Assembly: GCA_903824675.1 (NCBI GenBank)
Contig: CAIJXV010000016.1
Location: 1-43,842, forward strand
Direction: 5' to 3'
Source: an uncultured bacterium
Lineage (GTDB): Bacteria; Verrucomicrobiota; Kiritimatiellia; CAIKKV01; CAIJXV01
Length of the DNA: 43,842 bases
The notes beneath the pieces were generated by a model that saw only the letters and a list, made by a program, of their open reading frames with translations, had not been told where the DNA came from and searched no databases. A program made the translations under genes and the position numbers. Below are positions 1-43,842 of the stretch, one piece after another; positions within the stretch are counted from its first letter, which is position 1, and every line of letters begins with the position of its first letter.

Positions 1-45
1 CATCCGCAGAACATATTCCTTCGTTGCTTCTTTACTCATTTTCAT
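1..45 (-). CDS. Transposase/integrase-like protein, first 13-15 codons only
   Basis: The complement reads ATG at 45-43 or 39-37 and continues without a stop to the window edge, giving MKMSKEATKEYVLRM. From memory, transposases of an integrase-core family often begin with a similar charged stretch (KEATKEYL-RM-RY). The fragment is far too short for a firm call, and the assignment also rests on the subterminal repeats just upstream. No strong Shine-Dalgarno sequence is visible. Confidence 0.4.
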   Translation of the reverse strand, partial: MKMSKEATKEYVLRM

Positions 46-140
46 GCCCCATTGTCTTCAGTGTCATGATTGTGACGCAATACCTATTCTCAGCCTTTTT
101 CCCATTCCCTGTTTCGGTGTCATTAATTGTGAGTCAATGC
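1..140 (-). mobile_element. Edge of an insertion sequence, truncated by the window
   Basis: A leftward open frame begins at 45 and leaves the window at base 1. Upstream of it are two related direct repeats at 61-82 and 117-140, both of the form GTGTCAT-n-ATTGTGA-nn-CAAT, with about 19 of 24 positions matching. Subterminal repeats of this kind are typical transposase binding sites. The true end of the element is not certain. I place it near 140, because the sequence after that reads as the ordinary leader of the next gene. The family is not assigned. Confidence 0.45.
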
Positions 141-233
141 GCCGGTTGCCCGTCCGATTATTTTCGAGTGGCCACCCAATGAAAAAATTGATATTATTCG
201 CGCCTTTTAACGGCGGATTCGAAGGAAACAACC

Positions 234-1298
234 ATGAGCAAAACATATAAAATCGCAGTGTTACCGGGTGATGGGACGGGCCCCGAAGTTCTACGGGAGG
301 GTTTGAAGGTGGCCCAGGTCGCTGCCCAGAAATTCGGATTCAAACTCGACTTGACCCAGTTCGACTTCGGTGGCGAGCGGTTCTTAAAGACGGGCGAAGT
401 TCTGCCCGATTCAGCCTCGCGCGATCTGAAGCAGTTTGACGCCATTTACCTGGGTGCCATCGGTCATCCGGACGTCAAGCCCGGTATCCTTGAAAAAGGC
501 ATTCTTCTGCGCTTGCGGTTCGAATTGGACCAATATATCAACCTGAGGCCGGTCAAACTCTTCCCCGGCGTGGAGTGCCCTTTGAAGGACAAGGGTCCGG
601 AACATATCGATTTTGTGGTCATCCGGGAAAATTCGGGTGGCATCTATACCGGAATGGGTGGCGCCACGATGGTCGGGACCCAGAACGAAGTGGCGACCCA
701 GGTGATGGCCTATTCGCGGCCGGTCGTCGATCGCTGTCTGAAATATGCGTTCGACTATACCAAACAGCGTAACCGCAAGAACATGTTGACCCTGGTGCAC
801 AAGACCAATGTATTGACCTATTGCGGCGATCTGTGGTGGCGCGCTTTCAATGAAATGGGCGACCAGCCGGAATATCGGACGATCAAGCGCGATTACAATC
901 ATGTGGATGCCGCCACGATGTGGTTTGTGAAACAGCCGGAATTCTATGATGTTATCGTGACCGAAAACCTGTTCGGTGATATCATCACCGATTTGGCGGC
1001 GATCATCCAGGGCGGATTGGGCATCGCGGCCGGGGGGAACATCAACCCGGAAGGGGTCTCGATGTTTGAGCCGATGGGCGGGAGCGCGCCGAAATACACC
1101 GGGAAAAACGTGATCAATCCCCTGGCGGCGATCAGTGCGGGCGGCATGATGCTGGACGTGCTGGGCGAAAAGAGTGCCGCGCAGGCCATCGAGAAGGCCA
1201 TCATGGATGTGACGAAGAACAAGGTGAAAAGTCTGGCGGCCGGCCGGATGGGCTATTCGACGACGGAAGTCGGCGATTTAGTGGCGGAACGGGTGTAA
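234..1298 (+). CDS. leuB: 3-isopropylmalate dehydrogenase family protein
   Basis: This 354-residue protein belongs to the isocitrate/isopropylmalate dehydrogenase family. The family oxidises and decarboxylates 2-hydroxy acids with NAD(P); LeuB performs the third step of leucine synthesis in the cytoplasm. Visible marks are the N-terminal PGDGTGPEV, the substrate-arginine region NLRPVKLFPGV, the RENSGGIYTG loop, the VHKTNVL segment with the catalytic lysine, and the Asp-rich metal region TENLFGDIITD. Length is normal for the family. The RENSGG loop is not the classic RELTGG of LeuB, so a tartrate or homoisocitrate dehydrogenase relative cannot be excluded. The asd gene 26 bases downstream supports an amino-acid biosynthetic role. 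The start is backed by GAAGGA 7-12 bases upstream. Confidence 0.85.
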   Translation: MSKTYKIAVLPGDGTGPEVLREGLKVAQVAAQKFGFKLDLTQFDFGGERFLKTGEVLPDSASRDLKQFDAIYLGAIGHPDVKPGILEKGILLRLRFELDQYINLRPVKLFPGVECPLKDKGPEHIDFVVIRENSGGIYTGMGGATMVGTQNEVATQVMAYSRPVVDRCLKYAFDYTKQRNRKNMLTLVHKTNVLTYCGDLWWRAFNEMGDQPEYRTIKRDYNHVDAATMWFVKQPEFYDVIVTENLFGDIITDLAAIIQGGLGIAAGGNINPEGVSMFEPMGGSAPKYTGKNVINPLAAISAGGMMLDVLGEKSAAQAIEKAIMDVTKNKVKSLAAGRMGYSTTEVGDLVAERV

Positions 1299-1324
1299 AT
1301 AGACAAGTGGAATGCGGGATGGTT

Positions 1325-2359
1325 ATGAAAAAGTATAATGTCGGAATCGTGGGAATCGGGGCCGTTGGGACAGAGCTGGTCAAGGTGTTGCGCCAGCGGA
1401 AGTTTCCGGTGAATGAAATCCGGGTGTTGGCCCGCAGCGAGCGCGATGAAGAGATCGCCGGCGAAACTTTCCATGTTCGTCCGGCGACCCCGGAAAATTT
1501 TGATGGACTGGATTTTGCCCTGTTTGCCGGGACGGAAGGTTCCAAGGGTGCCTCCCAGGTATTCGGTTGGGAAGCCGTCCGGCGGGGGGTGATCGTCATC
1601 GATAATGGCGACGATTTCCGCATGGATCCGAAAGTCCCCCTGGTGATCCCGGAAATCAATCCCGAGGCGCTAGACGGGCATTGCGGTTTCATTGCCAATC
1701 CCAACTGCAGCACCATCATTGCCCTGATGGCATTGGGTCCTTTGCATCAGGCGGCCGGGATTCGCCGGTTTATCGCCACGACCTTCCAGTCGGTTTCAGG
1801 GACGGGGCGGGCGGCGATTGCGGAGCTTGAGCAACAGGTCCAGGATTATGTTGCCGGCAAGCCCTGCAAGGCCGAAACCTATCCGCACCAGATCGCCTTT
1901 AATGTTTTGCCACAGATTGGGAGTGCCAAGCCGGACATGCCCGGGTTCACCAGTGAAGAGGTGAAGATGCGGAATGAGACCCGCAAAATTCTAGGGGCCA
2001 AGGGCATCCGGGTGTCGGCCACCTGTGTGCGGGTTCCGGTCTTTTTCGCCCATTCCGAGTCGCTCAATATTGAATTCAAGCGCGATCTGTCGCCCGAGGA
2101 AGCTCGGGACATCCTGGCGAAAACCCCCGGAGTCCGGGTGGTGGACGACCTGGCGAAGGCGGCCTATCCCATGCCGTTACAAGTGGCGGGTGGGGACGAT
2201 GTCTTCGTCGGACGGATCCGGCGCGACGAGAGCGTCAAAAACGGTCTGGTGTTGTGGGTTTCCGGCGATAATATCCGCAAGGGTGCCGCACAAAATGCGG
2301 TGCAAATTGCAGAAGTCATGATTCAGCGCGGTCTGGTGGATAGCTGGAAGAAACGGTAA
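1325..2359 (+). CDS. asd: Aspartate-semialdehyde dehydrogenase
   Basis: ASADH reduces aspartyl phosphate to aspartate semialdehyde, the branch point to lysine, threonine and methionine. The 344-residue protein has the N-terminal Rossmann motif GIVGIGAVGTELV, the active-site motif NPNCST with Cys128, and the dimerisation-domain region around FQSVSGTGRAAI. Length matches the family. In-frame GTG at 1307 and ATG at 1319 are alternatives, but ATG 1325 puts the Rossmann strand at the usual distance from the N-terminus and has a GGG six bases upstream. It follows the leuB-like gene closely, so co-transcription is likely. Confidence 0.93.
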   Translation: MKKYNVGIVGIGAVGTELVKVLRQRKFPVNEIRVLARSERDEEIAGETFHVRPATPENFDGLDFALFAGTEGSKGASQVFGWEAVRRGVIVIDNGDDFRMDPKVPLVIPEINPEALDGHCGFIANPNCSTIIALMALGPLHQAAGIRRFIATTFQSVSGTGRAAIAELEQQVQDYVAGKPCKAETYPHQIAFNVLPQIGSAKPDMPGFTSEEVKMRNETRKILGAKGIRVSATCVRVPVFFAHSESLNIEFKRDLSPEEARDILAKTPGVRVVDDLAKAAYPMPLQVAGGDDVFVGRIRRDESVKNGLVLWVSGDNIRKGAAQNAVQIAEVMIQRGLVDSWKKR

Positions 2360-2402
2360 GGCTCGGACGAAGAAGACCGACGCAGGGATTCAGGAGACAG
2401 CT

Positions 2403-2882
2403 ATGAAGAACGGCGCTCGTATGCGCCTACTTCGAGCGGCTTTTGGCTCCGTTCGTAGTAGCGTCGTGGGAGGCGCGTTTTTCTGGATCTTTGGGACCGC
2501 AATCGCTTTAGCCGATGAGCCTTGGTCGATTCAGGAATCCGCACCGATCATCCAGACGGGGGCGGTACTACCGCCCAATATGACCTTTCCGCATCCCGTG
2601 CCGGATGGATTTGTGAAAACCGGCTGTTATATCTGGCTGATGGCCTATCAAAAAGGCTTTGGTCGGTTCAGTGCCTCAAAATGCCCGTTGAAACCCTCTT
2701 GTTCCAATTACAGCTTGGAAGCCATTGCCCAATATGGCGGGTTCTGGGGCGTCCTGATGACGGCGGATCGCTTATTCCACGAAGGGAGTATCCGCCAAAC
2801 TGCGCCTTGGGTCCGGGATATCGACCGGATCCGTTTTTTGGATCCAGTGTATGACAATGTAATTTGGAGGACCGAGCCATGA
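2403..2882 (+). CDS. yidD: Secreted YidD-domain protein (membrane insertion efficiency factor family)
   Basis: The C-terminal half (residues about 75-135) carries the YidD/DUF37 signature: Y-Q-K-x-F-G-R, then CPLKPSCSNYSLEAIAQYG and a histidine in DRLFHEG. YidD proteins are small inner-membrane-associated factors that assist YidC. Unlike the compact usual form of about 70-90 residues, this one has 159 residues with an N-terminal hydrophobic segment (about 21-37, ending AIALA) that looks like a signal peptide, so the domain may lie in the periplasm. AGGAGA at 2392-2397 fits the start at 2403. Codons 4-25 lie inside a palindromic repeat (2411-2476). The stop overlaps the next start by ATGA, so the two products are probably made together. 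Confidence 0.8.
   Translation: MKNGARMRLLRAAFGSVRSSVVGGAFFWIFGTAIALADEPWSIQESAPIIQTGAVLPPNMTFPHPVPDGFVKTGCYIWLMAYQKGFGRFSASKCPLKPSCSNYSLEAIAQYGGFWGVLMTADRLFHEGSIRQTAPWVRDIDRIRFLDPVYDNVIWRTEP
2411..2476. repeat. Imperfect palindromic repeat inside the yidD-like coding sequence
   Basis: The arms 2413-2439 and 2449-2476 are imperfect inverted copies of each other. The right arm matches the complement of 3927-3954 at 25 of 28 positions (shared core CCGTTCGTAGTAGCG). The element therefore occurs at least twice within 1.5 kb, once in a gene and once between genes. It encodes the positively charged start of the signal-peptide region. Confidence 0.7.
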
Positions 2883-3790
2883 GGACGAGGATTCGAATTC
2901 TGGCGATTCTGGGGAGTTGGGCTTTGTTGGTCGGATCGGTTTTAGGTGACGACACGGCGGATCGCACGGTTGCTTTTGGAGATTATCTGTTTCGCCAGGG
3001 CGATTATTACCGGGCGATTACGGAATATGAACGATTCCTGTTTCTGGCATCGGACGATCCTCGCAGGAATCCCGTCCGGCTAAAAATCGGGGCGGCGTAT
3101 TACCGGGGCGAAAAATGGGAGGCGGCGGGTCGGCAGTTTCAGGAGTTACGGGCCAAGGCGGGGAACACGGAATCGGGCCGGCAGGCGGGTCTTTATCTAA
3201 GTGCCATCGCTTTGCGCCAGAAGGATTATGGGCGGGCCTTGAATTATATGGAAGAGTTTATTGCCGCACATCCCGCAGATCCCCGCCGGGACGCGGTGAT
3301 GACGGAATTGATCCTGACCCATCTCCGGCGGCAGGAGGCGGCGGACGCCGGGCGGCTATTGGAAGCGGAGATCAAGGCTGGCGAAACCGGGGTCAAGGTA
3401 ACCGCCGCCGATTTGGATGAATGGCGGGATCGGTCTCAAAAATCGCCCCGGTTGGCCGGAGCCTTATCGGCTGTTCTGCCGGGGGCCGGTCAGGGCTATG
3501 TAGGGCGTTGGAGTGATGCCACGCTGGCATTTGTGGTCAATGGGGTATTTATCTGGGGGACAGTGGCGGCCTTCGATCGGGATGAGGACGTGGCGGGCTC
3601 CTTTTTGCTGGCGATGGAAGCGACGTGGTATTTTGGCAATATTTATAATGCGGTGAATGGGGCACAAAAGGTCAATCGTGCGACGGATGAGCGGTTTTTT
3701 GACACCGTTAAAATCCGCTATGGCCTGACGTTTCCGCCGGACGGCGGGGATAATTTGATTCCCGTTGTGGGGGTGAGCGGGACGTTTTGA
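2879..3790 (+). CDS. Secreted/membrane TPR protein with C-terminal LPGAGQ membrane segment
   Basis: A 303-residue protein starting at ATG 2879, with GGAGG eight bases upstream and a four-base overlap with the yidD-like gene. Residues 1-23 form a signal peptide or anchor (charged start, then ILAILGSWALLVGSVLG). Residues about 30-165 contain TPR-like helix pairs (GDYLFRQGDYYRAITEYERFL; ALRQKDYGRALNYMEEFI). A second part from about 195 starts with LSAVLPGAGQGYVGRW and continues as two hydrophobic stretches, a layout seen in DUF5683-like membrane proteins. TPRs usually hold partner proteins, and the coupling to YidD suggests a role in envelope assembly. No enzymatic motif is visible. Confidence 0.7.
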   Translation: MRTRIRILAILGSWALLVGSVLGDDTADRTVAFGDYLFRQGDYYRAITEYERFLFLASDDPRRNPVRLKIGAAYYRGEKWEAAGRQFQELRAKAGNTESGRQAGLYLSAIALRQKDYGRALNYMEEFIAAHPADPRRDAVMTELILTHLRRQEAADAGRLLEAEIKAGETGVKVTAADLDEWRDRSQKSPRLAGALSAVLPGAGQGYVGRWSDATLAFVVNGVFIWGTVAAFDRDEDVAGSFLLAMEATWYFGNIYNAVNGAQKVNRATDERFFDTVKIRYGLTFPPDGGDNLIPVVGVSGTF

Positions 3791-3836
3791 TTCGAAAAAT
3801 GTCCAACATCCAACACTCAACCCCCTATTCCCATCG

Positions 3837-3910
3837 GTCATCCCGAGCGAAGTCGAGGGATCTGTGTTGTCCCGTGTCCGATGCGATCCCTCGACTTCGT
3901 TCGGGATGAC
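3837..3910. repeat. Long palindromic intergenic repeat (REP-like)
   Basis: Two 26-base arms, 3837-3862 and 3885-3910, pair with one mismatch around a 22-base loop. The arms begin GTCATCCCGAGCGAAGTCGA. No T-run follows, so it is not a standard terminator, although it lies 46 bases after the TPR gene and could stabilise or end that mRNA. From memory, similar TCATCCCGAGCGAAG palindromes are dispersed in many bacterial genomes. Confidence 0.75.
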
Positions 3911-3926
3911 AGTCTTTGGCATAAAC

Positions 3927-3954
3927 GCGCCTCATACGGCGCTACTACGAACGG
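3927..3954. repeat. Second copy of the palindromic element found in the yidD-like gene
   Basis: This 28-base stretch is the complement of 2449-2476 with three differences. Only one arm is clear here. It lies between the REP-like palindrome and the terminator in the 277-base space between the converging TPR gene and the small secreted-protein gene. Confidence 0.55.
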
Positions 3955-4011
3955 GAGAGAAACGGCGTTGGTCATCGGCGAGCCGTTTTGGGTTTCGACG
4001 ACACTTGACAT

Positions 4012-4043
4012 AAAAAAAGGGGCCGCATAAGCGGCCCCTTTTT
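4012..4043. terminator. Bidirectional intrinsic terminator
   Basis: A perfect eight-base stem (GGGGCCGC at 4019-4026, GCGGCCCC at 4031-4038) with an ATAA loop is flanked by seven A on the left and five T on the right. It can therefore end transcripts from both sides: the yidD-TPR mRNA from the left and the small secreted-protein gene (stop at 4068) from the right. Confidence 0.88.
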
Positions 4044-4067
4044 CATGGTCTTAAACCTGCCCTATCA

Positions 4068-4349
4068 TCATTTCGGCGAGGTCCAGAAATCGAGACGCAT
4101 GTTCGTATCGGTGGCGCCGTTGGAGGCGTCGATGGCCGAACTCAGCATGAAACAGAAGCAGATATGTCCAATGATGCATTCGCCCCAGGGGAATCCGCCG
4201 TTGAAGTTCCCATTATACCATTCGCCGGCGCCGGGCATGACGAGTGAGAGGACCGTGGCCGCGCCGGTATCCTTGGCTTGAGCCGGAATAGCCGCCATAA
4301 CGCCAAACATCATCACGGCTGACAAAACAACTGCGATCAACTTTTTCAT
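4068..4349 (-). CDS. Small secreted protein with LVMPGAGEWYNG motif, function unknown
   Basis: A 93-residue protein with a textbook signal peptide (MKKLIAVVLSAVMMFG, cleavage after PAQA near residue 25). The mature part has 68 residues, with VLSLVMPGAGEWYNGNF followed by a Gly/Cys/Phe-rich hydrophobic stretch (CIIGHICFCFML). The segment resembles LSAVLPGAGQGYVGRW in the TPR protein that converges on it, so the two may share a membrane fold. AGGAG lies six bases before the start, a good sigma70 promoter lies upstream and a strong terminator downstream, so this is a single-gene unit that may be well expressed. No known family is recognised. Confidence 0.75.
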   Translation of the reverse strand: MKKLIAVVLSAVMMFGVMAAIPAQAKDTGAATVLSLVMPGAGEWYNGNFNGGFPWGECIIGHICFCFMLSSAIDASNGATDTNMRLDFWTSPK

Positions 4350-4384
4350 GAGAAACTCCTTTAAGTAGTAATGTTTACGACACG

Positions 4385-4413
4385 ATACTAGAAAAATGGG
4401 AAATAACCGTCAA
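4385..4413 (-). promoter_or_regulatory. Sigma70-type promoter for the small secreted-protein gene
   Basis: Read on the minus strand: TTGACG (4413-4408), a 17-base spacer, then TAGTAT (4390-4385). Predicted transcription starts near 4378, giving a leader of about 30 bases with an AGGAG ribosome site. Confidence 0.65.
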
Positions 4414-4460
4414 GTGGAGAATTAGAAGGAGGTTTTGAGCCTTCTTCGGGAATCCGGTGA

Positions 4461-6275
4461 TTACTGCGAAATCGGCCACTTCGGCTCGAAATTAATTTCA
4501 TCGAGCCAGAAGGTGACCGGTTGGGTGGATGATCGGGCTGTCAACTCGTAGCCGTCGACCACACCGGCAGGCGCGGGACAGTCGAGCGCAAAGGATTGCC
4601 ACTCCTCTTGTCCGGCTATGGTTTGGGCAGCGATCGCGTCTGAGGCTTGAACCGGACGTGCATCACCGGATAATTCACGCCGCAATTGACTCACCCCCGG
4701 CCGGCTCCAATCGGCGGAGATAACCGGCCGGATTTGAAGTTCAACCGATCCGGCGGGCCGAACCTTGATCCACCCGGTCAGGTGATGGGACAGGGTCGGC
4801 ACGTGCAATAATTTCAGGGAGGTCCAAGGGAGCGGTCGGGTGCCCTCCCGCGGTGGATCGATACGCAGGCTTTGGCGTCCGCTCTTGAAAATCACGGTAT
4901 CGAGGGTTCCCGATAAGAGTCCGCACCGAATCAGCGGCTCAACCTGATCCGGTTCAAAGCCACCCCAGGGACACGCATTCAACTCCGGCTGATCGAAGGC
5001 GGATTCGATTCCCAGTTGACGGGGGATGACGGTTTGAGGGAGGGTTGAGGATCGGATGTTCTGATCGTCAAACGCATTACCGTAAACCAGTAAGGGCAAA
5101 TCGGGATGAGGGACTGGGAGATAGGTTTCACACGTCCAGGGTGCGTCGGCAGCCCGTGGCGGAATGATTTTTACCGGGAACGATGGATGAAGGCGATAGA
5201 CCCAACCCTGCCAGAGGAGAGCGGGTCCGAAACTGACAATGACTTCGGCACGGGTCACAGGATGGCTTCCGGTGATAGACCAGCTTACTTTTAATCCTTT
5301 GGCGTCGCGATGAATATCGAGTTTCTGGGCTTGATTATAGGCCGTCCTAACGGGCGGCAAGCCCTTATCTTCCGGCCGGGCGAGCTGGGTGTCGAACCAT
5401 TCGATTAATTGCTGGTCCAGGGCTGCGTCGAAACCGTGATCCCAATGCGGGAGGATGGCCAGGCGCTTGTCACCGATTGAGTCCTGAACGGTTTCGATGA
5501 CAGAGGGAAACTGGAACCAGTGGTCGTTGGCGGCTACGCCCCAGAGAAAAGGGACCGCGCGTTGCCGGAGACGCCAGGCGGGATCGATGGTTTTTTTCCA
5601 GAGTTCGACCTGGTCCCGGTTGGCCAGTCCGGTGAATGAGGGAAGATGCGTGCCCAACTCGTTATGACCACCGGCGAAAAAGCTCATGCCGGCCTTGATT
5701 CGGGGGTCGGCCCCGGCGATCAAAGTCGCGAAGAACCCACCATACGATGAGCCGCCAATGCCGATGCGTGTGGGATCGACTTCGGAGCGTTGGGTCAAAT
5801 ACGTGATGCCGCGCATTTGGGCAACGGCAAATGCCGTCAGGTTTCCGTCCTGTAATATCTGGCCTTCGAAAGGGGGGGGTGGGGGGAGAGGGGGGGACGG
5901 GAGGGTGATGGTGAGGGTGACATAACCTTTGCGGGAAAAGGTGCCAGACCAGGTTTTACTGGCAGGGGCCATGCCGGGCATGCTGAAAAAAACCGCCGGG
6001 TGACGTCCTTCAGAAGTAGGGAGACCGAGAATGCCGGAAACACGGATGGGCGTTCCGCTGAAAGTCTGGCTGGTGAATTCGACGGTTTCGAAGCGCAGGC
6101 CGTCCTCTGTTTCTGTTTTAAGAACCCGGGCGTCGAGTGGATCATTGAAGATAGCCTGGAAATTGAAGCTAGGATCGGCCGGGATCGAATCGGGTGCGGT
6201 CTCCGCCGATGCGATCACGGGCAGGAACAGGAGGGCGGCCCAGCCGATGCAACACACAAAAGAACGAGAGGACAT
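4461..6275 (-). CDS. Secreted alpha/beta hydrolase, acetyl-xylan-esterase/dienelactone-hydrolase type
   Basis: A 604-residue protein with a signal peptide (residues 1-24, ending VIASA). The hydrolase domain spans about 50-300: nucleophile Ser177 in GGSSYGG, likely acid Asp251 in AANDHW, and His280 in HWDHGF. Such enzymes release acetyl or other acyl groups from sugars or small esters. An unusual proline-rich loop (about 126-136) sits inside the fold and is encoded by long C runs. The C-terminal 300 residues hold a beta-rich middle part and an end (about 475-600) that resembles a carbohydrate-binding jelly roll, with TGWIKVRPAGSVELQIRP and a final WLDEINFEP. GGAGG lies five bases before the start. 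The exact substrate cannot be told. Confidence 0.72.
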   Translation of the reverse strand: MSSRSFVCCIGWAALLFLPVIASAETAPDSIPADPSFNFQAIFNDPLDARVLKTETEDGLRFETVEFTSQTFSGTPIRVSGILGLPTSEGRHPAVFFSMPGMAPASKTWSGTFSRKGYVTLTITLPSPPLPPPPPFEGQILQDGNLTAFAVAQMRGITYLTQRSEVDPTRIGIGGSSYGGFFATLIAGADPRIKAGMSFFAGGHNELGTHLPSFTGLANRDQVELWKKTIDPAWRLRQRAVPFLWGVAANDHWFQFPSVIETVQDSIGDKRLAILPHWDHGFDAALDQQLIEWFDTQLARPEDKGLPPVRTAYNQAQKLDIHRDAKGLKVSWSITGSHPVTRAEVIVSFGPALLWQGWVYRLHPSFPVKIIPPRAADAPWTCETYLPVPHPDLPLLVYGNAFDDQNIRSSTLPQTVIPRQLGIESAFDQPELNACPWGGFEPDQVEPLIRCGLLSGTLDTVIFKSGRQSLRIDPPREGTRPLPWTSLKLLHVPTLSHHLTGWIKVRPAGSVELQIRPVISADWSRPGVSQLRRELSGDARPVQASDAIAAQTIAGQEEWQSFALDCPAPAGVVDGYELTARSSTQPVTFWLDEINFEPKWPISQ

Positions 6276-6419
6276 CGGAACCTCCGGAGGTGAAGAAAGA
6301 AGACAGGTGTCAGAATACAGAAATCAGGCGCCGGAAGGCAAGGGGAGATAGGAATTACCTGTTTCCAAATTAATTTTGACGTGTCGGGACGGAATCCATT
6401 TGCGTGGATCCACAGTGGA

Positions 6420-8633
6420 TTATGGCGAGACGGATTTGATTGTCAACGTGGGCGGAGTGTACCACGGGATATTCCAGGAACCGCCCGAAAGAACCGCCTG
6501 ATAATCTCGCCCCGGTTCAGCGGTGAAGGTTTTCGTAAAGGTTCCCTGCGCCGTCCAATAGACGGTCGATCCACCCGTCCTTCCCGACCAGTCGACCACG
6601 ACTTTATAGTTACCCGGAACCACGCCGGTGGCGCGAGGTGGGGTGGATGATTGTGCCACCCCTGTTTTCAGGTTGGTGAGGGTGATTTTCTTGAAAGAGA
6701 AAGTGGACTGATCCACACCAAATAAGAAGTTGGGATAAAATACCCCGATACTATTGGGCGCCGGTTGGGCATTGGGTGACCCCCATTGCGCCGCCCAAAC
6801 GATCCCGTTGCCGTTAAGCGATTTGATATACCAAAGGCCTTTCATGCTATCGAAGACCGCCAGATCCGAAACCTTATCGCCGTCATAATCCCCTGGAATT
6901 GGTTTGCCCCCACGCCAGCCCCATTGAAGATCCGAAGCAATATTAGATCCGATGCAACTCCGGATATTCCAGTTGCCCGTTACCGTGTCGAAGACCGCCA
7001 GATCATATTTGCCGTCGCCGTCATAATCCCCCGGCACCGGCACCGTGGTGCTCCACCCGCACTGGGCCGCCCAGGATATGGGTGTTCCATCCACGCTCTG
7101 TATATACCAGTTGCCGCTGAGGGTGTCGTATACCGCCAAATCAAACTTGCCGTCTCCGTCATAGTCACCCGGTACCGGTATCGCGGTGCTCCACCCCCAT
7201 TGTTTTTTCCAGCAAATAAGCTTGCCCGCCAGACTCTGAATATACCAGTAGCCGCCCTGGGTATCGAAGACCGCCAGGTCATAAACTCCATCGCCATCGT
7301 AATCGCCCGGCACAGGTTTAGCCGTATTCCAGCCCCATTGAACTTTCCATGCCAGTCGGGTTCCGGTCAGGGTCTGAATGTACCAGTAGCCGCCCTGGGT
7401 ATCGAAGATGGCCTGGTCCCACTTCCCATCGCCGTCATAGTCGCCTGGCACCGGCTTGGCTGTGTTCCAGCCCCATTGGTTGGCCCAGGCGAGAACCTGA
7501 CCTGCCAGCGTTTTAATATACCAGTAGCCGCCCTGAACATCGAAGACCGCCAAGTCCGAAATGCCGTCGGCGTTAAAATCCTGTTCGGTCACCGTATCCA
7601 ACAGGCTTCGTTGCGTGATCGTCAGGATTCGGGGACTGCCATTGGCACCCGAGGCGGTCACGGTGACTGTGCCCGTGCGCGCCGTCAGTTCGGGATTTTC
7701 ATCATAGGACAGCATGATCGTTCCATTGTTTATCCCTGCGCTGCCGCCGGTGATCTTCAACCAGGACTCTGATTCGGCGACGGTATAGGACATAATCCAG
7801 CCGCCGGCATTCATGACCTGAAACATCGTTGTCCCTGCGGCAAAAGGGATGCTCCGGCTGCCCGGCATCAGGCTTAAGGTCGGGGAGGTGGTCGTCAATA
7901 GCTGGGTTGGACGGGAGAAAAGGTTGGTAGTCCACCCGCTCGTTGCCGGGGCATAATAAACGGTTGCTTTGGAACTCGTCTCAAACACAGCGGCATCGAA
8001 GAGGGGGACGTTCCCCAAAAAATAGACCCCGCTGAGGTTGGGGCAGTAAAAAAACATTCCGGATCCCATCTGGGACACGCTGGCGGGGATGATGATGCCC
8101 GTCAGACTCGTGCAGTTGGCAAAGGCATTGTTCCCGATGTTCGTAACGTTCGAACCGATCGTGATGCTGGGCAGGCTAGAGCAATAAGCGAATGCCCAGT
8201 CTCCAATACTTCTGACGCTGGAAGGGATGGTAATGCTGGTCAGCTTGGAGCATTCGAAGAATGCCGAGTTCCCGATGGCAGAGACGTTGGGCGGAATCGT
8301 GACCTGGGTCAGGCCGGAGCATTCTCCGAAGGCATAGTTCCCGATATTGGTCAGGCTGTCGGGGAGGGAAATACTGGTCAGGCTGGTTCGCCAATAGAAC
8401 ACCCAGTCTCCGATGCTGGTGACCGGCAGGGAGTCTACTGACGGGACGATCGTGACTACCCCGCCGGTGCCGGAGTAGCCCGTCACCGAGATCGTGCCAT
8501 TATTGGTGGTGTACTGGAAATCGCCCGCCTGCACCCCGGTCGGGAGTTCCAGGAACAGCCACAGGGGCAGCAGGCCGATGGTCCAGAGGGTTTTTGAAAA
8601 TCCAGCGACGGTGTTCGAGGGGATAATTTTCAC
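6420..8633 (-). CDS. Secreted BspA-type LRR / BACON-like / FG-GAP-like repeat protein
   Basis: A 737-residue protein from GTG 8633 with AAAGGA upstream. Residues 1-36 form a signal peptide. Residues about 60-205 are BspA/LRR_5 repeats (SLTSISLPDSLTNIGNYAF type, about 23 residues each). About 255-342 looks like a BACON/Ig-like domain ending ILTITQ. Residues 351-625 hold six units of exactly 46 residues, each with a calcium-type loop DYDGDGxxDLAVFD and a WYIQS-x-W-x-QWGW strand pair. A further beta domain with aromatic residues ends at 737. Such proteins sit on the surface or are secreted and bind glycans or proteins. No catalytic motif or sorting signal is seen. The nearby esterase and GH42-like gene suggest polysaccharide use, by inference. 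Confidence 0.8.
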   Translation of the reverse strand: MKIIPSNTVAGFSKTLWTIGLLPLWLFLELPTGVQAGDFQYTTNNGTISVTGYSGTGGVVTIVPSVDSLPVTSIGDWVFYWRTSLTSISLPDSLTNIGNYAFGECSGLTQVTIPPNVSAIGNSAFFECSKLTSITIPSSVRSIGDWAFAYCSSLPSITIGSNVTNIGNNAFANCTSLTGIIIPASVSQMGSGMFFYCPNLSGVYFLGNVPLFDAAVFETSSKATVYYAPATSGWTTNLFSRPTQLLTTTSPTLSLMPGSRSIPFAAGTTMFQVMNAGGWIMSYTVAESESWLKITGGSAGINNGTIMLSYDENPELTARTGTVTVTASGANGSPRILTITQRSLLDTVTEQDFNADGISDLAVFDVQGGYWYIKTLAGQVLAWANQWGWNTAKPVPGDYDGDGKWDQAIFDTQGGYWYIQTLTGTRLAWKVQWGWNTAKPVPGDYDGDGVYDLAVFDTQGGYWYIQSLAGKLICWKKQWGWSTAIPVPGDYDGDGKFDLAVYDTLSGNWYIQSVDGTPISWAAQCGWSTTVPVPGDYDGDGKYDLAVFDTVTGNWNIRSCIGSNIASDLQWGWRGGKPIPGDYDGDKVSDLAVFDSMKGLWYIKSLNGNGIVWAAQWGSPNAQPAPNSIGVFYPNFLFGVDQSTFSFKKITLTNLKTGVAQSSTPPRATGVVPGNYKVVVDWSGRTGGSTVYWTAQGTFTKTFTAEPGRDYQAVLSGGSWNIPWYTPPTLTIKSVSP
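6758..7583 (-). repeat. Six tandem 138-bp units encoding FG-GAP-like repeats
   Basis: The calcium-loop motifs start at residues 352, 398, 444, 490, 536 and 582 of the protein, a strict 46-residue (138-base) period. The loop is DFNADG in the first unit and DYDGDK in the last; the four central units keep DYDGDG and are the most alike. This fits tandem duplication inside the gene. Confidence 0.85.
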
Positions 8634-8937
8634 AATGGAATCCTTTGAGCACTTAAATCCTTGTTGAAGCGATGTTGGTTATTCCTACTCTTATTTATCA
8701 GTCAATACCACATAAAAAGTTTGCCGTGATATCCCCTTGCTCCGTGTTAATCAAAAGTCGATCTTTACGAAATTCCTTCGTGCGTAATCTTGTCCGGACA
8801 ACCGTCCGGCCAGATCGTCCAGGCTAATCTTTGCGGGAACGTAGGCGTTGGCGAATCCGGGTTATCCATGCGCCGATCACCCCCACATGACTATTTTCAT
8901 GTGGCTCCCCGGTGAACATAAATGATAATTTTAAACG
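8634..8937. other. Divergent intergenic region (304 bases)
   Basis: This region separates the leftward repeat protein from the rightward GH42-like gene. It is AT-richer near both starts and holds several small dyads: TGTCCGGACA at 8791-8800, CCGGAC/GTCCGG at 8794-8809, and the eight-base dyad at 8883-8904. A TTGACT is visible on the minus strand without a convincing partner box. I see no small gene. Confidence 0.5.
8883..8904. promoter_or_regulatory. Candidate operator: perfect 8-base dyad before the GH42-like gene
   Basis: CCACATGA (8883-8890) and TCATGTGG (8897-8904) pair perfectly around six bases, 34 bases before the GH42-like start. The position suits a repressor or activator site for a sugar-induced gene. 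No T-run follows, so it is not a terminator. Confidence 0.4.
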
Positions 8938-11142
8938 ATGAACACAAATCAATTCCAAAAAATATTCCCTCTAGGCTCTCATCTTTGCCGCGAACCCATG
9001 CCGGCGATGGCCGAACTCAAAAATGACATGGCCCTTCTCAAGCGGAAGGGATTCAATTTGATCAAGCTCCAGGAACACTGGATGCTCGATGAACCCGCCG
9101 AGGGCCGGTACGATTTCAGTCGCTACGAGGAATTGATTGCCGAAGCCGCCCGCCTCGACCTGGGCGTTTATCTCGGGTTGACCTGCGAACAGGCGCCGGC
9201 CTGGCTTTATCGCAAACATCCCGATTGCCGCATGGTGGGGCGCAATGGTCTGCCGATCGCCTACGAAGCGCCCAACACGCTCCCCGGTGACGGCAAACCC
9301 GGGCCCTGTTTCGATCACCCCGGCGCGAGAACCGACATGGTCCGGTTTATCCACGCGCTGGTGGCCTGTCTGGGTCGGTTTGAAAATCTGGTGATCTGGA
9401 ATACCTGGCAGGAAATCGGTTACTGGGCGGAGGGATTAGTGGGCGATTCCGTTTGCTTCTGTCCCCATACGCTCGCCGCGTATCGCGATTGGCTGAAACA
9501 AACCCATGGCGATTTGGATGCCTTGAACCGCACCTGGAATACCCGGTATGCCGAGTGGATCGACATTCTGCCCAATCGGGCTCCGGGCGGCGTGCAACCC
9601 TGTGGTCCCGATATCAGTTGGAAATATTTCATGGACAACATCCAGATCGGGCGCGTCCTCAAAGTCCGGGCGGATGCCATTCGCGCCGCCGATCCGTTGA
9701 AACGGCCGGTCTTTGCCCATAAAGGGGGCCCGGTCATCGGGTCCAGCCAGGATTGGACCTATGCCCGCCAGCAGGATTTTCTAGGCAGTTCCTGTTATCC
9801 GGCCTGGGGTTCCGGTCAGCCGTGGGATGATGTTCAACAAAAAAAACCCATCGGACAGTGGGACGCTTTGCGGACCGAAGTGTGGAGCACCGTGGCGCTT
9901 CAATATGATTATATCCGTTCCGCCAACCCGCCGGGTGTTTCCAGTTGGGCGGCCGAGTTTCAAGGCGGGCCGGTTTCCGTGGGTTTTCATAAGGGACGCA
10001 TTCCCCAACCCGACGACATTCGCCGTTGGATGTTGACCGCCATCGGCTCCGGTGTTTCGGCCATTTCTTTTTGGAATACCCGCGCTGAAATCATGCCGCG
10101 CGAGACCAACGGCTTTGGCCTCCTCGATTCGGTCGGCGATTCGACCGCCCGTTTGGACGAAGCCGGCCGCATCGGAACGGCCCTTCATCGTTTTCCTGAA
10201 TTATTGGGTCAGCCCACCCGCCCGCGGGCCCGCGTCGCCCTGTTGATCGATGAAGATAATTTTCAGTTCTGCTCGCTCTATTCTCCGGGTGGCGAACACC
10301 AAGCTTACAGCATTCGCGGATGGCATCGCATCCTCTGGGATGCCGGGATCCCGGTCGATTTCATCGATCCCCGGTTTATGTCGGCGGCTGAGTTGAACCA
10401 CTATGCCGCCATCATCCTGCCCTTTCTGCTGGCTCCCTCCGAGAACACCGTGACCGCGCTCTCGGCCTATGTCACCCAAGGTGGGCACCTGATCAGCGAT
10501 GCCGCAACCGGCCGCAATAGCCCGGTCGGTGTATGCTTCCGTGGCGAAATGCATCCGGCGTGGAGCCAGTTATTCGGGTGTATACCGGAAGACTTAACCC
10601 TCGTTCGCGAACCGGATGGCCAGTCCCGCTGGTCTTTCCCCGAACGGACCTGGGGGGAATATCGCGAGGCCTGTTTCCTGGAAGGACTAGGTCCCTGCGC
10701 CGAACAAAAGATCCGGGCCAATCTCTATGTGCAGACGTTTCAGCTCAAGGGCGGCACGCCCTTCCTGAAAATCAAAGATCAGATTGCCGGTGTCACCCAT
10801 CAAACCGGAAAAGGCACCACCTGGCTTCTGGGCACCTTTGCCGGTCATAACGGTACCGCCCACTGCGATCCGGCCAGTCGGCGTCTCCTGGTGCAACTCC
10901 TGGCCCGATGCGAGGTCCGGCCGGAACACGCCGGTGCGCTTCTGCTCCAAAAACGAGTTACACCCCAGGCCGAAGCCTGGTGTTTCACCAACCCCACGGC
11001 TGTTCCTGTTGAGGAAACGGTTGATCTGAAAGCTTGGAAACAAGTGGAGGATTTGATCGGTGAGCCGATTCAGCGGAAAGGTCAGACGGTAGTGCTTCGG
11101 GTTGCGCCGCTGGATGTGCGGGTTCTGATCGTGAGCACTTAA
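8938..11142 (+). CDS. GH42-family beta-galactosidase-like glycoside hydrolase
   Basis: A 734-residue protein with the clan GH-A GH42 layout. The TIM barrel spans about 1-390, with KRKGFNLIKLQEHWMLDEPAEGR-type strands typical of the family. The acid/base candidate is Glu159 in WNTWQEIG and the nucleophile candidate is Glu340 in WAAEFQGG. A Rossmann-like trimerisation domain (about 405-530, RVALLIDEDN) and a C-terminal beta domain follow. Family members release terminal galactose or related sugars. No signal peptide, so it should act in the cytoplasm on imported sugars. The residue before the acid/base Glu is Gln rather than the nearly universal Asn. No clear Shine-Dalgarno sequence precedes the ATG; the leader is AT-rich. 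The stop shares TTAA with the opposing gene. Confidence 0.82.
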   Translation: MNTNQFQKIFPLGSHLCREPMPAMAELKNDMALLKRKGFNLIKLQEHWMLDEPAEGRYDFSRYEELIAEAARLDLGVYLGLTCEQAPAWLYRKHPDCRMVGRNGLPIAYEAPNTLPGDGKPGPCFDHPGARTDMVRFIHALVACLGRFENLVIWNTWQEIGYWAEGLVGDSVCFCPHTLAAYRDWLKQTHGDLDALNRTWNTRYAEWIDILPNRAPGGVQPCGPDISWKYFMDNIQIGRVLKVRADAIRAADPLKRPVFAHKGGPVIGSSQDWTYARQQDFLGSSCYPAWGSGQPWDDVQQKKPIGQWDALRTEVWSTVALQYDYIRSANPPGVSSWAAEFQGGPVSVGFHKGRIPQPDDIRRWMLTAIGSGVSAISFWNTRAEIMPRETNGFGLLDSVGDSTARLDEAGRIGTALHRFPELLGQPTRPRARVALLIDEDNFQFCSLYSPGGEHQAYSIRGWHRILWDAGIPVDFIDPRFMSAAELNHYAAIILPFLLAPSENTVTALSAYVTQGGHLISDAATGRNSPVGVCFRGEMHPAWSQLFGCIPEDLTLVREPDGQSRWSFPERTWGEYREACFLEGLGPCAEQKIRANLYVQTFQLKGGTPFLKIKDQIAGVTHQTGKGTTWLLGTFAGHNGTAHCDPASRRLLVQLLARCEVRPEHAGALLLQKRVTPQAEAWCFTNPTAVPVEETVDLKAWKQVEDLIGEPIQRKGQTVVLRVAPLDVRVLIVST

Positions 11143-12362
11143 AGATTCCGGACCATATAAGCCTGGAGAAGTCCGCTTTCGTTGGAATTAAAGAAACCGG
11201 TTTTACCATCCGGCGAAAGAAACGGATGAATATGGCAGCCCTTGAAATCAGTTTTGGGACTGAGCAGGAAGCGGAAAGCCGGACGCTGGGGTCGACCGGC
11301 TTCGTGGAGATGGGTGAGGAAGAGTCCGCCTCCGGGGATAGAGGGGCCATGATCGGTAATGAGGCGACGGCCGAGGTGGTCGGTTCCGAAGTGAAAAAAA
11401 TGGGGTTCCGGAAAATTGCGGCTGAGATCTAGGCGGACGGCGCCGGGCGCGGCGCGTCCCTGGTGGTCGGTATGGGAAGCCCTGCGGCCAGCCAGCAGGC
11501 GCTGGCAGCGATCGCTGTCACTGGTTCCCGTGATGGCCCATTGGCTGTTGCCCCACCAACATTGATGACCCTGGCAATGTTCTTCCGGTACGCGGCCCCA
11601 CGGGAGATCGCGCAGATTCGTTCCGTCATCCCGGATGATATGGATATCGGCGCCGAGTCCGCTGACCAATTGAAGGGTATCGCCCTTGGCATCGCAGGTG
11701 TTCCCATGATTTTCCTGGATCAGAAGATCATGGGCGGCGCGGGGATCGGTGGAGCGGCAATATTGCGGATGGAGATTGCACCAGCTGGGTCCCTCCAGAA
11801 TCAGGCGAACCTCGGCCTTGACGAGATCGAAGACCATCAATCCCCACGGCGCGTTGGGCGTCCGTCCATCGCCCAGATAGGCGGGGATGGCCAGGCGCAA
11901 GCCATCGGAGGAAATGGTGGAAATGGGATAGATCTGGCTGGGTCGATAAGGAGTGCCCGGAAGCGGGGCATCGATGGATAGGAGGGTTTCGCGCCGGGAA
12001 CGGTCGAGCGAAACCCGCTTGAGGATCAACTGCCCGCCGTTGATTTCCGTCTGGTTGATAAAATAATACATCCAGACGCCGTCGGGCGAAAGGGAAGGGG
12101 CGGTGGGGCCAAGCTCGTCGGTTAGAGGAATGAGTTCGCTCTGGTTTTCGAGATCGCAGAGAAGGTAGCGGTGTTGGGGGTCATGCCGATCGGACCCATG
12201 GGAATGGCTGGAACGATGCAGGACGAAGCGCTTGGAGTCGGGGGTGAAAATCTGGGCCTCCATGTAGATATGGGAGGAGGGGACTTCGAGTTCGGTGGTG
12301 ATTTGGAAAACTTCGAGTCCTTTGGGTGAATGGGGGGCGAGGAGATCGGGGCGAAGTTTCAC
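11139..12362 (-). CDS. Oligogalacturonate-lyase-like (PL22-type) beta-propeller protein
   Basis: A 407-residue protein built of WD/TolB-like blades with repeated SPDG turns (LSPDGVWMYYF, FLSPDGKTGFF). Conserved histidines are His198 in NLHPQYC, His266 in QGHQCWWG, His324 in HFGTD and His377/His379 in HIHPFLSPDG. This matches the pattern of PL22 oligogalacturonate lyases, where histidines and a glutamine hold Mn. PL22 enzymes cut unsaturated digalacturonate in the cytoplasm, and no signal peptide is seen here. The GTG start at 12362 overlaps the stop of the radical SAM gene by four bases (GTGA), so it is translated with that operon. Many PL22-like propellers have other or unknown roles. Confidence 0.62.
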   Translation of the reverse strand: MKLRPDLLAPHSPKGLEVFQITTELEVPSSHIYMEAQIFTPDSKRFVLHRSSHSHGSDRHDPQHRYLLCDLENQSELIPLTDELGPTAPSLSPDGVWMYYFINQTEINGGQLILKRVSLDRSRRETLLSIDAPLPGTPYRPSQIYPISTISSDGLRLAIPAYLGDGRTPNAPWGLMVFDLVKAEVRLILEGPSWCNLHPQYCRSTDPRAAHDLLIQENHGNTCDAKGDTLQLVSGLGADIHIIRDDGTNLRDLPWGRVPEEHCQGHQCWWGNSQWAITGTSDSDRCQRLLAGRRASHTDHQGRAAPGAVRLDLSRNFPEPHFFHFGTDHLGRRLITDHGPSIPGGGLFLTHLHEAGRPQRPAFRFLLSPKTDFKGCHIHPFLSPDGKTGFFNSNESGLLQAYMVRNL

Positions 12363-13837
12363 GAAGCGCCTTTTTTACTCAGCGTGGCCGGATTCCGGAA
12401 ATCGAGCAGGTGGCCGAGGACACGCAGGCCGGCGCGCCAGAGGAAGCGGACATCGGCCCAGGAGCGGATCGCGAAGAGCTTACGGAAGATGAACCGCGGG
12501 GTGAGGAACGACGTATAGATGCTGCGGGTGAGAGACAGGAGTTCGTCGTCCGGGATCGGAGTTTTCATGATGGGCTCGCGCATATCGTAGCGATCCCAAT
12601 CCTCGGTTTTAAGCCAGCCATTTTTCTGGCATTCCTTGAACAAGGGGGTGCCGGGGTAGGGGATGACCATGGTGGCCTGCAGGGTATCGATCGAGCCCTT
12701 GGAAAACATACGGCGGGTGAGATCGATGGTCGCCTGGGCTTCGGCACGGGATTCCCAGGGATAGCCGACCATGCAGGTGACATGGGGTTCGAGGCCGGCT
12801 TTTTTGGCCATGGCCATCGAGTTTTCGATATCGCGCGCCTTGCCGCATTTATTGATTCGTTCGAGCGTGGTTTCGGCGGCGGATTCGAGGCCGAACAACA
12901 CGAACCGGAAATTGGCGGCGGCCATGAGATCGTAGTGTTCCTGGTCGAGTACGCCGGGAATCATGTTGCATCCGAGGACGACCCTTTGGTCATAGCCGCG
13001 CTCGCGAACCCCTTCACAAAACCGGCGCAACCATTTACCGGCTGGAAAACAGCCGGAATCATCAAAAATTTCCCGGATGGGAAACCGATCGAGCAGATGG
13101 CCGATTTCATCGAGGAGTTTTTCGGGCTGTTGACTGCGGCAGTTATTGTAGAGGGTGGTCCAGGAACAGAAGGCGCATTTCCCCCACCAGCAATCGCGGC
13201 TGGCCATGGTATAGGTGCCGGGGGTGAATTTAAAATTTCCGTTTTCGACGTTGTAAAGATCCCAGCGGGTCAGAATCCGGTCGATTTCGGGCAATGTATC
13301 CAGATCGTGATCCAACTGAAACAGGCCGGTCGAGCGGATTGCCGAACCGTCGCGGAACCAGATGCCCGGGGGAAGATCGGGTTGCCGACCGGTCAGCGTT
13401 CGGAGCAGGTCGCGCAACAGAAAATCATAATCTCCGCCGGTGAGGATGAAATCGACGGGGCACTGGGCGAGGGTTTCTTCCGGGAGCGCGGTCACATGAT
13501 CGCCGCAGAGGGCGATGCGAACCGTGGGGAAACGGGCCTTCAGATCCCGGATGATCGACCAATGCCGTTTGATCACCGGGGTTTTTGTTTCGAGAAAAAG
13601 GAGATCGGGGTTAAAGGTTCCGACCGCTTCATGAAATCGGGCCGGTGACCAGTTTTCGGCAATACCATCAGCCCAGACGACATCGTGTCCGTCTTGGGCG
13701 ACCAGGGTGGCGGCCCAGGCCGGGACCATGGGATAGACATAGGTGGGCTTATTGAACCATTGGAACTGGCGATTTTGGGAGAGGAGTGGAATTCCCTTTT
13801 CGGACGGCAGGGGAGGATAGGCGATCATGACTTTCAT
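12359..13837 (-). CDS. B12-binding-domain radical SAM enzyme
   Basis: A 492-residue protein. Residues about 1-150 form a cobalamin-binding-type Rossmann domain (MKVMIAYPPLPSEKGIP; VAQDGHDVVWADGI). The radical SAM domain follows, with cluster cysteines Cys216, Cys221 and Cys224 in SRDCWWGKCAFCSW. This is CX4CX2C, one residue longer than the canonical CX3CX2C. Downstream are the usual GLESAAETTLERINK and YPGTPLF segments. Such enzymes methylate or otherwise modify unreactive carbons, often in lipids, antibiotics or peptides. Start and stop overlap both neighbours (ATGA upstream, GTGA downstream), so it works in one operon with a glycosyltransferase and a PL22-like protein. The substrate is unknown. 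Confidence 0.85.
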   Translation of the reverse strand: MKVMIAYPPLPSEKGIPLLSQNRQFQWFNKPTYVYPMVPAWAATLVAQDGHDVVWADGIAENWSPARFHEAVGTFNPDLLFLETKTPVIKRHWSIIRDLKARFPTVRIALCGDHVTALPEETLAQCPVDFILTGGDYDFLLRDLLRTLTGRQPDLPPGIWFRDGSAIRSTGLFQLDHDLDTLPEIDRILTRWDLYNVENGNFKFTPGTYTMASRDCWWGKCAFCSWTTLYNNCRSQQPEKLLDEIGHLLDRFPIREIFDDSGCFPAGKWLRRFCEGVRERGYDQRVVLGCNMIPGVLDQEHYDLMAAANFRFVLFGLESAAETTLERINKCGKARDIENSMAMAKKAGLEPHVTCMVGYPWESRAEAQATIDLTRRMFSKGSIDTLQATMVIPYPGTPLFKECQKNGWLKTEDWDRYDMREPIMKTPIPDDELLSLTRSIYTSFLTPRFIFRKLFAIRSWADVRFLWRAGLRVLGHLLDFRNPATLSKKGAS

Positions 13838-15660
13838 ACGGGGGGGGCTCCGGCGGCGGGGGGGCGGGGGGTTGCGGGTCGTTCGGAGGGATGATCAAAC
13901 GGGCGGATCTCGCCCGGGAGGCGCCGGGTGAGGAACCCAATGAGGAATCGGGCTCCATACCAAAGGTGGGTGAGGATTACGCCCAGGGCGACGAGAAACC
14001 AATCGAGCGGCGAGCGAGAGATCGTGCAAAGAAGGACGATCAGGGTATAGAGGGCGAGAGCGGAGAGGTAGAGGGGGCGGAGGGGGGGAAGGAGGGCGGC
14101 GACACCGGCGCCGCCGATGACCCCGACGGTGAAGAGCGAGGGCATGAAATAGGACAGACGCCGGGATGTTTCGGGGAAACGCCGGGCAAAGTAGCCCCGG
14201 TGCAAAGCATACCTTCCAATCTGCCGGAGGTGGGGGAGAAAAAGTTTACGGCGATGGTGAAAGACCAGGGCCCGGGGTTCATAGACGATGCGAAGTCCCA
14301 GAGCGTGGGTGAGTTCCAGGCAGAGGAAGGTATCTTCCCCCGGCCAGAAATCGGTGCGAAATCCCTTGAGCTGGCGAAGCGCGTCCGTGCGGACGAAAAA
14401 GTTACAACTGGGGAAATCATCCACTTGCCGCACCCGATCGGCCTGATAGCGATAGCGGTAGTTGCCGGATACCAGCCGGTTGGCATAGACGCGCCCCCCC
14501 AGTTGAGCCAACCAGGGGTCCAGATGAGGGGTGACGGCGGGACCTCCGACGCCGACGACATCGGGGAGTGAAAAATATTCCAAGCCGCGTTGAAGCCATT
14601 CGGGGACGGGAAAGGCATCATCGTCGAGGAAGACGGTAATGGATCCGCGGGCGGCGGCGATTCCGAGATTGCGTTTTTCGGCGGGACGAATTTTACCGGT
14701 TGGGATTTCGCGCCAGCGTTCGGGCCAGGTCCGGCCGGTGGGGGCATCGGGAAGGAGGAGGACCTCGTAATTCGAATACGACTGGTCCGACAGGGCGACG
14801 ACGATTTCGTCCAGGAAAGAAGAGGCGGCGGGGCAGGCGATAAGGATAGAGGCGAGCGGGGGCGGGACCGGCAGGCGGGTATCCGGAATCGATTGGTAAT
14901 ATTTCAAGAGATGAAGGCGGTAGAAGACGGCCAGGGTGTCGACGATAATGTGGTGAACCATGCGCGGCGGCACAAATCCACCCTTGCCTTGGAAGTCGAC
15001 CGTGACGGGAGCCTCGGCAATTTTGAATCCCTGTTGATGAATCAGGGTGAGGAGTTCAAGGTCAAAGGCAAAGGCCTTGACGAGGATCCGCGGAAAGGCC
15101 CATTGAAGGGAGTTGCGGGTGAACAGTTTGAGTCCGGTTTGGGTGTCGCGGATGGGCAACCCGAAGAGGATCTTGACGCACCGGTAGTAGATGGCGCTCA
15201 TGATGCGGCGTTGCCACGGGTAAGAGATGCGCGAATCGGGATGCTGTTTGGAGCCGATGACGACGTCGACCTGCTGATCGTTCAGGATCCGGAAAAATTC
15301 CGGAATTTGGCCGGGCGGCAGATCGAGGTCAGCGTCTAAAAAGACAATATGGGTTCCCCGGGAGGTTTCGAAACCGGCCCGCAGGGCCGCGCCTTTGCCG
15401 ACATTCCGAGGCAGGAGCAGGGGGCGCAGTTCGGGGATTTCAGCCTGCAGGCGGCAGAGTTCAGCCGCGGTCTGGTCCTGGCTGCCATCGTTGATAACGA
15501 CGATTTCGAAGGGGACCTGACCGGCGAAAAGGGCTTGGACGCGGCGGACGTTGTCGGCGATGACTTTTTCGAGATTGAAGGCGGGCATCAAAACGGAAAG
15601 CAAACCGGGTCCGACCGCCTGTCGGACGCTATCCCATGCATTTTGGTTAAGGTTGTACAT
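13834..15660 (-). CDS. Membrane glycosyltransferase with two GT2 domains
   Basis: A 608-residue protein when started at ATG 15660. An upstream in-frame start at 15819 would overlap the Trm112-like gene. Domain 1 (about 20-255) resembles dolichyl-phosphate-mannose-synthase-type GT2: LSVLMPAFNLEKVI, VINDGSQDQT, FLDADLDLP, DTQTGLKLF. Domain 2 (about 270-500) is another GT2 with VFLDDDAFPVPEWL and a GEDTFLCLE motif near an FHHRR segment. Hydrophobic helices at about 515-590 anchor it in the membrane, followed by a Pro/Arg-rich tail. It probably moves sugars from nucleotide or lipid carriers onto a lipid or polymer. The two domains suggest two sequential transfers. No good ribosome site precedes 15660, so coupling to the gene 26 bases upstream is likely. 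Confidence 0.85.
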   Translation of the reverse strand: MYNLNQNAWDSVRQAVGPGLLSVLMPAFNLEKVIADNVRRVQALFAGQVPFEIVVINDGSQDQTAAELCRLQAEIPELRPLLLPRNVGKGAALRAGFETSRGTHIVFLDADLDLPPGQIPEFFRILNDQQVDVVIGSKQHPDSRISYPWQRRIMSAIYYRCVKILFGLPIRDTQTGLKLFTRNSLQWAFPRILVKAFAFDLELLTLIHQQGFKIAEAPVTVDFQGKGGFVPPRMVHHIIVDTLAVFYRLHLLKYYQSIPDTRLPVPPPLASILIACPAASSFLDEIVVALSDQSYSNYEVLLLPDAPTGRTWPERWREIPTGKIRPAEKRNLGIAAARGSITVFLDDDAFPVPEWLQRGLEYFSLPDVVGVGGPAVTPHLDPWLAQLGGRVYANRLVSGNYRYRYQADRVRQVDDFPSCNFFVRTDALRQLKGFRTDFWPGEDTFLCLELTHALGLRIVYEPRALVFHHRRKLFLPHLRQIGRYALHRGYFARRFPETSRRLSYFMPSLFTVGVIGGAGVAALLPPLRPLYLSALALYTLIVLLCTISRSPLDWFLVALGVILTHLWYGARFLIGFLTRRLPGEIRPFDHPSERPATPRPPAAGAPPV

Positions 15661-15686
15661 GCCCGGAGAGGGAAGAGGGTGGCGGG

Positions 15687-15869
15687 TTACGCGGGGGAAG
15701 GGAGTTCGGCTTCGTCCATCAGGAGAATAGGGATTCCGTCCCGAATCGGGTAGCGCAGGCGGCATTCGAGGCGGGTACAAACGAGCAGGTCTGCTTGCCG
15801 GGCCAAGGGGGCTTTGCATTTAGGGCAGGCCAGGATGGCCAACAGATCGTCGGTTATCGGGTCGTCCAT
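15687..15869 (-). CDS. Trm112-like zinc-binding protein (YcaR/UPF0434 type)
   Basis: A 60-residue protein with CPKC near the start, a second Cys pair in VCTRLECRL and the family ending YPIRDGIPILLMDEA. Trm112 proteins bind zinc and in many organisms activate methyltransferases; bacterial stand-alone forms often lie next to lipid A or glycosylation genes. Start ATG 15869 has AAGGAA just upstream; an upstream start at 15905 has none. It is first in the minus-strand operon ahead of the double glycosyltransferase and the radical SAM enzyme. Confidence 0.83.
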   Translation of the reverse strand: MDDPITDDLLAILACPKCKAPLARQADLLVCTRLECRLRYPIRDGIPILLMDEAELPSPA

Positions 15870-16030
15870 AAATTCCTTAATTTTGTGGGGATGCGGGGAA
15901 ACCAACCCCCGGCACCCTTACCTGCATTAAGGATAACATGCCGGCGGGGTAAGAAAAGACGAAAAAACGTCTTATTTTAGGGCGGAAGTCCTTGAAAAGA
16001 GGGTTGAGTGAAAATAATTTCACAAAAAGC

Positions 16031-16058
16031 TTCCCATTATCCTGCGGCAACCTATAAT
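16031..16058 (+). promoter_or_regulatory. Sigma70-type promoter giving a near-leaderless mRNA
   Basis: A perfect -10 TATAAT (16053-16058) lies 16 bases after TTCCCA (16031-16036, four of six matches to TTGACA). Transcription should begin about 16065, within three or so bases of ATG 16068. No ribosome binding site precedes that ATG, which fits leaderless translation. Confidence 0.5.
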
Positions 16059-16067
16059 GCATCCCCT

Positions 16068-17510
16068 ATGACGGACGAAAAAGCGGTAAATGAAGACCCA
16101 ATTCCCCTCGGGGAATTAAAGATCGATTTAACATTTGGGCCAGGTTGGGCAAAGGCGCCACCGCCGGCACATGCCTTTGAGCACGCCGATGGTTTTGATG
16201 AAGGCGACCGCCGGCGCAGTCGTTTCAATCGCGACTCGGGCGGGGGTGGCGACCGCGATCGGCGCGGAGGACGTGATGCGGCCCGACGGCGGCCTGGCGG
16301 CGGGGGCCGTGAGCGCGGCGAGCCCGAGCCGATTTCCGGGGCACCTCGTATGACGGCGACATCCGGCCGTGAAGATCCTCTGCCGACACTGGATCTGGAG
16401 ATCGAATTTTTCCCGGAGCGGCGGGGATTGGCGCCCTTGGCGCACCGGTTGGCCCGATCGGGCCGGGCTTTTTCATTATTTGAAGTTTCCTCCTTATTTT
16501 TAAGCAAACCGGAATACTATGCCGTACGTGTTGCGATTCCGGAGGGCGTGGCGGGCGGGACGATTCCGATGCTGTTCCAGTGTCAGGAGTGTAAGATGGT
16601 GTTTGCCGACCGGATGGCGGCTGAAACACACGCTTTTGAACGGCATTACGAGAAATTTTACCGCAAAGAAGAGATTGAAGCGGAGCCGCCGAAAGGCCAG
16701 TTTGTGTGCATCGCGCGGTGTACCCTGTCGGGTGAGGTGTTGGGCCCGCCGAATTATCATGGCTACCAGGAACGGTTGCTGGCCTTGCACAAGGCGCGAT
16801 TCGGGCATTTATCGCTGGACGAATACCGGAAAAAAGTTGAAACCCTGCATGATCCGGCCTTGGTGGAGCAGTGGAAAGACCGGATGAAGGTCCAGACGGT
16901 CTATCACCGGATCGATGCGCCGGAAGGGACGCCGCCCTTAGCCCGCTGGATTGATCTGGAACGGGATTTCCGGGAACGCCAGGCGGCGGTGATGATCCAG
17001 GATGGCCGCAATTTTGTGATTCCCGGCGTAGTGGCCACGGTGATGGAAGATGGCCGTATCCGCTCGATTGCGAGGCTGGCCTGGAACCACGAAGCCCGGT
17101 TCCCCTTGAAATTGTCGATTGTCCTGCGGCTGGCCTTTCGCCGGCTGGGGTTGCATTTGTTCAAAACGGCGGAAGGGGCGACTTACGTCACCTCTATCTG
17201 TCCCGCGGCCCTGGATGCGGCACAGGCTGTTCCGGTGGTCCGTGAAATTCTCGAATATCTGGCGACCCATCCACGGGTGAAAATCAATGAAATCTCGCCG
17301 GCGTTACGCCCGGGAGTGATTGAAACCGATCCCGGGGTGTTGGAAGTGACGCGGGCACTGCGTTGGTTGGTGGATCGAGGACATGTGATTGAATTCAACG
17401 ACGGTCGGGTAATGGCGCCAGATCAGTCGGTTCTTCGGGTTCAACATGCGCGGCGTAAGCGAGGAAAAGGCGAGGACTCTGCCGGCGGCCGGCCGGCGGG
17501 AGTGCGGTAA
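16068..17510 (+). CDS. C2H2 zinc-finger, Arg/Gly-rich probable nucleic-acid-binding protein
   Basis: A 480-residue protein. Residues about 45-98 are low-complexity and Arg/Gly-rich (GGGGDRDRRGGRDAARRR type), like RGG boxes of RNA-binding proteins. A folded part follows, with a single C2H2 finger at Cys172, Cys175, His188 and His193 (C-x2-C-x12-H-x4-H, with Phe179 at the usual place). The last 90 residues (EILEYLATHPRVKINEISPAL, then RALRWLVDRGHVIEFNDGRV) look like a winged helix. No enzyme motif is seen. A soluble regulator or RNA-binding protein is the best inference; the family name is not recognised. ATG 16068 is chosen over 16008 because a TATAAT box lies between them. Confidence 0.7.
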   Translation: MTDEKAVNEDPIPLGELKIDLTFGPGWAKAPPPAHAFEHADGFDEGDRRRSRFNRDSGGGGDRDRRGGRDAARRRPGGGGRERGEPEPISGAPRMTATSGREDPLPTLDLEIEFFPERRGLAPLAHRLARSGRAFSLFEVSSLFLSKPEYYAVRVAIPEGVAGGTIPMLFQCQECKMVFADRMAAETHAFERHYEKFYRKEEIEAEPPKGQFVCIARCTLSGEVLGPPNYHGYQERLLALHKARFGHLSLDEYRKKVETLHDPALVEQWKDRMKVQTVYHRIDAPEGTPPLARWIDLERDFRERQAAVMIQDGRNFVIPGVVATVMEDGRIRSIARLAWNHEARFPLKLSIVLRLAFRRLGLHLFKTAEGATYVTSICPAALDAAQAVPVVREILEYLATHPRVKINEISPALRPGVIETDPGVLEVTRALRWLVDRGHVIEFNDGRVMAPDQSVLRVQHARRKRGKGEDSAGGRPAGVR

Positions 17511-17615
17511 AACGCCCGGAGTGATCGATGCCCGAGTTGCGGACGGTTTAAAGGATGGTTTTCCCGGACAGGAAACCGCTTGTCGAAACCGATGGATTGG
17601 GGTAAAAACTTCGTT

Positions 17616-20588
17616 ATGAAAAACCACACCCGCACTTTTTTCATGGTCAGCCTTTGGTCGGTTTTCATGGCCTCTATTCTCGCTGTTGTGGGGGTTCAGG
17701 CACCGCCGGCCGCCGAAGCTCCGCAGGCCAATGCGGCCGACCAGAAGATCGATGCGGATATTCAGTTTGCCGCCGGTCTGGTGCGGCTGGGTTTTCCGGA
17801 TTATGCTGAAAAAGTAATGAATCGCCTGATTGCCGAATATCCCGAGGCCAAAGCCCGGGCGGCGGCGATCAAGATCCAATCCCTGACGGCCCGCGGGAAA
17901 TTCGACGAGGCCGAAAAGCTGATCAAGGAGATGCCGCCGGACAGCATCGAAACCCTGAGCATGATGCTGGCGCTGGGGGATGCCTATTATGCCTGGAATA
18001 AGCTGGGCAACGCGAAACAATGTTACGAGTCGTTTTTCAAGAAATATCCAAACGGTCCGCCCAAAGAACTGGCCAAACTCTACAGCGAATCCGCCTATCA
18101 ATTTGCCCAGATGCTGTCGTTAAAAGGGGACAACAAGGGGGCCTTGGAAGCCTATCGGTATGTTTTGATGGGCCAGCCGGATGCGGACACCGAGCGCCAA
18201 ATCAAGGCGGAGATGGCCGAGTTTCTGTTGAAGGTCGGCCAGGATGCCCCGCCGGCGGAGCGCAAGGCGCTGTTCGCTGAGGCAACCAAGCTGTGTACTG
18301 AAATCCAGTGGAAGGGTACGGACCTGTTTTTTGGCAAGACGGTGGTCATCCTGGCGCACATGAAGCTGGTCGAGGGGGATCCGACCGGGGCGGTCAAGGT
18401 TATCAGTGATTATCTGCCGATGCTGGCACAAATTGAAAATTTTCTGAAAGAAGAGAAGATTTCGCTAAAATTCAGCCCCATGGCGGAGTGCCGGTTTTTG
18501 CTGGGGACGGTGGCCGAGGATGAGGGGCGGAAGATGGTGGAGAATCCCGCCCAGTTGGATGCGGGCAAGAAGAAGCTGGCGGAAGCCCTGACGCATTATT
18601 ACACCATTTTCATGAAATATTATGCCAGTTCCTGGGCGCCGGAGGCGGGGAAGAAAGCCGAGGGGATCGTGGCTTTTCTGGAATCGAAGAAGATCACCGT
18701 TAAAAAGCCGAATCTGGACATGACGCAATTGATGGAGGCCCAATTTGTCGAGGCCAAATCCCTTTTTTCAGAGAACAACTTCAGTGCGGCGGCCGAGAAA
18801 TACCTGGAAGTGCTGAGCATGTTTCCTGAACAACCGAGATCGGTCGGCGCCTTGCAAGACCTGGCGACCTGCTATATTCAGGAAGGCGGGTCGGAACCCT
18901 TTGCGAAGGCGGTCACCCAATATCTGGCCCAACGGTTTGCGGGGAACAAGCGGGTGGCGACCGAAGCCGGAAATGCCCTGCTGAACATTGCCGGGATTTA
19001 TGAGGGACAGGGGAATCAGGCGCGGGTTTCCGATATTTATCAGGATTTTATCGACCGGTTCAAGGATCATGAAAAAGTGCCGCTGGTGATTTACCGGTTC
19101 GGGGATTTCAAGTTCCAAGAGAAGAAATACGCGGAAGCCCTGATCTATTACAACCGCCTGATTGCGGATTATCCCAAAGCGCGACAATATTCCGATGCCT
19201 TGAGCCGGGCGGCGCAGTGTGCGACCTCTTTGGGCAGTCATTCGAACGCGTGTGAATATTTGACCAAGTATCTGGCCGAGCTGTCGCCGGGCGCCGATAA
19301 AGTGGCGGCCACTCTGCGGTTGGGAGAAGCGTATCGCGCCAATGACCAAAACGTTCAGGCGATCAATGAATATGTGCGGGTGGTGAAGTATGCCACGGAG
19401 GAGGCCAACCTCTATTCCCGGACGCCGGAGGATGTATCCCGAAACCGTAAACTGGTGGAGATGGCGCTGTATTTTAAATCGGTTTGCTACACCCGCCTGA
19501 AAAAGCCGGAAGACCGGATCCCGATGTTCCAAAGCAAGGCCATCGAGGGTTTTGAGCAGTTGGTCAAAGACTATCCCAAATCGGACCTGGCGCCGCAAGC
19601 CCTGAGCGTGATGGGAACCCTGCTGTACATTCAAAATAAGCCCACGGAAGCCAATTCCGCCTACGAGCGGCTGAAACGGGATTTTCCGACCTCCGACCAG
19701 GCCTCGAACATTGTTTTCGTGCGCGGCGATAGTCTGCTGAAAATGGGGCGAAAGGACGAGGCGGTCAAGGTATTCAACGAGATGTTCGACAATGCCAAGG
19801 CTTACACGCCCCAGCAATTCATGAAGGTGGGCGGCACGATGGCTGAGGCGAAGGAATACCAGACGGCGATCAAGGCGTTCGAGTTGGCCCGGCAAGGAAC
19901 GGATTCAAACACCTGGCAATTGGCCACGCTGGGCCTGGGGGAATCGTATGCCTCGGCCTCGAATTACCTGGCGGCCATTCCACCCATGGAAGAGTTGTTA
20001 ACCAAGTTCCCCAAATCCCGCGCCATATTGAACGCTTATTTCATCCTGTCCGAAGCGTATGCCCAGAAGGCCGGCCAGGAGGCGGATGAGGTGAAAAAAC
20101 GGGAGTTTTTCAACAAGGGGATCAGTTATCTCAATAAGGCGCGCCGCCTGATGGATCCGGATATGAGGCCCCAGGCTGATTTGAAAGTCGCGGCCATCCA
20201 ATTATTGCAGGGAAAAACCGACGATGCGATCGCCTCCTACATGCGGTTATTGCTGACGGCGGATTTGAACAAGACTTCGGTGCGGCCTTTTGTGGAAGAG
20301 GCCTTTGTTAAAGTTCAGCCGTTGTTGATCGAGAAAAAATCCTTTCAGGATGTCATCGACAATTGCGAAAATTATGTGACCACTTTTCAGCAGGGGACGT
20401 ATCTGAAACAAGCGCGGGAGTGGCGCAGCCAGATGCAGATGAAGGGCTTCAAAGGTGCCGGAGTGGTGGCCGAAGAACCGCCGGCGGCGGAAGCTGCTGC
20501 TGCGCCGTCCGCCGTCCCGGCTCCTGCTTCTGCGCCTGCCGCGCCTCCGGAAGAGGGTGCGGGTACCGCCGCCCCGGTAGCGCCGTAA
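17616..20588 (+). CDS. Large secreted TPR protein of the ExbB/ExbD cluster
   Basis: A 990-residue protein. The start at ATG 17616 gives a signal peptide (charged MKNHTRTFF, hydrophobic core, cleavage near VGVQA at about 29). The body is almost entirely TPR-like helix pairs, for example KFDEAEKLIKEMP, NFSAAAEKYLEVLSMFPEQ, KKYAEALIYYNRLIADYPKA and GRKDEAVKVFNEMF. The last 40 residues are rich in Ala, Pro and Glu (AAAAPSAVPAPASAPAAPP), a flexible tail. TPR arrays act as scaffolds; in the periplasm of motor clusters they often bind peptidoglycan-associated or outer-membrane partners. It leads a same-strand run of seven genes ending in a terminator. Its exact partner is unknown. Confidence 0.8.
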   Translation: MKNHTRTFFMVSLWSVFMASILAVVGVQAPPAAEAPQANAADQKIDADIQFAAGLVRLGFPDYAEKVMNRLIAEYPEAKARAAAIKIQSLTARGKFDEAEKLIKEMPPDSIETLSMMLALGDAYYAWNKLGNAKQCYESFFKKYPNGPPKELAKLYSESAYQFAQMLSLKGDNKGALEAYRYVLMGQPDADTERQIKAEMAEFLLKVGQDAPPAERKALFAEATKLCTEIQWKGTDLFFGKTVVILAHMKLVEGDPTGAVKVISDYLPMLAQIENFLKEEKISLKFSPMAECRFLLGTVAEDEGRKMVENPAQLDAGKKKLAEALTHYYTIFMKYYASSWAPEAGKKAEGIVAFLESKKITVKKPNLDMTQLMEAQFVEAKSLFSENNFSAAAEKYLEVLSMFPEQPRSVGALQDLATCYIQEGGSEPFAKAVTQYLAQRFAGNKRVATEAGNALLNIAGIYEGQGNQARVSDIYQDFIDRFKDHEKVPLVIYRFGDFKFQEKKYAEALIYYNRLIADYPKARQYSDALSRAAQCATSLGSHSNACEYLTKYLAELSPGADKVAATLRLGEAYRANDQNVQAINEYVRVVKYATEEANLYSRTPEDVSRNRKLVEMALYFKSVCYTRLKKPEDRIPMFQSKAIEGFEQLVKDYPKSDLAPQALSVMGTLLYIQNKPTEANSAYERLKRDFPTSDQASNIVFVRGDSLLKMGRKDEAVKVFNEMFDNAKAYTPQQFMKVGGTMAEAKEYQTAIKAFELARQGTDSNTWQLATLGLGESYASASNYLAAIPPMEELLTKFPKSRAILNAYFILSEAYAQKAGQEADEVKKREFFNKGISYLNKARRLMDPDMRPQADLKVAAIQLLQGKTDDAIASYMRLLLTADLNKTSVRPFVEEAFVKVQPLLIEKKSFQDVIDNCENYVTTFQQGTYLKQAREWRSQMQMKGFKGAGVVAEEPPAAEAAAAPSAVPAPASAPAAPPEEGAGTAAPVAP

Positions 20589-20639
20589 GGGTACGCCCGA
20601 GGCAGGATTTAATGTGGACCTAAGGAGAGGATTCGGCGT

Positions 20640-21437
20640 ATGAAAACTATGCAACGGTGGGTTGTGGCGATGGGGATGATCGGCTGGACCCTCGCCGGCG
20701 TCAGCGCCGCGATGGCGGCCAACGTGATGTATTTGAAGAACGGGAGTACCATTCAGGCCAAATCGATCCAGTGGCGCGAAGGGGCGCAGGAATACCGGGT
20801 GGAAGATTTCAAGAACACGGTCATGCCCATTCCGTTGGCCCAAGTCCAACGGTTGGATGTCGATAAACCGGCGGATTTCGACCGGGCCAAGGGCATGGTG
20901 GATGGCGGCCAGGCTGAAGCGGCCGTGCCGATCCTGGAGAAGATGGTGGATGAATATCGGATGCGGTTGTGGGACAACCGGGCGCGGGAATTGCTGGGCA
21001 AGGCCTATTTTCAGAAGCGGGACTACAAAAAGGCAGGGACGATTCTCGAGGATCTCTTTAAAAATGCGTTGCCGGGTCAGATCACACCCGAATTACGCCG
21101 GTTTTATTGGGAAACCCTGATGTTGATTCCGGAACGCCAGAGCTCCTTGAAAAAGGATATCGAGGCCACGATCACCAGTGGTTCGCGGGACTTGGCGGCG
21201 TCGGCCATCCTGATGCGGGCGGAGCTGTATCGGAATCAGGGCCAAAAGGAAGATGCGCTGGTTGATTATTTGAAGGTGGCGGTGTTGTTTGAAGATGTTC
21301 CGGCCATACATCCGGAGGCCCTCTACAAAGCGGCAGAGGTGCTGGACGAAATGCGGGACCCCCGGGCTGCGGAAATGCGCAAGAAGCTGAAAGCCCAGTA
21401 TCCCGGAAGTAGCTGGGCTAAAAAAGATGTCAAATAA
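20640..21437 (+). CDS. Secreted SH3-like plus TPR protein of the ExbB/ExbD cluster
   Basis: A 265-residue protein with a signal peptide (1-27, ending SAAMAA). Residues 28-75 resemble a small beta barrel (VMYLKNGSTIQAKSIQWREG; PIPLAQVQRLDV). The rest is helical and TPR-like (AEAAVPILEKMVDEY; KRDYKKAGTILEDLFK). It starts 51 bases after the large TPR gene, with GAGGA eight bases before the ATG. The secreted location and the neighbours suggest it joins the large TPR protein in a periplasmic complex linked to the ExbB/ExbD motor. Confidence 0.72.
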   Translation: MKTMQRWVVAMGMIGWTLAGVSAAMAANVMYLKNGSTIQAKSIQWREGAQEYRVEDFKNTVMPIPLAQVQRLDVDKPADFDRAKGMVDGGQAEAAVPILEKMVDEYRMRLWDNRARELLGKAYFQKRDYKKAGTILEDLFKNALPGQITPELRRFYWETLMLIPERQSSLKKDIEATITSGSRDLAASAILMRAELYRNQGQKEDALVDYLKVAVLFEDVPAIHPEALYKAAEVLDEMRDPRAAEMRKKLKAQYPGSSWAKKDVK

Positions 21438-21455
21438 GGGTCGGTTGTTTCGCAC

Positions 21456-21485
21456 TTGATGCAGGCAGGTTTGAAAGACTATACT
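21456..21485 (+). promoter_or_regulatory. Possible internal promoter before exbB
   Basis: TTGATG (21456-21461), an 18-base spacer and TATACT (21480-21485) lie in the 76-base gap before exbB. An overlapping alternative is TTGAAA (21471-21476) with TAATTA (21493-21498). Either could let the motor genes be made independently of the TPR genes. Confidence 0.35.
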
Positions 21486-21513
21486 GTACGACTAATTACA
21501 GAGAGGATACGCG

Positions 21514-22347
21514 ATGAAAAAACAAATGGGTTGGCTGGCGGTCATGGTGGTCGTGGGATTCCTGGGTATTCTTTGCGCGCGAGCGATGGCTCAAGATGCG
21601 GCGCCCGCGGCGGCGGGCGCAGCGGCTCCCGCAGTGGCGGCGGCTGGTAATGCGCCGGCGGGCGCGGGGACCGAGTTGAAGAAAGATGCCGAGGAAAAGC
21701 CCAAGGTCGATACCAGCTTCATGGCCATGGTGCTCAGCAGCGGATGGCTGGGCGTTGCGCTTTGGCTTGGCTTGCTCGGCGCATTGATCTCCATGATTTA
21801 TTTCACGATCGATTGTTCCATGACGGTTCGAACCGTCAAGATTGTGCCGCCCGAGCTAATCCGCAAAGTCAACGAATGCATGCAACAGGGCGATGTGTTC
21901 AAGGCTTTGCAATCCTGCAAGGACGAGCCCAGCCCGATGGCCAACATCCTCGCCGCCGGCCTCAGCCATGTGGAAGATGGATATGAAGTCATCCAGGAAG
22001 CCGTGACCGTGGCGGCGGAATTCGAGAGCGAAAAGCTGATGCAGCACATTTCCTGGCTCTCCGTGACGGCGGCGCTCGCGCCCATGCTCGGACTGCTCGG
22101 AACGGTGCAGGGGATGATCATGGCCTTTGAAACCATCGCCACCGGCGGCGGCGCGCAGACCGGCATGCTGGCCTTGAGTATTTCCCAGGCCCTTTGGACC
22201 ACGGCCGCCGGCCTCACCGTCGCCATCCCGGCGATTACGGCGTTCACGGTTTTCCGTAATTTTGCAAATAAAGCGACCCTGCGGATGCAAGCCATCACCA
22301 TGGATCTGATCAAGGATCTGCGGAACGTCGAAGTCGTTCCGGAATAA
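21514..22347 (+). CDS. exbB: ExbB/TolQ/MotA-family proton channel protein
   Basis: A 277-residue inner-membrane protein. It has a signal-like N-terminus (to about 26), then an Ala/Pro/Gly-rich periplasmic segment (27-66), then three membrane helices at about 74-98, 180-206 and 222-244. The family core is LAPMLGLLGTVQGMIMAF followed by QALWTTAAGLTVAIPA. Thr197 and Thr230 match the conserved channel threonines, whereas the glutamate equivalent to E. coli ExbB Glu176 appears to be Gln225. ExbB pentamers surround ExbD and turn proton flow into motion. AGAGGA precedes the start. Three ExbD genes follow directly. Confidence 0.92.
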   Translation: MKKQMGWLAVMVVVGFLGILCARAMAQDAAPAAAGAAAPAVAAAGNAPAGAGTELKKDAEEKPKVDTSFMAMVLSSGWLGVALWLGLLGALISMIYFTIDCSMTVRTVKIVPPELIRKVNECMQQGDVFKALQSCKDEPSPMANILAAGLSHVEDGYEVIQEAVTVAAEFESEKLMQHISWLSVTAALAPMLGLLGTVQGMIMAFETIATGGGAQTGMLALSISQALWTTAAGLTVAIPAITAFTVFRNFANKATLRMQAITMDLIKDLRNVEVVPE

Positions 22348-22429
22348 ACGACCGCTCGATGGCCACCCTCCGGCTGGCGGCAGCTTTTGCGAGCGCCCTG
22401 GCCGGCGATTGTACGTGCGGGAGGAAAAC

Positions 22430-22855
22430 ATGGCGAAAAAAGTTAAAAAGAATTACGAAAGTAACATCGACATGACGCCGATGATCGACTGCGTCTTTCA
22501 GTTGATGATTTTCTTTATCGTAACCATCCAGTTGGACAATGATCAGATCAGCGAAAAAATCAAACTGGCGCAATCTCCGAATGGTCCGAAGATCGAAAAA
22601 AAGATACCCGGTACGATGATTATCCAGCTGGATAAGGACGGGAATATCCTGATGGGCAAGGCGGTTTGCAACGAAGCGGCCTTGAGAGGAATTGTCGGCT
22701 TAGCCGTCAATCGGATGGGACCCAGTCAGGTGAATATCATGATCCGGGCGGATACGAAGACCAAGCACTACTATGTGAGACGGGTGATGGATATTTGCAC
22801 GGAAAAAGGCATCTATAAAATCCAGTTTGCCGCCATGAAGAAAAAAGGCGAATAA
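22430..22855 (+). CDS. exbD: ExbD/TolR-family protein, copy 1
   Basis: A 141-residue protein started at ATG 22430, where GAGGA sits five bases upstream. A short cytoplasmic lysine-rich start is followed by one membrane helix, SNIDMTPMIDCVFQLMIFFIVT, with the proton-path aspartate at Asp20, then a periplasmic ExbD domain of about 100 residues (IIQLDKDGNILMG; VRRVMDICTEKGIYKIQFA). It lacks the NRP motif shared by the next two copies and has a longer linker, so it is the most divergent of the three. Confidence 0.9.
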   Translation: MAKKVKKNYESNIDMTPMIDCVFQLMIFFIVTIQLDNDQISEKIKLAQSPNGPKIEKKIPGTMIIQLDKDGNILMGKAVCNEAALRGIVGLAVNRMGPSQVNIMIRADTKTKHYYVRRVMDICTEKGIYKIQFAAMKKKGE

Positions 22856-22869
22856 CGGAGAGGTGATTT

Positions 22870-23259
22870 ATGGCTAAAGGCGAAGATCCCAAATTGGACA
22901 TGACGCCGATGATTGATTGCGTCTTCCAGTTATTGATTTTCTTTATCGTGACCCTGAAGCCCGAAGACATCATTGCGCATCTGGATGTCAACCGTCCGGC
23001 GCCGGACGCCAAGGCCAAACAGGATGAAACGCCCGAAGACCTGATTCAGGTCATGATCTTTCGGGATGGCTTCAATATCAATAACCGCACCGTTTCGCTC
23101 AATACCCTGCAGGGGGTTTTGGCCAAACTGGCGTCGATGAGCACAACCCAGACGATTTTGATCAAATGCGCATCCGATTCACCCCATGAAAAACTGGTTC
23201 AAGTTTTGGATCTGTGCAGTCTGGTGGGGCTGAAAAACCTTTCCGTTATGAGCATGTGA
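22870..23259 (+). CDS. exbD: ExbD/TolR-family protein, copy 2
   Basis: A 129-residue protein 14 bases after copy 1, with GAGAGG upstream. The membrane helix LDMTPMIDCVFQLLIFFIVTL carries Asp16. The segment after it, KPEDIIAHLDVNRP, is nearly shared with copy 3, so these two arose by a later duplication. The periplasmic domain has the usual ExbD fold pattern (IQVMIFRDGFNINNRTVS; LVQVLDLCSLVGLKNLSV). Confidence 0.9.
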   Translation: MAKGEDPKLDMTPMIDCVFQLLIFFIVTLKPEDIIAHLDVNRPAPDAKAKQDETPEDLIQVMIFRDGFNINNRTVSLNTLQGVLAKLASMSTTQTILIKCASDSPHEKLVQVLDLCSLVGLKNLSVMSM

Positions 23260-23261
23260 TT

Positions 23262-23346
23262 TTTTCATGCGGCAGGAGCATGAAAATTGTTGTAATGCGT
23301 TCCGTTTTTTCGGGAATACGGTTTGACGCCATCATCCGGCGTCAAA
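23262..23346. promoter_or_regulatory. Run of hairpins between ExbD copies 2 and 3
   Basis: Two perfect nine-base dyads lie in the 100-base gap: TTTTCATGC/GCATGAAAA (23262-23286) and TTTGACGCC/GGCGTCAAA (23322-23346), each with a seven-base loop. A weaker TTCC/GGAA dyad with a T-rich loop lies between. The second ends just before the GGGAGG ribosome site of copy 3. They could be mRNA processing or stability elements that set the ExbD ratio. No clear terminator. Confidence 0.45.
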
Positions 23347-23359
23347 AGGGAGGTGGCTG

Positions 23360-23743
23360 ATGAGCAAATCCCACGATTCCGAAAAAATTGATATGACGCC
23401 CATGATCGACATTGTTTTTCAATTGTTGATTTTTTTCGTCATAACGATGAAGCCATTGGACATTATCGCGCATTTGGATGTCAATCGGCCGATGGCGATA
23501 AGCGGGGAATCCATCGGGATTGATCAGTTTCAGGTGACCGTGGCCCGCGACGGGTTCCGGATTAATGAGCGGGGGGTGTCGGTGGAGACGTTAACGTCTA
23601 TTTTGGGGCGGATGGCTCACTTCGGCAAGGATCAGGCGGTTGTTGTCGCTTGTGACTCAAATGCCGAACATGACGGATTGGTTCGCGTTTTGGATATTTG
23701 TCATTCAGTCGGGCTGCATAAGATTGCGCTGGTTTCACGATAA
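23360..23743 (+). CDS. exbD: ExbD/TolR-family protein, copy 3
   Basis: A 127-residue protein with GGGAGG before the start. The membrane helix DMTPMIDIVFQLLIFFVITM has Asp17 at the proton site. It shares IIAHLDVNRP with copy 2 and the same end pattern (LVRVLDICHSVGLHKIALVSR). With copies 1 and 2 it gives three different ExbDs for one ExbB, whereas a functional ExbD unit is normally a dimer, so heterodimers are possible. Confidence 0.9.
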   Translation: MSKSHDSEKIDMTPMIDIVFQLLIFFVITMKPLDIIAHLDVNRPMAISGESIGIDQFQVTVARDGFRINERGVSVETLTSILGRMAHFGKDQAVVVACDSNAEHDGLVRVLDICHSVGLHKIALVSR

Positions 23744-23826
23744 AATGATCAGACTGTAATAATGGGCGGGTGGAGAAGGAATAGGACGAGATGCGGATGA
23801 TGGATTAATACGCGGAGGATGGCGCT

Positions 23827-25368
23827 ATGGGAACCGAATTAATTGAATTATTGGAAGAGAAGCCGCTTAAAGAACGCCTGAAGCTCATTATCAAAGGGTT
23901 GAAGGCCCCGAGAGATTCCGGCGAATTCCGGTTTGCGAGATTTGAGTTACTGCGTTTGTTTGGGCCGAGCACCCTTTCCATCCTGATCGGAGCAGGGGTG
24001 GCGGCGGGATTGTTGGTTTTTGCCGTGGGGCAACAGCTCTCGAGCGATTCGGAGGTGGAGGTGACGGTGGTGGAAATGGAAACCGTCAAGCTCGACGATA
24101 TCAAGATCGAAGAGATCAAGCCTGAAGAGATGGAAGAAGTTGATGTGACCGTGGATACCACGGTCGTGGCGCCCCCCTCGGAGTATTCAGCTCCATCGGA
24201 TACGCCAGGAGTTGGAGTGGATGGAGACAAGGATACCCCGATGGTGGCGTTTGCGCCGGTGATGACGAGGAGTCCGCTGGTGATGAAGAGTTTGTATGGA
24301 AACCGGACAAAAGGGGGGCGAAACACCGCTCTGGCCTCATACGGTGGCAGCAGTGTCACGGAAGCATCCGTGATAAAGGCGTTGCGTTGGTTAAAGGAGC
24401 ATCAGAAGCCGGATGGCTCGTGGGATTCGCCGCCCATTGCGATGACGGGTTTGGCCTTGTTGACTTATCTGGCCCATGGGGAAACTCCAGCCTCTGAGGA
24501 ATTTGGACCCACGGTTGAAAAAGCCATTAAATATCTGCTTTCGAAACAATCGGCCAATGGATCCTGGTCGCCCAATACCTATCAAAACGGAATTGCCTGT
24601 TATGCCATGAGCGAAGCCTTTGCGATGACTAAGATCATGGCTATCCGGGAGGCGATGGAGAAGGGGGTGGAATTCATCATCAAGGGCCAGCATGAAAAGG
24701 GCGGATTTCATTACGTTTATAATGCGCCGACTTGGGACATGTCCTGTTGCGGCTGGCAGTTCCAGGCATTCAAGGCGGCCAAGATGGCGGGGGCGACCAA
24801 TCCGGATTTGGAACAGGCGATTAAGCGCTCGATCAATTTGATGAAGGAATGGTCGTATTCCAACGTGGGCGAAGCGGGCGGCTGGGGGTATTCGGGGGGA
24901 TACGAGAAACCCGGGGGGGGAGTGTCCTGGACGATGACTTCGGCGGGGACGTTGTGTATGCAGTTGCTGGGACAGGCGAAATCGAAGCAGGTCCGCAATG
25001 GAATTAAATATTTGGAACCCCAGGTGTGCAAATGGCCGGAGAAAGCCGCGAAAGATGCGAAGGCGAAAGGGACGGCGGCGGTGTATGGGTGGTATTATCT
25101 GACCCAGGCCAAATTCCAGGAGGGCGGATCGACCTGGAACAATTGGAACAAGCAATTTTCGCGCGAACTGGTGCAAAACCAGGAGGAAGATGGACACTGG
25201 GAAGGGGGCGATCACGATCCGGGTTCGCATGTCTACACGACCACGTTGTGTGCCCTGATGTTGCAGGTCTACTACCGCTATCTTCCCAGTTACAAGCATG
25301 TCGAGGACGAGGCTGGCGGAGCGGCGGATGCCCTGAAGTCAGACGACATCTCCGTCAGTATCCTGTAA
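23827..25368 (+). CDS. TM-anchored alpha-alpha toroid (prenyltransferase/squalene-cyclase repeat) protein in the TonB position
   Basis: A 513-residue protein. A charged cytoplasmic start (1-45) precedes one membrane helix (about 47-67), then an acidic linker (about 74-112, VEMETVKLDDIKIEEIKPEE) like the post-membrane segment of TonB proteins, and a Pro/Ser/Gly spacer. From about 175 to 490 it is an alpha-alpha toroid of the prenyltransferase/squalene-oxidase repeat type: KEHQKPDGSW, SKQSANGSW, GQHEKGGFHYV, GEAGGWGYSGG, NQEEDGHWEGG. The Asp-rich cyclase motif DxDDTA is absent, so a binding rather than cyclase role is likely. Place, topology and linker suggest it replaces TonB as the partner of ExbB/ExbD. 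GGAGGA precedes the ATG. Confidence 0.83.
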   Translation: MGTELIELLEEKPLKERLKLIIKGLKAPRDSGEFRFARFELLRLFGPSTLSILIGAGVAAGLLVFAVGQQLSSDSEVEVTVVEMETVKLDDIKIEEIKPEEMEEVDVTVDTTVVAPPSEYSAPSDTPGVGVDGDKDTPMVAFAPVMTRSPLVMKSLYGNRTKGGRNTALASYGGSSVTEASVIKALRWLKEHQKPDGSWDSPPIAMTGLALLTYLAHGETPASEEFGPTVEKAIKYLLSKQSANGSWSPNTYQNGIACYAMSEAFAMTKIMAIREAMEKGVEFIIKGQHEKGGFHYVYNAPTWDMSCCGWQFQAFKAAKMAGATNPDLEQAIKRSINLMKEWSYSNVGEAGGWGYSGGYEKPGGGVSWTMTSAGTLCMQLLGQAKSKQVRNGIKYLEPQVCKWPEKAAKDAKAKGTAAVYGWYYLTQAKFQEGGSTWNNWNKQFSRELVQNQEEDGHWEGGDHDPGSHVYTTTLCALMLQVYYRYLPSYKHVEDEAGGAADALKSDDISVSIL

Positions 25369-25396
25369 CCCGCCGTTATTTTTATTTCCTTGTCCA

Positions 25397-25429
25397 GCGC
25401 CCGGATGTAAAATCCGGGCGCGTTTTTTT
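25397..25429 (+). terminator. Intrinsic terminator of the ExbB/ExbD/toroid operon
   Basis: A perfect ten-base stem (GCGCCCGGAT at 25397-25406, complement at 25412-25421), a five-base loop and seven T after one G. It lies 28 bases after the toroid stop and 11 bases before mutL, so mutL needs its own promoter or readthrough. Confidence 0.92.
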
Positions 25430-25440
25430 GTAAAGGGACC

Positions 25441-27261
25441 ATGACTCCGAAACCTCAGATCAGACTGTTGCCGCCTGAAGTCGCCAACAAGATTGCCGCT
25501 GGCGAAGTAGTGGAGCGCCCTTCATCGGTCGTCAAGGAATTGATCGAAAATTCACAGGACGCCGGAGCGGGGTCGATTGAGGTTCAGGTAGTGGCCGGGG
25601 GAACCCGGTTGATCTCCATCACCGATGATGGGTGGGGGATGGATCGCGACAATGCGTTGATGGCCTTGGAACGGCATGCCACCAGCAAGATTCGCGATGT
25701 AGGGGATATCGAACACATTGCCACCTTGGGTTTCAGAGGTGAGGCGCTGGCGGCGATCGGATCGGTCAGCCGGTTTCGGATGCAAACAGGGGTACGGGAA
25801 ACTCCCGGGGGGACCGAGATCGTGATGGCGGGTGGCAAGCTTCAGGATGTTCGCGATTGCGGGTGTCCGCCGGGGACGACGATCGAGATTCGCGATCTGT
25901 TTTTCAATGTTCCAGCCCGGCGCAAGTTTTTGCGTTCAGTCGCCACGGAACTGTCCCATGTCCGGCAGGTGTTTCTGGTGCATGCTTTAGCTCATCCGGA
26001 GACGGCCCTGCGGCTGGTGGTCGATAACCGGGAAGTCTGGCGCTTGCCCGGCGGAGCGACGCTGGAAGACCGGATTCGCGAACTTTTTGGTGTGTCCTAC
26101 GTAGGGGATTTGAAGCCCATTCATTGGGCGGGTGGCGAACTGAACATCGAGGGTTATGTCGGGACGCCCAGTCTGGCCCGTGCGGATAGCAGTGAACAAT
26201 TCTTTTTTGTGAATGGCCGCCCGGCCGGGGCGCCCTTGATCTACCGGGCCATACGGGAATCGGTCCAGACCTTGCTCCCGACGGGGCGTTACCCCAGTCT
26301 TTTTCTGTTCCTGACCTTGGATCCCGGCGCGGTGGATGTGAATGTGCATCCGACGAAGAAAGAAGTCCGCTTCCGTCACGGGGGTGAGGTGCGGGATGGA
26401 GTCATGGCCGCTTTGCGGGCGGCGCTGGCGGGCGGGGTTCGGAGCGCAGGGGACCCGGCACAACCTTTTTCCATGTTCCAGACGCCCCCGGTCATTCGGG
26501 CCGAGCCGGAGCGGCAACTGCACATTGAAAATTTACCGACGTCCGGGGTATTTCGATATCCGCGAATGCCCGCCGCGGGAATCACGCCACCCCCTCCAGA
26601 AACGGGTGCCGTGTTGGGTGCGGGTCAATCGTCCTCAGTGGCTGCTGCGCCGGAGGGCGGGGGGGGGAGCGCGTCCACCCCATGGAGTTGGTGCCGGATC
26701 GTCGGGCAGGTGGGCGGCTTATACGTGCTGTTGGAGACGGAGGATGGCCTGGTCGTCATGGATCCCCATGCAGCGCATGAGCGGGTATTGTTTGAAAAGT
26801 TCATGCGCCGATTTCTCAAGGGCGACCTGACCTCGCAATCCCTGCTTTTGCCGGAAACCGTCGACTTGCCGCCGCGGGATGTACAAACCGTACGAGACAA
26901 TCTGGAGTTGTTGAAAAAAATGGGATTTGGCATCGCGGAATTCGGCGGGGATACGTTTTTGGTGGATGCCTTACCGGGCGGATTGACCGGATTATCCGTA
27001 CGGACTTTCCTGGCGGATATGGCGGGATTATTGGAATCGGCAGGGGATCGGGGTGGGCGTGAAAATGCACGGGCGGAAGTGATCGCCCAGGCGGCTTGTA
27101 AGGCGGCGGTGAAGGCCCGGGATCGGTTGACAGTGGCAGAAATCGAACAATTGGTGGTCGATTTGGCGACGGCCGAAATGCCGTATACCTGTCCACACGG
27201 TCGGCCGACCCTGATTTTTATGTCCTTCCAGGAATTCCGGCGAAAATTTGGACGGGAGTAA
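25441..27261 (+). CDS. mutL: DNA mismatch repair protein MutL
   Basis: A 606-residue MutL. The N-terminal GHKL ATPase has ANKIAAGEVVERP, the ENSQDAGA motif, ITDDGWGM and LGFRGEALAAIGS; the linker is Pro/Gly-rich (about 350-415). The C-terminal dimerisation domain keeps the endonuclease set: DPHAAHERVLFE in place of DQHA-x2-E-x4-E, then QAACKAAVKA and CPHGRP. The Gln to Pro change in the first motif is outside the metal-binding residues, so nicking activity is probably kept. MutL couples mismatch recognition by MutS to strand incision. TAAAGGG lies just before the ATG. Confidence 0.97.
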   Translation: MTPKPQIRLLPPEVANKIAAGEVVERPSSVVKELIENSQDAGAGSIEVQVVAGGTRLISITDDGWGMDRDNALMALERHATSKIRDVGDIEHIATLGFRGEALAAIGSVSRFRMQTGVRETPGGTEIVMAGGKLQDVRDCGCPPGTTIEIRDLFFNVPARRKFLRSVATELSHVRQVFLVHALAHPETALRLVVDNREVWRLPGGATLEDRIRELFGVSYVGDLKPIHWAGGELNIEGYVGTPSLARADSSEQFFFVNGRPAGAPLIYRAIRESVQTLLPTGRYPSLFLFLTLDPGAVDVNVHPTKKEVRFRHGGEVRDGVMAALRAALAGGVRSAGDPAQPFSMFQTPPVIRAEPERQLHIENLPTSGVFRYPRMPAAGITPPPPETGAVLGAGQSSSVAAAPEGGGGSASTPWSWCRIVGQVGGLYVLLETEDGLVVMDPHAAHERVLFEKFMRRFLKGDLTSQSLLLPETVDLPPRDVQTVRDNLELLKKMGFGIAEFGGDTFLVDALPGGLTGLSVRTFLADMAGLLESAGDRGGRENARAEVIAQAACKAAVKARDRLTVAEIEQLVVDLATAEMPYTCPHGRPTLIFMSFQEFRRKFGRE

Positions 27262-27309
27262 GCATAACTGAATGATGGGGCACAAAACAATTCGACCAAG
27301 GAGTAACCG

Positions 27310-28710
27310 ATGAGCGGATTTTTCGGTATTGTTTCGACGAAAGATTGCGTCAATGACCTGTTTTTTGGAACCGATTATCATTCGCACCTGGGCACCCGAC
27401 GGGGAGGGTTGGCGGTGCGTTCGCCCGGTGGGATCAAGCGGGTGATTCATGACATCACCAATAGCCAGTTCCGTTCAAAATTCGAAGACGATTTGCGCCG
27501 GATGAATGGTCCGTGGGGCATTGGGGTCATCAGTGATTATGAGGACCAGCCGCTGATCATCGGTTCGCATCTGGGCACCTATGCGATTGTAACGGTGGGG
27601 GTGATCAAAAATATGGAGGAGCTGGTCCGGCAGGCCTTCAGCAAGAGTGCGACCCATTTTTCGGAGATGAGCGGGAACGAGATCAATCCGACCGAAGTGG
27701 TGGCGAATCTGATCAATCAGGAAGCGACTTTTGAGGATGGGTTGCGCCGGGTCCAGCTGTCGGTGGAGGGGTCCTGTTCGATCCTGGTGCTGACCAATCA
27801 CGGATTATATGCAGCACGGGATCGGTGGGGTCGGACGCCCGTGATCCTGGGCCGCAAGGAAGGATCCTATGCGGTGACCCTGGAAACCACGGCATTTCCC
27901 AATCTGGATTTCGAGGTGATCCGCGATCTGGGGCCGGGCGAAATCGTTCTGATCAATGATGAAGGCGTTCAGCCCAAAATGGATCCGCTGGAAGGCATGC
28001 GAATGTGCGCCTTTTTGTGGGTGTATTATGGGTATCCGTCCTCGACGTATGAGGGGATCAATGTCGAGTTGGCGCGGAACCGGTGCGGTGCGGCCCTGGC
28101 CCGGCGGGACAGTTCGAAAGTGGATCTGGTGGCGGGCATTCCCGATTCCGGGACCGCGCATGCGGTCGGTTACGCCAATGAGGCGCACATTCCTTTCAAA
28201 CGCCCCTTCGTGAAATATACCCCCACCTGGCCGCGCAGTTTCATGCCCCAGGATCAATTGATCCGGGATCTGGTGGCCCGCATGAAGCTGATTCCCATCC
28301 GGGATTTCATCGAAAACCAGCGATTGTTGTTCTGTGAGGATTCGATTGTGCGGGGAACCCAGTTGAAGGACATCATCCAGCGCTTGTACGCCATGAATGC
28401 CCGCGAAATCCACATGCGGCCAGCCTGTCCTCCGCTCGTCTTCGGGTGTAAATACCTGAATTTTTCACGGTCGCGGTCCGAACTGGATCTAGCGGGACGC
28501 AAGGCGATTCAGGATCTGGAAGGCCACCACGAGAAAAATCTGGAGGACTACGCCAATCCCTGTTCCGACCGCTATTGCGCCATGGTGGAAAAAATCCGCA
28601 AGCGCCTGAATCTAACCACGCTGCAATACCAACGCCTGGATGACCTGGTGGAAGCGATTGGGCTGCCGCGGGAAAAACTCTGCACCTATTGCTGGAGCGG
28701 ACAGGAATAA
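27310..28710 (+). CDS. Amidophosphoribosyltransferase-like protein without the glutaminase Cys
   Basis: A 466-residue PurF homologue. PurF makes phosphoribosylamine from PRPP and glutamine. The PRPP loop is intact (Cys342 to Thr350, CEDSIVRGT). Four cysteines at the positions of the Bacillus-type [4Fe-4S] ligands are present: Cys233 (MRMCAFLW), Cys380 (VFGCKY), Cys458 and Cys461 (CTYC). The N-terminus reads MSGFFGIVS, with Ser where the nucleophile Cys should be. The oxyanion HNG motif appears as VTVGV, and the usual HRGQ region reads TRRGG. The glutaminase site is therefore lost. It may use free ammonia, another amine donor, or have a regulatory role. AAGGAG lies six bases before the start. 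Confidence 0.82.
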   Translation: MSGFFGIVSTKDCVNDLFFGTDYHSHLGTRRGGLAVRSPGGIKRVIHDITNSQFRSKFEDDLRRMNGPWGIGVISDYEDQPLIIGSHLGTYAIVTVGVIKNMEELVRQAFSKSATHFSEMSGNEINPTEVVANLINQEATFEDGLRRVQLSVEGSCSILVLTNHGLYAARDRWGRTPVILGRKEGSYAVTLETTAFPNLDFEVIRDLGPGEIVLINDEGVQPKMDPLEGMRMCAFLWVYYGYPSSTYEGINVELARNRCGAALARRDSSKVDLVAGIPDSGTAHAVGYANEAHIPFKRPFVKYTPTWPRSFMPQDQLIRDLVARMKLIPIRDFIENQRLLFCEDSIVRGTQLKDIIQRLYAMNAREIHMRPACPPLVFGCKYLNFSRSRSELDLAGRKAIQDLEGHHEKNLEDYANPCSDRYCAMVEKIRKRLNLTTLQYQRLDDLVEAIGLPREKLCTYCWSGQE

Positions 28711-28763
28711 GTTTTCAGTTTCGCGGGCGGCCCACAAACATACAAAATAAGAGAGCGATACCC

Positions 28764-29705
28764 ATGAAAAAGTTTGATCGAAAAAGTTTGATCGGGGTTT
28801 GGTCGGCGGCGCCTACGCCTTTTCTGAATACGGGTCGGGTGGATACCGGATCCGTCAAGCGGATGGTGGAACACCATTGCCGCCTGGGGGTGAAGGGTTT
28901 GTTTTTGCTCGGGACGAATGGGGAAGGTCCCTGGATGACCGATGGACAGCGACGGGACCTGGTGCGGGCCGTGGTGGAAGCGGGGCGGGGGCGACTGGTG
29001 ATTTCTGTCCAGGTCAGCGATAATTCCGCCGGGCGGATTCTGGACAATATGGCCTGGGTGAAAGCCGAGGGTGCCGACTTGGCCATCATTGCGCCGCCCT
29101 TCTTTTTGATGAACGCGAACCCGGACAATGTCCTGGCCCTCTACCAGGAAGCCATCCGTCAAAGTCCGCTTCCCGTCGGGATCTACGATCGGGGGGACTA
29201 CAGTTCTGTGAAAGTCCCCCCCCCCGTACTGAAGGCCCTCTATGGCGAACCGAAAGTCATGATGATCAAGGACAGCTCCGGTGATCCTGTCCGGCGCGAT
29301 TTGGCCATCGGCGTCCGGGCCCGTCGTCCGGGATTGGTTTTGTTGACGGGAAATGAATTCGATTGCGCCGGGTACCTGAAGGCGGGATATGACGGGTTGC
29401 TATTGGGGGGAGCGGTTTTCAATGGATACATGGCCCGCCTGATTTTCGAGTCCGCAATTCAGGGCGATCACGAGGGCGCACAGTGGATGCAAGACCGGAT
29501 GAACCAACTGATGTGGAAGGTCTACGGAGGCAAAAAGATCACCTGCTGGCTCGCCGGCGAAAAATATCTGTTGGTGCAGATGGGCCTGTTCAAGACGCCG
29601 ACCGCACTCTTGCGCTATCCTTTGACGGCGTCCTGTCGTCGCGCCATCGATGGGATCTTGAAAAAAGACCGGGTGTTGTTGATGCCGTGGGAATCGGTTC
29701 GCTGA
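28764..29705 (+). CDS. DapA/NanA-family (class I) lyase or synthase
   Basis: A 313-residue TIM-barrel protein of the dihydrodipicolinate synthase/N-acetylneuraminate lyase family. It has GTNGEGPWMT as the substrate carboxylate loop, the catalytic Tyr141 in GIYDRGDY and the Schiff-base Lys169 in MMIKDSSGD. The family splits or joins pyruvate and an aldehyde. The YNVPGRT motif of true DapA is replaced by YDRGDY, so lysine synthesis is unlikely and a sugar-acid or similar aldolase is more probable. ATG 28764 is preferred over an upstream in-frame start because the barrel begins right after it. It lies 13 bases before the next gene. Confidence 0.8.
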   Translation: MKKFDRKSLIGVWSAAPTPFLNTGRVDTGSVKRMVEHHCRLGVKGLFLLGTNGEGPWMTDGQRRDLVRAVVEAGRGRLVISVQVSDNSAGRILDNMAWVKAEGADLAIIAPPFFLMNANPDNVLALYQEAIRQSPLPVGIYDRGDYSSVKVPPPVLKALYGEPKVMMIKDSSGDPVRRDLAIGVRARRPGLVLLTGNEFDCAGYLKAGYDGLLLGGAVFNGYMARLIFESAIQGDHEGAQWMQDRMNQLMWKVYGGKKITCWLAGEKYLLVQMGLFKTPTALLRYPLTASCRRAIDGILKKDRVLLMPWESVR

Positions 29706-29718
29706 AAAGAGGTGGAAG

Positions 29719-30186
29719 ATGGCGCACAAGACGATGAGCTGTAAGGCTTCCGATCATGAATATCTGCACAAGGATTTTCATGGCGCATTAAGCGCGGGGA
29801 TTGAATACCTGCACACCCATTATGGCGAGCAGGCCGTGCGGGACTACCTGCGTGAATTCACCCGCAAATATTATGCGCCGTTAAGACGCGCGATTCGGCA
29901 ACGGGGGCTGGCGGCGCTCAAGGTGCATTTCGAGACGATGTATACCCGTGAACGGGCCCGGTTTCGCGTGCGGCTGACCCGCGACGAATTGGTGATTTCC
30001 GTGGCGGCTTGTCCGGCCATTACCCATATGAAGAGCCACGGCTATCCCGTGGCCCGTTTATTTCATGAGACGACCCGGACGGTGAACGAAGCTTTGTGCG
30101 AAGGCACACCGTTCAAGGCCGAACTGGCAGAATATGATCCTGAGACCGGGCGCAGTGTACAACGCTTTTTCAGGAGGTCCCGATGA
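29719..30186 (+). CDS. Small Cys-containing protein of unknown function, first of a pair
   Basis: A 155-residue soluble protein. Marks are YLHKDFHGALSAGIEYLHTHYG near the start, Cys98 in AACPAITHMKSHGYP, and RLFHETTRTVNEALCEG. The layout (helical start, central Cys-Pro, conserved His) recalls the L-2-amino-thiazoline-4-carboxylate hydrolase-like family, but I cannot confirm this. GAGG lies upstream of the ATG. The stop overlaps the next start by ATGA, and the DapA-like gene is 13 bases upstream, so the three probably act on one pathway. Confidence 0.65.
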   Translation: MAHKTMSCKASDHEYLHKDFHGALSAGIEYLHTHYGEQAVRDYLREFTRKYYAPLRRAIRQRGLAALKVHFETMYTRERARFRVRLTRDELVISVAACPAITHMKSHGYPVARLFHETTRTVNEALCEGTPFKAELAEYDPETGRSVQRFFRRSR

Positions 30187-30695
30187 TATCCTGTACTGAA
30201 TTCATTCCGGCTTACAGTGACTTGTTCCGGTTTTTGGAAAAACGGGACGGCAAAGAATCCGTGATCCGGTTTTGGCATTATCTATCCGACTATTTTCTGG
30301 GAAACCTGCAGGAGACGGTCAAAAAAGAAGGGATCCAAGGGTGCTGGACCTATTGGTCCCGGACGCTCAGCGAGGAAGCGGCTGACTTCAAAATGGAGTT
30401 GGACACCCAAAAGGGGATTTTCAAGGGCGTTCTGCGGCGGTGTCCGTCCAAGGGGCGGCTGCTCAAGCTGAAGCATTTCAAGGCCTATCCGGATTATTGC
30501 GGGCATTGCGATGTGCTGTACCGTCGAGTCCTGGAGCCCTTGGGTTATGACTTTTACCTGGATATGAGCGAGTGTGATCGCGCAACCTGTCGATTCTATA
30601 TTCTGCGCAAGGGGGACCGAAAACCGGGGCCTAAGCCTGATGTGGGAACGAGCCGGAAGAAAAAACCGGGGGTTCGGACCAAGCCCCGAGCGTAA
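30183..30695 (+). CDS. Small Cys-rich protein of unknown function, second of a pair
   Basis: A 170-residue protein translated from the ATGA overlap with the previous gene. It has Cys87 in RRCPSKG, a possible metal site in AYPDYCGHCDVLY (Cys106, His108, Cys109), and two more cysteines (Cys121, Cys126) in SECDRATCRFYIL. Its plan follows its neighbour: helical start, central Cys-Pro, then a conserved Cys region. The two may be diverged relatives forming a heteromer. The last 25 residues are Lys/Arg/Pro-rich and probably disordered. Confidence 0.65.
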   Translation: MISCTEFIPAYSDLFRFLEKRDGKESVIRFWHYLSDYFLGNLQETVKKEGIQGCWTYWSRTLSEEAADFKMELDTQKGIFKGVLRRCPSKGRLLKLKHFKAYPDYCGHCDVLYRRVLEPLGYDFYLDMSECDRATCRFYILRKGDRKPGPKPDVGTSRKKKPGVRTKPRA

Positions 30696-30801
30696 GGAGA
30701 GAGAACTCTCGAGGAAGGACACCCGCTCATAAGTTCTTCTCCAGCAAAAAGAGGCAGTCGCGTTTTAAAATTTGCGTGCATCCACACGCGAAACACCTGC
30801 C

Positions 30802-30830
30802 TTGACACCGTAGTCCGGTGGGGGCATATT
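30802..30830 (+). promoter_or_regulatory. Sigma70-type promoter for argC
   Basis: A perfect -35 TTGACA (30802-30807), a 17-base spacer and CATATT (30825-30830). The predicted start near 30837 leaves a leader of about 52 bases before argC. The 166-base gap before the longer argC frame otherwise shows no gene. Confidence 0.55.
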
Positions 30831-30888
30831 TAGCGATTACCACAATTCAGATGACCAGGCGATGAGACGGTTAGGAGAGAAGCAGATC

Positions 30889-31947
30889 ATGATTAAAGTC
30901 AAAGTGGTTGGCGCGGGTGGCTATGGTGGGGTGGGTGTCACAGAGGTGCTGTTGAACCATCCTGAAGCCAAGCTGATGTGCTTGGTGGATAACAATGATG
31001 TCGGGACCCCGATGAGCCGGCTCTATCCTCATCTGACCGGCTTTTGTGACATGCCTTTGATCGATCCTTCCGATCCCCGCGCTCAGGAACCGGCGGATGT
31101 CGTTTTCCTGGCCACGCCGGACGGCGTTGGGATGAATGCCGCACCGGCGATCTTGAAGACCGGCGCGAAGGTCATCGACTACAGTGGTGATTTCCGGTTC
31201 AACACCCCGGAGGCGTATGCCGCGTATGCCGGGCGGATCGGGCGCGAGCCCAAGCACGCCTCTCCCGAGTTGTTGCCGGAGGCGGTCTATGGGCTGGTCG
31301 AACTGCATCGTAAGGAAATAGATTCCCGCCGCCGTGTGATCGGTAATCCCGGGTGTTTTGCCGTGAGCTGTATCGTCGGTCTCGCGCCGGCGGCCAAGCA
31401 CCGGCTGGTGACCCTGGACAGTATCATTTGCGACTGCAAAACCGGCGTTTCCGGCGCCGGTAAAAAGGTCCATCCCAGCTTTCATTTCCCCAACCGGCAG
31501 GATCACATGAACGCCTATAAGCTGGCGGGACACCAGCATGTTTTCGAGATTGAACGCGAATTAGGTCTGTTGGCCGGAGCGGAAATCAAGATCACCTTCA
31601 CCTCGCAAATCGTTCCCATTGTGCGCGGCATCATGTCGACGCTATATGGCCAGTTGACCAGCGACATCAAGCGCGAAGAGTTAATCGAGCTCTATCGCGA
31701 ATTTTACCGCAATGATGGTTTTGTGCGGATTTTCGACCGAAATTCCGGTGTGGGCAGTGCGCATGTCCGCGGGACGAACTTCTGCAACCTGATCGTCGAT
31801 CTCGACGAACGGACGCGCAAACTGCGGATCGTATCGCATATCGACAACCTGATGAAGGGGCAGTCCGGTTCGGCCATACAGAACATGAATGTGTTGTTTG
31901 GATTGCCTGAGAACACCGGTTTGAACCGGTGCGGTCAATATCCCTAA
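30889..31947 (+). CDS. argC: N-acetyl-gamma-glutamyl-phosphate reductase
   Basis: ArgC reduces N-acetylglutamyl phosphate to the semialdehyde in arginine synthesis. The 352-residue protein has the Rossmann motif VVGAGGYGGVGVTEVLL, the active-site GNPGCFAVS with Cys156, the KTGVSGAGKK loop and HQHVFEIERELG with the catalytic His region. Start ATG 30889 has GGAGAG upstream; an in-frame ATG at 30862 would add nine residues before the Rossmann strand. No other arg gene is adjacent. The stop overlaps an ATG by one base, but parB probably starts at 31971. Confidence 0.93.
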   Translation: MIKVKVVGAGGYGGVGVTEVLLNHPEAKLMCLVDNNDVGTPMSRLYPHLTGFCDMPLIDPSDPRAQEPADVVFLATPDGVGMNAAPAILKTGAKVIDYSGDFRFNTPEAYAAYAGRIGREPKHASPELLPEAVYGLVELHRKEIDSRRRVIGNPGCFAVSCIVGLAPAAKHRLVTLDSIICDCKTGVSGAGKKVHPSFHFPNRQDHMNAYKLAGHQHVFEIERELGLLAGAEIKITFTSQIVPIVRGIMSTLYGQLTSDIKREELIELYREFYRNDGFVRIFDRNSGVGSAHVRGTNFCNLIVDLDERTRKLRIVSHIDNLMKGQSGSAIQNMNVLFGLPENTGLNRCGQYP

Positions 31948-31970
31948 TGAGTTTACCCCGGGGGCTGAGT

Positions 31971-32897
31971 ATGGCGACGAAACATGGATTGGGACGCGGG
32001 TTAAAAGCGTTGATTCAAGACCAGACCCCGGCGGCTCCGGCTTCCGTAGCGGCTGTGGGCCCGGCCGCTGACATTCCTGGATCTTCAGCGATTCGCAAGG
32101 TGCCCGTCGCTCAAATCAAGCCCAGTCCCTGGCAACCCCGGCGGATCTTCGCGCCGGAAGCACTGGAAGATCTGGTCAACTCGATTCGGGATCGCGGGGT
32201 GTTACAGCCCCTGCTGGTCCGTAAAATCCCCGGTGCGTTCGAGTTGATCGCCGGCGAGCGCCGGTGGCGCGCGGCCCAGGTGGCGGCATTAACCGAAGTT
32301 CCGGTGATCGTCATGGAGGCCAACGACCATCAGGCGCTGGAACTGGCGCTGGTCGAAAATCTCCAACGGCAGGATTTGAACGTGATCGAGGAGGCGGAAG
32401 GCTATCAGGCCCTGGTCGATAAATTCAACCTGACCCAGGACGATATCGCTCAACGGGTGGGTAAGGCCCGGGCCAGTGTTGCCAACACGCTACGCTTGCT
32501 CAACCTCCCGATTACCGTGCGCCAATATCTGGCAGAAAACCGGTTGTCGACCGGGCATGCCAAAGCCTTGCTGGGGTTGGACCTCGTTGAGGATCAGGTC
32601 CAGCTGGCGGAGCGAATTGTGCGCGAAGGCCGGTCTGTCCGGGATGCCGAAAAATGGGTGGCTGCACTCAAGCGCAAGCCGGGTAAGCCCCGGGAGGTGA
32701 GAACCACGCTGCCCGAAGACCATGTTCGCCGGATTTCAGAACTGCTGCATCAGCATTTTGGCACCGGCATTCACCTGGAGCCCTGCCGCACCCTGGCCAA
32801 TGGGAAAAAGACCCGGGGCTCGATCCGGATCGATTTATATTCCGATGACGATCTCGATCGGATCCTGCAAGTTCTTGGGCTTCAGGAACAACCCTGA
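31971..32897 (+). CDS. parB: ParB/Spo0J-family chromosome partition protein
   Basis: A 308-residue ParB. It has the typical start MATKHGLGRGLKALI, the CTP-binding boxes around PWQPRRIF and GERRWRAAQVA, the VENLQRQDLNVIEEAEGY helix, and the helix-turn-helix QDDIAQRVGKARASVANTLRLLNLP. ParB loads at parS sites near the origin and, with ParA, separates chromosomes. GGGGG precedes the start. No parA lies next to it, which is unusual, and I found no obvious parS sequence in the window. Confidence 0.95.
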   Translation: MATKHGLGRGLKALIQDQTPAAPASVAAVGPAADIPGSSAIRKVPVAQIKPSPWQPRRIFAPEALEDLVNSIRDRGVLQPLLVRKIPGAFELIAGERRWRAAQVAALTEVPVIVMEANDHQALELALVENLQRQDLNVIEEAEGYQALVDKFNLTQDDIAQRVGKARASVANTLRLLNLPITVRQYLAENRLSTGHAKALLGLDLVEDQVQLAERIVREGRSVRDAEKWVAALKRKPGKPREVRTTLPEDHVRRISELLHQHFGTGIHLEPCRTLANGKKTRGSIRIDLYSDDDLDRILQVLGLQEQP

Positions 32898-32910
32898 GAT
32901 TACCATCGGA

Positions 32911-33013
32911 TCCCCCCTCCCCCCGGTCCCTCCCCCGCGTTGGGGGGAGGGAGGAACGAAAAGCCGACTTCAATGAAAGAGCGATCAACGGTTTATACCA
33001 ACCTATTTCGGAC
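32911..33013. repeat. GC-rich palindrome with 91-base direct repeat, copy A
   Basis: Bases 32923-33013 match 33114-33204 without gaps at 76 of 91 positions. The left part is a CCCTCCC/GGGAGGG hairpin; the right part is a unique tail (motif ATCAACGGT) ending TTTCGGAC. It lies right after parB and could act as its transcript end, though there is no T-run. Confidence 0.8.
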
Positions 33014-33033
33014 CGCAAGAGGGGCAGTTTTTT

Positions 33034-33071
33034 CCCTCCCCCCGGCGCGGAGGAGGGTAGGGTGAGGGGGC
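33034..33071. repeat. Inverted copy of the GC-rich element, upstream arm
   Basis: This stretch (CCCTCCCCCCGGCGCGG, then GTGAGGGGG) is the inverse of 33102-33141, so the two can fold into one long hairpin with a loop of about 30 bases. It contains the GGAGGAGGG (33049-33057) that serves as ribosome site and the GTG start (33062) of the M28 peptidase gene. Confidence 0.7.
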
Positions 33072-34135
33072 ACTTTGGAAACCCGGATATCGTTTCGGAG
33101 GCTCCCCCTCACCCCGGTCCCTCCCGCGCGCCGGGGGGAGGGAGAAGCGAAAACCCGATTCCAAAGAAAGAGCCATCAACGGTTCGTTCTAACCTATTCC
33201 GGACAGGTCTAATAGCACTGGGCTGGGCGGTTCTGGCCGCCGGATGTAAGCCCGGCTCGACACCCGCAAGATCTACCTCCGTCCCTCCCCCTCCGAACCC
33301 GGCCGTTGAAGCCAGGATTTTCAACGGTGGGCGGGCAATGGAAGAGGTTCAGGCCTTTGTTGCCTTGGGTTCGAAAAAAGCGGGTACTGCGGAGACGGAA
33401 AGGGCGGCTCGCTGGATCCAGGCGCGTTTGATCAGCCTGGGGCTCTCGGCGCGGATCGATAGCTTCACCAATGATACCCCGCTGGGACCTTTGGTTTTCA
33501 GAAATGTTTTGGTCTCCCTGCCCGGCGCAACACCAGACCTGTTTGTTCTGGGCGCGCACTATGACACCAAAAGCGGAATTGAGGGCTTTGTCGGCGCCAA
33601 CGATTCCGGCTCAGGGGTTGGAGTCCTGATCGAATTGGCGCGCGTACTGACCGTGATCCCCTCGGATCGGAGACCGACGGTTCTGCTGGCCTTTTTCGAT
33701 GGGGAAGAATGCCGGGTGGAATATGGACCGAACGATGGGCTGCATGGCAGTCGCCAGCTGGCGGCTCAACTGCGGGCTGATGCGGAGCAAGTGCCGGTGC
33801 GCGCGGTGGTGATTGCGGACATGGTGGGGGATCGCGATCTGACCCTGACCCTGCCGCGAAACAGTTCGCCCCTCTTGATGCAGGCCATTTTTGCGGCGGC
33901 GGAACGACAAGGAATCCGGAGCTATATTCACCTGGCAGAAGGCGCGGTGTTGGATGATCATGTGCCTTTTTTAGACGCGGGTTTCCCTGCGATTGATCTG
34001 ATCGATTTTCACTATGGCTCGGAGCCGGATTTAAATGAATACTGGCATACCACGCAAGATACTCTGGATAAATTAAGTGCCGACAGCCTGGAGTTGACTG
34101 GGCGACTCATTTTAACTTTTCTATTACAGCCCTAG
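33062..34135 (+). CDS. M28-family metallopeptidase / glutaminyl-cyclase-like lipoprotein
   Basis: A 357-residue protein. The lipobox LAAGC with Cys62 shows a lipoprotein. The peptidase domain (about 90-355) has the M28 two-zinc set: His166 (GAHYDTK), Asp181 (GANDSGSG), catalytic Glu215 and ligand Glu216 (FDGEEC), Asp253 (IADMVGD) and His329 (YWHTTQDT). Such enzymes trim N-terminal residues or cyclise N-terminal glutamine at the cell envelope. No in-frame ATG, GTG or TTG exists between GTG 33062 and the signal sequence, so the first 47 residues, rich in Pro and Gly and encoded by the repeat, seem to be translated unless a non-standard start is used. Confidence 0.8.
   Translation: MRGHFGNPDIVSEAPPHPGPSRAPGGGRSENPIPKKEPSTVRSNLFRTGLIALGWAVLAAGCKPGSTPARSTSVPPPPNPAVEARIFNGGRAMEEVQAFVALGSKKAGTAETERAARWIQARLISLGLSARIDSFTNDTPLGPLVFRNVLVSLPGATPDLFVLGAHYDTKSGIEGFVGANDSGSGVGVLIELARVLTVIPSDRRPTVLLAFFDGEECRVEYGPNDGLHGSRQLAAQLRADAEQVPVRAVVIADMVGDRDLTLTLPRNSSPLLMQAIFAAAERQGIRSYIHLAEGAVLDDHVPFLDAGFPAIDLIDFHYGSEPDLNEYWHTTQDTLDKLSADSLELTGRLILTFLLQP
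33102..33204. repeat. GC-rich palindrome with 91-base direct repeat, copy B, inside the M28 gene
   Basis: The second copy of the unit at 32911-33013, at a distance of 191 bases. It encodes about residues 15-47 of the M28 lipoprotein, up to the signal peptide core. Its palindromic left half is inverted relative to 33034-33071. Confidence 0.8.
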
Positions 34136-34200
34136 AAGCGGGTTTCCAAGGATGCCCGGCGTCAAGGTTGTCTATCGGGTATCCCTGTTTCTAAACCGGA

Positions 34201-35865
34201 TCAATATTCTCTTCGCTGCAGGGAACGTAAGCCCAGCCAGAGTGGGAGAATCGTGGTCAGGAGGGTCAGAACGACAATAGCGGGTCCGACGATGCCCAGG
34301 GTTCGATAGAGAGTGGTGGGTCCGATCTTACCCAAATTCAGGAAGTGAAAGGGAATCGCGCAGGGGAGGATGACAACCGCCATGAAAATCAGGCTCAGGG
34401 CGAGATTGAGAGTGCCCCCGAAGCTGGAGACGATCGCCATGGGGTTGGATTGTTTCAGGTCGAGAAAGACCGCGCCGAGTCCGGTGGACAACCCGCAGGT
34501 GCCGAGGGCGATGGCCAGCGACAGGGATACCGTGACACCCTTGAGGAGGGGTGCCACTCCGAGCATGGTGGTGGAGAGTGCGATCAGGGCTACGCTGATG
34601 GTCGCCATAGCGGCGAGCGCAGTAAAAAATTTAGTTAACAAGACCCGGCGCAGACCGGCGGGGGAGAGGCCGATGATCCAGAAGGCCTGTCCTTCAAGGC
34701 TGAGCTGGGGATAGACAAAACGCGAGGAGAGGGAGCAGAGGACGGCTGCCACACTGAAGACGTTTAAAAAAACAATCAGGTTGCGCCAGACATCGGGGAG
34801 GGCGTTATAACGGAACGTGCGCAAGCTGGCGAAGTAAAATCCGAGTAGCCCGAAGAAAATCAACGACTGGGACCACTGCATGGGGTCGCGTAGAAAAGTA
34901 CGGATGTCTTTGAGCGCCAGGCCGCGACTGATGGTTCCAAACGGCTGGAGCCAGTGATCGAGCATCGCGCCGAGCCGTTCCTGTCGCCGGCGAGGCGGCA
35001 CGATGCCCCATAAGCGCTGGCAGGCCCGGGCGAAGAGGAGTTTGCCCAAGCTCCGGATAATCCAGATCACCAGAAGCGTATTGGAAACGAGAACGCCCCA
35101 GAGGAGGAAGCCCCGTCCGATCTGGCCGCGGGCAAAGGCCATGATGCCTTCCGCTGCCCACCAGTTTGGCCCCAGGGGTTGGGACGCCCATTGCAGGCCG
35201 GGGATCAGCCGCGAGAGCAAAAACTGGGAATCATCGAAGCCGGTGCGGGCGGTCGGGCGGACATAATAGGCGATCAGGCCCGCGACCATCAGTCCGAGTA
35301 GAATCATCCATTCCCGGAGGTGGCGGGGGATCCAGCGGATAAAAAGTAAAACGAAAATGGTGCCCAGACCGGAATAGAGGATCAGGAAGGGAATCGAAAA
35401 AAGAAGGGTCCAACCGACGAAGAAGGGGGACAACTTTTCATGAACGGCATAGGCGAGGGTATAGGGCAGGATGATGAAGAAAAAAGCCCAGGAGCTCAAC
35501 AGGCAGGACTCGGTGAATTTATAAAGGACCAAGGTGGAGTCGGGGATGGGACTGGTCAGCAATAGGATGCTGTCCCGGGACCGGAAGAGAGCGGAGTAGG
35601 AGGTGATGATGCCGGAGAGGACCATCATGACGCCGAGGGCCAGAAAAATCAGCGAAAATAGATAGCGGGTCACCATGAAACCGGCGCCGCCAAGAATATT
35701 GAGAAACCTGAAACCGGAAAGGAATACGGCATAGAGCCCAAAGAAGAGACCGAGCGCAAACGCGAGGATGAAGAGAACCTTGAAACTCGATTCGCGGCGG
35801 AGAACCGTATTCAAATTGGCAAACATATGTCCGTCTTTTTTATAAAGGACCCTCAGGGGATGCAT
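34201..35865 (-). CDS. ABC-2-type transporter permease
   Basis: A 554-residue polytopic membrane protein with about twelve hydrophobic helices (for example VLFILAFALGLFFGLYAVFL and LFSLIFLALGVMMVLSGII). It has a cytoplasmic loop with SRDSILLLTSPIPDSTLVLYKF, a pattern common in large ABC exporter permeases. Its start at 35865 overlaps the ATPase stop by 13 bases; an internal ATG at 35826 is an alternative. With the ATPase it forms an exporter of unknown cargo. The transglutaminase gene upstream in the same operon hints at envelope or peptide processing. Confidence 0.82.
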   Translation of the reverse strand: MHPLRVLYKKDGHMFANLNTVLRRESSFKVLFILAFALGLFFGLYAVFLSGFRFLNILGGAGFMVTRYLFSLIFLALGVMMVLSGIITSYSALFRSRDSILLLTSPIPDSTLVLYKFTESCLLSSWAFFFIILPYTLAYAVHEKLSPFFVGWTLLFSIPFLILYSGLGTIFVLLFIRWIPRHLREWMILLGLMVAGLIAYYVRPTARTGFDDSQFLLSRLIPGLQWASQPLGPNWWAAEGIMAFARGQIGRGFLLWGVLVSNTLLVIWIIRSLGKLLFARACQRLWGIVPPRRRQERLGAMLDHWLQPFGTISRGLALKDIRTFLRDPMQWSQSLIFFGLLGFYFASLRTFRYNALPDVWRNLIVFLNVFSVAAVLCSLSSRFVYPQLSLEGQAFWIIGLSPAGLRRVLLTKFFTALAAMATISVALIALSTTMLGVAPLLKGVTVSLSLAIALGTCGLSTGLGAVFLDLKQSNPMAIVSSFGGTLNLALSLIFMAVVILPCAIPFHFLNLGKIGPTTLYRTLGIVGPAIVVLTLLTTILPLWLGLRSLQRREY

Positions 35866-36626
35866 GGGGCGGCATTCTCCTTTCCAGGACTGACGGGCAA
35901 GCCGTAATCATCGGCCGTCAACATGAGAAAGACCGATTCCAGATCGCCTTTGATATCATGCCGTTTTTTGAGTTCATCAATGGGGCCGAGGGCGACGAGC
36001 CGTCCTCGCGAAAGAATACCGACGCGGTCGGCGATTTCTTCAGCCACCGCAAGAATATGGGTGGTCAGGAATACCGTGACACCGGACCGTGCCTTGGCCT
36101 TGAGCAGATCCTTGATCATGCGAATGGTATAAGGGTCCAGACCGACCAGCGGCTCGTCGATGCAAAGGATTTGGGGATCATGAAGGAAGGTGGCCACATA
36201 AATCAGCCGTTGGCGCATACCGTGGGAGAGATCCCCGACCAGCGCCCGTCGATGGTCGGCCAGACCGAAACGGGTCAATTCCTCATCGCAGGCCTGGTTG
36301 ACCCGGTTCCGGTCAACGCCATAGAGGTCGCCGACGAATTCGAGAAACTCGGGCGGGGTGAGGCGTTCATAGAGAAAGGGAAGATCGGGGATATACCCGA
36401 GGAGTCGGCGGGCGGCCAGGGGCTCGCGGGCGAGATCGAATCCACAGAGCCGGACGGATCCGGCATCGGGATGAACCAGGCCGGTGAGCATTTTAATGGT
36501 GGTGGTTTTTCCCGCGCCATTGGGTCCGAGGAAACAGAACAATTCACCGCGGGGAACAATCAGGTTCAGGTCGATGACGGCATGGACCGATCCGTAACTC
36601 TTGGAGAGGTTTTTAATTTCAATCAC
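35853..36626 (-). CDS. ABC transporter ATP-binding protein
   Basis: A 257-residue ATPase with Walker A GPNGAGKTT, Q-loop region GYIPDLPFLYERLTP, signature LSHGMRQRL, Walker B ILCIDEP and switch His in LTTHI. GTG 36626 is chosen because IEIKNLSKSYG begins there and GGAGG lies eight bases upstream; longer frames have no support. It overlaps the transglutaminase stop by eight bases and the permease start by 13, so the three genes form one translationally linked operon. Confidence 0.93.
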   Translation of the reverse strand: MIEIKNLSKSYGSVHAVIDLNLIVPRGELFCFLGPNGAGKTTTIKMLTGLVHPDAGSVRLCGFDLAREPLAARRLLGYIPDLPFLYERLTPPEFLEFVGDLYGVDRNRVNQACDEELTRFGLADHRRALVGDLSHGMRQRLIYVATFLHDPQILCIDEPLVGLDPYTIRMIKDLLKAKARSGVTVFLTTHILAVAEEIADRVGILSRGRLVALGPIDELKKRHDIKGDLESVFLMLTADDYGLPVSPGKENAAPCIP

Positions 36627-38160
36627 GGCGGGGTCCTCCGGGCGGTGGGGGGCTGGGTTCGACTTCGATTTGCAGGCGGCCGATATAGCCGAGCAGTTGC
36701 ATCTGGTCGGCCAGTTCGCCATCGAGCAGGGCGAGATGCGTGGCATCGACCGAGTTTTGACCGAAGGTGGGATCCATTTCGTGCCAGCGTTCCACGAAAA
36801 CCGCGGGCCAGGCGTGATAATAAAAAGCGCCGTTCAAATAAACCAAACCAATCCGAACTCGTGCGGGAAGACCCGCCGCCCGGGCGAGGGCCGTGAAGAG
36901 ATACGTATGTTCATTACAATCCCCCTGACGTTGGGCGAGGACATCGAGGGCGGAAGGCAGACTGATGGTGGGTTGTTTATCGACATTTTTAAAAACCCAC
37001 TCATTGATGGCGAGGGCCTTGTCCCAAGGGGAGGTGATCGAACCGGTGATTTTGGCCGCCTGCCGCCGGATATTGGGGTGGTCGGACTGAATGAAGGGGG
37101 TAGCCGCCAGATCGTTCGTCAGGAACGACAACGCCGGGTCCGGTGCAGCGGATTGGGGCGGAACGGCGGAATCGGCCAAGAGCCGGAGCTGGATCTTGCC
37201 GGCGGATCGACCGCGAACGATTTGACGGGGCGACTCGACAATCTGATCCAGTTTGGCGGGGCCCAGTAGCGTGAGATGGAGGGCGGTTTGGGATCGGGGA
37301 TTATCGATCGGAAGATTACAGGGGACAGCCATGGCCGAGAGCAATTCATCCGCCGTGGCTGTTTCGTCCTGGATGACCGCCTCTTCGGGTGCGCAGGCCA
37401 GCAAGGTCCACCCGAGTGGCGTCTCCTGCTTGAGAGTCCGGCCGTCGCCATCCATCCAGCTGGTCATGGTGAGCCCCTGGACATCCGCTTCGAGGACGAT
37501 GGTGGGAATATTGGTGCCGAGCACCGGGAGGGTTTCGTGACGGAGGGCGCGGACGGGAATATCGCTGACCGAAAGAGTGGCGGGATTGAAAAGGCGGACC
37601 CGGACCGTCTGCCCGGGTTGCAGACGCTGGAGCATCATGTCCGTCAGGGGCGAATAGAGGACCGCATCATCGGGGATTTCAATCCGCAAGGATTGCTGAT
37701 TTCCGGCGGAACTGATGTTGACCCGAAAGGTCTGGTCCTTTTCGCGACGGCCGAAGAGGGTGACGGAATAGCCGCGTGAGACGATGGTAAAATGGAAGGT
37801 TTGAAGGTGATAAAAAGCATCCAGATGGGCGCGGGAGGTGACTCGCACGTTCTGGGTTGCATCGAGAATCTTGAGTGTCATGAGGGTTTCGTTTTCGATC
37901 AGAATCTGGTTGTCCGGCGTCGTTTCGTCGATATCGACCACGGTATGGCTGTACCCGATGCGCGCGGTGTTGAAGCGAATGACCATCCAGCGGTCCATCA
38001 GCAGGGTGCCGGTATGGGCCAGGCCGCGGTAGCCAGGGGAGCGGGTGCCAAAATATTCCGGGAACGCCTCGGTGCGGATCAGCCAGGCCATCATGACGGC
38101 CCAGAAGGTCAGGATGGCGATGGGAATCAGCCAGCTGAAAAGGGCGCGGGGTGGTTTCAC
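36619..38160 (-). CDS. Membrane-anchored transglutaminase-like protein
   Basis: A 513-residue protein with one N-terminal membrane helix (about 8-27). A long beta-rich periplasmic part (about 50-330) is followed by a transglutaminase core at about 360-475. The catalytic triad is visible: Cys415 (RQGDCNEHT), His449 (YYHAWPAVF) and Asp463 (HEMDPTFGQ). Bacterial relatives act as cysteine proteases or crosslinking enzymes in the periplasm. The GTG start has AAGGAGG five bases upstream. It is first in an operon with an ABC ATPase and permease. A GC-rich palindromic repeat lies just before it. Confidence 0.85.
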   Translation of the reverse strand: MKPPRALFSWLIPIAILTFWAVMMAWLIRTEAFPEYFGTRSPGYRGLAHTGTLLMDRWMVIRFNTARIGYSHTVVDIDETTPDNQILIENETLMTLKILDATQNVRVTSRAHLDAFYHLQTFHFTIVSRGYSVTLFGRREKDQTFRVNISSAGNQQSLRIEIPDDAVLYSPLTDMMLQRLQPGQTVRVRLFNPATLSVSDIPVRALRHETLPVLGTNIPTIVLEADVQGLTMTSWMDGDGRTLKQETPLGWTLLACAPEEAVIQDETATADELLSAMAVPCNLPIDNPRSQTALHLTLLGPAKLDQIVESPRQIVRGRSAGKIQLRLLADSAVPPQSAAPDPALSFLTNDLAATPFIQSDHPNIRRQAAKITGSITSPWDKALAINEWVFKNVDKQPTISLPSALDVLAQRQGDCNEHTYLFTALARAAGLPARVRIGLVYLNGAFYYHAWPAVFVERWHEMDPTFGQNSVDATHLALLDGELADQMQLLGYIGRLQIEVEPSPPPPGGPRRD

Positions 38161-38183
38161 CGGGACCTCCTTCTGGCAAAGGG

Positions 38184-38255
38184 ACGATCCCCCTCACCCG
38201 GCCCCGATGCGCCGCCGCGGCGATCGGGTCCGACCTCTCCCGCGCCGGGGAGAGG
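38184..38255. repeat. GC-rich palindromic element before the transglutaminase gene
   Basis: Two hairpins: a GC-rich one at 38202-38227 (CCCGAT/ATCGGG with a CGCCG core) and CCTCTCCC/GGGGAGAGG at 38234-38255. The flanking CCCCTCACCCGG links it to the family at 32911, 33102 and 38454. In the 289 bases between mutM and the transglutaminase gene (38161-38449) there is also a decayed copy near 38325-38350 and no gene. Confidence 0.6.
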
Positions 38256-38449
38256 TAAACGATGGACCCCGTCGAAGTTATGATTGATCCGGTTACCCGC
38301 GGACTTGAGCGCAACCCTGCTTTGCCCTCGTCCTGTGAGGGAGAGGTGAAGGGTTATCGGCAGGTCCAACCGTGGATTGACGAATATTGAACAGCAGACT
38401 TTCGAAGTCAATCGAGGGTTCCCTATTTTTAAGCGGCAGTGGTGGAATT

Positions 38450-39412
38450 TCACTCCTCCCTCCCCCCGGCGCGGGGGAGGGCCGGGGTGAGGGGGAGCCG
38501 ACCGATTAACGCACGGCTTCCCTTAGGGAGAAGCGGTTTGCTCCGCTGGTTGGGGATAACCGGTTTTTTCCCCGGGTTCCGGAGTAGTGGCTGGCATCGG
38601 GGACAATAATGGGTACTGCGTTGACCGACGAGCATCCGTTGGATTGGGGTGTCACAGGTGGGGCAGGGTTCCTGGGTGCGGCGGAAGACGTTTAATATCC
38701 CCTGGTTTTTGCCGCGCCGGCCATCGAGTCCGTTATAATTGGGTTTGCCGTCGCCGAGTGACGTGCCGCGGTTGCGAACCCCCTGGCGGAGGACGCTTCG
38801 GATGGCGGCGTGAAGCGCTTGAATTTCCGGGGCGGACAGCGACTGGGAGAGGCGTTCAGGGTGCAGGTGAGCAGTCCAGAGCGCTTCATCGACATAAATA
38901 TTACCCAAGCCGGCGATGCAACGTTGATCGAGAAGAAGGGGCTTCAACCGGCGTTTGAAACGGGCAAGCCGGTCCTGAAAAACCGCAAGGGAAAAGGAGT
39001 GAAGGAGAGGTTCCGGCCCCAGATGGGCCAAATGGGTCTGGGCGTTGGGAACGATCAGCCAACGGCCGAATTTGCGGGTATCGCGAAAACAGAGCCGCCG
39101 TCCGTCGTCGAACGTGAGGATCAGGCGGTCATGCGTAGCGGGTGGGGTGTCGGGGAGTGCCCAGTGAAATTGGCCGGTCATACGGAGATGGACGAGCAGA
39201 TCGGAACCGCCGGAGAGATGGAAAATGATGTATTTAGCCCGGCGTTCAAGGGCACGGATGGATTGACCTTGAAGCGCGGCGATAAAACGGGTGGGCGCGA
39301 GGGGCGCGACCGTGCGGTGCCAGAAGACCTCGATTTTGCGCAACGAACGCCCTTCAATCCCGGCCTGGCGCAAATCGCGCACAACCGTTTCGACTTCGGG
39401 CAATTCCGGCAT
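38450..39412 (-). CDS. mutM: Formamidopyrimidine-DNA glycosylase
   Basis: Fpg removes oxidised purines such as 8-oxoguanine and nicks the DNA. The 320-residue protein starts MPELPEVETV, with the catalytic Pro and Glu, has Lys60 in RRAKYIIFHL, and ends the core with a zinc finger at Cys250, Cys253, Cys270 and Cys273. The family normally stops a few residues after the finger. Here about 44 residues follow, the last 17 (PLTPALPRAGGREE end) encoded by a GC-rich palindromic repeat at 38454-38496. The extension is probably harmless. GGAGATG precedes the start. Confidence 0.96.
   Translation of the reverse strand: MPELPEVETVVRDLRQAGIEGRSLRKIEVFWHRTVAPLAPTRFIAALQGQSIRALERRAKYIIFHLSGGSDLLVHLRMTGQFHWALPDTPPATHDRLILTFDDGRRLCFRDTRKFGRWLIVPNAQTHLAHLGPEPLLHSFSLAVFQDRLARFKRRLKPLLLDQRCIAGLGNIYVDEALWTAHLHPERLSQSLSAPEIQALHAAIRSVLRQGVRNRGTSLGDGKPNYNGLDGRRGKNQGILNVFRRTQEPCPTCDTPIQRMLVGQRSTHYCPRCQPLLRNPGKKPVIPNQRSKPLLPKGSRALIGRLPLTPALPRAGGREE
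38454..38496. repeat. GC-rich palindromic element overlapping the mutM 3' end
   Basis: CCCTCCCCC (38458-38466) pairs with GGGGGAGGG (38473-38481), followed by CCGGGGTGAGGGGG. It matches the 33034-33071 copy in the same orientation and is the inverse of 33102-33141. It supplies the stop codon region and last codons of mutM. Confidence 0.75.
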
Positions 39413-39484
39413 GAATTCATCTCCGTTTTAAATACGTGATCAATAAAATATCAAAAAAAGAACAGACGGCCAATTTAATTGGGT

Positions 39485-39511
39485 TTATTAGGGATCGCAA
39501 AAGGATGTCAA
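39485..39511 (-). promoter_or_regulatory. Possible promoter for mutM in the AT-rich divergent gap
   Basis: On the minus strand TTGACA (39511-39506) is followed after only 15 bases by TAATAA (39490-39485). The -35 box is perfect but the spacer is short. The 200-base gap 39413-39612 separates mutM from the divergent GH95-like gene and is clearly AT-richer than its surroundings. Confidence 0.35.
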
Positions 39512-39612
39512 TATTTCGGAAGATTTTCGGGATAAATCCAGCTATCATTGGATGCTGAGTTCGGAAATTTCATTCCCGGCTGGACCGCACTCGCCAAACT
39601 AGAGAGACCCGA

Positions 39613-42108
39613 ATGAAAAAAAGTGACGATCGTCCTCTCGACGGCGGCATATCCGATTCGTTCCGATCGGACCGTGTCCGGGTGAACGACTCCCATGCCA
39701 TCCGGTTTGACGGCCCCATCAACAACATCCACGAGGCGCCGGCGATCGGCAACGGCGATCTCGGTGCGCTGGTGCAGGTGTTCCAGAACGAATTCCGGCT
39801 GCACCTGGGCAAAAACGACATCTGGGATGCGCGCTTCGATCATGTGGCCAAGGATGGCGTGGTCACCCAGGATGATTTGATTCGCCTGTCACGGGATTAC
39901 GGGTTCCGGTTGGGAGGAGCGGCGTATGAAGGCAAACCGGTTTTTGATCGCAAACCACCTAAGGGCTTGCGCTATATTGATCAACATCCGGGTTGGCAAA
40001 AACACGTGTTCCCCTGTCCGAAGCCGGCCGGGTTAATCCGGATCTTTCACTCGGGCACCAGCACCACCCGGATCCGGACCGTGATCGATATAACAACCGG
40101 TACGGTGATTTCCGACTTCGAAATGGAATTCGGCTGGCATGGCACGAGCGCCCTGCGAATCGAGGCGTTTGTCGACCGGATGACGAATGCGATCCGGATC
40201 CGCCTGACCCAGAAACAAAAAGTGGGTGGAGTGCGGTTGTGCGTTGAAAAGCCGCCGGACGGCATCGATCCCACAATTCCCCTTCCACAGGTGACCCGGG
40301 AAGGGGACTGGCGGGGTGTTGTCACCCAGACCATTCCCGCTGGATATGGTGCGAAGAAGTTTCAATGGCATTTAGCCGGGACTTTCCCCCAACCTGAGAA
40401 GGGGCGTTCAGTTCGTCCCGTCCAGGCGCATCCCTATCGCCTGTGGCAGGCGTGCGAACTGCAGGCCGACCAGTCGCTGGAATTCATGGTTGGCGTGGCG
40501 ACGGAACGGGATACCCCTCGCCTCGGTCCGCGCCCTCCAGGGGCGAGGAAGGGGACGCCCGGCACCCGGGCACGGGCACTGATGCAGGCGGGGGAGGCGA
40601 CCGCTCAAGCGTATGACCGCGCGCATCAGGCGCATGTCCGGTCATGGAGTGAATTCTGGGATCGATCCGGCGTTGAACTGGCCGATCAGGAACTGGAGAA
40701 GACATGGTACCGGAACCTCTTTGCACTGGCTTGCCAGATCAAGCCGGGCGCGATGGCGCCGGGGCTGGTGGGGAATATCGTGCCGTGGGAGACGTCATCC
40801 TGGCATGGCACCTTCACCGTGAATATGAACACGCAAAAGATGTTCCTTTCCTCGGTGCCGACGAATCATCCGGAATGGATCGATTGCTACGCCGATTGGT
40901 TGGATCACATGAAGCCGAGTTTCCGTCATTTAGCCAAAATCACCTTTGGGCTCAAGGGAATCCATTCACCCCACATGATTTTCCCCTATCAAAAACCGGA
41001 ACGGCAGGCCAGTTCGAACCAATGCGGGCGGGCCTTGGGCATGACCGGGTGGCATGGCCAGCCCCTCTGGTGGTGTTGGGAATTTTTCCGCGACCGGAAA
41101 TTCCTCAGGCAACGGGCCTATCCCTATTTCAAGGAGGCGGCCTGTTTCTATTGGCGCTATCTGAAAAAATACCTGGACGAAAGCGGCGATCTCTATCCCT
41201 CTCTCAATTTGGAGGGGCCGCCTTGGACGAAAGATTTTGTGCATAACCGCGATCCGTTCATCGATCTCATTTTGTTTCGCAACACCTTTCGGTATGCGAT
41301 CGAAGCCGCTCAGGTGCTCCGGGTGGATGCGGTTTGGCGGAAACGATGGGAATGGGGATTGTCAAAAATACGGCCTGTTCGGGTAGACCGGTTGGACAAT
41401 GGCCGGTTTTGGATCTATGCGGACAAAAACGATGTCCCCAATAATTCCGACAACTGGCGGGGGCCGCGGCAAATTCAATCCGGCCAATCGGTGGCGGCGG
41501 CTTGGACGGTTTTCCCCGGCGAAACGGTGGCGGGCGATGAACGGGAAGGGCTGGCCCCGGCGTTGCGCCAGATCATGCGGGACAATCACTGGACCAAATG
41601 GCATCCGGACATGCTCTGGATTCACCACTGGTGGTGTGCGATTCCGGCTCTGCGCATGGGTCTGCCCCATGCGTTTGCGATGGCGCGCAAGATCATTCTA
41701 CAAGAACGGTTTCCGGCCGGACATGCCCGGACGACGCAATGGATTCATCTTTACCCGGATACCTGGCGCGTGCCCGAGGACAACTACCTGGGGGTGACGG
41801 CCACCACCGAGATGTTGTTACAGAGTCAAGGCGGAGTGATTCGCTTATTCCCCTGCTGGCCGCGTGCGAAACGGGCGGCCTTCCGCGGGTTACCGGCGAG
41901 GGGTGGATTCATCATCGGCGCAAGCTGGATTCCGGGGCAGCACCTTCGGGCGACGATCCAAAGTCTGGCCGGTGAGGAATGCCGGGTGCGTTGGACCGAA
42001 AAACGCCTCCCCCAGATTCGATGCCAAGGACGGCGGGTCAGGGTCACCCGGCTGGGTGATGAAATCCGTTTCAAGATTGGCAAAGGGCAAACGGCTTGCT
42101 TCACTTGA
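39613..42108 (+). CDS. GH95-like glycoside hydrolase (alpha-fucosidase/galactosidase type)
   Basis: An 831-residue protein. The N-terminal beta domain has the GH95 start pattern EAPAIGNGDLGALVQ and HLGKNDIWD. A helical barrel (about 340-750) follows, with WHGTFTVNMNTQ, where Asn404 and Asn406 match the paired catalytic-site asparagines of the Bifidobacterium enzyme AfcA. A candidate acid lies in SLNLEGPPW, and PEDNYLGVTATTEMLLQSQGG-x-IRLFPCWP corresponds to the conserved aspartate region and end signature of the family. No signal peptide is seen, so it should act in the cytoplasm on imported oligosaccharides. The sugar could be fucose or L-galactose; this cannot be told from sequence. Confidence 0.72.
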   Translation: MKKSDDRPLDGGISDSFRSDRVRVNDSHAIRFDGPINNIHEAPAIGNGDLGALVQVFQNEFRLHLGKNDIWDARFDHVAKDGVVTQDDLIRLSRDYGFRLGGAAYEGKPVFDRKPPKGLRYIDQHPGWQKHVFPCPKPAGLIRIFHSGTSTTRIRTVIDITTGTVISDFEMEFGWHGTSALRIEAFVDRMTNAIRIRLTQKQKVGGVRLCVEKPPDGIDPTIPLPQVTREGDWRGVVTQTIPAGYGAKKFQWHLAGTFPQPEKGRSVRPVQAHPYRLWQACELQADQSLEFMVGVATERDTPRLGPRPPGARKGTPGTRARALMQAGEATAQAYDRAHQAHVRSWSEFWDRSGVELADQELEKTWYRNLFALACQIKPGAMAPGLVGNIVPWETSSWHGTFTVNMNTQKMFLSSVPTNHPEWIDCYADWLDHMKPSFRHLAKITFGLKGIHSPHMIFPYQKPERQASSNQCGRALGMTGWHGQPLWWCWEFFRDRKFLRQRAYPYFKEAACFYWRYLKKYLDESGDLYPSLNLEGPPWTKDFVHNRDPFIDLILFRNTFRYAIEAAQVLRVDAVWRKRWEWGLSKIRPVRVDRLDNGRFWIYADKNDVPNNSDNWRGPRQIQSGQSVAAAWTVFPGETVAGDEREGLAPALRQIMRDNHWTKWHPDMLWIHHWWCAIPALRMGLPHAFAMARKIILQERFPAGHARTTQWIHLYPDTWRVPEDNYLGVTATTEMLLQSQGGVIRLFPCWPRAKRAAFRGLPARGGFIIGASWIPGQHLRATIQSLAGEECRVRWTEKRLPQIRCQGRRVRVTRLGDEIRFKIGKGQTACFT

Positions 42109-42146
42109 AACGAATGGATGTCCGGTTAAAATTGAGTATCGTTTTA

Positions 42147-42160
42147 TGCATAATTATGCA
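42147..42160. promoter_or_regulatory. Perfect 14-base palindrome upstream of the repeat-protein gene
   Basis: TGCATAATTATGCA lies 46 bases before the TATAAG box of the next gene and 39 bases after the GH95-like stop. Its size and position suit a dimeric regulator site. Confidence 0.4.
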
Positions 42161-42181
42161 CGAAATATACATCATTTTGTT

Positions 42182-42211
42182 TTCGATTCAGAGGCGAAAT
42201 TGTGGTATAAG
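42182..42211 (+). promoter_or_regulatory. Extended -10 promoter for the surface repeat protein
   Basis: TGGTATAAG (TATAAG at 42206-42211 with the TGN extension) is preceded after 18 bases by a weak TTCGAT (42182-42187). The leader to the ATG at 42290 is about 70 bases and carries GGAGG at 42277-42281. Confidence 0.5.
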
Positions 42212-42289
42212 CTATTTTCAAAGTCTAATGATCCATATAGTCGTCGTTGTTTCCTTCTCATTCTGCTTATTTGATTGGAGGTCTCGCCC

Positions 42290-43842
42290 ATGAATACGTC
42301 TGCCGCATTTAGTCGGTGGCTGGTGATAATTCTGTTGATGATCGCGACGGGAACGCAGGCGGCGAACCAATTTTGGGATTCGTCGACGGATGCGGGGTAT
42401 CAACATGGGGACGGGGCGTGGAGCACGGGGGGTACGGCGACGAATTGGTCGGGTACGGCGGGAACGACCGCCCCGGCACCCTGGACCAACAACAATCGGG
42501 CAGTATTCGGCGCGGTGGACGGCGCTTCGGTGGTGACGGTGGACGGTTTTGTGCAGGCGACGGGGATTGTTCTGGTGGGGAGCGCGTATCGCATCGTGGT
42601 GACGAATGGGGCCATTGTGAGCAACGGGTTGGTGGCCGTGTCGATGATCGCGCCCTCCAATCGCATCGAAGTGGCGGGGGGCGCGACGGCGTCGTATTGG
42701 ACCAACCCGACAGTGATGAACATCGGGCTGACCAACGGGTACAACGAATTTTGGGTGGATGGCAAGGGGACGGCCGGGAGCGCCTGGGCAACCAATGGGG
42801 GAGTGTTCACCGTCGGGAACGGGACGGGGAGCGACAATAATCGGCTGGTGGTGACCAATGGGGGCTATCTGGTCAACGGAAACTCGGTGTATGTGGGGTT
42901 CCCTTCGACCAATAACAGCGTCGAGGTGACGGGGGGCGGATCGACTTGGAATCTGGGCGGGCAACTGATGACGGTCGGACGGACGGCCGGGGCGAATGGA
43001 AATCGGTTGCTGATCGATGGGCAAGGGACGGCGGGTGGGGCGCGGGTGACGAACGTGACGTCTTTGGCGGTGGGCCTGATGGGGGCCAGCGATAATCTTT
43101 TGACGATCAAAAATGGCGGGTATTTGTTCAGCGGCACGCCATATGTGATGGTGGGGGCCACCTCGTCATATAACCGGGTGACTGTGGCGGGGGGAGGCGC
43201 TCTTTGGAATGCCGGTGCGCAAACTTTATATGTTGGGTATTTAGCGGCCACCGGGAATGTGCTAGAGATTGACGGACAAGGGTTGGCCGGGGGAGCGCAG
43301 GTGACCAATGTGGCATCGATCTATATGGGCACCGGAGCCGGGAGCGGTTGGAGTCGGTTGATCGTCACCAATGGGGGCGCCTTGTTGAGCACGGTGGCCA
43401 GCTTTGTGGGAAACCTCTCCTGCTCGAACAGCGCCGAAATATCCGGTGGCGGGGCGTTTTGGAATTTAGGCGGCGGAGCGTTATGGATCGGCCGATTGGG
43501 CGCCGGCATCAACAATCGCGTGCAGATCGATGGGCAGGGAGTTTCCGGCGGTGCGATGCTGACGAATGTGGGGGCGATGGTGGTGGGGATAAATGCCGGG
43601 TCGGTATCGAACGAGATGGCGCTCAACAATGGGGGGCGGATATGGGGAACGTCCAGTCTGACGGTGGGGTGGACTTCGTCGTATAACCGGGTGACGGTAG
43701 TGGGCACAGGCACCTTATGTCGATTGGGCGGAAATTTGCACGTTGGAGAATCCCTGTCCACGGGGAATGTGTTCACCATTGACGGACTCGGGGTGGCGGG
43801 GGGCGCGGTGGTGACGAATGCGAGCTCGTTGCAGGTGGGAAG
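42290..43842 (+). CDS. Secreted beta-helix-like repeat protein, 3' end missing (runs off window)
   Basis: From ATG 42290, with GGAGG eight bases upstream, the frame stays open to the last base (at least 517 codons). Residues 1-25 form a signal peptide (WLVIILLMIATGTQA). The passenger is made of units of about 86 residues of the type VTGGGSTWNLGGQ, then LLIDGQGTAGGARVTNV, then LTIKNGGYLFSG. Such Gly/Asn/Val-rich ladders with VTNGG turns are typical of autotransporter passengers or other large surface beta-helices. A C-terminal anchor, which would tell the export route, is outside the window. The role is unknown; adhesion or glycan binding is a guess. Confidence 0.75.
   Translation, partial: MNTSAAFSRWLVIILLMIATGTQAANQFWDSSTDAGYQHGDGAWSTGGTATNWSGTAGTTAPAPWTNNNRAVFGAVDGASVVTVDGFVQATGIVLVGSAYRIVVTNGAIVSNGLVAVSMIAPSNRIEVAGGATASYWTNPTVMNIGLTNGYNEFWVDGKGTAGSAWATNGGVFTVGNGTGSDNNRLVVTNGGYLVNGNSVYVGFPSTNNSVEVTGGGSTWNLGGQLMTVGRTAGANGNRLLIDGQGTAGGARVTNVTSLAVGLMGASDNLLTIKNGGYLFSGTPYVMVGATSSYNRVTVAGGGALWNAGAQTLYVGYLAATGNVLEIDGQGLAGGAQVTNVASIYMGTGAGSGWSRLIVTNGGALLSTVASFVGNLSCSNSAEISGGGAFWNLGGGALWIGRLGAGINNRVQIDGQGVSGGAMLTNVGAMVVGINAGSVSNEMALNNGGRIWGTSSLTVGWTSSYNRVTVVGTGTLCRLGGNLHVGESLSTGNVFTIDGLGVAGGAVVTNASSLQVG
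42671..43842 (+). repeat. Tandem 255-258 bp coding repeats
   Basis: Equivalent codons (V-x-GGG or related) begin at 42671, 42926, 43184, 43439 and 43697, spacings of 255, 258, 255 and 258 bases. DNA similarity between units is moderate; short stretches such as TATAACCGGGTGAC recur exactly. Confidence 0.8.

Follow-up and report, generated by a model that had tools for sequence, protein, structure and literature searches.

The seven genes between positions 17,616 and 25,368 of the window (the whole 43,842-nucleotide stretch of DNA from an uncultured Kiritimatiellia bacterium that was analysed) raise the question of what a proton channel of the ExbB/ExbD family drives when the last protein of its set carries an (α/α)6 toroid. 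The known effectors of proton-driven envelope motors are few: TonB, TolA, and those of the flagellar, gliding, and Zorya systems, with a vWA type proposed in 2025. The open reading frames of the set lie on one strand in the order TPRa, TPRb, ExbB, ExbD1, ExbD2, ExbD3, and toroid gene (17616–25368; Table 1), as the initial annotation had read them. The single strong terminator that it placed behind the last gene corresponds to a hairpin at 25397–25421, the strongest terminator-like site within 17–26 kb, and mutL starts 3′ of the hairpin at 25441. About 105 nt 5′ of TPRa, a gene without a Pfam match (16008–17510, +) encodes the C2H2-like stretch CQECKMVFADRMAAETHAFERH. Relatives of this gene are located upstream of the set in eight loci, for example L094:2888–4429, and the gene may belong to the same transcript as the seven-gene set.

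Table 1 Features of the seven-gene set and of the toroid protein TOR (window positions)
Feature	Position	Strand	Properties
TPRa, secreted tetratricopeptide-repeat protein, ~990 aa	17616–20588	+	ATG start, longest ORF would open at TTG 17580; YbgF/BamD-like repeats; Sec-type signal sequence by eye
TPRb, secreted	20640–21437	+	small N-terminal β-strand domain, then TPR superhelix
ExbB/TolQ-type channel subunit with N-terminal extension	21514–22347	+	MotA_ExbB PF01618 1.9e-28
ExbD1 (type 1, intact MTPMID)	22430–22855	+	PF02472 1.7e-22
ExbD2 (type 2, intact MTPMID)	22870–23259	+	PF02472 7.8e-20
ExbD3 (ExbD2 duplicate)	23360–23743	+	PF02472 5.9e-20
TOR, putative toroid transducer, 513 aa	23827–25368	+	Pfam SQHop_cyclase_C 3.4e-8
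TOR residues 24–39, cytoplasmic motif GLKAPRDSGEFRFARF (long form)	23896–23943	+	conserved in long-form relatives and anti-sigma fusions
TOR residues 47–69, single transmembrane helix	23965–24033	+	AlphaFold2; S51 kept, G55 where TonB has His20
TOR residues 76–83, EVEVTVVE, strand-like stretch at the position of the TonB/TolA ExbD-binding box	24052–24075	+	alignment
TOR residues 160–490, single (α/α)6 toroid	24304–25296	+	pLDDT mostly >90
TOR residues 505–513, acidic strand-like C-terminal tail SDDISVSIL	25339–25365	+	sequence conservation
Intrinsic terminator-like hairpin followed by GTTTTTTT	25397–25421	+	10 pairs, 8 GC, then T run

The profile matches bear out the two TPR proteins and the one ExbB-type channel of the initial annotation. 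TPRa is recognised by Pfam TPR_6 (7.8e-20) and by the NCBIfam model of YbgF-type repeats (4.8e-44). The AlphaFold2 model of TPRb (pLDDT of 92.3) contains six N-terminal strands followed by helices arranged in pairs, and its best PDB folds are TPR proteins of the BamD/MamA type. The PDB sequence closest to ExbB is TolQ (5e-17). Residues Thr197 and Thr230 of ExbB, which were equated by motif context with the E. coli pore residues Thr148 and Thr181, are invariant across 47 family sequences. The MTPMID motif with the proton-site aspartate is intact in all three ExbDs, as the annotation had stated, and the aspartate is conserved across the family. Of the three ExbDs, which the annotation called distinct, ExbD2 and ExbD3 share 50% identity, and ExbD1 shares 30–34% with each of them. 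Judged by its sequence, ExbD3 is a local duplicate of ExbD2 outside the conserved core of the set.

The AlphaFold2 model of TOR, built with 72 relatives, contains one transmembrane helix, a low-confidence stretch at residues ~80–155, and the toroid. Neither Pfam nor the model indicates a TonB/TolA-type C-terminal domain in TOR, the toroid being present instead, and a vWA domain has no Pfam match in the protein. The strand at the position of the ExbD-binding box is absent from the AlphaFold2 monomer, and the corresponding sequence pattern is in register in the relatives and in the window protein. The tail pattern, an acidic pair followed by alternating hydrophobic residues, is kept in relatives and is missing in the most distant ones from Verrucomicrobiota. 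We speculate that the tail may dock on a TPR partner and that the invariant residues of the toroid may bind a glycan or a peptide.

Profile HMMs placed the succession TPRa-TPRb-ExbB-ExbD-ExbD on the same strand ahead of 61 toroid genes, spread over 56 loci; the order, whose absence outside this genome had been set beforehand as one refuting test, is thus conserved, and a chance neighbourhood is ruled out by the recurrence. Two ExbDs are present in 58 of the 61 sets and three in the remaining 3. The host genomes are of Kiritimatiellia, Lentisphaerota, and other Verrucomicrobiota types and include that of the cultured Oligosphaera ethanolica, so the full set can be deleted and assayed in a cultured species. 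An alignment-based scan of GTDB genomes yielded 227 toroid relatives, and the best 79 loci carry the titles Kiritimatiellae, Lentisphaerae, Victivallales, and Verrucomicrobia, along with a few odd bins and Oligosphaera ethanolica. A single-sequence scan of genome contigs found no relatives, its patterns being too specific. All 17 genomes of the order contain a toroid relative, and the same gene order occurs in more distant Verrucomicrobiota families (L171, L172, L174, L175). In an even draw from the phylum, nearly half of the genomes (134 of 289) had a toroid match at 1e-60 or better, a number that counts toroid genes and not whole operons; within the class, a hand count of the listing gave 78 of 97. 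At 29 of 57 loci the set is followed 3′ by mutL, which points to a chromosomal location of long standing and to old vertical inheritance. Pairwise divergences of the six set proteins correlate at 0.74–0.94, which reflects shared ancestry and not contact. The ExbBs of toroid operons cluster apart from the other ExbBs of the genome with a support of only 75.

Several loci depart from this arrangement. At L104:7937–9760, mutL separates ExbD2 from the toroid gene. The toroid gene is often duplicated or triplicated in tandem (L076, L101, L128, L154, L168, L174, L181), and no motor genes were found in the 20-kb stretch read around the tandems of L168 and L181. In L178 (genome G136), the entire operon (TPRa, ExbB, toroid gene) is broken up into many frames, through either a long-read assembly error or decay. 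A frameshift artefact was also considered for the window set and was dismissed as its explanation.

The part of TOR that could couple it to the motor differs among its relatives. In 37 toroid relatives, GPxxSxxxH occurs in the transmembrane helix and a strand-like stretch of the VEVxMMEP type behind it, aligned in the same register as TonB (SVCIH ... ISVTMVTP) and TolA (SAVLH ... IDAVMV) of E. coli. Of 120 segment-preserving shuffles that kept the transmembrane composition, 5 reached the profile score of TonB, 3 that of TolA, and 0 that of the TonB of the same genome, which gives the resemblance to TonB and TolA moderate, not overwhelming, support. In E. coli, Ser16 and His20 of TonB contact Ser34 and Trp38 of ExbB (PMC12215075), and the box near the membrane binds the ExbD dimer (PMC12905483); a motor box was also described in PMC12204202. 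The Ser-x3-His (SHLS) motif is incomplete in the window protein, in which S51 is followed by glycine at the histidine position. The TonB-like topology that the initial annotation assigned to TOR, with a toroid in place of the TonB domain, is right as to the transmembrane helix and the toroid, and the protein lacks the TonB/TolA histidine. The window protein is a long form, which has the GLKAPRDSGEFRFARF motif and no transmembrane histidine and which retains the strand-like stretch behind the membrane; about five changes between long and short forms are needed on the toroid tree. All 29 His-type operons encode an ExbB with a serine in transmembrane helix 1, and 24 of the 28 His-less operons lack this serine. 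It can be equated with E. coli Ser34 only approximately, since the tryptophan, where present, is at Ser+5 and not at +4. The histidine and the serine show the nesting that a contact would produce, but the pattern contains only two well-supported independent pairs, which is not significant, so the contact of the toroid protein with ExbB that it points to is suggestive only. The lack of the histidine together with the conserved cytoplasmic segment indicates that docking or control was probably altered in the branch of the window protein.

Based on these features, the set probably encodes a dedicated energised envelope machine of the Ton/Tol type with a new effector end. By analogy with Ton and Tol, five ExbB subunits would surround a pair of ExbDs and convert proton flow into movement. 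The pair is most likely a heterodimer of ExbD1 and ExbD2, because nearly all sets encode two different types; the window also encodes ExbD3. The toroid protein would be the counterpart of TonB and TolA, its transmembrane helix placed on the outside of transmembrane helix 1 of ExbB and the strand just past the membrane docked on the periplasmic domain of ExbD. The force would be carried by a disordered linker of ~75 residues to the toroid, which takes the place of the TonB/TolA C-terminal domain and presumably grips the target. Between the toroid and the peptidoglycan or outer membrane, the two secreted TPR proteins probably act as adaptors or partners. We infer from this analogy that proton-driven motion is transmitted as force through the toroid protein, which would add the toroid as a further effector type of proton-driven envelope motors. 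The machine proposed in the initial annotation, which passes force to a periplasmic or outer-membrane partner via TPR and toroid parts, is thereby partly supported. One branch naturally lacks the histidine latch, which makes it possible to test how transducers couple to ExbB, an open mechanistic question in the Ton/Tol field. A wider reading is tentative, and we hold it with considerable doubt: the set could be a third Ton/Tol-like machine, phylum-wide in Verrucomicrobiota, that combines a heterodimeric-ExbD motor with a ligand-gripping toroid. One large branch, to which the window protein belongs, would have abandoned the histidine latch and been rewired through the cytoplasmic segment common to toroid anti-sigma factors; a single module would then serve both motor force and transcriptional signalling.

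The same cytoplasmic segment also allows the reading that the set signals and does not pull, which we regard as unlikely. The toroid would then be a periplasmic ligand sensor whose state the motor sets or reports through the proton gradient, and the segment of the long form would pass the signal inward, as in the anti-sigma–toroid proteins encoded beside ECF-type sigma factors. The GLKAPRDSGEFRFARF-type N-terminus is common to the window protein and to toroid proteins with an anti-sigma-like N-terminus, and on the toroid tree the latter fall within the 19-row set that also contains the window protein. One of their genes lies directly 3′ of a gene for a Sigma70_r4_2 protein (E 1.2e-6) and another behind a similar open reading frame. 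Invariant residues of the toroid (W, Y, H, E, D, and K) suggest a binding site. However, the cytoplasmic part of the His-type form amounts to a short tail, and this form resembles a plain transducer; moreover, no conserved regulator is found beside the motor operons. The anti-sigma–toroid proteins of L067:8457–10774 and L083:9292–11600, each encoded directly 3′ of an ECF-type sigma factor gene, are possible toroid-sensing transmembrane anti-sigma factors in their own right. Among the toroid genes whose upstream sequence exceeds 6 kb, 31 have no motor genes next to them, in a sample that includes deliberately fetched weak paralogues, and the same holds for two paralogues within this genome, on contigs C102 (60% identity) and C101 (44%). 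The motor-less genes and the anti-sigma fusions count against the motor reading, since they indicate that the toroid module can also function with no motor beside it.

Less likely still, the toroid is a membrane-anchored periplasmic enzyme, such as a glycan hydrolase or lyase, that the motor positions or energises on the peptidoglycan or on a surface glycan. The single (α/α)6 barrels matched by TOR in Foldseek (single-domain TMt of ~0.6–0.7) are those of AprG, squalene-hopene cyclases, GH76 mannanases, MmpH, and the complement TED. A weak Pfam match to a pectate-lyase family and the many invariant polar and aromatic residues point in the same direction, but the fold matches are only 9–18% identical, and no known catalytic motif was found, the cyclase motif DXDD being absent from the window protein and nearly all of its relatives. 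TOR shares its fold with squalene-hopene cyclase, prenyltransferase, and TED, and differs from these toroids in its N-terminal membrane helix and link to a motor.

The YbgF/CpoB-type repeats of TPRa and the location of the locus beside housekeeping genes such as mutL would suit a second version of Tol-Pal in this lineage, which stabilises the outer membrane in division with the aid of YbgF-like TPR proteins. We consider this improbable, because a separate Tol-Pal-like locus is present on contig C55 of the same genome, with ExbB/TolQ, ExbD/TolR, a TonB_2 protein, a PD40 propeller, and an OmpA-domain protein. The TolB_N profile has no match in this genome despite the TolB-like propeller of C55, and the model is too insensitive to judge an absence of Tol-Pal by it. 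The toroid set resembles TolQRA-TolB-Pal-CpoB in its TolQ and TolR homologues and its YbgF/CpoB-like TPR protein; unlike it, the set and its conserved neighbours contain no TolB or Pal, and the toroid replaces the C-terminal domain of TolA.

The genome (4.24 Mb, 124 contigs) contains six ExbB genes. Contig C66 encodes a TonB (TonB_C 1.1e-22) and a Plug-domain receptor with no ExbB directly beside the TonB, an ExbB being located ~8.6 kb away on that contig, but it is very improbable that the window ExbB and ExbDs serve this TonB with the TPR and toroid genes as unrelated neighbours, given the ordered linkage at 56 loci in several families and the other ExbB-ExbD pairs of the genome. A simple TonB operon was likewise rejected as a reading of the window set, which has the proton-site aspartate and pore threonines of E. 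coli TonB-ExbB-ExbD, and in its His-type relatives the transmembrane and ExbD-box pattern, but has no TonB C-terminal domain, contains two different ExbDs and TPR partners, and includes no receptor gene. A Zorya defence motor was rejected because PADLOC gave no match to ZorA or ZorB at 0.001. Contig C74 encodes an ExbB, an ExbD, a TPR protein, and a vWA protein with SxxxH in the transmembrane helix, which resembles the vWA transducers of PMC12204202. The separate Tol-Pal-like, TonB, and vWA sets indicate that the window set is a distinct system of the same cell.

The Agl-Glt gliding motor of Myxococcus is similar to the toroid set in having one TolQ-like and two TolR-like proteins together with TPR proteins. 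We know of no toroid protein in it. The closest published relative is the family of PVC vWA force transducers reported in Mol Biol Evol in 2025, with TPR, TolQ, two TolR, and a vWA transducer (PMC12204202), a paper in which the word toroid is absent. Unlike these systems, the window set starts with two TPR genes, ends in an (α/α)6 toroid, and belongs to a branch without the histidine. The initial annotation knew of no characterised system with this composition. Among open-licence PMC papers, we found no description of a toroid motor set; the general idea is nevertheless not new, because the parallel vWA system was published. By the sequence features tested, the window set belongs to the ExbB/ExbD motor family, and its transducer has a C-terminal domain that is neither TonB/TolA nor vWA.

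Further motor arrangements were seen beside these. At L072:7149–12664, on contig C66 of genome G000, TPR, ExbB, and ExbD genes are followed by one for a 607-aa protein whose YscD/FHA-type match is weak; this set may be another motor variant. A divergent second set consists of TPR, ExbB, one ExbD, and a multi-transmembrane protein of 1234–1291 aa with SxxxH in a transmembrane segment and a C-terminal toroid (L054:9577–13437, L055:6781–10656, L058:6727–10431, L059:9436–13152).
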